A stretch of 40,340 bases of DNA from a virus, in the IMG/VR virus record IMGVR_UViG_3300050821_002839, positions 1 through 40,340 of that record. One strand, written 5' to 3'. The notes below the pieces were generated by a model. That model was not told the origin of the DNA, made no database searches, and saw only the letters and a program-made list of their open reading frames with translations. A program made the position numbers and the translations under genes. This document shows, in pieces, positions 1 through 40,340 of the stretch; within the stretch, counting starts at the first letter, position 1; each line of letters opens with the position of its first letter.

Positions 1-97
1 GGCGGCGCCCCGCCGCCCTACATGCGCAGGGAACGCCTCAAAAGACCAACGAAAACGGGCAGTTAGGGCACCACTTTCGACGAAAGGGACCGCGCAC
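1..97. other. Left end of window, possible cos-proximal region
   Basis: No convincing gene lies wholly inside this stretch. It opens with a GC inverted repeat (seven-base arms at 1-7 and 11-17). The first nine bases, GGCGGCGCC, are also the last nine bases of the window (40332-40340). They resemble the core of the lambda cohesive end (GGGCGGCGACCT), and the distance to the terminase small subunit gene (about 290 bp) is close to the cos-Nu1 distance in lambda. Two related motifs, CGAAAACGGG (50-59) and CGAAAGGG (81-88), could be terminase binding sites. The cos assignment is inference; the short repeat could instead be an assembly overlap of a circular genome. Confidence 0.35.
74..86. promoter_or_regulatory. 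13-bp palindrome over the first ribosome binding site
   Basis: CTTTCG-A-CGAAAG is a perfect inverted repeat with a one-base centre. Its right arm contributes to the GAAAGGG Shine-Dalgarno sequence (82-88) of the gene starting at 98. It may be an operator or an RNA hairpin that limits translation of the first packaging-module gene. Function is inferred only from position. Confidence 0.35.
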
Positions 98-295
98 GTG
101 CTAGGGGGCGACTTTTCGGTCGAGGTGTTCGACGACGTCGGCAAGCCGACCATGACGGTCACGGTGCGGTGTAATCGGTGCCAGGTGGTCATTTCGAGCC
201 GGCGGTTTGACGCGCGCCACGACTCGCCCGACGCGGGGGGCACCGACGGCGTGGCGCATGCGCGGGCGTGCCTGGCGCACAGGTGCGCGGCGTGA
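98..295 (+). CDS. Small Cys-rich hypothetical protein
   Basis: This 65-residue protein is not recognised. It starts at a GTG with a good Shine-Dalgarno sequence (GAAAGGG, 82-88). A CNRC pair near residues 25-28 and a C..HRC group near the C-terminus suggest a small zinc-binding fold. Its stop overlaps the GTG of the terminase small subunit gene (GTGA at 292-295), so the two are probably translationally coupled. A packaging role is possible from position but unproven. Confidence 0.6.
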   Translation: MLGGDFSVEVFDDVGKPTMTVTVRCNRCQVVISSRRFDARHDSPDAGGTDGVAHARACLAHRCAA

Positions 296-789
296 CCGGC
301 GCGTTGACCGGCGAGCTCGTGACGCAGGCGGAATACGCCCGCCGCCGGGGCGTCAAGCGGTGGACAGTCTACCGGCGCACGGTGCCGGGGGGCGGGTCGA
401 TTCCGGTGCACGGGGCGAGGAAGTTGATCGAGGTCGCCGAGGCGGATCGCTTGTGGACGGCGACGGTGGCGACGCAAGGGCTCGGGAGTGGGAACGCGTC
501 GGGGGTGTCGCTTGTCGCGGCGCGTGCCGCCGCGTTGGCGCTCGACGTCGAGGTCAAGCGGTTGGCGCTCGACGAACGGCGCGGCGTGCTCATTTCGCGC
601 GAGGCGGCGACGCGCAAGGCGTTTGCGTTTGGGCGGTTGTGGCGGGACGCGTGGCTTGCGTGGCCCGCGCGGGTGGCGCCGCTCGTCGCGGCGGCGTTCG
701 AGCTCGACGCGGGGGCGGTGACGGTCATGCTCGACGCGCACGTGCGGGAACACCTTGCCGACCTCACTCGCGAGCGCCCCGAGTTTTGA
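292..789 (+). CDS. Terminase small subunit (Nu1-like)
   Basis: The 165-residue product resembles the DNA-recognition subunit of lambda-type terminases. The N-terminus (about residues 10-50) is a winged helix-turn-helix (EYARRRGVKRWTVYRR), as in Nu1, which binds cosB. The C-terminal half is an alanine/leucine-rich helical region typical of the part that contacts the large subunit. The GTG at 292 is preferred because it overlaps the upstream stop codon; an in-frame GTG at 268 also exists. The next gene, encoding a GpA-family large subunit, overlaps its end by 35 bp, which strongly supports the call. Confidence 0.8.
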   Translation: MTGALTGELVTQAEYARRRGVKRWTVYRRTVPGGGSIPVHGARKLIEVAEADRLWTATVATQGLGSGNASGVSLVAARAAALALDVEVKRLALDERRGVLISREAATRKAFAFGRLWRDAWLAWPARVAPLVAAAFELDAGAVTVMLDAHVREHLADLTRERPEF

Positions 790-2821
790 CGGCGTCGACG
801 CCGCCGACGCCGCGATCGCGGCGGCGGTGCTCGACGGGTTGTGCCCGCCGCCGTCGCTCACGGTGTCGGCGTGGGCCGACGAACACCGGGTGTTGTCGGG
901 GCGGTCGTCGGCGGAACCGGGGCGGTGGAAAACGGCGCGGGCACCGTATTTGCGCGAACCGTTCGACTGCTTGTCGGCGACGTCGTTGGTGCGCCGCGTG
1001 GTGGTCATGAAAGCGGCGCAACTCGGGTTCACCGAGGGCGCGGTCAATTGGCTCGGGTATGTGATCCACCACGCGCCCGCGCCGTTCTTGTTCGTGCAAC
1101 CGACGGTCGACTTGGCGAAACGGTTGTCGCGGCAACGGATCGACCCGGCGATTGCCGAGGCGCCCGAGCTCCGCGAGCGGGTGGCGCCCGCGCGGAGTCA
1201 ACCCGACTCGGGCAGCAACACGGTGCTGCTCAAAGAGTTTCCCGGCGGGCTCGTCGCGTTGACGGGCGCCAACTCGGCGGCGGGGTTGTCGTCGATTTCG
1301 GCGCGTAACCTGGCGCTCGACGAGATTGACCGCTTTCCCGGCAACGTCGAGGACGAGGGCGACCCGATCGGGTTGGTCGAGGCGCGGGCGCGCACGTTCG
1401 GGGCGCGGCGAAAGGCGTTACTCATGTCGACGCCGACGATTGCGGGCACGTCGCGGATCGAGCGGGAATTTCTGGCGACCGATCAACGCCGGTATTACGT
1501 GCCGTGCCCCGCGTGTGACGCGTTCCAAGTGCTCACGTTCCCGCGCCTCGAATGGGAACCCGGCAACCCGAAAACGGCGCGGTACCGGTGCGAGGCGTGC
1601 GGCACGCGGATTCGCGAGGCGGCGAAAACGCGCATGTTGGCGCGCGGCGAGTGGCGGGCAACGGCGCCGTCGAGCGATCCGACGGTCGCCGGGTTCCACG
1701 TGAACGCCTTGTATTGCCCCGTCGGGTGGTTGTCGTGGCCCGAGATTGCCGAGGCGGCGGAAAAGGCGGCGAAGGATCCGCAACTGCAACAAACCTTTGA
1801 AAATACGATTCTCGGCGAACCGTATGCGGCGCGGGGCGACGCGCCCGACTGGCACCGGTTGCGGGATCGGGCCACCTCCGACCCGCTCGGGACGGTGCCG
1901 GCGGGGGCGTTGTTCTTGACAGCCGGGGTCGACGTGCAACGCGACCGGATCGAGGTGTCGGTGTGGGGGTGGGGGCGCGGGCGGCGGTCGTGGCTCGTCG
2001 ACCACCGGGTGTTAGAGGGCGACACGGCGGGCGACGTGCCGTGGGCGGCGTTGACCGAGTTGGTCGCGGCGACGTATCCGGTCGCCGGGGGCGCCCTCGG
2101 CATGCCGCTGGCGCGGGTGGCGATCGACACGGGGCACGCGACGACGGTGGTGCATGCGTGGGCGCGGAATCAACCGACGGGGCGTGTGGTGCTCGTGCGT
2201 GGCGGCGGATCGGGGCCCGCGTTGGTGGCGTTGCCGCGTGCCGCCGAGTCGGTCGAGCATAGTGCGACGCCGGGGCGGCGGCGGCGCCGCGCACGGGGGT
2301 TGCGCGTGTGGCAAGTGAACGTGCACGCGATCCAAACCGAAACCTATGGGTGGTTACACTTAGACGCACCCGCGCCGGGGGCGCCGACGCCTGCCGGGTG
2401 GGTGGCGATCCCGGCGGTCGGCGACGAGTGGTTGAAACAACTGTGTGCCAAGGCGCTCGTGCGCACGATCCGCAAGGGGGTCGAGCGGTCCGAGTGGGTG
2501 AACGTGTACCGGCGCGACGAGGCGACCGATTGCCGGAACTACGCCCGCGCCGCCGCGCACCTCGTCGGACTCGACCGGTTCGGTGAGGACGACTGGCGCC
2601 GCCTCGAAATCCCGCTCGGGATCGACGCGAGCGCGCCGCCCGACGACCCGCATGTGAGCATGCTGGGCGACCTCGAGATCCGCCGCGGCGACGCGGCACA
2701 GCAAGTTAGCAAGGACGCAACACCACCGACGGGCAGCGCGCCGAGCGCGGTGCCACTCCCCGGCGCGGCGGCGCCGGTCGGGTGGCGGCGGTCCTCGTGG
2801 TGGGACCGGCGACGGCGCTAG
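755..2821 (+). CDS. Terminase large subunit (GpA family)
   Basis: ATPase-nuclease that cuts concatemeric DNA and drives it into the prohead. The 688 residues match the lambda GpA family in length and motifs: a variant Walker A (KAAQLGFTE, about 86-94), Walker B (LALDEID, 186-192), a Zn ribbon with CPAC (251) and CEAC (279), and the start of the RNase H-like nuclease (TAGVDVQ, about 389-395). The start is a TTG at 755 inside the small subunit gene, preceded by GGGAA; a GTG at 827 is an alternative that would trim the weakly conserved N-terminus. With the Nu1-like neighbour it indicates cos-type packaging. Confidence 0.93.
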   Translation: MPTSLASAPSFDGVDAADAAIAAAVLDGLCPPPSLTVSAWADEHRVLSGRSSAEPGRWKTARAPYLREPFDCLSATSLVRRVVVMKAAQLGFTEGAVNWLGYVIHHAPAPFLFVQPTVDLAKRLSRQRIDPAIAEAPELRERVAPARSQPDSGSNTVLLKEFPGGLVALTGANSAAGLSSISARNLALDEIDRFPGNVEDEGDPIGLVEARARTFGARRKALLMSTPTIAGTSRIEREFLATDQRRYYVPCPACDAFQVLTFPRLEWEPGNPKTARYRCEACGTRIREAAKTRMLARGEWRATAPSSDPTVAGFHVNALYCPVGWLSWPEIAEAAEKAAKDPQLQQTFENTILGEPYAARGDAPDWHRLRDRATSDPLGTVPAGALFLTAGVDVQRDRIEVSVWGWGRGRRSWLVDHRVLEGDTAGDVPWAALTELVAATYPVAGGALGMPLARVAIDTGHATTVVHAWARNQPTGRVVLVRGGGSGPALVALPRAAESVEHSATPGRRRRRARGLRVWQVNVHAIQTETYGWLHLDAPAPGAPTPAGWVAIPAVGDEWLKQLCAKALVRTIRKGVERSEWVNVYRRDEATDCRNYARAAAHLVGLDRFGEDDWRRLEIPLGIDASAPPDDPHVSMLGDLEIRRGDAAQQVSKDATPPTGSAPSAVPLPGAAAPVGWRRSSWWDRRRR

Positions 2822-2878
2822 TGGCATGGCAAACCGCAAGGGTGACACAACCTAGCCGGGTGGGTTCGTCTAGGGGGC

Positions 2879-3106
2879 ATGATGACTTTTTCCCCCGCCC
2901 CCGCCGCCGACCTCCGGGTCGCCCCGTTCACGTTCGCCGCGACCGAAATCAGGGTCGAGGCGCTCACCCCCGCCGGACGCGAGTTTCTCGCCGGGATCGC
3001 CGGCACGTGCGCGGGCGTCGCCCCCGCGTCGGTCACGCTCCCCAAGTCGCGCGGCGCCGACCTCGCCGAGTTTGCCGCCCGCAAGGGTTTGCAGGTGGCG
3101 GCATGA
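2879..3106 (+). CDS. Small hypothetical protein between terminase and portal
   Basis: A 75-residue protein that is not recognised. It follows a clear ribosome binding site (TAGGGGG) and ends in an ATGA overlap with the next gene. Its place after the terminase gene is where lambda-like phages carry the small head-tail joining gene gpW, but no gpW motif is visible here; a better gpW candidate lies at 3620. Codon use matches neighbouring structural genes. Confidence 0.65.
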   Translation: MMTFSPAPAADLRVAPFTFAATEIRVEALTPAGREFLAGIAGTCAGVAPASVTLPKSRGADLAEFAARKGLQVAA

Positions 3107-3522
3107 CGCCCCCGCATTGCCGCACGCATCCGGCGGTCGAGCTCGTGTGCCCGTGTTGCGAGCAATCGCGGCGCGGGCGGGCGACGAGCACCGCCAAGGC
3201 GACCGCCGCCCGCGCGAACGGGCGCAAGGGCGGGCGCCCGCCGCGCGCTACGACCCGCGCGGTGCTCGCCGCCCTCGTGGTCGCCCTCGTCGCCCCCACC
3301 GCCCACGCGGGCACGGTGTGGCGGGTGTGGTGCGCCGACACCCCCCGCGCCGGGGTCGAGGCGTCGCTTGAGGCGTGCAAGCAATCGACGGCGACGATCA
3401 ACGACGCGGTGCGGGCGTGCCACACCGAGGGCGGGCGGATCGTGGTCGAGGCGATGCTGCGCAAGCCGGGGGCGTGCGGCAACTTTCCCGCCCGCCCCGA
3501 TTGCGAGTGCCGGTTCGAGTAA
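3103..3522 (+). CDS. Zn-finger/basic-tail protein with hydrophobic segment and Cys-rich C-terminus
   Basis: A 139-residue protein with three distinct parts. Residues 1-25 hold C/H ligands (CRTHPAVELVCPCCEQ). Residues 40-50 hold a basic GRKGGRPPR stretch like those in short phage Zn-finger proteins. Then a segment resembling a signal peptide or TM helix (AVLAALVVALVAPTAHAG, about 54-71) leads into a Cys-rich domain with six cysteines. The ATG at 3103 overlaps the upstream stop. An internal GTG at the hydrophobic segment could give a separate exported product. Function unknown; a periplasmic or membrane role for the C-terminal part is inference. Confidence 0.6.
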   Translation: MTPPHCRTHPAVELVCPCCEQSRRGRATSTAKATAARANGRKGGRPPRATTRAVLAALVVALVAPTAHAGTVWRVWCADTPRAGVEASLEACKQSTATINDAVRACHTEGGRIVVEAMLRKPGACGNFPARPDCECRFE

Positions 3523-3546
3523 CCCGCACCCGCTCGACCGCCACCT

Positions 3547-3584
3547 CGACCGCCCCGGTTGCCGCCCGGTGACCGGGGCGGTCG
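3547..3584. terminator. 13-bp perfect inverted repeat (terminator-like, no T-tract)
   Basis: Arms 3547-3559 and 3572-3584 are exactly complementary, with a 12-nt loop, lying between the stop at 3522 and the gpW-like gene at 3620. There is no following T-run, so a classical intrinsic terminator is doubtful. It could be an attenuator, an RNA stability element or an RNase site tuning expression of the portal block. Confidence 0.45.
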
Positions 3585-3619
3585 TGCGTTCGGGGCACAA
3601 GTGTGCTAGCGGCGACGGC

Positions 3620-4009
3620 ATGGCGTTTCGCCCCGGTCGCCCGCGCCCGTTCGTGGCCCGCGCCACCGTCGACGGGCGCACGCTCGACGCGTTGCCGATC
3701 ACCCCCGATATGTTGAACGCGTTAACCCAAGCGATCGCGGGCGGCGTCACGTCGGTGTGGTACGCCGACCGGCGCGTCAACTTTATGACGCTCGACGACC
3801 TCTTGCGGGCGTGGGAATGGCTCGCGACCATGATGGGCCTCGCCGAGGCGTCGGCGCCGACGCGGCGGTATGCGAGTTTCTCGAAAGGGTTGGTGCACGG
3901 CGGGTACGGTGCCGACGAACACGCCGAGGTGTGGGACGCGTTGTTCTCGCGCGGCGTGCCGCCCGATCCCGACCGCCGGGGCGACGTCGATTGGGAACGG
4001 GCGCGGTGA
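3620..4009 (+). CDS. gpW-like head-tail joining protein
   Basis: The 129-residue product contains a segment (about residues 32-64, GGVTSVWYADRRVNFMTLDD followed by a Leu/Trp helix) that matches the gpW fold pattern: a helix, a short beta hairpin with YAD and V.F/Y, then a helix starting SL-D/E-L. gpW binds the portal exit and completes the head before tail joining. A conserved-looking tail (RRYASFSKGL) follows. It lies directly upstream of the portal gene, the expected order for lambda-like heads. The ATG at 3620 is the first in-frame start that keeps the domain; its ribosome binding site is weak. Confidence 0.65.
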   Translation: MAFRPGRPRPFVARATVDGRTLDALPITPDMLNALTQAIAGGVTSVWYADRRVNFMTLDDLLRAWEWLATMMGLAEASAPTRRYASFSKGLVHGGYGADEHAEVWDALFSRGVPPDPDRRGDVDWERAR

Positions 4010-4020
4010 CCACCCCGGCG

Positions 4021-4062
4021 TTTGCCTACGTTCGGGGGCGGCGGAATTGTGAACGTAGCAAA
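4021..4062. promoter_or_regulatory. Inverted repeat upstream of portal gene
   Basis: Arms TTTGC(C)TACGTTC (4021-4033) and GAACGTAGCAAA (4051-4062) pair over 12 bp with one bulged C. The stem lies between the gpW-like gene and the portal ribosome binding site (G-run 4071-4079). It may pause transcription or shape translation of the portal protein, which is needed in only 12 copies per virion. Confidence 0.45.
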
Positions 4063-4084
4063 ACCGCGTCGGGGGGGGTGACCG

Positions 4085-5737
4085 GTGCCCGAGGCTAACA
4101 CCATGCCGCCACCCCTGCCGCCCCCGACCCTCGTGCCCCCCGTGCGCCCGTCGTGGCTCGACCGCGTGATCGGGTGGGCGTCGCCGTCGCGCGGGTTACG
4201 CCGGCAACGGGCGCGGGTCGCGTTGCTCACCTTGCGGGAATACGAGGGCGCCGCCCGGAGTCGTCGCACCGAGGGGTGGCGCATGACCCACGGCACGTCG
4301 GCAAATACCGAGCTCGCGTGGTCGTTGCCCCTCTTGCGCGACCGGAGTCGCGACCACGTGCGGAACAACCCGTATGGGCGCCGCGCGGCGCGCCGCCTGG
4401 CGTCGGCGCTCGTCGGCTATGGGATCACCGGCACCGTGACCGATACGGGCGAGGACACCGCACGGGTCGAGCGGGTGCAAGCGTTGTGGGACGCGTGGGC
4501 GTCGACCACGGCGTGCGACCTCCGCAACAAGCAAACGTTCGGCGGCATGCAACGCCTCGTCGCGCGCACCTTGGTCGAGTCGGGCGAGGTGCTCACGCGC
4601 CGCGTGTGGGACGCGGCGGCGCCCATGGGGTTCCGCTTACAGGTGCTCGAACCGGATTATCTCGACGCCGTGCCGGGGCAATTCGTCGGCGGCGCGCCGA
4701 CGCCCCTCGACGACGGGCACCGGATCTTGAGCGGGGTCGAGGTCGACGGCACCGACCGCCCCGTCGCCTATTGGCTCATGCCGCACCACCCCGGCGACGT
4801 GTGGGTCGGGCAAATCGGCATGCCGGTGCGGGTCGACGCCGTCGACATTGCGCACGTGTTCGACGAGGAACGCGCGGGGCAAATGCGCGGGTGTCCCATG
4901 CTCGCCCCGGTCATGATTCCGTTGCGCGACTTGGACGAGTGCAAGGACGCCCACCAAGTCCGGCAAAAGGTCGCCGCGTGTTTCTCGGTGTTCTACTTGA
5001 CCCCCGACGGCGCGACGCGGTCGCGCCAAGATCCGTTGACCGACCACGTCGAGCCGGGATTGATCGAGGAACTCCCCCCCGGCTACGAGGTGCAATTCGC
5101 CAACCCGCCGGGGGTCGAGGGGTACGCCGACGTCATGCGGATCGGGTTGCAGGCGGTCGCCGCCGGCACGTCGGTGCCCTACGAGGAAATCTCGGGCGAC
5201 TTCTCGCAATTCAACTTTGCGAGCGGGCGCATGAGTCGCGGCGCGTTTTTCGAGTACGTCGAGGAAACCCAATGGCAAGTGATCGTGCCGGGGTTTTGCG
5301 ACCGCGTGTGGGCGTGGTTCACCGAGGCGGCGGCGGTGCGCGGCGTCGACACGGCGGGCCTCACGATGACGTGGACGATGCCCCGCCGCCCGCTCGTCGA
5401 CCCGCAACGCGAGATTCCGCCGACGATCGCGGCGGTGCGCGCGACCTTGACGTCGCCGCAAGAGGCAATCCGCGAGCTCGGATACAACCCGCGTGAGATT
5501 CTCGCCGAGTGGGATACGTTCCAGGGGTGGCTTGACGACCTCGGGGTGAAATCCGACCTCGACCCTCGGTGGTCGACGATCCCCGGTGCCCGCCCGCGCG
5601 GCGTCGATCAAACGACGGGGGCACCGACGGCGCCGCCGCCCGTGCGCCGTCGCGGCGTGCCCCGACGCGGCGTGCGACCGGCGCCGCCCGCGACGAACGG
5701 CGACACCCCGCACGATCCCGACGACCTCGCCGACTAG
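4085..5737 (+). CDS. Portal protein (lambda GpB family)
   Basis: The 550-residue product forms the dodecameric ring through which DNA enters and leaves the head. Recognisable family features include an N-terminal amphipathic region (SPSRGLRRQRARVAL), the TANTE-like segment THGTSANTELAWSLP, RDHVRNNPYGRRA, VLEPDYLDAVPG, a DIAHVFDEERAGQMRGCPML block and PYEEISGDFSQFNFASGRM, all typical of the GpB/Phage_portal_2 family. The start is GTG 4085, spaced correctly from a long G-run; ATG 4103 is an alternative. The C-terminus is Pro/Arg-rich and shares CTAG with the stop of a convergent reverse gene. Confidence 0.92.
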   Translation: MPEANTMPPPLPPPTLVPPVRPSWLDRVIGWASPSRGLRRQRARVALLTLREYEGAARSRRTEGWRMTHGTSANTELAWSLPLLRDRSRDHVRNNPYGRRAARRLASALVGYGITGTVTDTGEDTARVERVQALWDAWASTTACDLRNKQTFGGMQRLVARTLVESGEVLTRRVWDAAAPMGFRLQVLEPDYLDAVPGQFVGGAPTPLDDGHRILSGVEVDGTDRPVAYWLMPHHPGDVWVGQIGMPVRVDAVDIAHVFDEERAGQMRGCPMLAPVMIPLRDLDECKDAHQVRQKVAACFSVFYLTPDGATRSRQDPLTDHVEPGLIEELPPGYEVQFANPPGVEGYADVMRIGLQAVAAGTSVPYEEISGDFSQFNFASGRMSRGAFFEYVEETQWQVIVPGFCDRVWAWFTEAAAVRGVDTAGLTMTWTMPRRPLVDPQREIPPTIAAVRATLTSPQEAIRELGYNPREILAEWDTFQGWLDDLGVKSDLDPRWSTIPGARPRGVDQTTGAPTAPPPVRRRGVPRRGVRPAPPATNGDTPHDPDDLAD

Positions 5738-5922
5738 CGGCGGCGGTGCGCCTCGACCCACGTGCGCAAGTCGGCGACTTTGACGCGCGCCCGTTGCCCG
5801 AACACATAGGTTGCGAGCTCGCCCCGGTCGACCGCGCGGCGCAACGTCGATTGCCGTAACCCGAGGTCGCGCGCCGCCTTGGTCAACCCGATCATGCGGT
5901 CGCGTGCGATCGGGGTATCCAT
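5734..5922 (-). CDS. Excisionase/MerR-type HTH DNA-binding protein (reverse strand)
   Basis: The 62-residue product is a single winged-helix domain of the helix_turn_helix_17/excisionase type: IGLTKAARDLGLRQSTLRRA, then YVFGQRARVKVADLRTWVE. Such proteins bind DNA as regulators or recombination directionality factors. It is the only reverse-strand gene inside the head module, and its stop codon overlaps the portal stop in the palindrome CTAG. Start chosen at the ATG giving MDTPIARDRM; a longer form from 5952 is possible. The roughly 67 bp to the capsid gene must hold divergent signals. Function as a regulator is inferred from the fold. Confidence 0.75.
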   Translation of the reverse strand: MDTPIARDRMIGLTKAARDLGLRQSTLRRAVDRGELATYVFGQRARVKVADLRTWVEAHRRR

Positions 5923-5989
5923 GCGGCACCGTGTAGCACCGTCGGGACGCAATTTCTAACGCCACCCCATTGTAACCGCCCGCGATCGC

Positions 5990-8074
5990 GTGCGAACCGC
6001 GCCCGTAGTGGGCGCGGCGGCGGTCAAGTTACCCCTCGGGCAAACGCGGGCGGCATTTCGCCCCGAAACGGTGTTGCCCTCGACCCGCACGGTCGAGCTC
6101 GTGTGGACGACTGGCGCGCGGGTGCGGCGCTTTGGGTGGGACGGCGATTGGTTCGAGGAATTGGCGCTCGATGACGGCGCGGTCGACCTCGGGCGCCTCA
6201 ATCGTGGCGCGAACCTCATCGAGTCGCACCGATCGTACACCCTCGACGGCGTGCTCGGGGTCGTCGAGTGGGCGCGCCTCGACGACCTCGGCGACGGCAA
6301 ACGCGAGGGGCGCGCCCTCGTGCGGTTTTCGGATCGCCCCAAGGCGCAAGAGATTTTCGCCGACGTGCAGAGCGGAATCATTCGCAACGTGTCGGTGGGC
6401 TACATCACGCACGAGCTCGAACAAGTCGAGAAACCGACGCGCGACGCCCCCGGCGTGTACCGGGCGACGCGATGGGAACCGGTCGAATTGTCGTTGTGTG
6501 CGGTGCCCGCCGACGCGGGCGCACAGGTGCGGGCCAATGCCCCCGAGGGCGAGTGGTTCCCTTGCACCATACGGGAGGGTCGCAACATGGGTCAGGAATC
6601 CACCACGGTCGACGCGCCGACGCGGCGCAAGGCGACGACGCGCCCCGCGCGGTCCGAGGAACGCCCCGAGGGCGCGCCCGAACCGGGCGTCGACGACGTC
6701 GAGGATCCGCCGCCGCCCCCGCCCGCCGATCCCGACGTCAACACCGAGGACGCCGCCGCCGCCGCGCGGGCGGCGACCGCCGCCGAACGCACGCGGGCGC
6801 AGGAAATCACGAGCCGCGTGCGCCTCGTGGGCCTCGACCCCGAGCTCGCCCAACGGTGGATCAACGACGGCACGCCGCTCGCCGAGGTCGAACGCGCGGT
6901 GTTCGCCGAGCTCGCGAAACGCCAGGCGCCCCCGGTGCGGTCGGCGGTGCAAGTCGTCGGCGCCGGGATCGAGCGCATGCGCAACGGCATCATCAACGCC
7001 CTCTTGCACCGCATCGCGCCGCAGAAAAACGAGCTCAACGAGGACGGCAAAAACTGGCGCTCGCAAAGCCTCATGGAAATCGGGCGCACGCTCCTCGAAG
7101 CGCGCGGCGTGCTCACCGGACCCCTCGGCAAAATGGAACTCGCGGGCGTCGCCCTCGGGATCGTGCGCCCGCCCATGCAGCGCGAGGGCCCGCACGGGTT
7201 CTTGGCGACCTCAGACCTCGCGGTGTTGCTCGCGACGATCGGGCGCACCACGCTCACCGAGGGATACAAAACCGCCGAGCGGTCGTTCCCGCCGTGGACG
7301 CGGCAAGGCACGTTGCCCGATTTCCGGGTGTCGACCCGCGTGTCGCTCGGACTCGGACCGCAACTCTTGTCGGTGCCCGAACACGCCGAGTATTCGCGCG
7401 GCAAACTCGTGGTGCAAGGCCAGCCGGTACAACTCGGCACGTGGGGGCGCATTCTCGCGTTCACGCGGCAAGCCATGGTCAACGACGACGTGTCGTTGTT
7501 CACGCGGATTCCGCAATTGTTCGGGAACGCCGCCGCCGCCCTCGAAGGCAACGTCGTGTACAACTTGCTCATTTCCAACCCGCTCATGGCCGACGGCAAC
7601 GCGTTGTTCTCGGCGCCGCACAACAACTTGATGACCGCGTCGATAATCGACATCAAGAATGTCGGACTCGCCCGCGCCGCCATGATGAACCAAAAGAGCG
7701 CCGACGGGCAATACATCACGATCATGCCGAAATTTATGATCGTGGGCCCGCTCCAAGAGGTGTACGCCTACCAATTCATGACCCCGATTACGATTGTCGG
7801 GCCCGTGTCGAACGTCGTGCCCGAGCAACTCCGGCAAATGCAAGTGATCGTCGACCCCCGGATCACCGACTACTCGTGGTACCTCGCCGCGTCGCCGAAC
7901 CAGATCGACACGATCGAGTACGATTACCTCGCGGGCGGCACGCAGGGGCCCGAGCTCGAAACCCGTGAGGGGTGGGACGTCGACGGGCAGGAATACAAAG
8001 CGCGCGAGGATTTCACCGCCGCCGTGATCGACTGGCGCGGCCTCGTGAAAAATCCCGGTGTGGCACCGGCATAA
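5990..8074 (+). CDS. Prohead protease / major capsid protein fusion
   Basis: The 694-residue product joins three parts. Residues about 25-185 are an S78/U35-type prohead protease with candidate catalytic His80 (LIESHRSYTLDGVLG) and Ser135 (IIRNVSVGYIT) and the terminal PADAGAQ motif. Residues about 200-320 are charged, Pro/Ala-rich and partly helical, as expected for a scaffold. Residues about 330-694 match Mu gpT-type major capsid proteins (NPLMADGNALFSAPHNN and the C-terminal E-loop/P-domain pattern). Natural protease-capsid fusions are known in related phages. The start is a GTG without a clear ribosome binding site; an internal ATG at 6587 has a strong one. Confidence 0.9.
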   Translation: MRTAPVVGAAAVKLPLGQTRAAFRPETVLPSTRTVELVWTTGARVRRFGWDGDWFEELALDDGAVDLGRLNRGANLIESHRSYTLDGVLGVVEWARLDDLGDGKREGRALVRFSDRPKAQEIFADVQSGIIRNVSVGYITHELEQVEKPTRDAPGVYRATRWEPVELSLCAVPADAGAQVRANAPEGEWFPCTIREGRNMGQESTTVDAPTRRKATTRPARSEERPEGAPEPGVDDVEDPPPPPPADPDVNTEDAAAAARAATAAERTRAQEITSRVRLVGLDPELAQRWINDGTPLAEVERAVFAELAKRQAPPVRSAVQVVGAGIERMRNGIINALLHRIAPQKNELNEDGKNWRSQSLMEIGRTLLEARGVLTGPLGKMELAGVALGIVRPPMQREGPHGFLATSDLAVLLATIGRTTLTEGYKTAERSFPPWTRQGTLPDFRVSTRVSLGLGPQLLSVPEHAEYSRGKLVVQGQPVQLGTWGRILAFTRQAMVNDDVSLFTRIPQLFGNAAAALEGNVVYNLLISNPLMADGNALFSAPHNNLMTASIIDIKNVGLARAAMMNQKSADGQYITIMPKFMIVGPLQEVYAYQFMTPITIVGPVSNVVPEQLRQMQVIVDPRITDYSWYLAASPNQIDTIEYDYLAGGTQGPELETREGWDVDGQEYKAREDFTAAVIDWRGLVKNPGVAPA
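6573..6589 (+). promoter_or_regulatory. Internal ribosome binding site and start inside the protease-capsid gene
   Basis: GGGAGGGT (6573-6580) sits 6 nt before an in-frame ATG (6587), codon 200 of the fusion gene, exactly at the protease/scaffold boundary. Starting here would give a 495-residue scaffold-capsid protein without the protease, similar in logic to the nested lambda C/Nu3 arrangement. Because the outer GTG has no clear Shine-Dalgarno sequence, the internal product may be the more abundant one. Confidence 0.55.
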
Positions 8075-8083
8075 GGGGCGCCC

Positions 8084-8413
8084 ATGATAAATTTTGTTGA
8101 ACCGGGCAACGTCGTCGCGATCACGGTCACCCGCGACGTGAAAAGCGGCGACGGGTTTTTCAAGGGCAAGTTGTTCGGGGTCGTCACGAACGACGCTAAG
8201 AACGGCACCAAGGCGCAATTGCTCATTCAAGGCGCCGTGTCGCTCAAAAAGGCGGGGGCGTTCAACCCCGCCGAGGGCGCCGCCGCCGTGTTCGACGAAC
8301 CGAGTCAGACACTCATTTCGGGCGCCGGCACGTCGGTCGGGTACGTCATCACCACGAACGACCCCGACGACGCCACCCGCGCATGGGTGCGCCTGATTCC
8401 GTCGTTCGCCTGA
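8084..8413 (+). CDS. DUF2190 family capsid decoration-like protein
   Basis: The 109-residue beta-rich protein has the DUF2190 pattern (GxxVAITVTRDVKSGDGFFKG followed by GVV.NDA..G and VSL.KAGA). DUF2190 proteins commonly follow the major capsid gene and are regarded as head decoration or stabilisation proteins. ATG 8084 is preceded by AAGGGGC. It is followed directly by the gene for the head-tail attachment protein with no gap. Confidence 0.8.
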   Translation: MINFVEPGNVVAITVTRDVKSGDGFFKGKLFGVVTNDAKNGTKAQLLIQGAVSLKKAGAFNPAEGAAAVFDEPSQTLISGAGTSVGYVITTNDPDDATRAWVRLIPSFA

Positions 8414-8845
8414 ATGGGTTTTCCCTACTGGAATTGGCAAGACGTCGTTCTCGAACGCTGCATGGCAACGTTCGGGGAACCGGTAATCGTGTACCCGGCG
8501 GGCGGGAATCCCGCCGGGTACGTGGTGCGCGGCATTTGGGAAACGCGCGCCGACCATGCACCGCTCGGGCTCACGGTCGACCTCAGTAACCCGTCCATCA
8601 CGGTCGATTTTCGGATCGTCGAGTTGCCCGACGCCGAGGTGCCGACGCAAGGCATGCAGTTAGAGGCGCGGGCGACGCGGTGGGAAGTTGTCGACGTCGA
8701 GCAAGACGGCGGCGGGCGCGTCAAATGCCGCGTGTTTCGGATCGGGCCCGGATCGGGCGCGCCGTTGCCGCCGGTCGATATGCCCGCCCCGATCCCGCCG
8801 TCGGCGACGGCGTGGGTCGACGACGGCACCGAGGGCTACCGGTGA
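8414..8845 (+). CDS. Head-tail attachment protein (gpFII-like)
   Basis: The 143-residue product fits the Phage_attach (lambda gpFII) family: an N-terminal extension, then a beta-barrel core with NPSITVDFRIVELPDAEVPT and WEVVDVEQDGGGRVKCRVFRI. gpFII completes the head so that the tail can bind. The ATG immediately follows the stop of the DUF2190 gene, and the gene ends in a GTGA overlap with the next. The C-terminal 30 residues are Pro-rich and probably disordered. Confidence 0.7.
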   Translation: MGFPYWNWQDVVLERCMATFGEPVIVYPAGGNPAGYVVRGIWETRADHAPLGLTVDLSNPSITVDFRIVELPDAEVPTQGMQLEARATRWEVVDVEQDGGGRVKCRVFRIGPGSGAPLPPVDMPAPIPPSATAWVDDGTEGYR

Positions 8846-9522
8846 GCACCGTCATTTTGCGCCGCCGGGTCATGCGCGACTTGACCATCGCGTGCCTCAT
8901 GAACCAAACCGACGCCGCCGACCGCGTCTATCCCACCCCGGTCGTGCCGTGGCGCCGCGAACGCCCCTTGCCGGCGATCGGCGTTTACACCCTGGCGGAA
9001 CGCGCCGCGCCCCTCGGACTCGGCAACATGGGCCCGATTCAGTTGCGGCAATCGCTCGACATTGCGATCGAGGCGGTCGTCGAACACCTCACCGACGACA
9101 CCCAAACGCCCGAGGATCGCTTGCGGATCGACACCGCAACACCCCTCGACCAATTGTGCGCGCAAATCTCGTGCGCCTTGTTACCGAACCCGACGTGGCT
9201 CGCCCCGATCGAGGGACTCGAAAAATGGGCGACGCGGATCGAGCTCGGGCGCGTCGACGAAACCGAACGGCCCACCGCCGCCGCGACGATCACGGCGACG
9301 GTCAATTACACGTGCATTGCCGAACCGGTGATTACCGACTTGTTCGGCACCATGTGGCTCGACGTCGACGTGATCGACCCCGCCGCCGACCCGAACACGA
9401 CGGGGCACCCGACGACGCCGCCCGACGGGTACCCCGGCGGGTATCCGGGGCCCGACGGGCGGGTCGAGGTGCGCGCCGTGGTCGTCATGCCGCCGGTCGT
9501 GCAACCGATCACGAAGCATTGA
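8842..9522 (+). CDS. Probable tail terminator/completion protein
   Basis: A 226-residue protein placed between the head-tail attachment protein and the sheath, where contractile phages carry the tail terminator that caps the tube. The N-terminus (VMRDLTIACLMNQTDAADRV, then ERPLPAIGVYT) resembles minor tail/terminator proteins that start with an alpha helix and a strand giving IGVYT. The C-terminus has Gly/Pro repeats (PPDGYPGGYPGPDG) and a final V-rich strand. The GTG start overlaps the upstream stop. The assignment rests mainly on gene order. Confidence 0.5.
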   Translation: MSTVILRRRVMRDLTIACLMNQTDAADRVYPTPVVPWRRERPLPAIGVYTLAERAAPLGLGNMGPIQLRQSLDIAIEAVVEHLTDDTQTPEDRLRIDTATPLDQLCAQISCALLPNPTWLAPIEGLEKWATRIELGRVDETERPTAAATITATVNYTCIAEPVITDLFGTMWLDVDVIDPAADPNTTGHPTTPPDGYPGGYPGPDGRVEVRAVVVMPPVVQPITKH

Positions 9523-9524
9523 CC

Positions 9525-10031
9525 ATGGCGCAACGAGGACCCAAACCGCTCGCGTTGCTCGACCGTTTTCGGCGTGGACTCCGCGCGGGGGCGCCTAGCG
9601 CGTGCTGGTTGTGGGGTCGGCGCACCGACGGGCGCGGCAAGGGGCACGTGCGGATCGCCGACGACGCGGGCGGGCGCATCTACGTGCACCGTCTCGCCTA
9701 CGAGCTCGCCCACGGGGCAATTCCGGCGGGCCTCGACGTGTTGCACCATTGCGACGTGCCCCGGTGTTGCAACCCGGCGCATCTATTCCTCGGCACGCAA
9801 GCCGACAACATGGCGGATAAGGTGCGCAAGGGTCGCCAGGCACGCGGCGAGGATGGGATCGGCTCGTCGCGGCTCACACTCGCGCAAATTCGCGAAATTC
9901 ACACGCTCGGCAAGACGCTTTTGCAGCGGGAAATCGCCGCCCGGTTCGGCGTTCGCCGTCCCACAATCTCGCGCATCCTTAACGGGACGCGCTGGCCTCA
10001 TGTGGCGGCGGGAGGTGCACCGTGCCCGTAG
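9525..10031 (+). CDS. HNH homing-type endonuclease
   Basis: The 168-residue product contains an HNH_3-like core: YVHRLAYELAHGAIPAGL, the catalytic LHHCDVPRCCNPAHLFLGT with HH at 74-75, N83 and H86, then a NADNM-like segment TQADNMADKVRKG. Residues about 119-156 form a C-terminal helix-turn-helix (LLQREIAARFGVRRPTISRI) that could direct DNA recognition. Freestanding HNH genes like this are mobile and interrupt phage operons. It lies between the tail terminator and sheath genes and overlaps the sheath start by 10 bp, so it has adapted to the operon. A packaging-associated role, as known for some HNH proteins, is less likely because it is far from the terminase genes. Confidence 0.88.
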   Translation: MAQRGPKPLALLDRFRRGLRAGAPSACWLWGRRTDGRGKGHVRIADDAGGRIYVHRLAYELAHGAIPAGLDVLHHCDVPRCCNPAHLFLGTQADNMADKVRKGRQARGEDGIGSSRLTLAQIREIHTLGKTLLQREIAARFGVRRPTISRILNGTRWPHVAAGGAPCP

Positions 10032-11539
10032 ACTTCAACAGGATTCCTAGCAATCTTCGTGTCCCTCTGTTCTGGGCAGAATTCGACGCCACGCAAGCGG
10101 GCTACCTGGCGACCGCGTCGCCCGCCTGCTTGCTCGGGCACAAGGACACCGCCGCGCCCGCCGTGGACGATAAGCCGGTGCTCGTGTCGGGCGTCGATCA
10201 GGCGGCGGCGTTGTTCGGCGCCGGATCCATGCTCACCGCCATGGTCGACGCGTACCGGGCGAACGACCCGACCGGCGAGTTGTGGTGCGTGCCCGTCGCC
10301 GACCCGGTCGGTTCCGCCAAGGCGACCGGAACGGTCACGTTCGCCGGCACGCCGACCGCCACGGGCACCGTCGCCGTCTACGTCGGCGACCGCCGCTACA
10401 CCGTGACGATCACCCCGACCGACACCCCGACCACGATGGGCGCCGCCCTCGCGGCGGCGATCGCCGCCGACCCGTGGGCGCAAGTCGGCGCCGTGGCGAC
10501 GGCGGGTGCGGTGGCGTTGACCGCGCACACGCACGGCGAGGTGGGAAACAGTCTGTTCCTCGGGTTGAACCTGCGCGGCGTGCGCGGCGGCGAATACACC
10601 CCCGCCGGGGTGACCGTCACCCTCGCCCCGTTCGCGGCGGGTGCCGGCGTGCCCGACGTGACCGCCGCCCTCGCCGCCCTCGCCGACGCCGAGTATGATT
10701 ACGTCGGGATCGGGTGGTCGGACTCGGGCACGCTCGACGCCGTGCGCGACGCGTTCAACGAGGTGGCGGGGCGGTGGGCGTGGTCGGTGCAACTCTACGG
10801 GCACGCGTTCGCCGCACAGGCGGGCGACCTGCAAGACCTCGTCGACTACGGCACGACCCGGAACGACCCCCACACGACCCTCATGGGCTACCCCGCCGGG
10901 TCGCCGTCGCCTGCCTGGCGGGTTGCGGCGGCGCTCACCGCCGAGGCGGCGGTCGGACTCCGCGCCGATCCGGCGCGCCCGCTGCAAACGTTGCCGCTCG
11001 TTGGCGTCGTGATCGCGCCGCGCGGCGAGCGGTTCACCGTCGGCGACCGGCAAACGTGCCTCTATCACGGCATCGCGACGTTGAGCGCCTCGGTCGACGA
11101 CTCGGTGCATATCGAGCGGTCGATCACGACGTACCAAACGAACACGTGGGGGCAAGCCGACCCGTCGTGGCTCGACGTGCAAACGCCCGCGACCCTGCAA
11201 TACGTCGTGCGGGCGCTCCGCAACGCGATCCTCACCAAGTACCCGCGTCACAAATTGGCGAACGACGGCACCCGGTTCGGCGCGGGGCAAGCAATCGTCA
11301 CCCCCAAGATTCTGAAAGCCGAGCTCGTCGCGCAATACGCGTCGCTCATGGAATTGGGCCTCGTCGAGAACATGGACGCGTTCAAGCAATTCCTGATTGT
11401 CGAGCGGGACACCGTCGACCCGAACCGGGTCAACGTGTTGCTCCCGCCCGACCTCGTCAACCAACTCCGTATTTTCGCGATGCTCGTCCAATTCCGCTTG
11501 CAATACTCACCGCAAGCGTTGGCGTCGGCGGCGGCATAA
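10022..11539 (+). CDS. Contractile tail sheath protein (Mu gpL-like)
   Basis: The 505-residue product matches Mu-type sheath proteins. The N-terminus (VDFNRIPSNLRVPLFWAEFD, then PACLLGHKD) is the strand that threads into neighbouring subunits. The middle contains a variable beta domain, followed by the conserved core (RFTVGDRQTCLYHGIATLSA and SVHIERSITTYQTNTWG) and the C-terminal linking strand. Sheath subunits stack around the tube and contract to drive it through the envelope. The GTG has a very good ribosome binding site (GGGAGGTG). The first 60 bases are AT-richer than the rest. Confidence 0.93.
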   Translation: MPVDFNRIPSNLRVPLFWAEFDATQAGYLATASPACLLGHKDTAAPAVDDKPVLVSGVDQAAALFGAGSMLTAMVDAYRANDPTGELWCVPVADPVGSAKATGTVTFAGTPTATGTVAVYVGDRRYTVTITPTDTPTTMGAALAAAIAADPWAQVGAVATAGAVALTAHTHGEVGNSLFLGLNLRGVRGGEYTPAGVTVTLAPFAAGAGVPDVTAALAALADAEYDYVGIGWSDSGTLDAVRDAFNEVAGRWAWSVQLYGHAFAAQAGDLQDLVDYGTTRNDPHTTLMGYPAGSPSPAWRVAAALTAEAAVGLRADPARPLQTLPLVGVVIAPRGERFTVGDRQTCLYHGIATLSASVDDSVHIERSITTYQTNTWGQADPSWLDVQTPATLQYVVRALRNAILTKYPRHKLANDGTRFGAGQAIVTPKILKAELVAQYASLMELGLVENMDAFKQFLIVERDTVDPNRVNVLLPPDLVNQLRIFAMLVQFRLQYSPQALASAAA

Positions 11540-11548
11540 GGGGCACCC

Positions 11549-11920
11549 ATGGCGGCACACAAGGTCGGCGGGGTCGCGTACATCAAGGTCGACGGCACGC
11601 AATACCTCTTGCGCGGCGACTTGACCGTGTCGCCCGATCCGTTCGAGCGCAAGGGCGTCGCGGGGCAAGACGGCGTGCACGGGTACACCGAAACGCCGCG
11701 CCTGCCGACGATCAAGGCGACACTCACCGACATTGCCGGGTTGTCGCTCGAATCGTTCCAGAAAATGACGGCGGTCACCGTCACGGTCGAGTTGAACAAC
11801 GGCAAGGTGTACGTGCTCCGCGAGGCGTGGACGTCGGCGGCCCGTGAGCTCGCGACCGCCGAGGGCTCGCTCGCCGTCACGTGGGAGGGGATGTCGTGCG
11901 AGGAATTGCTCGCGGCATGA
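11549..11920 (+). CDS. Tail tube protein (Mu gpM-like)
   Basis: The 123-residue product has the Phage_tail_tube pattern: GGVAYIKVDGTQYLLRGDLT, GVHGYTETPRLPTIKATLTD and VELNNGKVYVLREAW. Six copies form each ring of the inner tube. It follows the sheath gene after 9 bp with an AAGGGGC ribosome binding site, the standard order in Mu- and P2-like tails. Confidence 0.9.
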   Translation: MAAHKVGGVAYIKVDGTQYLLRGDLTVSPDPFERKGVAGQDGVHGYTETPRLPTIKATLTDIAGLSLESFQKMTAVTVTVELNNGKVYVLREAWTSAARELATAEGSLAVTWEGMSCEELLAA

Positions 11921-11939
11921 CGGGGCACGGGTCGACGCC

Positions 11940-12305
11940 ATGACCGACTCGATGCCCCTGCGTGTGGTGCAAACGTCCGACGACCTCGTCGCGGCGGCGC
12001 TTCCTCCCGCCGCCCCGGCGAGGTCGGGTCGCGAACCGGTGTCGGTACCACTCGCGGTGCCGATCGAGGCGCACGGGCACGTCGTCGAGGTCGTGACGTT
12101 GCGCCCCCTCAAAGTCGCCGACATTCAGGAATTGCCGTTCGACCCTCTCAACCGCGTGAAAATCGACCCGGCGGCGATCAACGGGTACCTCGTGCGCCTC
12201 GGCGACATACCCGCGTCGAGTGTCGCGCAACTCGACCCCGGCGATTGGTTCGAGCTCGCCATGACGGTTGTCGGTTTTTTCGGCAAGCGGGCGCCGACAT
12301 CGTGA
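11940..12305 (+). CDS. Tail assembly chaperone, short form (Mu gp41-like)
   Basis: The 121-residue product fits the Mu-like gp41/TAC family (VVEVVTLRPLKVADIQELPF, then YLVRLGDIPASSVAQLDPGDW). It coats the tape measure protein during tail assembly. The reading frame ends soon after a T-TTT-TTC slippery site, and a second frame provides a C-terminal extension. It lies between the tube and tape measure genes, the usual place for this frameshifting pair. ATG 11940 is the first good start after the tube gene. Confidence 0.82.
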   Translation: MTDSMPLRVVQTSDDLVAAALPPAAPARSGREPVSVPLAVPIEAHGHVVEVVTLRPLKVADIQELPFDPLNRVKIDPAAINGYLVRLGDIPASSVAQLDPGDWFELAMTVVGFFGKRAPTS

Positions 12306-12439
12306 CGCGCGCATTTCGCGTCGCGTATTTCTTTCACACGCCGCCGCCCGTCGTGCTCGCCCTCGACGTGCCGACGTTGCTCGAATGGGAACGCCAGGCG
12401 CACGGGATCGCCGACCTCTTGCGGGCGGGGTCCGAGTGA
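11940..12439 (+). CDS. Tail assembly chaperone, -1 frameshift product
   Basis: Reading shifts by -1 at T-TTT-TTC (12275-12281). After 114 codons of the gp41-like frame, translation would continue with RQAGADIVTRAFRVAYFF and end at 12439, adding 52 residues (166 in total). The extension frame has no convincing independent start or ribosome binding site and ends 3 bp before the tape measure ATG. This is the arrangement known from P2 E/E' and Mu gp41/42 and many other tails. The product ratio cannot be seen from sequence. Confidence 0.8.
12275..12281 (+). other. Programmed -1 ribosomal slippage site (T TTT TTC)
   Basis: The heptamer fits X-XXY-YYZ in the zero frame of the chaperone gene (codons TTT TTC), and both tRNAs can re-pair after a one-base backward slip. 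It lies 24 bp before the zero-frame stop (TGA 12303-12305), so either product is made from the same mRNA. GC-rich sequence follows and could form a stimulating structure. Confidence 0.8.
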
Positions 12440-12442
12440 CCG

Positions 12443-13924
12443 ATGCCAGGCGACGTAACCACGAACGTCACGGCGGTGGTGACCGTCGTCGACAAGACTG
12501 CCGTCGGCACGGCGTCGATCAATAAGAACCTCGCGGCGATCGAGCAAACCGTCAAGTCGATCAACGCGAACGTCGCGCACAGTCTCGACGACATCGCGAA
12601 AGCGGCACCGGGTAACATTTGGAATTTCCCGGTGCGCGGCGACGCGATCGTGCCCGACATCGCGACGCCCGCCAATATTCAGGCGGTGAAGGTCGGCGGC
12701 GTGTTCGACCGGTTGCAAGAAAAAATCGTCGGTGTCGCCTCGACGATCAAGGCGCGCCTCGGCGGCGCGTTCGACGAGGTGTGGTCGGTCGCGAGTGGCG
12801 TCTTAGCGCGCCTCACGTCGGGCCTCACGTCGTTCGGCGGGTTGTTCGCCGCCGGGTTCGGGATCGGGACCGCGATCGACACCCTCGTCGGCGGCATGAC
12901 CGACTTGGTCAACACCGTCGACAAGTTGAAACCGCAAGCCGACGCCCTCGGGGTCACCGTCGGCAAACTGCAAGACTTCACCCAATGGGCCAAAGAGGCG
13001 GGGCAACCCGTCGACCGCGTCGTCGCGGGGTTGGAAAATCTCTCGCGGGTGTCGGCGGGCGTTGCCGAGGGCGCGAAAGGCTACGACCGTGCCGCCGAGG
13101 CGTTCAAGCGCCTCAACGTGTCGGTCGTCGACGCCGACACGGGCAAGTTGCGGTCGATCGTCGACATGATGCCCGAGATTGCGACGGGGTTTCAAAACAT
13201 TGCCGACCCCGGCGAACGCGCGAAAGTCGCATACGACGCCCTCGGGAAAAGTTGGCAAGTCTTATTGCCGATGTTTATGCAGGGGCCCGAGGCGCTCAAA
13301 AAAGCCGAGGACGACGCGACGGCGATCGGCAAGTTGAGCGACGCCCAAGTCGAGGCGGCGCTCAAATACAAAGACGCGCTGAATCAATTGGGCCCGACGA
13401 TTACCGCGTTGAAAGAATCCCTCGGCGGCGAGCTCTTGCCCGTGGTGACGCCCGCGTTGCAAGAGCTCACCAAGTTTTTACAGGACAACAAGGGCGACAT
13501 TGCCGGCGGGTTCAAAATCGGCGTCGACGGGCTCGTCGAGGCGTTTCGGCAACTCGACGCCGTGGTCAAGAGTACGAATGACGACATACAGGGGATCAAA
13601 GCGGGGTGGGATTGGTTGCAGAAACCAATCACGGTGCCCGAGTGGTTCGGCGGTCCCAAGGCGACGCAAGCGGGCGGGCAAGCGACCTCGACGGGCGGCG
13701 GGCCGTTGACGCCCGAGGACCTCGCCGGATCGCGCGGCGGGCCGATCGTCGGACCGGCAAACGGCACCGTCAACGTGATTATCGACAACCGCAACCCGCC
13801 GCCGGGGCAAAGCACCAACGCGACGGCGACGGGCAAGGGCGTCAAGGTCGACGTGGGGCAATCTATGCCGTGGTCGTCGCCCGAGTATTCGGGCCCGTGG
13901 GCGGCGGGGCACGCGGCGGGCTAG
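12443..13924 (+). CDS. Tail tape measure protein
   Basis: The 493-residue product sets tail length. It has the usual make-up: N-terminal helical repeats (VGTASINKNLAAIEQTVKSI), a hydrophobic segment (SFGGLFAAGFGIGTAIDTLV, about residues 130-153), long amphipathic helices, and a Gly/Pro-rich C-terminal third. Using about 0.15 nm per residue it predicts a short tail of about 74 nm. It directly follows the frameshifted chaperone gene and precedes the gp43-like gene, as in Mu. Confidence 0.88.
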   Translation: MPGDVTTNVTAVVTVVDKTAVGTASINKNLAAIEQTVKSINANVAHSLDDIAKAAPGNIWNFPVRGDAIVPDIATPANIQAVKVGGVFDRLQEKIVGVASTIKARLGGAFDEVWSVASGVLARLTSGLTSFGGLFAAGFGIGTAIDTLVGGMTDLVNTVDKLKPQADALGVTVGKLQDFTQWAKEAGQPVDRVVAGLENLSRVSAGVAEGAKGYDRAAEAFKRLNVSVVDADTGKLRSIVDMMPEIATGFQNIADPGERAKVAYDALGKSWQVLLPMFMQGPEALKKAEDDATAIGKLSDAQVEAALKYKDALNQLGPTITALKESLGGELLPVVTPALQELTKFLQDNKGDIAGGFKIGVDGLVEAFRQLDAVVKSTNDDIQGIKAGWDWLQKPITVPEWFGGPKATQAGGQATSTGGGPLTPEDLAGSRGGPIVGPANGTVNVIIDNRNPPPGQSTNATATGKGVKVDVGQSMPWSSPEYSGPWAAGHAAG

Positions 13925-13927
13925 CGC

Positions 13928-15178
13928 ATGCCGACAGTCGGATTCTTTGAACGGGACACGGCGCACCGCCACACGCGGCGGCGTGACGCCGACCGGCGCA
14001 CGTGGCGAGCGCGGTTGCGCCCCGCCTCGTGGCGCGGCGTGCCGTTCTTTATCGACGAGGCGGGCGGCGAGGTCGGGCGCCGCTACGAAATGCACGAGTA
14101 TCCGCAACGCGACACCCCGTGGGCAGAGGATTTAGGACGCGCACAACGGCGGTGGTCGCTCGCCGGGTACGTCCTCGGCGCCGGATACATGGGCACCCGC
14201 GACCGGTTGATCGCGGCGTGCGAGCAACAAGGCACGGGCAAACTCGTGCACCCGTACCTCGGCGACTTGACCGTCGTGTGCGACCGGTTCCGCTACCGCG
14301 AACGCGACGGCGAGGGCGGGATGTGCCGGTTCGACTTGTCGTTCGCCGAGGCGGGCACGCCGGGGGCGCCGTGGTCGAGTCGGGCGGCGGGTGCCGCGAT
14401 TCGTGGCGCGGCGGCGGCGCTCGTGTCGGTGGCGATTACCGCGTTCGCCGGCAACACGTTTCGGGTCGCCGGGTTTCAAGACTACGTCGCGATCGACGCC
14501 GCCCTCGACCTCGGGCGCCTGGCGTCGATCCTCGAAGGGTTGCGCGGTCCCACGGTGCAACTGCCCGAACCGGTGTCGATCGAGGCGCGGCGGCGGATCC
14601 TCGCCCTCGCGATCCTCGACCCCGCCTCGGTGCCGCCCGAGACGATCGCGGCGACCGTGTGCGACGCCGTCGGGGCGTTTGCCGACTCGGTGACGCCCGC
14701 CTCGGCGCTCGACGGGCTCGACGCCTTGACCTTGGTCACGTTCGCGGCGCCGCCGAACACCACGACGCCGGGGCGCCTGCAACAAGCGGAAAACGCCGCC
14801 ACGTTGACCGCCCTCGTCGAACAAGCGGCGATCGCCGCCTTGCCGGGGCCCGTGTCGACGGTGCCCCTCATGGTCTACGAGGATTTGGTCGCCGTGCGCA
14901 CGCGGGTCGTCGAGTTGTGCGATCGCGTCTTGCCGCTCGCGACCGACGCCGTGTTCGGCGCCGTCGACGAGGTGCGCACGCAAGCGATCGCGGAATTGAA
15001 CGTGCGCGGCGCCACCCTGCAACCGTTGCGCCCGTACTCGACGCCGTTCCCGCGCCCGAGTCTCACCCTGGCGCAACGCCTGTATCAGGATCCGAGTCGC
15101 GACGCCGAGCTCGTCGCACGCACGGGCGCCGTGCACCCGGCGTTCGTGCCGGAATCCGGCCTCGTGGCGGCGGGGTGA
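13928..15178 (+). CDS. DNA circularisation/baseplate protein (Mu gp43, gpN-like)
   Basis: The 416-residue product carries the 'DNA circularisation N-terminal' domain at residues about 25-115 (TWRARLRPASWRGVPFFIDE, GGEVGRRYEMHEYPQRDTPW, YVLGAGYMGTRDRLIAACEQ, GTGKLVHPYLGDLTVVC). In Mu this protein is part of the tail/baseplate hub; the family name comes from a proposed role in protecting injected ends. The C-terminal 250 residues are Ala/Val/Leu-rich helices without a recognised domain. ATG follows the tape measure stop by 3 bp. Confidence 0.88.
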   Translation: MPTVGFFERDTAHRHTRRRDADRRTWRARLRPASWRGVPFFIDEAGGEVGRRYEMHEYPQRDTPWAEDLGRAQRRWSLAGYVLGAGYMGTRDRLIAACEQQGTGKLVHPYLGDLTVVCDRFRYRERDGEGGMCRFDLSFAEAGTPGAPWSSRAAGAAIRGAAAALVSVAITAFAGNTFRVAGFQDYVAIDAALDLGRLASILEGLRGPTVQLPEPVSIEARRRILALAILDPASVPPETIAATVCDAVGAFADSVTPASALDGLDALTLVTFAAPPNTTTPGRLQQAENAATLTALVEQAAIAALPGPVSTVPLMVYEDLVAVRTRVVELCDRVLPLATDAVFGAVDEVRTQAIAELNVRGATLQPLRPYSTPFPRPSLTLAQRLYQDPSRDAELVARTGAVHPAFVPESGLVAAG

Positions 15179-15181
15179 GCG

Positions 15182-16417
15182 ATGGGACAAGTCACGGTGC
15201 GCCTTGGCGGCGTCGATTACGAGGGGTGGCACGCCGTGTCGGTGGTGCGCGGGCTCGAACAAGCCTCGGCGTCGTTCTCGTGCTCGGTGTCGGAACGCAC
15301 GACCGGGTACGCCCTCGAACCGTGGGTGTTCGGACCGGGGGCGCCGTGCACGATCCTGCTTGACGGTGAGCTCGTGGTGACCGGGTACGTCGACAGTTAC
15401 GCCCCCCGGTTCGACGCCACCTCGCACGGGGTCGAGATTCGCGGGCGGTCGCGCACCGCCGATTTCGTCGACGGCGCCGCGATCGTGCCGGGGGGGCAAT
15501 TCAAGTCGCTCTCTCTCGGCGAGATTGCGCAACGCCTCGCGGCGCCGTTCGGGTTGTCGGTCACCTCGACCGCCGGCATGGGCGTCGAGGGCCCGCGCCC
15601 GAGCGCCGACTTTGTCGGACCGATGCCGCCCTTGCACGACGTGCAAGTGCACCAAGGGGAAACGTGCCATGCGCTCCTCGAACGCCTCGCGCGGGTGTCG
15701 GGATTGCTCATTACGGATACCGCCGACGGCAACCTCGCCCTCACCCGCGTCGGCAGTCGCGTTGCCGTTACCGCCCTCGTTCAAGGCGGCAACATTCTCG
15801 GGGCGAGCGCCGAGCTCGATTGCTCACAACGGTTCTCTGAGTACACCGTCAAGGGTCAACGAGCGAATACGGACGACCGAATTGATCGGGCGGATTCGCC
15901 TAGCGCCGCTACTCGCGACGGCACGACGCAAGACGGGTCGGGTGCCGGCGCCTCGGTATGCGCCGCGATCGGCGCGGTCGCCGACGCGTTCGTGAGTCGC
16001 TACCGCCCGTGGCTCATGACCGCCGAAACGCAAGTCGACGACGCCATGTGCCAGGCGCGGGCGATGTGGGAAGCACGCCGCCGCGCCGGTCATTCGACGC
16101 ACGCCTCGGTGGTCGTCGCCGGGTGGCGCCAGATTCCCTATGGCCCGTTGTGGGACGTCAACGTGTTGGTGCCGGTCGTGTCTGACTGGCTCGGGATCGA
16201 CCGCGTGTTGCTCGTGTCGACGGTCGAGTTTCGCAAGGACGCGGGCGGCGCGACCACGCGCCTCGAACTCACCTTGCCCGACGCCTATGCGGGCGACGGC
16301 GATCCGGTGCCGGGGGCGCAACCGGCGAGTGGGACGTCGGCAGGCGGCGCCGCCGGGTTGTGGCAAGGCGGGTCGATCGAGGCGATCGTCACGAGCGCCG
16401 GGGGCATTTTCTCATGA
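15182..16417 (+). CDS. Baseplate hub protein (Mu gp44, gpP-like)
   Basis: The 411-residue product resembles the Mu gp44/T4 gp27-type hub: an N-terminal beta domain (VRLGGVDYEGWHAVSVVRGL), VVTGYVDSYAPRFDATSHGV, EIRGRSRTADFVDGAA, the FGL-containing LysM-like helical part (LSLGEIAQRLAAPFGLSVTS), and the strand-rich second half with DLRYTVKGQ-like FSEYTVKGQRAN. The hub joins the tail tube to the central spike. It ends in ATGA overlap with the spike gene. The stretch about 15830-15940 is AT-richer, suggesting a recombined segment. Confidence 0.88.
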   Translation: MGQVTVRLGGVDYEGWHAVSVVRGLEQASASFSCSVSERTTGYALEPWVFGPGAPCTILLDGELVVTGYVDSYAPRFDATSHGVEIRGRSRTADFVDGAAIVPGGQFKSLSLGEIAQRLAAPFGLSVTSTAGMGVEGPRPSADFVGPMPPLHDVQVHQGETCHALLERLARVSGLLITDTADGNLALTRVGSRVAVTALVQGGNILGASAELDCSQRFSEYTVKGQRANTDDRIDRADSPSAATRDGTTQDGSGAGASVCAAIGAVADAFVSRYRPWLMTAETQVDDAMCQARAMWEARRRAGHSTHASVVVAGWRQIPYGPLWDVNVLVPVVSDWLGIDRVLLVSTVEFRKDAGGATTRLELTLPDAYAGDGDPVPGAQPASGTSAGGAAGLWQGGSIEAIVTSAGGIFS

Positions 16418-16878
16418 GTCGGGAACACGAGCTCTCGCGCCGGATCGCCATGGCGAACACACGCGGGCGCATGGCGCTCGTCGACGACTCAAAGAAACTG
16501 CAACAAGTACAAGTCGAGCTGCTTGCCGACGAGGTCAAGGACAACGTCGAGCGGTTCCAACAATACGGGTTCACGTCGGTACCCCTCAAAGGCGCCGAGG
16601 CGTTGTGCGTGTTCCTCGGCGGCGGGCGGGATCACGGGATCGTGTTCGCGATCGACGACCGGCGCTATCGGTTGACCGGCCTCGAAAACGGCGACGTCGC
16701 CCTCTACACCGACGAGGGCGCGAAAATCGTGCTCGGGCGCAACCAAACGATCACCGTCACGTGTGACACCATCGTATTCGACGCCGCACACGTCGAAATG
16801 AAAGGGGACACCCTCGAAATCTCGGCGTCGGATTCGATCAAGGTCACGTCGCCCTCAATCGACATCAACGAGAGTTGA
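16414..16878 (+). CDS. Baseplate spike protein (Mu gp45-like)
   Basis: The 154-residue product matches Mu gp45: N-terminal helix (RIAMANTRGRMALVDDSKK), an OB-fold (VQVELLADEVKDNVERFQQY, LKGAEALCVFLGGGRDHGIV), and a C-terminal repetitive beta prism (DTIVFDAAHVEMKGDTLEIS then DSIKVTSPSI). As a trimer it forms the central membrane-piercing spike. The ATGA overlap with the hub gene fixes the start. The gp45 of Mu carries its own tip, but here a separate PAAR gene follows. Confidence 0.88.
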   Translation: MSREHELSRRIAMANTRGRMALVDDSKKLQQVQVELLADEVKDNVERFQQYGFTSVPLKGAEALCVFLGGGRDHGIVFAIDDRRYRLTGLENGDVALYTDEGAKIVLGRNQTITVTCDTIVFDAAHVEMKGDTLEISASDSIKVTSPSIDINES

Positions 16879-16880
16879 CC

Positions 16881-17246
16881 ATGAGTGCTGTGCAACGCAT
16901 GACCGACCACAACGACGGCGGCGGGATCATTCAAACGATCCCGCAATCGTTCGTGCGGGTGGACGGGTTGGTCGTCGCGGTCGTCGGGTCGCGCGGATCG
17001 GCGCACCCGCCGTGCCCCGACGACAACCGGCATTGCGCGAACGTGTGGACGACCACCGTGGGCGCGCCTCGGGTGCGGATCAATGGCATGGCGGTGGTTC
17101 GGTTCGGTGATCCCGACTCGTGCGCGCCGCACAGGCGGATCGGCGGGTCGTCGACGACCCGGATCGGGAACGGCGGCGGGGGCGGCGGTGGCGACCCGCG
17201 CAACGAGTGGGACACCGCCGAATGGGAGGATGGGGAATGGCAGTAG
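16881..17246 (+). CDS. PAAR-like spike tip protein
   Basis: The 121-residue product has PAAR-type features: repeated short strands with Gly turns and paired Cys/His ([57 protein letters not shown]) that would bind a metal and sharpen the spike. It lies directly after the gp45-like spike gene. The tail after residue about 100 is Gly-rich, then acidic with Trp ([10 protein letters not shown]), and overlaps the fibre gene start. ATG 16881 is used because it follows the gp45 stop with normal spacing. Confidence 0.75.
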
Positions 17247-18943
17247 TGCGCCCCATCAAGAGCGCGGGCGGGCACAACTACGTCGAGGAAAAGCAACTCG
17301 GCGACCCGAAAATCCAAGCCGTCGAGGTCGACGCCGATTTCGACGTGATCTATGCCGCCGTGAACGGCATACCCGCCGGACCGCCGGGACCCGAGGGACC
17401 GTCGGGACCGCCAGGCTCGACCGGCGCGCCGGGACCGCAAGGCGACCCCGGTCCGACCGGCGCCACGGGCGGGCAAGGACCGCCAGGCGCCGCCGGCACG
17501 CCTGGCGTGACGGGTGCACCGGGACCGCAAGGACCCAAGGGCGACGCGGGCGCGACCGGGGCAACCGGATCGCAAGGACCGACGGGCGCGACCGGCGCAC
17601 AAGGCGCGCAAGGCGTGCCAGGCACCCCCGGTGCGACGGGGTCGACGGGACCGGCGGGCCCGCCGGGTGCCGACTCGACGGTGCCGGGACCGCAAGGACC
17701 CAAGGGCGACACGGGCACGACCGGCGCACAGGGACCACAAGGCGTCGCCGGTCCGACGGGTGCGACCGGACCGGCGGGTGCCGATTCGACCGTGCCGGGG
17801 CCGCAAGGACCCAAGGGCGACGTCGGTGCGACCGGATCGACCGGACCGCAAGGCGCCACGGGCACGCAAGGACCGCAAGGCGTGCCAGGCGCGACGGGGT
17901 CGACGGGGCCGGCGGGCCCGGGCGTCGCGGCGGGCGGTGCCGCCGGTCAACGCCTGCAAAAGTCGTCGGCGACGGACTACGCGACGGCGTGGGCCGACAC
18001 CGAATGGAAAGTAGCGGGCACGACGCTGACGCCGACCGATGCGACGAAAACGGCGATTCAACTCGGCTCCTCAACGGTCAAGGGTACGCTCAACCAGGAT
18101 GCCGGCGGCGATTGTTTCTGGCTAGTCAACAATGTCTTCGCTCCGCAGGACCCGTCACACCCCTCGTGGTCGGCGTGGATGGGCCACGCGACCGATGCGT
18201 TTACGATCCAGCGGAAACCGGCCAGCGGGTCGGGGGTCAACCTGCTCGCGCTCGACGCGACCGGGCAACTCACGTTGCCGACGAACGGCGCCAATAACGC
18301 GGTGATTTTCGGTCCTCGTCAAGCGAAGGGCCGACTGATTTCGCATCCTACGGCGGACCTCGGCTATCTAACTTTCAACGCCTCGCTGACCGCTGGGGGC
18401 TGGGCACAAGACAACGGGTCGATTTCTTCATGGATCGTGTCTCCAAACCCGGCAGGCGATCAATTCAACCTCAACCGTATTTCAAATGGGAGCACAACAT
18501 CGACAGGTATGCTGACGGTCGACGCGAGCGCGAACTTGATAATTACTGGCCCGGTCGGTCAGAAGGCTGCCGGGACGACGTGGGCGAATCCGTCCGACCC
18601 ACGGTTGAAAAACGACGTCCGCCCCTACGCCCGTGGCCTCGCGGACCTCCTCCCGCTCGAACCGATCGCGTACCGGTTGAAAGCGACTCCCGACTTGCAA
18701 TGTTACGGTTTTGACGCCGCCGCCGTGCGCGACGTGTTCCCCGAATGTGTGTCGGAGGTCCGCATGAAGCTCGACCCCGACGATGCCGAGGAAACCGACG
18801 GCGTGCTCGCGTTCGACATGCACCCGATTCTGGTCACGATGGTGACGGCAATCAAAGAGTTGGCAGCGAAGGTCGCGAGTTTAGAGGCGAAGGCGAACGG
18901 CGCGGCGCCGCCGGGTGCCGACGCGGGGGCCAATGCCCGCTGA
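17237..18943 (+). CDS. Tail fibre with collagen-like repeats and S74 chaperone domain
   Basis: The 568-residue product has four regions: an N-terminal attachment part (1-45), about 60 Gly-X-Y triplets (about 47-228; [15 protein letters not shown]), a variable beta-rich shaft or tip (about 230-450), and a C-terminal S74 intramolecular chaperone beginning at SDPRLKND with candidate Ser453/Lys458 dyad. Self-cleavage before Ser453 would release a 116-residue chaperone ending in a coiled coil ([20 protein letters not shown]). It is probably a trimeric host-recognition fibre. DNA coding for 260-450 is visibly AT-richer and uses other codons, a sign of exchange. ATG 17237 follows GGGAGG. Confidence 0.87.
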
Positions 18944-19481
18944 CATTCGCACCGCATGGTCGCCCGTCACCGCGCCGTTTCGCGGCGACTGGTTGCTCGA
19001 CCCGCCGGGACTCGCCGCCGACCACAACCTCGAAACGGCGGTGTTGCTCTCGTTGTGGACGGATGCGAGCGCCCACCCCGACGACGTGATCCCCGACGGC
19101 ACCGACGACCGGCGCGGGTGGTGGGGCAACTGGCAACGCCCCGAGGGAATCCCGCTCGGGTCGCGGTTGTGGTTGCTCGACCGCGACAAGTCGACCGAGG
19201 ACACCCGGCGGCGCGCCGAGGAAGACGCCGCCGAGGCGTTGCAATGGATGCTCGACGACGACCCGGCGGGCGTGTGGGGGCGCGTCGCCGCGCGGGTCGA
19301 CGTCGCCGCCGCCTACGTCGAGGTCGGACCGGTGCCGCCTGCGACGTTGATCCTGCAAGTGCAAATCACCCGCCTCGACGGCACGGTGTACGACCGCCGG
19401 TTCGGGTGGTCGTGGGACGAGCTCACCGCCGAGGGCGTCGCGACCGACGCCGTGTGGCCCGTCACACCGGGGGCGGCATAG
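18933..19481 (+). CDS. Baseplate protein (Mu gp46, gp25-like)
   Basis: The 182-residue product resembles Mu gp46 (W/gp25-like wedge): [60 protein letters not shown] and [20 protein letters not shown]. The [10 protein letters not shown]...E pattern with DDR.GWWG is characteristic. It overlaps the fibre gene end, showing the fibre gene was inserted between the gp45- and gp46-like genes without breaking the operon. The ATG at 18933 has a G-run ribosome binding site. Confidence 0.87.
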
Positions 19482-19484
19482 TCC

Positions 19485-20552
19485 ATGCCATTCGATCGCC
19501 CCACACTCGCCGAGGTGCGCGACCAAATCCGGCGCGACTTCAACGCCCGCCTGCCGGGTGCCGACGCCCTCTTGCGGCAGTCGAATCTCTCGGTGGTCGC
19601 CGACGTGGTCGCCGGCATTTCCTACCTGCATTTCGGCTATCAGGTGTGGTTGTCGGATCAACTCTTTGTCGACACGTGCGAAACCGCGTTCCTCGAACGG
19701 TGGGCGTCGATATGGGGGTTGACCCGCAAGCCGGCGGTTGCCGCCCTCGGCGGGGTCGCGGTGACCGGATCCCCCGGCGCCACCGTGCCGGCGGGTACCG
19801 AGTTTCAACGCGGCGACCGCGTGCGCTATCAGGCGCCCGACGGCGCCACCCTCGACGGCACAGGAAACGCCACGGTCGCCGTCGAGGCGGAATCCCCCGG
19901 CGTCGCGGGCGACGCGGCGACGGGCACGACCGTCACCACCGTGGGCGCGATCGCGGGGGTGACCGCGACCGGCACCGTGGCGGCGCCGGGCATCGGCGGC
20001 GGCGCCGACGAGGAAACCGACGACCAATTGCGGTTGCGCCTGCTTGCGCGTATCCAATCGCCGCCGCACGGCGGGGCGGCGGCGGATTACGTCGCGTGGA
20101 TGCTAGAGGTTCCCGGCGTGACGCGGGCATGGGTCGTGCCGCGCGGGCAAGGCGGCGGGACTGTCGTGTGTTACTTCGCCATGGACGACGCCGCGCACCC
20201 GCACGGTATCCCGACCCCCGCCGACGTGGCGGTCGTGCAAGCACACCTCGACACCGTGCGCCCCGTCGCAACGCAGGTGTTCGTGCTCGCCCCGGTCGCG
20301 TACCCGATCAACGTGACGATCCAAACGTTGACCCCCGACACCCCCGACGTGCGCGCCGCCGTCGCCGCCGAGTTGACCGACACCCTCTATCGCCACGGCG
20401 CCCCCGGCGGCACGGTGTACGTGTCGTGGTTGTGGGAAGCCGTATCCCTCGCGGCGGGCGAGCAACACCACACGATCGCGGCGCCGACGGCAAACGTCAC
20501 CCTCGCCCCGTCCGACCTGGCGGTCGTCGGGACGGTGACCTATGTCCCTTGA
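19485..20552 (+). CDS. Baseplate J-like wedge protein (Mu gp47-like)
   Basis: The 355-residue product is a clear baseplate J family member: FDRPTLAEVRDQIRRDFNAR, LHFGYQVWLSDQLFVDTCET, LERWASIWGLTRKPAVAALG, GSPGATVPAGTEFQRGDRVR, then GGGADEETDDQLRLRLLARI and PPHGGAAADYVAWMLEVPGV. It forms the wedges that trigger sheath contraction. It overlaps the next gene by 11 bp. Confidence 0.93.
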   Translation: MPFDRPTLAEVRDQIRRDFNARLPGADALLRQSNLSVVADVVAGISYLHFGYQVWLSDQLFVDTCETAFLERWASIWGLTRKPAVAALGGVAVTGSPGATVPAGTEFQRGDRVRYQAPDGATLDGTGNATVAVEAESPGVAGDAATGTTVTTVGAIAGVTATGTVAAPGIGGGADEETDDQLRLRLLARIQSPPHGGAAADYVAWMLEVPGVTRAWVVPRGQGGGTVVCYFAMDDAAHPHGIPTPADVAVVQAHLDTVRPVATQVFVLAPVAYPINVTIQTLTPDTPDVRAAVAAELTDTLYRHGAPGGTVYVSWLWEAVSLAAGEQHHTIAAPTANVTLAPSDLAVVGTVTYVP

Positions 20553-21183
20553 GACGAGCGCGCCCGCCGTGCCGACCGGCACGCCGCCGCGTGTGGTCGC
20601 CGCGTGTGTCTTGTCGGTCGAGGAATGGACGCGGGCGTTGCTCGACCTCTTGCCGCGCGGGGTCGTGTGGCCTCGCGAACCCGGCACCACCCTCGAAGCG
20701 TTCTGGCAGGCGATCGCCGACGCCATGGTCGCGATTCAAACCCGCGATTGCGTCCTTGTCGACGAGGCATACCCGTGCGGCGCCGTCGAGCTCTTGCCCG
20801 AGTGGGAAACCGAGCTCGGGTTGCCCGACGAGTGCACGCAAGGCACGTGGACGATCGCGCAACGCCAAGCGTTCGTGTGCGCCAAACTCGCCGCGCAAGG
20901 TGGGCAGTCGCGCGCCTACTTTATTTGGTTGGCGTCGATTTACGGGTTCACCATTACGATCGTCGAACATTGGCCCTGGCGCATGGGGTGCACGACGTTC
21001 TGTGACGCCCGTGTCGGCGTGCCGCCGATGTGGTGGCAAGTGATCGCGACCTCGGTCGACTGTACCGTGCTCGAATGTGTGATCCGGCGCGCCGCGCCTG
21101 CCGGGTCGATCGTGTCGTTCATTTGCCACCGCCCCGCGTTGTGGAACATCGGGTGGTGGAACATTGACGGGTGGAGCGCCTGA
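20542..21183 (+). CDS. Tail protein, DUF2313 (Mu gp48-like)
   Basis: The 213-residue product matches DUF2313/YmfQ-like tail proteins: LDLLPRGVVWPREPGTTLEA near the N-terminus (LLP-G-W family motif), ELLPEWETELGLPDECTQGT, then RQAFVCAKLAAQGGQSRAYF and a terminal Cys/Trp-rich part (CDARVGVPPMW...LECVIRRAAPAGSIV). In Mu this protein follows gp47 and links baseplate and fibres. The unusual ending is very Trp-rich (WNIGWWNIDGW). Confidence 0.87.
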   Translation: MSLETSAPAVPTGTPPRVVAACVLSVEEWTRALLDLLPRGVVWPREPGTTLEAFWQAIADAMVAIQTRDCVLVDEAYPCGAVELLPEWETELGLPDECTQGTWTIAQRQAFVCAKLAAQGGQSRAYFIWLASIYGFTITIVEHWPWRMGCTTFCDARVGVPPMWWQVIATSVDCTVLECVIRRAAPAGSIVSFICHRPALWNIGWWNIDGWSA

Positions 21184-21185
21184 TT

Positions 21186-21695
21186 ATGGCAACGCCAACG
21201 CTCACACGACCCCTCAAAGTCGGCGGCACGCGCACGTATGCCGACGAATTTGAGTATTTGCACCACGAGGCGCCGATTCTCGCCGACGAGGTCGACGCCG
21301 ACATTCAACTTATCGTCGACGCGTGGAATACGTATATTGCGGGCGCGGTGGCGCCGCCGCAATATTACCTCGTCGCCGGGGCCGTCGGCGGCGTGCCGCC
21401 GCCCTCGGTGTCGCTCGGGTTGTACGTGGCGGCGCTCGCGTTCACGTTCCCGGCGAATCTCTCGGGCAGTCAAGCGGTCGCGAAAACGGCGGCGACGGCG
21501 CAAACCGACGTCGACGTGCGGGTCAACGGCACGTCGAAAGGGTCGATTCGGTGGGGTGCCGGGGCGACGGTCGCCGGGTTCGTGTGGTCGACGGCGGTGT
21601 CGGTCGCGCCGGGTGATCGGATCGAGTTGGTGGCACCGACCGCCGCCGACGCGACCCTCGCCGACCTCACGTGGACGCTTCGGGGGGCGCTCTAA
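21186..21695 (+). CDS. Tail appendage protein, fibre-tip-like beta domain
   Basis: The 169-residue product has an N-terminal baseplate-contact half and a C-terminal beta-sandwich (ALAFTFPANLSGSQAVAKTA, DVDVRVNGTSKGSIRWGAGA, VAPGDRIELVAPTAADATLA). Similar domains are common in phage proteins encoded just after the baseplate genes and often annotated as tail fibre or distal tail components. It is the first appendage gene after gp48. No catalytic motif seen. Confidence 0.6.
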   Translation: MATPTLTRPLKVGGTRTYADEFEYLHHEAPILADEVDADIQLIVDAWNTYIAGAVAPPQYYLVAGAVGGVPPPSVSLGLYVAALAFTFPANLSGSQAVAKTAATAQTDVDVRVNGTSKGSIRWGAGATVAGFVWSTAVSVAPGDRIELVAPTAADATLADLTWTLRGAL

Positions 21696-21713
21696 AAAAG
21701 GTGACCGCCTAGT

Positions 21714-22355
21714 ATGACGCTCGTAAAGTCGGATACGTTCGAGAGCTATCCCGCCGGAACCGCACTCCCGCCGCCGTGGACCAATACGGGCAGTACGGTC
21801 GCGTCGAGCGCGCAGGCGCATGGCGGGACGATCTCCCTTGCCATTGGAGTCGGTGGCAACGCCTCAACGTCGGTCCTACCGCTCGGCGTGTCGCTGAATA
21901 GCTGGACCCTCGATGTGTGGTTGTGGGTCAACGCGGTGGGTGCCACGACAAACCAGTTTGTCGGGTGCCGACCCTCCGGGGGCGGCGGCGCGGGTGTCGC
22001 GGGGATCGTGCTGAGTATCGGGCAGACCGGTGCTGGACAAGTCTACGTTCCCGGGTTCAGTCCGTTCTTTACGTTCACGACAACGACCGGCGTGTGGCAC
22101 CATTGTATCTTGACCGTCGTTCAAGACGCCGCCGCCGGGTCGATTGCGCTAACCGTCGACGGCACGTCGGTCGGTACTTTCTCGGGCGACACAACCCGCG
22201 GCGGCGGCGGCGGCGTGAACGTCGGCGAATTTGTCGCGGTCGGTGGATTTATTGGCCCGTCGCCGCCTGCCGAATTCTACGTCGATGATCTGTTTATCTA
22301 CAACAACGCCGGTGCGCCGTATCGACTGCGCAGCGTCTCGGCGCAGGCACCCTAG
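21714..22355 (+). CDS. Concanavalin/LamG-like appendage protein
   Basis: The 213-residue product reads as one jelly-roll domain of the kind that binds sugars: an opening DTFESYPAGTALPPPWTNTG, strands with VDVWLWVN-like repeats, GVWHHCILTVVQDAAAGSIA, LTVDGTSVG, and a closing FYVDDLFIYNNAG typical of LamG-like folds. It may bind host glycans as an accessory receptor protein. Codon use (more CTG, TTC and A/T-ending codons) and base composition differ from flanking genes, suggesting recent exchange. Confidence 0.6.
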   Translation: MTLVKSDTFESYPAGTALPPPWTNTGSTVASSAQAHGGTISLAIGVGGNASTSVLPLGVSLNSWTLDVWLWVNAVGATTNQFVGCRPSGGGGAGVAGIVLSIGQTGAGQVYVPGFSPFFTFTTTTGVWHHCILTVVQDAAAGSIALTVDGTSVGTFSGDTTRGGGGGVNVGEFVAVGGFIGPSPPAEFYVDDLFIYNNAGAPYRLRSVSAQAP

Positions 22356-22364
22356 GGGGGCGGC

Positions 22365-22604
22365 ATGGATCGCGCGACCATTGAGCACCATTTGCAGCAG
22401 TATCGCGACAACGTGGCGAAGCAACGCGCCCACGTCGCCGAGGTGACCGCCGCGCTCGCACGCGGCACGACGGGCCTCGCGCACCTAGAGGGCGCGGTCC
22501 TTGCGCTAGAGGCGTTGCTTGCCGCCGCCGACACCGCCGCCGACGCCGGCATGACCGGCGACGAGCGCCGGGCGAATGGGGGTGCCCGTGTTCACACTAC
22601 CTGA
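22365..22604 (+). CDS. Small coiled-coil protein
   Basis: A 79-residue helical protein (IEHHLQQYRDNVAKQRAHVA, then HLEGAVLALEALLAAADTA) with heptad character, preceded by a strong ribosome binding site (GGGGGGCGG). Such short coiled-coil proteins are common between tail fibre genes and may be fibre chaperones or connectors. Not recognised beyond this. Its end overlaps the next gene by 29 bp. Confidence 0.65.
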   Translation: MDRATIEHHLQQYRDNVAKQRAHVAEVTAALARGTTGLAHLEGAVLALEALLAAADTAADAGMTGDERRANGGARVHTT

Positions 22605-23805
22605 TACCGCCGACGCGGCGGCGACGTGCCCGCCGATTGGCGCGGTCGGACCGAAACCGAACGGGTTTTTCGCCGACTGTGACCCGGCGGCGAATTTCGA
22701 CGGCACGCGCCCGATCGCCGAACATTTTAACGAGCTCATTGTGAATTTGCGCGCGTTGCTCGCGCACGCGTCGATCGCCGCCGTCAAGGGCGACCCGACG
22801 ATGTTATGGCGCGCGATTCAGGCGATGATTCTGAGTTTCACCATAGACGCGGCGGTGACGGTGAACGTCGCACCCGGCGGATCAGCGAATCCCGCCAACC
22901 CCCTCGGGGGCGATCCGTTCGACACCCTCGTGAGCGCCCTCAATTGGTTGGCGTACTATTCGATCACGCCGCGTGGATACGTGACGATCCAACTGGCGGC
23001 TGCAACGTACACCCACACGGCGTCGATCCTCTGTGAGCACCCGAACGGCGACCGCATCACGATTGCGGGCGCCGACGCCGCGACGACGGTGCTGTCGTTC
23101 CCCTCGGGCACGAACGGGTTGACGGTGACCACCAACTTGAACGGCATTACAACCTTGACGATCCAAGGCAACAAAACGTCGGGAACCCTCGGCGTCGCCG
23201 TCACGGGGTTGTTGCGGGCCTACGAGCTCACCGTCAAAAGTTGGGACGTCGGGGTGCAAGTCGAGGGCGGTGGCTATCTGGAATTTCAGGCGCTCGACGT
23301 GAGCGATACGGTGGGCAACGGGTTGGCGCTCCTCAACCGTGGCGCGTGCAACGGTTCGGTGTTTACCGCGACGCAAATCGGGTTCGGCATTGGCGCCCCG
23401 TACTATATCGCCGGCCTCGCCTGCAACGGGGGCGGCGTCGCGTGGATCGACCAAATCACGTGCACGAATTGCCACAAGGGCCTCGACATTAGCGGCGCCG
23501 GGTCGGAGGTGCGCGCACGGCGGATTCAAGTGCACGGGGTAGATCCGATCCCCGACGGATCGGGTGGGACCACCTCGATTGCGGTGGAAGCGAACGACGG
23601 CGCGGTCATTGTCGCGAACGGCGGGAACCCTGGCGATTGGCACGCGGATATGCCCGCCTACTTTTGGGCGGCAATGTTTGCGTTCATTCGCGCCGACAAT
23701 GCGTTCGACAATTGGGCACACACGCACGCGAGTCCGTCGCCGCAAACGCTCGGGAACGTCAACGCGATGGTCTGGACGACGTCGTTAACCCCGCCGTCGG
23801 TGTAG
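22576..23805 (+). CDS. Beta-helix tailspike-like protein
   Basis: The 409-residue product has an N-terminal tail-attachment region (to about 110) and a parallel beta-helix centre (about 130-330), visible as short repeated strands: YVTIQLAAATYTHTASILCE, TTLTIQGNKTSGTLGV, YELTVKSWDVGVQVEGGGYL, LEFQALDVSDTVGNGLALLN, and GVAWIDQITCTNCHKGLDIS. Such pectin-lyase-like folds bind or cleave host surface polysaccharides. No catalytic triad can be assigned by eye. Start uncertain: ATG 22576 or GTG 22582/22588, since a G-run sits at 22576-22582. Confidence 0.7.
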   Translation: MGVPVFTLPDTADAAATCPPIGAVGPKPNGFFADCDPAANFDGTRPIAEHFNELIVNLRALLAHASIAAVKGDPTMLWRAIQAMILSFTIDAAVTVNVAPGGSANPANPLGGDPFDTLVSALNWLAYYSITPRGYVTIQLAAATYTHTASILCEHPNGDRITIAGADAATTVLSFPSGTNGLTVTTNLNGITTLTIQGNKTSGTLGVAVTGLLRAYELTVKSWDVGVQVEGGGYLEFQALDVSDTVGNGLALLNRGACNGSVFTATQIGFGIGAPYYIAGLACNGGGVAWIDQITCTNCHKGLDISGAGSEVRARRIQVHGVDPIPDGSGGTTSIAVEANDGAVIVANGGNPGDWHADMPAYFWAAMFAFIRADNAFDNWAHTHASPSPQTLGNVNAMVWTTSLTPPSV

Positions 23806-23817
23806 GAGCGCACACCC

Positions 23818-24150
23818 ATGTCGCAAAACGTCGTGTATGACGGGCAGGATTTCGTGTTCGCGTTTCATCCCGACGAGCTCGACTTGACCGGCGTGTATGT
23901 GTACCCGTGGGACACGGGCGGCACCCCGCCGACGATCGTGCCGACGCCGCGTGATTTCGTGTATGCGTTCGACGAGCTCGGGCGGCGCCTCGACCCGCGC
24001 CGGTTCGCGGGTGACGGCGGCACGCCGATTGGGACCGCCCACGCGTTGCCGGCGGGTGCGAGCTCGTCGCCGCCGCACCGACCGGCGCCCGCCGTGACGG
24101 CACCGGTCGTGCCGCCCGCCGCGCCGCCGCCCGACCCCGAGGCGGCGTGA
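23818..24150 (+). CDS. Hypothetical protein with Pro-rich tail
   Basis: A 110-residue protein, unrecognised. The first 70 residues are acidic/aromatic (YDGQDFVFAFHPDELDLTGV, DFVYAFDELGRRLDPRRFAG); the last 40 are Pro/Ala-rich and probably disordered. It sits between the spike gene and the lysis region, with a GGAG ribosome binding site, and ends in a GTGA overlap with the membrane protein gene. It may be a spike-associated component. Confidence 0.6.
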   Translation: MSQNVVYDGQDFVFAFHPDELDLTGVYVYPWDTGGTPPTIVPTPRDFVYAFDELGRRLDPRRFAGDGGTPIGTAHALPAGASSSPPHRPAPAVTAPVVPPAAPPPDPEAA

Positions 24151-24842
24151 CGCAAGGACCGGCACCGCCAGGCGCACCCCGCAACGGCGGTGGGGTCGCG
24201 AGTCAGGTGCTCGCGGCGATCCTCGGGGTGTCGGATTGGAAACGCGCGGCGCTCTTGATCGTCCTCGGGGCGGCGGTGCTCGTCGGGATCGTGGTCTATC
24301 AGGCACGCGACCGGTTGATCGACACCGCGACGCGCGCCTTGCAGGCGCCGGAACGCCCCGAGCTCTCGGTGGCGGTCGCGCAACGGATTGCCGACGAATT
24401 GCGCGACTTGCCCGACGTGACCATGGCGACCGTGTGGTCGGTCGACGTCGAACGCAACTTGCGCGCGTTGATCGCGTTCGCCGCCGACGCCGACCGCACG
24501 GCGGTCGTGACCGCGCGCCCCCGCATGCTCGACCGGTTGCGGCGCGGATACCCGTTGCTCCGCTATGAGGGCGGCACCAACGCGCCCTTTATCCACGTGC
24601 TCAATGGCGAGTTGTGGTGTGGGCCACCGCACCCGACGCTAGAGGAATCGCCATTCTACACCGCCGCGCGCCTCACGTTCTATTGCCTGCAAGGCGTGCC
24701 GCCGGAACCCGGCGTGCTCTTTGGATTGATCGCCCTCGGTTTCGCGACGCCCCTTTCCGAGGGCGCGGTCGAGCAATTGACCCCGCTCTTGTGGGACGCC
24801 GCCGACCGACTCACCGAACGCAAGAAAGGCAAAACCCCATGA
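24147..24842 (+). CDS. Single-TM protein upstream of endolysin gene
   Basis: A 231-residue protein with one TM helix near residues 34-51 (AALLIVLGAAVLVGIVVYQA), a short N-terminal segment, and a soluble C-terminal domain (about 70-210; VAQRIADELRDLPDVTMATV, CGPPHPTLEES). It overlaps the endolysin gene (ATGA), so a lysis-related or regulatory membrane role is plausible. The soluble part has a mixed alpha/beta, GAF-like sequence pattern, but this is weak. It is not a typical holin because of its large soluble domain. Confidence 0.6.
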   Translation: MTQGPAPPGAPRNGGGVASQVLAAILGVSDWKRAALLIVLGAAVLVGIVVYQARDRLIDTATRALQAPERPELSVAVAQRIADELRDLPDVTMATVWSVDVERNLRALIAFAADADRTAVVTARPRMLDRLRRGYPLLRYEGGTNAPFIHVLNGELWCGPPHPTLEESPFYTAARLTFYCLQGVPPEPGVLFGLIALGFATPLSEGAVEQLTPLLWDAADRLTERKKGKTP

Positions 24843-25414
24843 TCCACCGCAAATGGTTTTTTGACTCGGTGCGTGCGTCGCTCTTTGGCGGGTCGCTCAC
24901 GCAAGCACAAGTCGAGGGCATGAATACGCTCCTCGACCGCGCCGACCTCGACCACGTCGATTACCGCCAAGTCGCGTATGTCCTCGCGACCGCGTACCAC
25001 GAAACGGCGCAAACGATGCAAGCGATTGCCGAGTATGGCAAGGGCAAGGGGTATCCCTACGGGGAACCCGCCGGACCGAACGACCAAACGTATTACGGGC
25101 GCGGGTTCGTGCAACTCACGTGGTTCGAGAATTACGACAAGATGCAAACCGCCCTTGGCGGCACGCCGTCATGGATCGGCAAACACATTGTCGAGTGTGC
25201 CGACGACGCCCTCGACTGCGCGGTCGCGACCGACGTGATTTTCTACGGCATGGCACAGGGGTCATTCACCGGCAAGAAACTCGCCGACTATATCAACGCC
25301 CAAGGCACCGATTGGTACAACGCGCGCAAGATCGTCAACGGACTCGATTGCGCCTCGACAATCCAAGGCTACGCCGAGAAATTCCACGCGGCGTTGACGT
25401 ACACGCACGCCTAG
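24839..25414 (+). CDS. Endolysin, GH19 chitinase-like
   Basis: The 191-residue product is a single-domain GH19-type enzyme that cleaves the glycan strands of peptidoglycan: catalytic Glu in ATAYHETAQTM (E55), a second acid near IAEYGKGKGYPYG (E65), and the signature YYGRGFVQLTWFENYDKM (85-102). There is no signal peptide, so it needs a holin. The ATG overlaps the upstream stop, with AAAGG 9 nt before. Confidence 0.92.
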   Translation: MIHRKWFFDSVRASLFGGSLTQAQVEGMNTLLDRADLDHVDYRQVAYVLATAYHETAQTMQAIAEYGKGKGYPYGEPAGPNDQTYYGRGFVQLTWFENYDKMQTALGGTPSWIGKHIVECADDALDCAVATDVIFYGMAQGSFTGKKLADYINAQGTDWYNARKIVNGLDCASTIQGYAEKFHAALTYTHA

Positions 25415-25432
25415 AGAAAGGGGGGGGTGCCC

Positions 25433-25648
25433 ATGCCGCTCGTGCAATTGGTCGTGGTGTTGGTCGTCCTCGGGTTGATCCTGTACCTCGTCGAAACCCT
25501 CTTGCCGATCGACCCGACGATCAAACTCGTGATCCGCGTCGTGGTCGTGCTCGTGGTGATCCTGTGGTTACTCTCGCTCGTCGGGCTTATTCCCGCGCGC
25601 ATTAGTCGCGCCGACGTGCCGACGGCGTACCCGTGGGGCGTCACCTAG
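25433..25648 (+). CDS. Two-TM membrane protein, Thivi_2564-like (holin candidate)
   Basis: A 71-residue protein with two TM helices (VQLVVVLVVLGLILYLVETL at about 4-24, and LVIRVVVVLVVILWLLSLVG at about 31-51) separated by LPIDPTIK. This matches small Thivi_2564 family membrane proteins. Its size, topology and position right after the endolysin gene make it the best holin candidate. A GTG at 25427 is an alternative start; a long A/G-rich ribosome binding site lies at 25414-25426. Its 3' end overlaps a convergent gene. Confidence 0.75.
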   Translation: MPLVQLVVVLVVLGLILYLVETLLPIDPTIKLVIRVVVVLVVILWLLSLVGLIPARISRADVPTAYPWGVT

Positions 25649-25943
25649 TGGCGCGCGACGTGCGGCGGCGGCGCACGAGGGTAAGGTGCTGGCGGGCCGC
25701 GACTCGTTGTTCGCGCTCGAAAGCCGTTTGCCGCGCCTCGTCCTCGACTTTGAGTCGTTGCGCCACGTCGAAAAACCAGCGCACGACGTCGTGGTAGCGG
25801 TACCGCGCCTCGGCACGCGGCGAGTAGGCAACGAACGCGATGCCCGACCGCGTCTTGCGCATTTCCCGCAAGACGGTCGGCGCGACGCCTAAGAGCTCGC
25901 TCACCTCGGGCGGGGTCAACAACTCATTCGACAGGTGCCGCAT
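25641..25943 (-). CDS. HTH DNA-binding protein, last gene of leftward operon
   Basis: The 100-residue product has an N-terminal helix-turn-helix of MerR/excisionase type (ELLTPPEVSELLGVAPTVLR, then RYRYHDVVRWF) and a basic helical C-terminus ending RRRRTSRATR. It probably binds DNA as a regulator or architectural factor. A strong ribosome binding site (GAGGGAGGG on the minus strand) precedes the ATG. Its stop lies inside the holin-candidate gene, so rightward late transcripts run antisense to it. Confidence 0.75.
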   Translation of the reverse strand: MRHLSNELLTPPEVSELLGVAPTVLREMRKTRSGIAFVAYSPRAEARYRYHDVVRWFFDVAQRLKVEDEARQTAFEREQRVAARQHLTLVRRRRTSRATR

Positions 25944-25978
25944 TGTGGGTTCCCTCCCTCTGCCCCGTACCGGCGCCC

Positions 25979-26167
25979 CTAGCGCGGCGTCGCGGGGTCG
26001 TGCTTGCGGCGGGCGAGTACCTGAAAACACCGCCCGCACACGAGTTGATCGGGCGTCGCATAGTCGCCCGGTTGCCAAAACGTGCGCGATGGCGGGTGCG
26101 GCGGGCAGTCGCGGGCGGCGCGGCGGTGCACCGCGCGCCGTTCCAAGCGACTGAGGGCGGTTCTCAT
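25979..26167 (-). CDS. Small Cys/His protein
   Basis: A 62-residue protein (RTALSRLERRAVHRRAARDC, then FWQPGDYATPDQLVCGRCFQ) with C..C at VCGRC and several His, suggesting a Zn-stabilised fold. Start ATG overlaps the upstream stop (ATGA at 26164-26167). Unrecognised; part of the leftward early operon. Confidence 0.6.
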   Translation of the reverse strand: MRTALSRLERRAVHRRAARDCPPHPPSRTFWQPGDYATPDQLVCGRCFQVLARRKHDPATPR

Positions 26168-26373
26168 GCGCGGCGGCGTGGTTTGCGGAATTGGGCAACG
26201 TCGACGCACGTCGCGTGGTGCGGGGTGTGGTCGGGGTTGAACGGGATCCGCGCGCCCCTCGGCGACACCCACCATTCGAGGTCGCCGCGACACCGGTTGC
26301 CTCGGCACCGCCCGACGGTGTCGAATCGGTATCCCGCCGCCTCAAGATCGGCACGGGTCGCCGGGAACGCCAT
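26164..26373 (-). CDS. Small Zn-binding hypothetical protein
   Basis: A 69-residue protein. The pattern VGRCRGNRCRGDLEWWVSPR followed by IPFNPDHTPHHATCVDV gives two Cys pairs and a His cluster, a layout common in short phage proteins of recombination operons. AAGG directly precedes the ATG on the minus strand. Function unknown. Confidence 0.7.
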   Translation of the reverse strand: MAFPATRADLEAAGYRFDTVGRCRGNRCRGDLEWWVSPRGARIPFNPDHTPHHATCVDVAQFRKPRRRA

Positions 26374-26427
26374 CCTTACGCCTCGCGGTCATGCCGGCGC
26401 CTTGTAGCGCGCGCGGGGCCGGGTCGG

Positions 26428-26712
26428 CTAGTCGCCCTCGAGCTCGGCGGCCGCGAGCGGGTACACGGCGGGCGCGAGCTCATGGCGGATAGCGTCCCAC
26501 CGCGCGCGGCCCTCGGCGGTGCCGCGGAGGTCGCGCACGGGCCCGACCGCGAGCGCCTCGGCGGGCGTCACGCGGCGCCGGACGTGCGTCGCGATGGGGC
26601 GCGTTTGTTCCCATTGCGCCGCCGGGTCGCCGACGCCCCGCAACGCATGCAGCGCAAGCCGCCGGCGGTTTCGCGGCGAGAGCCCGGGCCCGCAAACGCT
26701 CGCGTGCCACAC
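26428..26712 (-). CDS. Hypothetical protein
   Basis: A 94-residue basic protein (PRNRRRLALHALRGVGDPAA, ending AVYPLAAAELEGD). Start is GTG 26712 because an in-frame stop lies 24 bp upstream. No domain recognised. Codon use agrees with neighbouring leftward genes, which is the main support for this frame over overlapping alternatives. Confidence 0.5.
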   Translation of the reverse strand: MWHASVCGPGLSPRNRRRLALHALRGVGDPAAQWEQTRPIATHVRRRVTPAEALAVGPVRDLRGTAEGRARWDAIRHELAPAVYPLAAAELEGD

Positions 26713-26736
26713 GGGCCCGCCATAGCCTTGCTCGAG

Positions 26737-26868
26737 TCACTCATAACCAGAATTGACCGTGAGCACGAGCGTTACGCCGGGGCCGACGACCGACCCGTAT
26801 CGGCGGTGCGCCGTCTCAAACGCAAAGAGGCAGGGCGTCGCGAGCGCGACCCGTTGCGCGCGCGTCAC
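26737..26868 (-). CDS. Very small hypothetical protein (43 aa)
   Basis: GTG start at 26868 overlaps a stop (GTGA). The product (TRAQRVALATPCLFAFETAH, then RRYGSVVGPGVTLVLTVNSG) has the operon's codon style and ends near the GTG of the next gene. A 15-codon reading frame (26865-26912) links it by overlaps to the gene upstream. Function unknown. Confidence 0.45.
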   Translation of the reverse strand: MTRAQRVALATPCLFAFETAHRRYGSVVGPGVTLVLTVNSGYE

Positions 26869-26908
26869 GGCTCGCCGTCCTCGGGCGCTGGGCGCCGCAG
26901 GGGGCGCA

Positions 26909-27052
26909 TCATGCCTCGGCGCCCTCGTCGGGCGGGCACCCGGCACGCACCCACCGTTCGAGGTGCATGGCGAGGTCGCCGACCGGATCGGCGAGGGTCG
27001 ACGGCGCGCGGTCAAGCCACTCGTCGACGAGGCGCCGGATCGTGTCGTGCAT
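26909..27052 (-). CDS. Very small helical protein (47 aa)
   Basis: ATG at 27052 gives MHDTIRRLVDEWLDRAPSTL, then DLAMHLERWVRAGCPPDEGA. It is short but has a natural amphipathic-helix pattern and operon-like codon use. GAGGGCGGC upstream could serve as the ribosome binding site. Its stop overlaps a downstream ATG (ATGA). Function unknown. Confidence 0.5.
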   Translation of the reverse strand: MHDTIRRLVDEWLDRAPSTLADPVGDLAMHLERWVRAGCPPDEGAEA

Positions 27053-27075
27053 CGCGCCGCCCTCGGGTGCCGGTT

Positions 27076-27270
27076 TTACGCGGGGCACCGATGCCCCCGC
27101 GCCTCGACGGCGAGGCGGTCGCTAACCGCTTTCAACCCCGCCGCGATCGTGTCGACGCGGGAATCATACTCGTAGTGCGCGGCAACCTGGCGGCACGCCT
27201 TGCACACCACGTCGATCGTCATAGTGTGCTCGTTGTCGTGGTCGTGCACGACCATGACGAACCGCGCCAC
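27076..27270 (-). CDS. Small Cys-containing hypothetical protein
   Basis: A 64-residue protein (ARFVMVVHDHDNEHTMTIDV, then CKACRQVAAHYEYDSR). CKAC and a terminal HRC could bind Zn. GTG 27270 lies 1 bp after the DUF6166 gene's stop; the end of that gene provides GGGGTGAG as a ribosome binding site. An internal ATG (MVVHDHDN) is possible. Confidence 0.65.
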   Translation of the reverse strand: MARFVMVVHDHDNEHTMTIDVVCKACRQVAAHYEYDSRVDTIAAGLKAVSDRLAVEARGHRCPA

Positions 27271-27271
27271 C

Positions 27272-27646
27272 TCACCCCTCGGGGTAGTCGCGGGCGATCA
27301 TGCGCAACGCGCCCTCGACGTCGGTGGTGGTGAGGGACCACGGCGCGTGCCGGGGCAACGCGCCGATCGCGGCAAACTTGAACCGTTGGTGTTGCCGGAT
27401 CGCCCGCATGGCGGGGGTTGTCTCGTCGGCGCCGAGCTCGTGCGTGCGCGGGTCGACGGGGCACGGCACCGCGAAATGATGCGCGAGGATTGCCAAGGCG
27501 AGCTGCGCGGGGCCCGACCCGGCATACCCCCACTCGAACCCGTCGGGCGAGTGGTTCACCAAGTCGTGTCGGGGATCGAGGGCGACGCCGTCGACGGTGA
27601 CCTCGGCGCGCCCGTCGGTGCGCCGCGTGCCACGATAGGTCGCCAC
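27272..27646 (-). CDS. DUF6166 domain protein
   Basis: The 124-residue product fits DUF6166: YRGTRRTDGRAEVTVDGVAL, LDPRHDLVNHSPDGFEWGYA, GSGPAQLALAILAHHF, and a closing F-W-L-T..D..G pattern (PWSLTTTDVEGALRMIARDY). DUF6166 proteins are widespread in phages, usually in early operons, with no established function. GTG 27646 overlaps the region of the upstream gene's end with 1-bp spacing. Confidence 0.8.
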   Translation of the reverse strand: MATYRGTRRTDGRAEVTVDGVALDPRHDLVNHSPDGFEWGYAGSGPAQLALAILAHHFAVPCPVDPRTHELGADETTPAMRAIRQHQRFKFAAIGALPRHAPWSLTTTDVEGALRMIARDYPEG

Positions 27647-27647
27647 C

Positions 27648-28601
27648 TCACCCCTCGCCGCCCGGTTTGGGGTCGGGAGCGGGCGCGCCGGGGACATCCG
27701 AGGGCGTCGTGGCGGGGGCCTCGGGGTCGCCGTGGCGCCGTCGCCGGATCCGCTCGGTCAACGCCGCCGTCGCCGAGGGCGCCCCACCCTCGGGGGTCGT
27801 CGCGGGTGGCGCGGGAAACTCGGCGGCGGCGGTCGTCTCGCCGTCCTTGATCGCGGTCAGTAGCCCATGCAACACCCCGAGGTCCTCAAGGTCGAGGTCC
27901 TCGACCCCGGCGCGTTCGAGTTTCACGAGCACCCGGTCGGCGGGTACCCCGAGCTCGCCGAACGCGGCGAGCGCCCGCGTGCGCCCCTCGCTCAACGTTT
28001 TCGCGTCGCCCGCCGCAACTTTCATAGCGACGGCGACGAGCTCGTTGACGAACGCGCGGGGCACGACGTTGAACGTGGCATTGCGCCGCGCGATCGCCGT
28101 GGTGGCGTTCGCGGTAAGCATGACGAGGTCGTCGGAGTACCGCTTGCCATGGCGGTCGACGATCCGGCGGCGCGTTTCGGTCACGACGGCATAGTTGCTC
28201 TCAAGGTCGTGGCAGTAGCCTTGCGACACGACCTCGCGGTCGGTTTCGGCGATCACCCGCCCCCCGGCACGCATGTTGCCCCAACACGAGGCGACGATTT
28301 CGGCGAGGCGCACGCTCGGGCCCGTGATCGTCTTTTTCTTGAACGTGCCGTCGTCTTGCCGTTCCCGGCGCGGCAATGCGTAGAAACACGACGCCGCCGT
28401 TGCTTGGTCGAGGCGGATCATGGTCAACGCCGCCTGCCGGAACCGGGCGAGGGATCGCGGGTAGCGGTGCGCCGTCGTGATTTGAATGTCGACCTCGGCG
28501 CGGGTGAGACTTTCGAGCGCCGTTGCCCCGATCGCGGCGTCGGTCGGCAAGTACCCCTCGACGATCGCCCGGTCGGTCGTCGGCACCGTGTCGGTGCTCA
28601 T
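27648..28601 (-). CDS. Recombination-associated protein (single-strand annealing protein candidate)
   Basis: The 317-residue product reads TALESLTRAEVDIQITTAHR, LARFRQAALTMIRLDQATAA, SCFYALPR, then GPSVRLAEIVASCWGNMRAG, YCHDLESNYAVVTETRRRIV, and RNATFNVVPRAFVNELVAVA. This arrangement is known from a conserved phage protein usually encoded beside YqaJ exonucleases; by context it is a functional counterpart of RecT/Erf-type annealing proteins, but no classical RecT motif is visible. The C-terminal 70 residues are Pro/Ala-rich. ATG 28601 has an excellent ribosome binding site (AAAGGGGAGG on the minus strand). Confidence 0.6.
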   Translation of the reverse strand: MSTDTVPTTDRAIVEGYLPTDAAIGATALESLTRAEVDIQITTAHRYPRSLARFRQAALTMIRLDQATAASCFYALPRRERQDDGTFKKKTITGPSVRLAEIVASCWGNMRAGGRVIAETDREVVSQGYCHDLESNYAVVTETRRRIVDRHGKRYSDDLVMLTANATTAIARRNATFNVVPRAFVNELVAVAMKVAAGDAKTLSEGRTRALAAFGELGVPADRVLVKLERAGVEDLDLEDLGVLHGLLTAIKDGETTAAAEFPAPPATTPEGGAPSATAALTERIRRRRHGDPEAPATTPSDVPGAPAPDPKPGGEG

Positions 28602-29512
28602 GCTGCCTCCCCTTTCGGTTCGTAGTACCGGAGTGAGGGCGACGTCGATTCCTTGACCGTGTGCTCTTTCCTCGTCACCGGAAAGTAGGTGATTCGCCCG
28701 TGTTCGCAGAATCCCGCCTCGGCGTCGCGCAACTCGGCGAGTAGGAACCGCTTGCACGTGTCCTCGTTCGCCGCCGCCTGCTTGGCGACCGCCCGCGCCC
28801 GCAACCATTCGAGCATGAGCACCGGATCGACCGCCACGGCGGGCGCGTCGCGGCGCCGCCGCCAGATTTTGAGGGTCGACAACGACGGCGGATCATACGG
28901 GGGCGGGCGATCGGCCTCGACGTGGTTCCGCCAGAAATCGACCTCGGCGCCGACCAATTCCTCGGCGAGCGCCGGGTCGAGCTCTAGGTGATACCGGCGC
29001 AACCCGCGCCCGTCGCCGAGTAGCGCCATGACCAACACGTGACGGATCGGGGGCAACTCGGGTTGCGCGGCGAGCACCACGAGGGTGTGCGTCACCTGTA
29101 CGAGCACCGATTCGGGCACCTCGTCGGTGCCGTCGTCGCCATAGGCGGCAAGCAGGCGCGACGGGCGGTTGAGGATTCCGCACGTTTTCGCCTCGACGAG
29201 GGTCGGCGGCGTCGCGTCGAGCGCCAACCCGTCGACGCTACACCCGAGGGGCGCGTCGGGGTGGCGAAACCAGACTTGCGGGGCGAGGGGCACCCCGAGC
29301 TCTTTGACGGCGGCACGTAACAAGAGCGGTTCGAGCGCCGACCCCAAGTCGCGCGGGTTGATCGGCGACCGTTCGGGGTCGGTGTCGGTCGGCACCCGCC
29401 CTGTCTTTTCCGCCCACAAGTCGCCCGCCGTCTTGAACGGGTCGACCCCGACGATCGCCGGGGCATCCGAGGCGCCGATCACGTCGCGCCGCCACAACAA
29501 GGACTCACCCAC
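28598..29512 (-). CDS. YqaJ-type exonuclease (lambda Exo superfamily)
   Basis: The 304-residue product is a PD-(D/E)XK nuclease that resects double-stranded ends. Motifs: RRDVIGASDAPAIVGVDPFK (residues 8-27), GSALEPLLLRAAV with E61, and the catalytic core CSVDGLALDATPPTLVEAKT with D94, E107 and K109. It probably loads the product of the next gene on 3' single strands. GTG 29512 is preceded by GGGAGGTG on the minus strand. Its stop overlaps the annealing-protein candidate start by 4 bp. Confidence 0.9.
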   Translation of the reverse strand: MGESLLWRRDVIGASDAPAIVGVDPFKTAGDLWAEKTGRVPTDTDPERSPINPRDLGSALEPLLLRAAVKELGVPLAPQVWFRHPDAPLGCSVDGLALDATPPTLVEAKTCGILNRPSRLLAAYGDDGTDEVPESVLVQVTHTLVVLAAQPELPPIRHVLVMALLGDGRGLRRYHLELDPALAEELVGAEVDFWRNHVEADRPPPYDPPSLSTLKIWRRRRDAPAVAVDPVLMLEWLRARAVAKQAAANEDTCKRFLLAELRDAEAGFCEHGRITYFPVTRKEHTVKESTSPSLRYYEPKGEAA

Positions 29513-29693
29513 GGGGCACCTCCCGCCCGAACACCCGCGACCATGACCGCGCGACGGCGTCGAGGCGGTCGAGGGCGTCGGCGTTGATCGCCTCGGCGGT
29601 CGCGCGCTCGACGTCGCCGCACCCGCACCGCCGCTCGAACAACCCGCCGTCGACGGGGTGCCAGGGTGACCACACGTGGCGGTGCCGCGTCAT
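29505..29693 (-). CDS. Small Cys-rich hypothetical protein
   Basis: A 62-residue protein (HRHVWSPWHPVDGGLFERRC, then GCGDVERATAEAINADALDR) with H/C ligands in the first half and a helix in the second. The ATG overlaps the HTH gene's stop (ATGA), and its end overlaps the exonuclease start by 8 bp. Unrecognised. Confidence 0.65.
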   Translation of the reverse strand: MTRHRHVWSPWHPVDGGLFERRCGCGDVERATAEAINADALDRLDAVARSWSRVFGREVPRG

Positions 29694-30007
29694 TGCGCAC
29701 CCCGCGACGGGCGCCGGGGGGCGGGTTTCGGGCGTTGCCGTTCCCACCACGCGACAAACTCGGTGTGCCGCACGTACCAGCGATCGGCGAGCACCCGCAC
29801 GAACGGTTCGTCCACGAGGGTGCGGCGCAACGTGCGCCAGTCGATCCCCAACCGCCGCGCCTCGGTGGTCACGTTGACCCACTCGCGGGCGAACGGATCG
29901 CGGCGGCGGCGAGTGGCAGGCGTGCCATTCGCACTCGCCGCCGATTTGCGTCGTCTGGTTGAGCGGGGGCGCGACTTGGTGGCGCTCACACGGCGGCGCG
30001 TCGGCAT
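29690..30007 (-). CDS. HTH protein, first gene of leftward operon
   Basis: The 105-residue product has a very basic N-terminus (PTRRRVSATKSRPRSTRRRK) and a helix-turn-helix-like core (EWVNVTTEARRLGIDWRTLR, then FVRVLADRWYVRHTEFVAWW) of excisionase/MerR type. It probably binds DNA and could control the divergent promoters beside it, or act as a directionality factor for the recombinase. A G-run ribosome binding site precedes the ATG. Confidence 0.75.
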   Translation of the reverse strand: MPTRRRVSATKSRPRSTRRRKSAASANGTPATRRRRDPFAREWVNVTTEARRLGIDWRTLRRTLVDEPFVRVLADRWYVRHTEFVAWWERQRPKPAPRRPSRGAQ

Positions 30008-30155
30008 TCAGCACCCCCCCCGGATCCCGCGCGCCTGGCGCGGGTGACCTTGCGCGTGTCTAAGGACCCGCTAGCGGTACACCCGGTGTCATACATCGTC
30101 AAGACTTTTTGTCGTAATTGTTCGATCGTGCGTGCTTTGCCACTCTTGTCGCGGT
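30008..30155. promoter_or_regulatory. Divergent early control region
   Basis: AT-rich 148-bp spacer between leftward and rightward early genes. It contains ACACC-C-GGTGT (30079-30089, perfect inverted repeat), a leftward TTGACG (-35-like, read on the minus strand just right of that repeat), and two rightward-oriented TTGTCG sites: TTGTCGTAA (30109-30117) and TTGTCGCGG (30146-30154). The latter is the reverse complement, with one mismatch, of the tandem unit TCGCGACAA downstream at 30537. It probably holds both early promoters and operators; exact -10 elements are not clear. Confidence 0.6.
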
Positions 30156-30557
30156 ATGCCCGACGATGTGCCGCCGAAATCCGCTCGCGGGCGCAAGACG
30201 TCGACGACCAAACCGGTGACGATCCGGTTTGACGTCGAGCTCATGGCACGCCTCGTCGACGAGGCGCCGTTGCAACGCCGGAGTGTCGGCAACCTCTTGC
30301 AAAAACTCGTCGCCGACGGGCTCGACCGCCTCGCCGACGAACGGGCGGTGCGGACGGTGCAAGCGAATTATCGGCACCTGCTTGCCGGCGTGGGCCATCG
30401 CGAGTTGCTCGCGATCCTGGCGCATCAAGAGGCGGTCCTCGCACGCCGCCGGGGCGACCCGCCGATCCCCCTGCCGCCGTTGCCGCCGTCGTTGCGCCTG
30501 CGCCGCCCGCGTCGCAAGCCGACCAAACGTGGCAAATCGCGACAATCGCGACAATAG
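30156..30557 (+). CDS. Ribbon-helix-helix transcription regulator
   Basis: The 133-residue product has a disordered start, an RHH domain (about residues 15-50; KPVTIRFDVELMARLVDEAP, RSVGNLLQKLVADGLDRL), a helical middle and a Pro/Arg-rich basic tail. RHH dimers bind tandem short sites through a beta ribbon. It is the first rightward early gene, so it is a candidate master repressor or switch. Its last codons (SRQSRQ) are themselves part of a 9-bp tandem repeat, and similar sites occur upstream, suggesting autoregulation. ATG 30156 has no strong ribosome binding site, so translation may be weak. Confidence 0.75.
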   Translation: MPDDVPPKSARGRKTSTTKPVTIRFDVELMARLVDEAPLQRRSVGNLLQKLVADGLDRLADERAVRTVQANYRHLLAGVGHRELLAILAHQEAVLARRRGDPPIPLPPLPPSLRLRRPRRKPTKRGKSRQSRQ

Positions 30558-30581
30558 CGACGATAGCGACATTTGCGACAA
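30537..30581. repeat. Five tandem 9-bp repeats (consensus TMGCGACAA)
   Basis: Units: TCGCGACAA, TCGCGACAA, TAGCGACGA, TAGCGACAT, TTGCGACAA, head to tail without spacers, crossing the stop codon of the RHH gene. The GCGAC core is invariant. The reverse complement appears upstream of the same gene at 30146-30154. It lies 14 bp before a TTGACA box, so it is well placed as an operator array for the next promoter. Plasmid omega/CopG-type RHH proteins are known to bind unspaced short tandem sites. Confidence 0.85.
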
Positions 30582-30594
30582 GTTACCTAGTACC

Positions 30595-30624
30595 TTGACA
30601 CACTCCGGGGTCGAGGTCTAGACC
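30595..30624 (+). promoter_or_regulatory. Promoter with palindromic operator
   Basis: TTGACA (30595-30600), a perfect -35 box, is followed after 18 bp by TAGACC (weak -10) inside the palindrome GGTCTAGACC (30615-30624), itself flanked by GGGTCG and CGACCC. The gene at 30634 begins 10 bp later, so any leader is very short. A repressor on the palindrome would block the -10 region. Confidence 0.5.
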
Positions 30625-30633
30625 GACCCGGTC

Positions 30634-30819
30634 ATGCGGGCAACGGATCGGGTGGGGCGCGACGGTCACGCGGCGCCGGTCGCCCCACCCGACGCGGCGC
30701 CCGCGCCCGTGCCGGTCGTGTTCGTGCCCCCCGCGACGCCCGAGGACGACGCCGAGGCGCGGCGGCGGTGGGTCGAGGCGTGCGACATGCTCGCGACGAT
30801 CGGGGCCCTCGACGCATGA
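30634..30819 (+). CDS. Small hypothetical protein
   Basis: A 61-residue protein: Pro/Ala/Val-rich first half (VAPPDAAPAPVPVVFVPPAT), then an acidic helix (EDDAEARRRWVEACDMLATI). Not recognised. It directly follows the operator-promoter region and precedes a terminator-like hairpin, so it may be transcribed as a single short unit. Confidence 0.55.
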   Translation: MRATDRVGRDGHAAPVAPPDAAPAPVPVVFVPPATPEDDAEARRRWVEACDMLATIGALDA

Positions 30820-30823
30820 TGTG

Positions 30824-30856
30824 CCCCCGCCAACCCGTCGACTTGCCGGGGGTTTT
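30824..30856 (+). terminator. Terminator-like hairpin
   Basis: CCCCCG (30824-30829) and CGGGGG (30847-30852) form a GC stem with a 17-nt loop and are followed by TTTT (30853-30856). It would end the short transcript from 30624 onward. The long loop lowers confidence. Confidence 0.4.
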
Positions 30857-30863
30857 GGGACGG

Positions 30864-30893
30864 TTGCTAGCAATGCGCAGTTTCGCGTATTGT
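30864..30893 (+). promoter_or_regulatory. Candidate promoter with TTGCTAGCAA palindrome
   Basis: TTGCTA (30864-30869), part of the perfect palindrome TTGCTAGCAA (30864-30873), lies 18 bp before TATTGT (30888-30893). The ATG at 30901 is only 7 bp beyond the -10, so a transcript from here would be leaderless or nearly so. The palindrome would act as operator over the -35 box. Confidence 0.45.
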
Positions 30894-30900
30894 ATGAGGC

Positions 30901-31086
30901 ATGGCAAAACCTCGGAAACGCTCGCGAAACCCCCCGCCCACACCCGGCGCCTGGCGGCGGTGGACGACCGAACTCCCGGCGCCGACCCTCGTGTCGCTCA
31001 AGGTGCGCGCCGCACAGGAACAACGCCCCATGTGTGAGGTGCTCGCCGACGCCGTGACGGCGTACCTCACGACGGCGGTGCGCTAA
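30901..31086 (+). CDS. Second ribbon-helix-helix-like protein
   Basis: A 61-residue protein: basic N-terminus (AKPRKRSRNPPP), then a CopG-like segment (TLVSLKVRAAQEQRPMCEVL, ADAVTAYLTTAV). Probably a small DNA-binding regulator. Its ATG lies so close to the predicted -10 box that the mRNA may be leaderless. Its stop overlaps the next ATG (TAATG). It heads the operon that includes the serine recombinase, so it may govern integration. Confidence 0.65.
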   Translation: MAKPRKRSRNPPPTPGAWRRWTTELPAPTLVSLKVRAAQEQRPMCEVLADAVTAYLTTAVR

Positions 31087-31280
31087 TGGGCGCCGTGTTC
31101 CCTACCCCGACGCCGAGCTCACCCCTCCGCGTGGTCGTGAGTCGCGTTGCCGAACCCACGTGCACGATCGACACCCTCGAATGTGGGCACCGAGTGTACG
31201 ACCACGACAATCGCCCCGTGACCCGCCGACGGTGTGCGGCGTGCGGCAAGACGGCAACGGCAAAGGCGGTGCGCGTATGA
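31086..31280 (+). CDS. Small Zn-ribbon protein
   Basis: A 64-residue protein with CTIDTLECGHRVYDHDNRPV and RRRCAACGKTATAKAV: a C-x-H plus C-x2-C layout typical of a short treble-clef or Zn ribbon. It is coupled by overlaps to both the RHH-like gene before it and the serine recombinase gene after it (ATGA at 31277-31280). Function unknown. Confidence 0.65.
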   Translation: MGAVFPTPTPSSPLRVVVSRVAEPTCTIDTLECGHRVYDHDNRPVTRRRCAACGKTATAKAVRV

Positions 31281-32878
31281 CCGCCCGACGCGCCGCCCTC
31301 TATGCGCGGGTGAGCACCGACGAGCAGGTCGAAAAGTACGGCCTCGACGCGCAAGTGACCGAGCTCCGCGCCCTCGCGACCGCCCGTCAATACGCCGTCG
31401 TCGAGGAATTTGTCGACGAGGGGGTGAGTGGCGCCGTGCTCGACCGCCCCGCGTTGACCCGGTTGCGTGACCTCGTCGCCGCCAAGGGGGTCGACGTGGT
31501 CCTCACCATGGACGCCGACCGCCTCTCGCGCGACTTGGTCAATCACTTGCTCGTGCTCGACGAGCTCACCCGCGCGGGCGTCGGATTGGAGTTTCCGAGT
31601 CACACGGTCGACCCCTCCGCCGAGGGGCAATTTCGCGAACAAGTCCTCGGCGCCGTCGCCCAACTCGAACGCGCCAAGATCCGTAGTCGCACCGCACGCG
31701 GGCGCCGCGAGAAAGCGCGCCGGGGGTTGCATCCGACGGGTAAGGCGCCGTTCGGGTACCGCCGCGACGAGGCGGCGGTCGGTGGCCTCGCCGTCGACCC
31801 CGACGAGGCGAACGTGGTGCGGCGCCTATTCGAGTGGGTCGCCGACGGCGCCGCGATCCGGGCGGTGGCGGCACGCCTCGACGCGCAAGGGGTCACGCCG
31901 CGCGAATCGGCACGGTGGTCGCGGGCGACGGTACGCAAGATGCTATGGTCGGACCTCTACACGGGCACGGGCGTATACAACCGCCTCGACAAGTCGGGCG
32001 CCGCCGCGACGGTGCGCGCCGAGTCAGAGTGGATCCGCTACAAGGTGACGCCGATCGTGTCGGTCGGGCTCGCCGAACGCGCCCGCGCGCAACTCGACCG
32101 CAACAAGCACCTCCTCCGGGGGCGCCCCGCGCGCCGCGTGTTTCTACTCGGTGGCCTGGCGGTGTGCGGCGGGTGCGGGCGGCGCATGCACGGCGACACC
32201 CGACGGGCACGCACCACGTACCGGTGCGAGGGGCGGATCCTCCCCAAGCCGGACCGGTGCAACTTCCGGGCGTTCGCCGACGACCTCGAACCCCGCGTGT
32301 GGGATGCCTTAGTCGGCGTGATTCAGGATCCCGACATCCTCGCCCCGACGGCACGGGCGTCACGCCTCGGGATCGACGCCCGCCGGGTCGACGCCGCCAC
32401 CGAGGTCGCCGAGCTCACCCGCGCCCTCGACAAGGTCACCACGAACCGCAACCGCCTCGTCGACCTCTACGTCGACGGGCGCCTCGACCGCGCCGACTTG
32501 GACGCCAGGGAACCCAAGTTGAAAGCCGAGCTCGACCGCCTCACCCGCGCGGTCGCCGAGGCACAGGCACGCGTCGCCGTCGGGCACGCCGACGCCGACC
32601 GGCACGCCGCCGTCGTCGCATACTGCAAACTCGTCGCGCGGGGGATCGCCCGCCTCGACCCGGCGCAACGCCAAGCGTTCGCCCGCAAGGTGCTCACCCG
32701 CGTGGTCGTGCACGAGGGGCGGGTCGAGGTCGAGGGCGTGTTCAACCTCGCCCTCGGCACCGACGGCGAGAAACCCCAACAACCACAAGGGGGGGTAATG
32801 GTTACTCCCTCTCCCCGGAGTAATCATTACTCACTCCGCCTCACCGTAGACCTTGGGGAACCGGCATGCCAGGGGTGA
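31277..32878 (+). CDS. Large serine recombinase (integrase)
   Basis: The 533-residue product has the full layout of large serine integrases: a resolvase catalytic domain (1-140) with nucleophile Ser13 in ALYARVSTDEQ and MDADRLSRD (R82/R85), a recombinase domain (GKAPFGYRRDEAAVGG, 155-255), a Zn ribbon (C297, C300, C317, C328), and a coiled coil (about 375-430). It would integrate and excise the phage between attP and attB. It lies inside the early operon. The 3' end (32796-32829) carries an inverted repeat. The ATG overlaps the upstream stop. Confidence 0.93.
   Translation: MTARRAALYARVSTDEQVEKYGLDAQVTELRALATARQYAVVEEFVDEGVSGAVLDRPALTRLRDLVAAKGVDVVLTMDADRLSRDLVNHLLVLDELTRAGVGLEFPSHTVDPSAEGQFREQVLGAVAQLERAKIRSRTARGRREKARRGLHPTGKAPFGYRRDEAAVGGLAVDPDEANVVRRLFEWVADGAAIRAVAARLDAQGVTPRESARWSRATVRKMLWSDLYTGTGVYNRLDKSGAAATVRAESEWIRYKVTPIVSVGLAERARAQLDRNKHLLRGRPARRVFLLGGLAVCGGCGRRMHGDTRRARTTYRCEGRILPKPDRCNFRAFADDLEPRVWDALVGVIQDPDILAPTARASRLGIDARRVDAATEVAELTRALDKVTTNRNRLVDLYVDGRLDRADLDAREPKLKAELDRLTRAVAEAQARVAVGHADADRHAAVVAYCKLVARGIARLDPAQRQAFARKVLTRVVVHEGRVEVEGVFNLALGTDGEKPQQPQGGVMVTPSPRSNHYSLRLTVDLGEPACQG
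32796..32829. repeat. Inverted repeat within recombinase 3' end (attP candidate)
   Basis: Arms TAATGGTTACTCC (32796-32808) and GGAGTAATCATTA (32817-32829) pair at 12 of 13 positions around an 8-nt centre; another ATTACTC follows at 32826. It is far less GC-rich than surrounding DNA and is located at the end of the recombinase gene, where serine integrase attP sites commonly lie. It could instead be a transcription or RNA-processing hairpin. Confidence 0.4.
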
Positions 32879-33717
32879 CACCCGCGACCCGTCGCTTGCG
32901 CCTCCTATCGCTCGGGGCGGGCGTGCAATCGTCGACGCTGCTCCTGCTCTCAATACGCGGCGAGTTGCCACCCCTCGACGCCGCGATTTTCGCCGATACC
33001 AAGTACGAACCGGAAGCGGTGTATGCCCACCTCGCGTGGCTTGAGGAACTCGCCCGCGTGGCGGGCGTGCCCATCTATCGCGTGTCGGGCGGCAACTTGC
33101 GTCGTGACACGCTCGAAAATCAGGTGCCAGGCGTGGTCGGCAAAGATCGTCGGTGGGCATCCATGCCGTTTTTCCTCGACGGGGGTGCCGGCGACGACCC
33201 CGGCATGGTGCGCCGCCAATGCACCGACGAGTACAAGTTGCGCCCGATCCGCAAGCAGGTGCGGGCGCTCGCCGGCCTCGCCCCCGGCGAACGGGCGGGC
33301 GACCGCGTGCACGTCGAACAATGGGTCGGCATGTCTGCCGACGAGCTCTCGCGGGTGCGTGTCAGTCCCGACTATTGGATCGACCTCCGCTATCCGTTGA
33401 TTTTCGACCTCCGCCCCGCGTGGACGCGCGCCGACTGCCACGCGTGGTTGCAGCGCGAGTACCCAACGCACCCGGTGCCGCGTTCGGCGTGTATCTCGTG
33501 CCCGTTCCATAGTAACGCCGAGTGGCGACGCATGCGCGACTGTGACCCGGTGTCGTGGCGTGAGGCGGTCGCGTTTGACCGCGCCATTCGCAAACTCGGG
33601 GGCATGCGCGCCGACGCGTATTTACACCCGTCGTTGCGCCCCCTCGACGAGGCGCCAATCGACGACGTCGATCCGAGACAAGGCACGCTCTTTTCGTGCG
33701 GCGTGTGTGGGACGTGA
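32866..33717 (+). CDS. PAPS reductase-like N-type ATP-PPase
   Basis: The 283-residue product has the PP-loop LLSLGAGVQSSTLLLLS (about 13-29), followed by DAAIFADTKYEPEAVYAHLA and RQCTDEYKLRPIRKQ, as in the PAPS reductase/adenine nucleotide alpha-hydrolase superfamily. A Cys pair in SACISCPFHSN and a terminal CGVCG could hold a metal or cluster. Members activate substrates by adenylation; roles range from sulfate reduction to tRNA and DNA thiolation. The phage role is unknown. It overlaps the recombinase gene by 13 bp. Confidence 0.8.
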   Translation: MPGVTPATRRLRLLSLGAGVQSSTLLLLSIRGELPPLDAAIFADTKYEPEAVYAHLAWLEELARVAGVPIYRVSGGNLRRDTLENQVPGVVGKDRRWASMPFFLDGGAGDDPGMVRRQCTDEYKLRPIRKQVRALAGLAPGERAGDRVHVEQWVGMSADELSRVRVSPDYWIDLRYPLIFDLRPAWTRADCHAWLQREYPTHPVPRSACISCPFHSNAEWRRMRDCDPVSWREAVAFDRAIRKLGGMRADAYLHPSLRPLDEAPIDDVDPRQGTLFSCGVCGT

Positions 33718-34103
33718 CGGAACGCCAACGACGGGCGCCCCGGTCGGGCGCGTCGACACGGTGCCGGCGGCGCCGGGGGTCGGGCATCCCCCGGTGCCGC
33801 CTCGTGGTGTGGTGGCGGCACGTGGGGTCCGACGAGGTCGTCGCCGACGCGGACCGCCCCCGGTCCGTTCCCCCCCGGATGGCGGCGCCCCCGTTGGGGG
33901 GGTGGGGTGCCGCCCACCCCCGTCGACGGGGGTGCATGCGATGGGGCGGCGTCGGAACCGGGGTGAGTCGAGGTCGGCGGGAGCGGGGCGACCGTGTCGC
34001 CACCCCAAGGCGTCGATCGAGTACCAGCGGGGCGGCCCCGGCATTCCCGACCGCGCACGGTGCAAACGGTGTGGGCAGGAGCTGCTCGCCCTCGACGTCA
34101 TGA
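33714..34103 (+). CDS. Possible hypothetical protein overlapping hairpin cluster
   Basis: GTG at 33714 overlaps the upstream stop (GTGA), and the frame stays open for 129 codons (TERQRRAPRSGASTRCRRRR, DEVVADADRPRSVPPRMAAP). The product is extremely Arg-rich and overlaps in another frame the better-supported gene at 33941. The first 60-70 codons may be real, with the remainder an open frame by chance in GC-rich DNA. Low confidence. Confidence 0.3.
   Translation: MTERQRRAPRSGASTRCRRRRGSGIPRCRLVVWWRHVGSDEVVADADRPRSVPPRMAAPPLGGWGAAHPRRRGCMRWGGVGTGVSRGRRERGDRVATPRRRSSTSGAAPAFPTAHGANGVGRSCSPSTS
33850..33934. promoter_or_regulatory. Cluster of three GC hairpins ending in a 20-bp palindrome
   Basis: CGGACCG/CGGTCCG (33850-33856/33861-33867), CCCCC/GGGGG (33888-33892/33896-33900), and a perfect 20-bp palindrome at 33915-33934 centred on GTCGAC. 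The right arm of the last supplies the GGGGGTG ribosome binding site of the gene starting at 33941. Possible translational control or operator site. Confidence 0.5.
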
Positions 34104-34141
34104 CCCGGTTCCGACCTCGGGACCGATCAAGGGGGGGGTGA
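33941..34141 (+). CDS. Small Zn-ribbon protein
   Basis: A 66-residue protein with a basic start (GRRRNRGESRSAGAGRPCRH) and CRH...CKRCGQELLALDVMTRF, a Zn-ribbon-like pattern. It has a GGGGGTG ribosome binding site within a perfect palindrome. Its stop lies 1 bp before the next GTG. Confidence 0.55.
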   Translation: MGRRRNRGESRSAGAGRPCRHPKASIEYQRGGPGIPDRARCKRCGQELLALDVMTRFRPRDRSRGG

Positions 34142-34142
34142 C

Positions 34143-34598
34143 GTGCGCCAGCGCGCCGGCTACCGGCAGAGTCACGCCGACGTGACGGGGCGCGGTCGTG
34201 CCAAGGTGCGCGATCGCGGCAAGCTCGTGCGCGATGCCCCGACGGCGCCAGGTGCTGACCGGCTGTCGAACGCCGAGGCGTGGGCGTTCTTGCGGGCGCA
34301 CGGGTGGGGTGCCGTGTTCGCCCCCCTCATGTTGCGCGGCCACGTCGTCGGGCGCGTCACGGGACCCGGCGGCGGGCACCGGATCGTGCGTATGTGGTGC
34401 CTGTACGACGTCGCGACGTGGGACCTCGTGTGGACGTCACGTGAGGTCGACTTGTCTCGGGTCGTCGCCGCGATCGCCCGCTACACGGCGCGAGGGCACC
34501 CCATGCCGCCGACGCGCCGTCTGCCGGCGCTCGTCGCGGCGATCCTGAAAGCGCGCGGCAAGGTGCCGCCCGAACCAACCGCAGAGGGAAGGGGATAA
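34143..34598 (+). CDS. Hypothetical protein
   Basis: A 151-residue protein, unrecognised. Visible parts are a basic N-terminus (RQRAGYRQSHADVTGRGRAK), LSNAEAWAFLRAHGWGAVFA, and a helix (REVDLSRVVAAIARYTARGH). Start GTG 34143 follows a strong A/G-rich ribosome binding site (AAGGGGGGG). Early operon position suggests a role in replication, regulation or host takeover, but nothing more specific is visible. Confidence 0.6.
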   Translation: MRQRAGYRQSHADVTGRGRAKVRDRGKLVRDAPTAPGADRLSNAEAWAFLRAHGWGAVFAPLMLRGHVVGRVTGPGGGHRIVRMWCLYDVATWDLVWTSREVDLSRVVAAIARYTARGHPMPPTRRLPALVAAILKARGKVPPEPTAEGRG

Positions 34599-34601
34599 CG
34601 G

Positions 34602-34871
34602 ATGGCGGATACACCGATCACGGTCGAGGCGATCGTGTCGAAGCTCGCGAGCGCCAGGAAACGCACCAAGGATTCGACGTTGGAAACGCTCGTCACCCTC
34701 GGGGTGACCCTCGTCAACCCCGCCGACGACGTGGTGGCGCAGTTGATCGAGATGCAGGGGCGCGAGGCGGTCCGGGTGACGTTCACGGTGATCCAACAGC
34801 CGTTGCCGCTGGGAAACGGGCGCCGTGGCCGGAAGCACCGCGGCTCGACCCGCCAGCGCGAGTTGGTGTGA
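34602..34871 (+). CDS. Hypothetical protein
   Basis: An 89-residue protein: helical first half (TVEAIVSKLASARKRTKDST, LETLVTLGVTLVNPADDVVA), then a strand region (REAVRVTFTVIQQPLPLG) and a basic tail (NGRRGRKHRGSTRQR). Good ribosome binding site (AGAGGGAAGGGG). Unrecognised; nucleic-acid binding is possible from charge. Confidence 0.65.
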   Translation: MADTPITVEAIVSKLASARKRTKDSTLETLVTLGVTLVNPADDVVAQLIEMQGREAVRVTFTVIQQPLPLGNGRRGRKHRGSTRQRELV

Positions 34872-35077
34872 TGGGGCGACGGCTCCGGGTTCACTACGCC
34901 GCCGAGGGTCGCCAAGAGTGGGCGACGATCGAAACGCCCGCCGGGTGGTACGTGTGCGACGTCTACCGGTGCGCCGACGAGGGACCTAGACGGTTTCGCC
35001 GCCGGGTTGGGGCGCTACGATGGGCCCTCGAAACGTTCCCCGATCCGTTGCTCACGACGTCGCCGGTCGAAGCATGA
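34871..35077 (+). CDS. Hypothetical protein
   Basis: A 68-residue protein (GRRLRVHYAAEGRQEWATIE, then TPAGWYVCDVYRCADEGPRR) with a compact beta-strand pattern. TGATG overlap with the gene before it and ATGA overlap with the resolvase gene after it. Unrecognised. Confidence 0.65.
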   Translation: MGRRLRVHYAAEGRQEWATIETPAGWYVCDVYRCADEGPRRFRRRVGALRWALETFPDPLLTTSPVEA

Positions 35078-35610
35078 GACGGGTTGTCGGCATTGACCCC
35101 GGTTTGACCGGCGGCATGGGCGTCCTCGACCTCGACGGCGGCGGGGCAGTCGTCAACGCCGGTTTCGTCCACACGCCGACGGTGCGCGTGCGGCGCGGGC
35201 GGCGGGAACGGATCGAATACGACGTCGCCGGCATGCACGCCATGCTCGACCTCGAACTCCGGGGCGAGGACAACGACATCCACGGCGCCGAGGTCGTGAT
35301 CGAGGAACAACAAGCCATGCCGGCGGCGTTGCACGGGCGCGCGCAAGGCGGGCGCTCGACGTTTCGCACCGGGTACGGGTTCGGCCTGTGGCTCGCCCTC
35401 GTGGTCGCGTTGCGGGCGCCCTATCGCCTCGTGCGCCCCGTCGCGTGGAAACGCCACCACGGGTTGCTCGGGTGCGACAAGCGGGCGAGTCGCTTGCGGG
35501 CGGGCGAGTTGTTCCCCGCCTTGGCACCGATTCGCGCCACCGACGAGGGATGCGCCGAGGGATTGTTGCTCGCGGCGTTCGCGGCCTCGCGCTACGGGGT
35601 GGCGTCGTGA
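35074..35610 (+). CDS. RuvC-like Holliday junction resolvase
   Basis: The 178-residue product has the RNase H-fold pattern of phage RuvC proteins: VVGIDPGLTGGMGVLDL with catalytic D8, VVIEEQQAM with E77/E78, and the C-terminal ATDEGCAEGLLLAAF with D157 and E158/E162. The basic segment WKRHHGLLGCDKRASRLRAG matches the substrate-binding helix region. It would resolve recombination and replication branches before packaging. The ATG overlaps the upstream stop. Confidence 0.83.
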   Translation: MRRVVGIDPGLTGGMGVLDLDGGGAVVNAGFVHTPTVRVRRGRRERIEYDVAGMHAMLDLELRGEDNDIHGAEVVIEEQQAMPAALHGRAQGGRSTFRTGYGFGLWLALVVALRAPYRLVRPVAWKRHHGLLGCDKRASRLRAGELFPALAPIRATDEGCAEGLLLAAFAASRYGVAS

Positions 35611-35762
35611 CGCGCGACCGGACGGGCGGCGCTGTCTGGCGCGGGTGGATACACGTCGCGCTCGCCGCGCTCGCCGCGTCCGACGCTCCCGTCGACGTCG
35701 ACGATTTTCTCGCGCTCTACGACGCCGTGCATGTCACCGCGAAAGGCGTGGTGCGCCTGTGA
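35607..35762 (+). CDS. Very small hypothetical protein (51 aa)
   Basis: GTG 35607 overlaps the resolvase stop. The product (TGGAVWRGWIHVALAALAAS, DAPVDVDDFLALYDAVHVTA) is helical with a conserved-looking acidic centre. The stop overlaps the next GTG (GTGA). Unrecognised. Confidence 0.6.
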   Translation: MTRDRTGGAVWRGWIHVALAALAASDAPVDVDDFLALYDAVHVTAKGVVRL

Positions 35763-36535
35763 GTCGGCGGCGTGACGTTCTATGCGCACGGTGCAGGTTC
35801 CCCGCGCAAGCGGACTCACCGGAGTGCGGTGACCATCCGTGGATTCAGGAGGAGCTGTGGCTACCATTCGCCCGTGTCAATGGTGCGGCGCCGTCGGGCA
35901 GTGTTATCGTGGGTGCCGTTGCGCCGCCTGCCGTGATCCCATCCGGTGGGAACGGCACCGCACCGGGCGCCCCCGCGCCTATCGTGCATGGTGGATTCGG
36001 CAAGTTGACGGGCGTCGCACCGGAAATCGTTGACCGGTTCATTGAACGGCACCGCGTGGAGTTAGTGCGGGCGCGGGAACTGCAAGATTCGATCGCGCAT
36101 CTAATCGCCGCCTGCAAGTACGGCGAACACGCGGCGCGCACGGTATCGGTGTTGGCGGCGGAGCATTCTGCCGTCGTCACCCACGAAATGGGTCTAAAGC
36201 CGCTCTATACAATCGACTTAGCTCTTGCCGTAAAGGACGGGCTCCTAGCACCGGCTATGATGGCGGTGCAGTTTCTTGTGAGTGGCGAATCGGCTACGGC
36301 ACTCGCCAGATCGTTTTCGGGCATCCGGGGTCGACGAAACTTGCGGGTTGTCGTCGGACCTTATGAGTTACAGCGGTGCGAGGGGGCGGGCGTGCTGGTG
36401 CTCGACGACGAACCGGTCGACCTTGGTTTGCCGTCGGTTGTGCCGGTGCTACGCCTCGCGGAGTTAGCCGGTGGACGCGCGCTCCGCGACGCAATCGGTG
36501 CGCAGGTGATCGGTCCCCATCCGGTATGGCGGTGA
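35759..36535 (+). CDS. Zn-ribbon N-terminus joined to an unrecognised domain
   Basis: A 258-codon frame. Residues 1-35 form a short Zn-ribbon (VLCARCRFPAQADSPECGDH followed by PWIQEELW), which fits the operon's style. From about residue 80 the product (VAPEIVDRFIERHRVELVRA, HAARTVSVLAAEHSAVVTHE, VVVGPYELQRCEGAGVLVLD) looks folded but uses AT-richer codons (TTA, CTA, GTA, AAG), unlike neighbours. The linker overlaps a second gene in another frame. It may be two genes, the second starting at a GTG near 35986, and the second part looks acquired. No function can be assigned. Confidence 0.5.
   Translation: MSRRRDVLCARCRFPAQADSPECGDHPWIQEELWLPFARVNGAAPSGSVIVGAVAPPAVIPSGGNGTAPGAPAPIVHGGFGKLTGVAPEIVDRFIERHRVELVRARELQDSIAHLIAACKYGEHAARTVSVLAAEHSAVVTHEMGLKPLYTIDLALAVKDGLLAPAMMAVQFLVSGESATALARSFSGIRGRRNLRVVVGPYELQRCEGAGVLVLDDEPVDLGLPSVVPVLRLAELAGGRALRDAIGAQVIGPHPVWR
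35857..36033 (+). CDS. Small Cys-rich protein in an overlapping frame
   Basis: A 58-residue product (ATIRPCQWCGAVGQCYRGCR, CAACRDPIRWERHRTGRPRA) with five Cys in Zn-finger spacing and a basic, Trp-containing tail. It has one of the best ribosome binding sites in the window (AGGAGGAG, 35847-35854) just before GTG 35857. It is read in a different frame from the 35759 gene, so one of the two must be reduced or they truly overlap. Confidence 0.5.
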   Translation: MATIRPCQWCGAVGQCYRGCRCAACRDPIRWERHRTGRPRAYRAWWIRQVDGRRTGNR

Positions 36536-37986
36536 CCCCTGCCGCGCCGCCGTCCCTCGTTGACGCCCGCGCCGAACGGGCGTTGCTGGGCGTGCTCATG
36601 CGCGAACCGCGCCGATTCGCCGACGCGCGGATCCGCCGCGCCCTCTTTGCGATGCCGCCGCACGTCAAGGTGTTCGACGCCTTGCGCGCCGCGCACGAAC
36701 GCGGCGAGCTCGGGGGCGACGTGTCGACCGCGTCGGCAGTCGTCGAGGCGGTGCCGTTCCTCGACGCGCCCCGGTTGTTCGTGGTCGAGGCGTGGGAAGA
36801 TGCCGACGACGTGATCGCCGAGGCGGTGATCGGGCACCTCGTGCGCCTCGGCAAGCGGCGGGTGACCAAGCAACTCGCCCTCGGACTCGCCGCCGTCGCC
36901 GACACGCCGTCACCGGGCGAGGACCGCGAAACCCTGGCGACGATCGGCGCACGGGTGTCGGCGCTCGCCGACCCGCCCGCCGAGGATTCCCCGTTCGCCG
37001 TCGCCGATACGATCCTGCCGCGCCGAGTCGCGTGGTTGTGGGATCGGCGGATTCCGTTCGGCAAAGTCACCCTCGTCGAGGGCGATCCCGGCCTCGGCAA
37101 GTCGACGTTGACCCTCGACGTCGCGGCGCGGGTCACGCGGGGCGCGCCACAAGAGGGCGACACGACGGCATGGGATCCCGGCGGCGTCGTCCTCGTCGGC
37201 GCCGAGGACGGGTTAGACGACACGTTGCGCCCGCGCCTCGAAGCGGCGGGCGCCGACTTGCACCGCGTCGCCGCCTTCAAACTCGACCGCCTGCCGATCC
37301 TGCCGACCGAGCTCGGGACGGTGCGCGCCGCGATGCGCGCGGTCGACGCCGTGCTTGTGATTCTCGACCCCCTCGCGGCGCTCCTCGCGTCCTCGGTCGA
37401 TTCCTACCGCGATCAAGACGTGCGCCGCGTCCTCGCCGCCCTCGCCGGCCTCGCCGACGACACGGGCGCCGCCGTCGTGATCGTGCGCCACCTCACCAAG
37501 CAAGCCGGTCCCAAGGCGCTCTATCGCGGCGGCGGGTCGATCGGGATTGCAGGCGCCGCCCGCTCGGTGCTACTCGTCGCCGCCGATCCCGATGAGAACA
37601 CCGAGCAACGCGTGCTCGCCCCCGTCAAGTCGAACCTGTGCGCACCCGCCGCCCCCTTACGATTCTCGCTCGAACCACTCGGCGACGCGGTGCGAGTGAC
37701 GTGGCACGGCGAATCGACCCGGACCGCCGACGACCTCGTGAAGGCACCCGGTGCCGACGAGGATGATCGCTCCGCGTCGATTGGTGAAGCGGTCGCGGTT
37801 TTGCAAACGTTACTCGGGGTACACGGCGCCGTCGCCGCCGATACCGCCGAACGGGAGCGCCGTCGCCTCGGTATCTCGGAATATGCTTGGCGGCGCGCAC
37901 GGCACCGGTTGCTCCTCGAAACATCGAAGGAAGGATTTTCCGGCGGGTGGGTGTTACGCTCGCCGTTGAACGGGAGAGGGCAGTAA
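36526..37986 (+). CDS. RepA-like replicative helicase / AAA ATPase with DnaB-N-like domain
   Basis: The 486-residue product combines an N-terminal DnaB-N-like helical domain (about 10-110; VDARAERALLGVLMREPRRF, FDALRAAHERGELGGDVSTA) with a RecA-type core: Walker A GDPGLGKST (186-194), Walker B VLVILDPL (276-283), RHLTK (321-325) and the RGGGSIGIAGAARS motif typical of RepA-like hexameric helicases. A C-terminal winged-helix-like region follows. It probably unwinds DNA at the iteron origin immediately downstream. ATG 36526 or GTG 36532 (which overlaps the upstream stop) may be the start. Confidence 0.87.
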   Translation: MAVTPAAPPSLVDARAERALLGVLMREPRRFADARIRRALFAMPPHVKVFDALRAAHERGELGGDVSTASAVVEAVPFLDAPRLFVVEAWEDADDVIAEAVIGHLVRLGKRRVTKQLALGLAAVADTPSPGEDRETLATIGARVSALADPPAEDSPFAVADTILPRRVAWLWDRRIPFGKVTLVEGDPGLGKSTLTLDVAARVTRGAPQEGDTTAWDPGGVVLVGAEDGLDDTLRPRLEAAGADLHRVAAFKLDRLPILPTELGTVRAAMRAVDAVLVILDPLAALLASSVDSYRDQDVRRVLAALAGLADDTGAAVVIVRHLTKQAGPKALYRGGGSIGIAGAARSVLLVAADPDENTEQRVLAPVKSNLCAPAAPLRFSLEPLGDAVRVTWHGESTRTADDLVKAPGADEDDRSASIGEAVAVLQTLLGVHGAVAADTAERERRRLGISEYAWRRARHRLLLETSKEGFSGGWVLRSPLNGRGQ

Positions 37987-38035
37987 AGCAGCGACACCCG
38001 CGAACGCATGTTTTTTCGCCCACCGTTCTCGGTGA

Positions 38036-38249
38036 TCGTCGCCTTCGCCGAGATCGCCGCCTTGGGCGAAAATCAACTACTTACGACGCTCCCCATTTGG
38101 GGGGGGTGGTAAGGGGGGGGTGGTATGTGCGTTGCACGGCACGAAGGCGACGACGTCGACCACGAAGGCGACGAATGTCGGTGTCGAAGGCGACGACGCA
38201 TAGACCTTTGAATTATGGCGAAGGCGTCGACAAATGCCGAAGGCGTCGA
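38036..38249. repeat. Iteron array: six copies of CGAAGGCG(A/T)CGA
   Basis: Reverse-strand copy at 38036-38047; direct copies at 38142-38153, 38163-38174, 38185-38196 (all with A) and 38219-38230, 38238-38249 (with T). Start-to-start distances of direct copies are 21, 22, 34 and 19 bp, near two or three helical turns, so the bound proteins would lie on similar faces of the helix. The first three and last two form two sub-types. Confidence 0.88.
38099..38125 (+). repeat. Direct repeat of G8-TGGTA
   Basis: GGGGGGGGTGGTA occurs at 38099-38111 and 38113-38125, between the inverted and direct iterons. Two eight-G runs plus GG pairs could support G-quadruplex formation on the plus strand, or the runs may be an assembly-sensitive stretch. 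Confidence 0.6.
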
Positions 38250-38343
38250 AATGTCCCCAACTATGTGCGAGGTCGAAAAAATCCGCGTTTCGGGTGTGGC
38301 TGATTGTTGGCACCGCCGACGGTGCCAGGATAGGGGGTGCGCA

Positions 38344-38628
38344 ATGTCGACCTTGTGGGCAGGTTCGTTGTTCGGCGCGAAAACGGGCAAGGGGTTGGTC
38401 GAGCTCTCCGAGGTCGACGAGGCGGGCGCCGTCGTGTGGCGCCGGCAATGCACCCCCGACGAGGCACGCGATCACGCCTTGCGGATCCTAGAGGCGGCGA
38501 GCGCCGCCGAGCTCGACGCCCTCATCGTGCGGTGGTTGACGGCGCCGCCGTTCAGTCTCGACGTCGAGGGCGCGGCACACGTGCTCGTCGAGTTTCGCCG
38601 CCTGCGCGACGCCGAACGCGCCGGGTAG
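38344..38628 (+). CDS. Hypothetical protein
   Basis: A 94-residue protein: STLWAGSLFGAKTGKGLVEL and VVWRRQCTPDEARDHALRIL, then a helix-rich C-terminus (AAHVLVEFRRLRDAERAG). The ATG follows ATAGGGGG, a good ribosome binding site. First gene after the putative origin. Not recognised. Confidence 0.65.
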   Translation: MSTLWAGSLFGAKTGKGLVELSEVDEAGAVVWRRQCTPDEARDHALRILEAASAAELDALIVRWLTAPPFSLDVEGAAHVLVEFRRLRDAERAG

Positions 38629-38631
38629 CCC

Positions 38632-38811
38632 ATGACGGTTGCGCCCCGTGGTAGACTGCCGCCCATGACCCACCACGCGGCAACCCTCGCGGCGTTCGCG
38701 GTGTTCGTCCTCGCGACCGTGTGGCCCGCCTTGCCGCCCCCGTTCCAACGCATGCCGTTCAACTTGACCGCCCTCGGACTCGCGGTGCTCACCCTCGCCC
38801 TCGTCGCGTGA
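38632..38811 (+). CDS. Small two-TM membrane protein
   Basis: A 59-residue product with two hydrophobic helices (ATLAAFAVFVLATVWPAL and NLTALGLAVLTLALVA) separated by a short basic turn (PPPFQRM). A second in-frame ATG at 38665 removes the polar first 11 residues and may be the true start. It could be an additional holin or membrane effector; nothing in sequence decides. Confidence 0.6.
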   Translation: MTVAPRGRLPPMTHHAATLAAFAVFVLATVWPALPPPFQRMPFNLTALGLAVLTLALVA

Positions 38812-38815
38812 CCCC

Positions 38816-39385
38816 ATGGGCGTCGAGGTGCGCGTCGAAATGCAGACCGACATTTTGCGCGCGATCGCGGACTCGGTGTCCGATCCGGGGTTTCGCGACC
38901 TCGCCGCCCGCGCCTTGAACGACACCGTTGCCGACGCCGAACGCCAAACCGCCACGTTGCTCGGACCGTTCATGCCGGGGTTGCGCCCGAGCGACATCAC
39001 CGCCGCCCTCTCGACCACCCCCGCGCGCCCCGAACACCTCTCGGCGTCGCTCGTCGGCGGCGGCAAGGCGTTGCCCATGATCCGGTTTCAACCCCGTGCC
39101 AGTCGCGCCGAGGGCGTCACGATCACGATTGCCGGCAAAACCGAACGCTACCGGCACGCGTTCCTCGCGACCGTCAAACACGGGCACGAGGGCGTGTTTG
39201 AGCGCAAAGGACGCGAGCGGTTGCCCATTCGCGAGCTCTACGGCCCGTCGGTGCACGGCATGATGGCACGCACCGACGTGTTGCCCCGGATCACCGCCGA
39301 ATTGGAAAGCGACTTGCTCGCGAACCTCGCCCGCCAACTCGACCGCGCCGTGCGCCGTGCCGGCGGGCATCCGGCGGGCGCCTAG
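38816..39385 (+). CDS. Minor tail protein Z-like (GpZ)
   Basis: The 189-residue product resembles the GpZ/tail-completion family: RALNDTVADAERQTATLLGP, SASLVGGGKALPMIRFQPRA, VTITIAGKTERYRHAFLATV, KHGHEGVFERKG, and the closing RLPIRELYGPSVHGM, a strong family signature. GpZ acts in tail completion. It is displaced here, about 12 kb from the last rightward tail-region gene on the linear map but only about 12 kb before the sheath gene if the genome is circular. ATG 38816 follows the previous stop by 4 bp. Confidence 0.65.
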   Translation: MGVEVRVEMQTDILRAIADSVSDPGFRDLAARALNDTVADAERQTATLLGPFMPGLRPSDITAALSTTPARPEHLSASLVGGGKALPMIRFQPRASRAEGVTITIAGKTERYRHAFLATVKHGHEGVFERKGRERLPIRELYGPSVHGMMARTDVLPRITAELESDLLANLARQLDRAVRRAGGHPAGA

Positions 39386-39438
39386 CGTCGCGCCGTCGGC
39401 GTCGCTATACGCGACGGTGCCTCACCACCCCACCACCC

Positions 39439-39467
39439 GGCACGTGCTCGCCCTCGGGGCACGTGCC
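39439..39467. terminator. Hairpin between convergent genes (bidirectional terminator candidate)
   Basis: GGCACGTGC (39439-39447) and GCACGTGCC (39459-39467) form a 9-bp stem with an 11-nt loop in the 115-bp gap between the rightward GpZ-like gene (ends 39385) and the leftward gene (ends 39501). No T-tract on either side. Each arm contains the palindrome GCACGTGC, so it could also bind a protein. Confidence 0.5.
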
Positions 39468-39500
39468 CCCACCGTGGGCCTCCCGTCGCGTGACACCGGG

Positions 39501-39710
39501 TTAGTGCCACACCTTGACGAGGATCGCCGCCACCGATCCGACGAGGACCGCGATCACCCCCCACAACGTTTGTTGGACGAACCGAATGTCGTCACGCACC
39601 GACCGGAACCCCTCGCGCATTTCGCCGCGGAGGGCGTCGAGCTCACGCGGGTGCACCGCCGGTTCGACCCGATCGCCACCCCCACCCCCGCCAACATGAC
39701 CCGCTTGCAT
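39501..39710 (-). CDS. Reverse-strand TM protein with coiled coil
   Basis: A 69-residue protein: Gly-rich start (QAGHVGGGGGGDRVEPAVHP), a charged coiled coil (RELDALRGEMREGFRSVRDD) and a C-terminal TM helix (TLWGVIAVLVGSVAAILVKV). This layout resembles XhlA-type haemolysin/holin accessory proteins. Longer start at GTG 39731 possible. It is isolated on the minus strand, so it has its own promoter, as expected for a lysogenically expressed or moron-type gene. Confidence 0.65.
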   Translation of the reverse strand: MQAGHVGGGGGGDRVEPAVHPRELDALRGEMREGFRSVRDDIRFVQQTLWGVIAVLVGSVAAILVKVWH

Positions 39711-39843
39711 CGTAGGACGACCATACGACACCGCTAGGCGCGAGGGCGAGGCACAACCCCTAGTGCGCCCCGCCGCGCCCCTGTACCACCCCTAGTGCCG
39801 CGTGGCGCGCCGTGTGGTAGAGGGCGCGACAAGAGGGTTGCTC
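39711..39843. promoter_or_regulatory. Divergent promoter region with 11-bp direct repeat
   Basis: The 133-bp gap between leftward 39710 and rightward 39844 genes contains ACCCCTAGTGC twice (39756-39766 and 39788-39798), 32 bp apart (about three helical turns). This may be an operator pair controlling both directions. No clear -10/-35 pairs are visible. Confidence 0.5.
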
Positions 39844-40062
39844 ATGAACGCGCGCAAACGCCGGTCGTTGCCGCGATCGGCATTCGCCTATCCCCGCTCA
39901 CGGGCCTATCCGATCGACACCCTTGCCCGTGCCCGCAACGCCCTCGCTCGGGCGGCGCAACCGCACACCAAGGGCACCTATGCCCACGTCGCGGCGGCGG
40001 TCCGACGCCGATGGGGCACCAAGGTCAAATCCGTCGCGCGTTCCCGAGGTCGGCGTCGGTGA
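39844..40062 (+). CDS. Small basic protein, capsid-maturation-type domain
   Basis: A 72-residue protein: LPRSAFAYPRSRAYPIDTLA followed by RARNALARAAQPHTKGTYAH and AAVRRRWGTKVK. The pattern LP..AFA-P..R.YPI......RNALAR occurs in phage proteins and as a terminal module in some capsid or prohead proteins. Role unknown; an accessory head function is possible. AGAGGG ribosome binding site before the ATG. Confidence 0.6.
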   Translation: MNARKRRSLPRSAFAYPRSRAYPIDTLARARNALARAAQPHTKGTYAHVAAAVRRRWGTKVKSVARSRGRRR

Positions 40063-40202
40063 CCGTGTTCGACGTCGTGGTCGCCCTCGTGATCGTCGGC
40101 GGGGTACTCGCGGGCGGGGTGTACCTGCAACGTCTCTACCGACCCGCCCGCATGCCACCACCCGACGACCGCCCGCCGCCCTCGGATACCCCGCCACCGT
40201 GA
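40059..40202 (+). CDS. Small single-TM protein with Pro-rich tail
   Basis: GTG 40059 overlaps the upstream stop. The 47-residue product has an N-terminal TM helix (VFDVVVALVIVGGVLAGGVY) and a tail of Pro/Asp (RMPPPDDRPPPSDTPPP). Topology resembles small inner-membrane spanin parts or holin antagonists, but it is too short to assign. Confidence 0.55.
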   Translation: MTVFDVVVALVIVGGVLAGGVYLQRLYRPARMPPPDDRPPPSDTPPP

Positions 40203-40340
40203 CCCGCCGCGTGGTGGTGGTCGAGGTCGCCGGCATCCGGTGCGAACGGCGGGCGCCGCACCCGACGCCACTCGACGATGGTGGCGGCGGCGCCGTGAGA
40301 CGGGTCCTTCCGACCGACCCCCCAAGGGCGAGGCGGCGCC
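40199..40340 (+). CDS. Partial hypothetical ORF running off the right end
   Basis: GTG 40199 overlaps the upstream stop (GTGA). The frame (TRRVVVVEVAGIRCERRAPH, PTPLDDGGGGAVRRVLPTDP) stays open to the last base. If the ends are joined, with or without merging the nine-base repeat, the frame continues into position 1 and stops at 102-104, just inside the gene at 98. Only the first 40 or so residues look protein-like. Confidence 0.4.
   Translation, partial: MTRRVVVVEVAGIRCERRAPHPTPLDDGGGGAVRRVLPTDPPRARRR

Follow-up and report, generated by a model that had tools for sequence, protein, structure and literature searches.

A tandem 9-bp array at the 3′ end of a phage RHH gene, a candidate operator for an integrase promoter

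The RHH1 locus and its repeats

The window, which is the whole stretch of DNA analysed here (virus record IMGVR_UViG_3300050821_002839, 40,340 bp, 70% GC), contains terminase, head-protease, tape-measure and baseplate genes together with a serine integrase gene that marks an integration cassette. Because it carries both structural genes and a serine integrase, we regard the window as a temperate phage. A small regulator gene, called RHH1 here, lies between a leftward operon and the integrase cassette (Table 1).

Table 1 Features of the RHH1 locus in the window
Feature	Position	Strand	Description and evidence
YqaJ/RecE-like exonuclease, leftward operon	28598-29512	-	Pfam YqaJ 9e-16; phrog_434 6e-39
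Divergent small HTH protein, excisionase-like	29690-30007	-	phrog_66 E=0.019
Inverted near-copy of the repeat, RHH1 promoter region	30109-30117	-	TTGTCGTAA; minus strand reads TTACGACAA
Inverted near-copy of the repeat, one base before the RHH1 ATG	30146-30154	-	TTGTCGCGG; minus strand reads CCGCGACAA
RHH1, small RHH (CopG/Arc-type) regulator gene, 133 aa	30156-30557	+	Start ATG 30156, stop TAG 30557; ORF read, weak Pfam and profile matches
Array of five head-to-tail 9-bp repeats	30537-30581	+	Consensus T(C/A/T)GCGACAA; direct reading, shuffle statistics, counterparts in L006-L008
Array unit 1	30537-30545	+	TCGCGACAA; codons S-R-Q
Array unit 2	30546-30554	+	TCGCGACAA; codons S-R-Q
Array unit 3	30555-30563	+	TAGCGACGA; opens with the RHH1 stop TAG
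Array unit 4	30564-30572	+	TAGCGACAT; past the stop codon
Array unit 5	30573-30581	+	TTGCGACAA; past the stop codon
Integrase-cassette promoter TTGACA-N18-TAGACC	30595-30624	+	TTGACA at 30595-30600, TAGACC after 18 bp; pattern shared with L006-L008
First integrase-cassette gene, 61 aa	30634-30819	+	ATG at 30634; 56% over 46 aa to L009 9849-9986
Second, Arc-like RHH protein, 61 aa	30901-31086	+	phrog_2639 E=0.03; tblastn to L008 E=2e-6
Small gene, 64 aa	31086-31280	+	ORF; no family match
Serine integrase (large serine recombinase)	31277-32878	+	Pfam Resolvase 2e-34, Recombinase 6e-17, Zn_ribbon_recom 6e-8; phrog_95 7e-102

Five unspaced 9-bp repeats cover the last codons and the stop codon of RHH1, as the initial annotation had claimed, and extend 24 bp beyond that stop. 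The array is a genuine tandem repeat. Its period-9 identity of 32/38 is the maximum across the window, while the shuffle maxima were 29 (100 order-3 Markov shuffles) and 27 (100 codon shuffles) and none of 100 reached the array value; against local dinucleotide shuffles, the array gave p<0.0005. The TTGACA promoter that had been noted just 3′ of the array is present, 13 bp past the array end and 38 bp past the RHH1 stop. It is conserved in three related phages (L006, L007 and L008), since the pattern CTTGACACA-N15-CTAG has exactly one match in the window and one in each of these loci.

The ATG lies 9 bp past the -10 hexamer in the window (30619-30636) and 9-13 bp past it in the relatives. A start codon this close implies a very short leader for the integrase-cassette mRNA, which is likely to be leaderless or nearly so. 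In a further locus, L009, a homologue of the first cassette gene precedes a related serine integrase. L009 was recovered via its serine integrase and is without the RHH1-array layout; in its serine-integrase cassette (9668-9986), an RHH-like ORF overlaps this homologue in another frame.

The RHH core of RHH1 covers approximately residues 19-58. The protein matches Pfam RHH_5 with E=0.016 (15.4 bits, under the curated cut-off of 26), its homologue in L004 has an RHH-domain match with E=0.0003 that is likewise under the cut-off, and the family profile A3 matches the CopG-family structure 6iya with E=0.0008. The RHH assignment is thus based on sub-threshold matches of single proteins and a family profile, and for the counterparts in L006 and L007 on sequence pattern and position only. 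Structure models and Foldseek were uninformative on the RHH fold; the RHH1 model has helices at 27-36 and 42-79, without a strand, at a low pLDDT of 57. Searches with RHH1 against INPHARED phages, PLSDB plasmids and GTDB contigs gave no matches, nor did an RHH profile search of 392 genomes. Among 2.9 million viral contigs, RHH1 has one relative, L004, with 71% identity over 48 aa and 61% over the aligned length.

The C-terminus of RHH1 reads KRGKSRQSRQ*. The proposal that array DNA encodes the terminal SRQSRQ holds, as the reading frame continues into the array up to the TAG that opens unit 3. The L004 homologue already ends with ...KRKPT; at this point the window has ...RRKPTKRGKSRQSRQ, and the last ten residues of RHH1 are therefore extra. 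Judged from this alignment, the SRQSRQ tail seems incidental, a by-product of the array.

Both inverted near-copies of the repeat that had been described in the RHH1 promoter region exist (Table 1). At one mismatch, T-N-GCGACAA shows no enrichment across the window (44 found vs 40 expected). Two such sites within the 150 bp 5′ of RHH1 correspond to p of about 0.005 relative to other 150-bp stretches, for a hypothesis that was picked after seeing the sequence. In the relatives, no convincing counterpart of these inverted promoter copies was found. Given the unenriched motif, the post hoc hypothesis and the lack of a convincing counterpart, we rate autoregulation of RHH1 via the two promoter copies as plausible.

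Several other features of the window were recorded. Directly 3′ of the integrase gene, a phosphoadenosine phosphosulfate reductase-like gene (32866-33717; phrog_424, 2e-41) is likely an auxiliary metabolic gene. Tandem repeats of 9, 18 and 45 bp lie at 17371-17667 inside a long ORF 3′ of the baseplate genes; they resemble collagen-type Gly-X-Y repeats, looking like those of a tail fibre. ARAGORN predicted a tRNA-Ile (anticodon tat) at 39350-39443 on the minus strand, partly overlapping the neck-protein gene 38816-39385 in antisense, and the prediction is possibly a false positive. An Rfam search gave no match.

Related phages and exchange of the cassette

Using the YqaJ/RecE-like exonuclease as query, we found the three related phages L006-L008, whose counterparts share 53-56% identity with the window exonuclease. 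On the strand of the RHH-like gene, the order in all three is a small RHH-like gene, an array, the TTGACA promoter, an HTH gene, an Arc-like gene and a tyrosine-type integrase, and on the opposite side an HTH gene and the YqaJ gene run divergently away (gene start codons were picked by eye in these loci). The HTH protein of the window aligns with the equally placed HTH genes of the relatives, and homologues of its Arc-like protein precede the integrase there.

In L006-L008, the arrays have a period of 10 bp and lie 3′ of the stop codon of the RHH-like gene, outside the coding sequence. The L007 array reads TCGTGTCGTTTCGGGTTGTTTCGTGCTGATACGTGTCGTT and the L008 array ACGTGTCGTCTCGCGTCGTTTCGTGTCATATCGTGTCGTTTCGGGTAGTT, both with p<0.0005 for period 10; in L006, TCGTGTCGTTTTGGGTAGTTTCGCG is followed by decayed units, and period 10 alone gives p=0.06. 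With a PWM built from the other loci, the array units are among the top-scoring sites of each locus. The distance from the RHH stop to TTGACA is 101-114 bp in the relatives, and despite the differing distances, the array and promoter elements keep their order and place in all four phages. The repeats are thus contiguous, stand beside a promoter and are conserved in relatives, which is the arrangement expected of an RHH repressor with a tandem operator.

Scanning viral contigs for the 10-bp array pattern brought back the known relatives together with further contigs. In 294 genomes of one phylum, the matches to a YqaJ profile were all at about 30%, and none had the cassette. L016 and L017, from a GTDB scan with the HTH of L006-L008, were rejected as RecG false positives. 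We also dropped the idea that the arrays of L006-L008 are arm sites of the tyrosine integrase; in these phages a long distance separates the array from the integrase gene, and an array is also present in the window, whose integrase is of the serine type.

The comparison of the window with the L006 contig suggests how these elements have changed. The flanks at 24.6-28.9 kb and 33.4-38 kb are collinear and homologous, at about 45-69% identity, and the segment spanning the RHH gene to the integrase gave no match at the threshold used. RHH1 and the RHH-like proteins of L006-L008 show 20-26% identity in forced alignment, with a negative profile comparison, while the HTH and Arc-like proteins are alignable at 30-36%. 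The repeat unit is the 9-bp TCGCGACAA in the window vs the 10-bp TCGTGTCGTT in the relatives, and both carry TGTCG on one strand. The integrase is of the serine type in the window and of the tyrosine type in L006-L008. Since the RHH gene, the repeat unit and the integrase are non-homologous between homologous flanks, regulator and array appear to have changed together, as expected if all three were exchanged together, like an immunity cassette. L006-L008, which share a repeat unit, have similar strand residues in their RHH-like proteins (KRFVIG, KRFVVG and RRIALG), and those of the window are KPVTIR. This comparison of four loci, two of them close kin, is consistent with a matched pair of RHH protein and array and cannot prove it.

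The initial annotation had proposed to look for co-variation of array and protein in relatives, and had named arrays absent from relatives with the same RHH domain as an observation against its reading. On the first, unit and RHH gene both differ amid homologous flanks. On the second, L004 counts against it, because this homologue of RHH1 has no array 3′ of its stop or upstream and no clustered 9-bp sites near the gene, though it sits in a different gene context from that of the window.

What may bind the array

The array holds the same place beside a conserved promoter in three related phages, which supports a role as operator array for the integrase promoter. The adjacent RHH protein is probably what binds it, a reading that draws on gene position and on the joint change of gene and unit.

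The strongest of the rivals keeps this site as an operator or nucleoprotein site of the integrase promoter and assigns it to another cassette protein, either the excisionase-like HTH protein or the Arc-like RHH protein. Both genes are present in 4/4 phages, and binding to tandem or paired sites is also known for HTH excisionases and for Arc-type proteins. However, the repeat unit changes between the window and its relatives while these two proteins stay alignable, and it is RHH1 that is replaced. Moreover, L008 and L007 have the same unit, yet the strand residues of their Arc-like proteins differ. We consider binding by one of these proteins unlikely.

A second alternative is that the array is a functionless, neutral repeat, produced when slippage at the end of a coding region copied an SRQ codon triplet on beyond the stop codon. 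A period of 9 is a multiple of 3, two units are codons, and the RHH1 tail is not conserved in L004, all of which would fit. The arrays of the relatives, however, are equally placed although they are non-coding, have a period of 10 and consist of another unit, making this explanation improbable.

A phage replication origin with the units as its iterons also seems quite improbable. The L007 array is preceded, at 16 bp, by a perfect DnaA box, TTATCCACA, and the L006 array at the same spacing by TTGTCCACA, but neither the window array nor the L008 array has a DnaA box nearby. In addition, what is conserved next to the array is a promoter, 9-10 bp would make short iterons, and the helicase-like gene is 6 kb off. 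The DnaA-box-like sites of L007 (9281-9273) and L006 (8141-8133), both on the minus strand, are the only such boxes in those loci.

The partition-like centromere that had also been suggested, with the RHH protein as ParB/ParR, is very improbable: RHH ParB proteins do occupy unspaced runs of short repeats that are operators as well (omega, 7-bp heptads, PMC9499535), but a ParA-type ATPase (PF13614) was absent from the window and the L006-L008 records, with 14/14 control genomes positive, and every one of these phages has an integrase.

A model for RHH1 and comparison with known systems

We then propose that RHH1 binds the array and controls, most likely represses, the integrase-operon promoter, and that it limits its own synthesis via the weak inverted copies; we give this reading as a whole a probability of about 0.6. 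Because RHH dimers elsewhere bind adjacent repeats cooperatively and spread, RHH1 may fill the array and thereby control the cassette promoter. RHH1 dimers would bind the 9-bp units cooperatively, head to tail, at the end of their own gene. The resulting nucleoprotein filament beside TTGACA-N18-TAGACC would control the operon whose last gene encodes the serine integrase, most likely by repression and possibly through spreading onto the promoter. By way of the two weak inverted copies, RHH1 may in addition keep both its own synthesis and the divergent leftward early operon in check. On this reading, the locus would be the control centre of an integration/immunity cassette in a temperate phage. 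We infer repression rather than activation; with the array 5′ of the -35 element, activation would fit as well, and so would a roadblock that stops transcription reading through from the RHH gene. Of the earlier idea that one protein controls both its own gene and the next operon, the conserved array at the next promoter favours the second half, while autoregulation is the weaker half.

It is tempting to go further, and we tentatively suggest that such loci form a class of phage immunity cassettes. In these, the 3′ end of the regulator gene would be the fixed seat of the operator array, the two would be exchanged as one piece, and the array would be able to enter the reading frame and supply a C-terminal tail. 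If the proposed reading is true, the small RHH gene, tandem array, TTGACA-N18-TAG and integrase would form a compact marker for the control region of an uncultured temperate phage group, one with regulators that are unmatched in reference collections of phages and plasmids. It would also offer a natural experiment on the joint change of RHH proteins and repeat units, including a change of period from 9 to 10 bp.

RHH repressors such as Arc and Mnt of P22 and those of the MetJ/CopG type share the RHH fold and bind adjacent sites cooperatively. Their operators, at the promoters of their own genes or of target genes, comprise two to a few sites, whereas the window array spans the stop codon of the regulator gene. 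F55 of Sulfolobus virus SSV1 is likewise a small viral RHH protein, a repressor that keeps lysogeny and binds cooperatively to tandem repeats, both at early promoters and at that of its own gene (PMC5569661). Unlike the phage studied here, SSV1 is an archaeal virus, and its repeats come in pairs within several promoters, where the window has a row of five unspaced units at the 3′ end of the regulator gene itself. SvtR of SIRV1 resembles the proposed system in that its high-affinity site lies away from the promoter, with spreading from this strong site into the promoter proposed (PMC5569661), but the site is an inverted repeat and the virus is archaeal. Dimers of omega, the RHH-type ParB of pSM19035, cooperatively occupy short direct repeats that follow one another without spacing and have operator function (PMC9499535); these are 7-bp units with a ParA partner in plasmid partition, while the window has 9-bp units, no ParA and an integrase cassette.

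Follow-up and report, generated by a model that had tools for sequence, protein, structure and literature searches.

Near one end of a 40,340-nt phage sequence (the whole stretch analysed here, referred to as the window), a helicase gene is followed by a short stretch carrying several copies of one 12-bp word, raising the question of whether replication of the phage starts there and, if so, which protein reads the repeats. On comparative sequence evidence, the phage very probably begins its replication in this repeat stretch. The preferred reading of the locus, with a probability of about 0.7, is that positions 37987–38343 constitute the origin, and that the helicase encoded upstream is the partner that would bind the iterons via its C-terminal winged helix, open the DNA, and load itself.

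The candidate origin (37987–38343; 357 nt) spans from the helicase stop codon to a small gene starting at 38344—a start backed by a full-length homologue, 78% identical, in the relative L034—and the array therefore lies in non-coding DNA, as the initial annotation had stated. Its A+T content is 40%, compared with 31% in the window. A pattern search of the window located six exact copies of CGAAGGCGWCGA at 38036–38249, four of them reading CGAAGGCGACGA and two CGAAGGCGTCGA: one inverted copy (i1, CGAAGGCGACGA, 38036–38047, minus strand) and five direct copies on the plus strand, namely d1, d2, and d3 (CGAAGGCGACGA; 38142–38153, 38163–38174, and 38185–38196) and d4 and d5 (CGAAGGCGTCGA; 38219–38230 and 38238–38249). 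The earlier count of six perfect 12-bp copies, one inverted and five direct, is thus borne out by exact matches, and the word is unique to the array, with no further exact copy outside 38036–38249 in the 40,340-nt IMG/VR record and no exact match to the reversed control pattern anywhere in that record. A seventh, degenerate copy, which had gone uncounted, is AAGGCGGCGA (38054–38063, minus strand, inverted), with a core, AAGGCGNNGA, as in the iterons of the relative L025. Between the inverted and direct iterons lies a pair of G-tracts, GGGGGGGGTGGTAAGGGGGGGGTGGTA (38099–38125, plus strand). The start-to-start distances of the direct copies are 21, 22, 34, and 19, as had been claimed; their description as near-helical holds for 21 and 22, which are near two helical turns, but less so for 34 and 19. 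The gap between d3 and d4 contains an A+T-rich stretch (38193–38223, plus strand) with 62.5% A+T over 24 nt—a level reached by 0.3% of the 24-mers in the window—and is a candidate unwinding element. An Rfam search gave no match, and GC skew was uninformative for the origin position.

When up to two mismatches were allowed, CGAAGGCGWCGA had 88 matches in the window, where 27 would be expected, an excess explained by the abundance of CGxCG words in the genome; loose matches being so common, only the exact cluster carries much weight. In Markov sequences of the helicase region, copies of any one 8-mer per 300 nt did not exceed four, compared with the six observed. The only other local repeats of comparable strength in the window are the coding repeats of a collagen-like tail fibre at 17.4–17.9 kb.

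The initiator-helicase candidate itself (36526–37986, plus strand; 486 aa) is made up of a DnaB-like N-terminal domain, a RepA/RadA-type RecA motor of the AAA_25 family, and a C-terminal winged helix, at about residues 14–96, 158–400, and 412–478, respectively. Pfam matched AAA_25 at 1.9e-32 and the DnaB N-domain weakly, with nothing else, and no primase domain was found in the protein. The profile of the helicase family (A4) matches solved structures of the DnaB N-domain, RSF1010 RepA, and RadA. RepA (1g8y; E 3e-8) is among the closest solved motors, and the gene ends at 37986, in agreement with the initial annotation, which had placed the array directly 3′ of a RepA-like helicase gene. The AlphaFold2 model of the protein has a mean pLDDT of 75, with low confidence at residues 95–154, and the top Foldseek matches to it were all DnaB, the closest over the length of the model. 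The C-terminus is predicted to form three helices and a two-strand wing (H-H-H-E-E); Foldseek with this domain in isolation returned many winged-helix regulators, none of them significant.

The arrangement is kept in close relatives. In L025 (TerL 86%, tail protein Z 72%), the end of the helicase gene is followed by an array and then by a conserved block before the next gene, and a similar G-tract pair (GGGGGGGAAGGGGTATAGGGGGGGTGG) lies between two inverted copies of AAGGCGNYGA on one side and four direct ones on the other—that is, position, layout, and repeats are retained with a drifted word, of which there is no further copy elsewhere in the 4.4 kb of L025. In L001, with a helicase 60% identical and a similar gene order, the position and the repeat plan are retained, with a different word, CGAAGATGAG, occurring at the same place as inverted copies and then direct ones. 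A second helicase scan of viral contigs found nothing besides L001.

Relatives lacking the helicase carry other replication modules at this place, and the initiator gene and the repeat array thus appear, as far as gene order and repeats indicate, to form a cassette that is swapped as a unit at a single position of a shared phage backbone. In L030, L031, L033, L034, and L035 (TerL 67–71%), an O-like ORF takes the place of the helicase; Pfam matched neither of the two tested (L031 and L033), and the L031 ORF contains a repeat. In L032, the place is taken by a Prim-Pol/VapE helicase, a protein with VapE-like matches, behind which eight copies of AGGTCGTG are arranged in three blocks of alternating orientation (L032:4405–4575), followed by a small membrane-type gene resembling its counterpart in the relatives and then by tail protein Z. 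The L032 array is a second, independent type of iteron array, occupying the same position in the shared backbone. Five copies of ACGAAGCG amid similar short repeats were also seen in L035 (8980–9071), at a different place, 3′ of tail protein Z; given this position downstream of a tail gene, they were not counted as support for the origin arrangement.

Repeat arrays 3′ of this helicase were also sought beyond the phage relatives. Helicase relatives were taken from genome contigs and the phyla of four seeds titled Chloroflexi, Acidobacteria, Actinomycetota, and Phaeobacter, and in each of 79 loci—including the window and L001, the two that prompted the test—a 380-nt segment was tested, so placed that its first 30 nt still covered the end of the winged-helix coding sequence; every other segment of these loci served as a control. 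Four or more copies of an exact 8-mer occurred in 30 of the 79 3′ segments and in 13 of 1124 other segments (P 1.8e-28), and five or more in 21/79 and 3/1124, respectively. The enrichment persisted (26/71 vs 4/184, P 8e-13) with near-duplicates removed and the ends of other long ORFs of the same loci as controls. In 35 of the 79 loci (about 45%), no array was detectable as exact 8-mers, nor was one detectable by this measure in the Streptomyces plasmid L188, the Subdoligranulum plasmid L186, or the mycobacteriophage L187; the iteron array is therefore common in the family, but not universal.

The words vary among loci, examples being ACCGTCAC (nine copies), CTTGAACA (eight), ATCCTTAA (seven), CCGAAGAA (six), and CTTTGGCA (four), and those enriched across phyla can be assembled, as we read the list, into an approximate degenerate core, AAG[AG]TGC[TC]CAA. 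Downstream of the helicase gene, L125, L129, and L137 have different words in the same mirrored six-copy layout (+,+,−,+,−,−), with nearly the same spacing in all three loci, suggesting that the bound complex has a fixed geometry. The arrangement recurs across several bacterial phyla, with a word of its own for each helicase, which points to helicases that each mark and open an origin of their own. In L010, a nine-copy array (2611–2877) sits within a C-terminal extension of the helicase ORF, and the proposed origin would therefore be coding there. The 54-nt repeats of L005, located in a coding extension as well, were set aside as possible tandem coding repeats. The circular 22-kb Streptomyces plasmid NZ_CP058979.1 (L185) encodes an AAA family ATPase of this helicase family and has repeats of TGGTGACG in both orientations (L185:4354–4485) within about 490 nt of non-coding DNA 3′ of the ATPase gene; this plasmid is possibly a natural mini-replicon.

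As to which protein reads the iterons, co-variation was examined by partial Mantel analysis of 32 array-bearing loci. After controlling for motor identity, iteron similarity correlated with winged-helix identity (partial r 0.29, P 6e-4); the converse test, of motor identity controlled for the winged helix, gave no significant correlation (0.06, P 0.23). With one locus kept per >0.6 winged-helix identity, the values were 0.25 (P 0.005) for the winged helix and 0.03 (P 0.38) for the motor; in the smallest set, reduced at >0.5 identity, the winged-helix value was 0.21, with P near the threshold (0.047). This statistical evidence, modest to moderate in strength, points to the fused winged helix as the probable iteron reader. 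The window and L001 iterons have CGAAG in common, which fits a winged-helix reader and is not independent evidence. Searches of the record found no Rep3 initiator (PF01051), with working search controls, and no RepC-like candidate was recognised among the scanned ORFs by a general family search. The initial annotation had named the helicase as a possible recogniser of the repeats, a suggestion strengthened by its C-terminal winged helix and the co-variation of that domain with the repeats. Host DnaA or a small unrecognised protein could also be the reader.

The latter reading, in which the stretch is a true origin but its iterons are bound by some other protein, either host-encoded or a small early protein of the phage, with the helicase merely being loaded, is the less likely one. 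It has a precedent in RSF1010, where a separate protein, RepC, melts the oriV at which RepA is then loaded (PMC8965321), and several small early ORFs of the window have no family match. However, the position of the array tracks the helicase gene across phyla, the iterons co-vary with the helicase's own winged helix, and the early-region proteins common to the window and L001 are limited to the integrase, the RuvC-like protein, the helicase, and part of one small uncharacterised ORF. It is improbable that the array is instead an operator cluster for the genes from 38344 onward or for the early operon. Although operator arrays of similar size occur and the downstream genes run in the same direction, the small downstream gene varies among relatives (its L034 homologue is located elsewhere, and inverted), whereas the array stays with the helicase, and in several phyla bacterial loci with this helicase also carry 3′ arrays.

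A packaging (cos/pac) or partition site is more improbable still. Partition sites are often short repeat arrays, and, should the two ends of the record join, a terminase small subunit gene would follow at a distance of about 2 kb; yet no ParA/ParB was present among the scanned ORFs, L030, L031, and L033–L035 keep TerS/TerL with a changed replication module and without this array, and the bacterial family loci carry the array beside the helicase. Hardly credible, finally, is an origin of the array by chance or by repetition of coding sequence at high GC. The window does contain many loose matches to the word, but the exact copies are confined to the array, the region is non-coding, the layout is kept in L025, and the enrichment is family-wide; the comparative data already contradict this reading.

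The proposal of an initiator-bound iteron origin 3′ of the helicase gene, made in the initial annotation, is thus favoured by the conservation in L025 and L001, the family-wide enrichment, and the co-variation with the winged helix, with binding itself as a predicted step. In the preferred reading, with the helicase as its own origin reader, the C-terminal winged helix would bind the iterons and so position several DnaB-like motors around the A+T-rich gap at 38193–38223, where the DNA would melt. Helicase rings would then load themselves, the need for DnaA and the host helicase loader being reduced or abolished, the DnaB-like N-terminal domain would recruit primase, and replication would probably be of the theta type.

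Several known systems share parts of this plan. In the initiator helicases SaPI Rep and SCC Cch2, the C-terminal domain recognises iterons situated immediately 3′ of the helicase's own gene; self-loading has been proposed, and Cch2 is related to D5 and MCM-like helicases (PMC7581432). As in these systems, the window iterons lie directly 3′ of the helicase gene. A C-terminal winged helix is predicted in the window helicase, co-varies with the iterons, and may read them. Unlike the D5/VapE- or MCM-type motors of these systems, the window motor is a RecA-fold AAA_25 domain combined with a DnaB-like N-domain; a D5/VapE- or MCM-type ATPase is absent from the protein, for which Pfam gave AAA_25 and the DnaB N-domain only and structure matches gave DnaB. 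The motor family being different, the window system is not a member of the SaPI Rep/SCC Cch2 group, although it follows the same logic. The origin of the IncQ plasmid RSF1010 has iterons, and the window motor is, like that of RSF1010, RepA-like with a RecA fold. In RSF1010, however, origin melting is assigned to RepC, separate from RepA (PMC8965321), whereas the predicted iteron reader of the window appears to be fused to the helicase, no RepC-like gene being recognised among the scanned ORFs. The alpha protein of phage P4 resembles the window helicase in combining a helicase and a C-terminal origin-binding domain (predicted in the window) with iterons; alpha is, however, also a primase and belongs to a different helicase family, and no primase domain was found in the window helicase. 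In phage lambda, iterons lie inside the initiator gene O, and O recruits DnaB through P; the window likewise has a probable phage iteron origin at a replication gene, but its candidate initiator is itself DnaB-like and its array lies 3′ of the gene. L027/L031 and L033 appear to use the O-like plan. Rep3-type iteron plasmids (RepE, pi, TrfA) combine short iterons with an A+T-rich stretch, as does the window, but their initiators are not helicases, whereas the proposed partner in the window is one.

A broader proposal, for which the odds are about even, is that AAA_25/winged-helix helicases are widespread, so far unrecognised self-marking initiator-helicases of phages, plasmids, and integrated elements, in which a DnaB-like motor is fused to an origin reader, with cognate iterons 3′ of the gene, and starts replication without DnaA or a loader. 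The literature on AAA_25 proteins and origins, covered incompletely, yielded no report of such an arrangement, and an earlier description is possible. If the proposal is true, iteron and reader diverge jointly, giving element-specific origin recognition, and the union of a DnaB-type motor with an origin reader took place separately from that in the SaPI/SCC and P4 helicases. Loader-free helicase loading would become directly testable, and the origins of uncultured phages and elements could be found from sequence alone; the comparative data already point to candidate origins in dozens of loci at once.

The phage carrying this locus is contractile-tailed, judging from its TerL, portal, protease-capsid, sheath, tube, and baseplate families, and also encodes a RecE-like exonuclease and a RuvC-like resolvase. 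The initial annotation had regarded it as a Mu-like phage replicating by theta mode instead of transposition. This frame is not supported, because a large serine integrase is present (31160–32878, plus strand), making integration site-specific rather than Mu-like, and no Mu-type transposase was found among the window ORFs scanned; a direct search for the Mu transposase (PF02914) was uninformative either way, its controls having given no signal. For a temperate phage, combining site-specific integration with an origin of its own is nothing unusual. ARAGORN predicted a tRNA-Ile (anticodon TAT; 39350–39443, minus strand) where the tail protein Z gene ends, possibly spurious in view of its length of 94 nt and its overlap with the coding region. 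Between the integrase and replication genes, the window also carries an auxiliary metabolic gene, which is phosphoadenosine phosphosulfate reductase-like (32866–33717).
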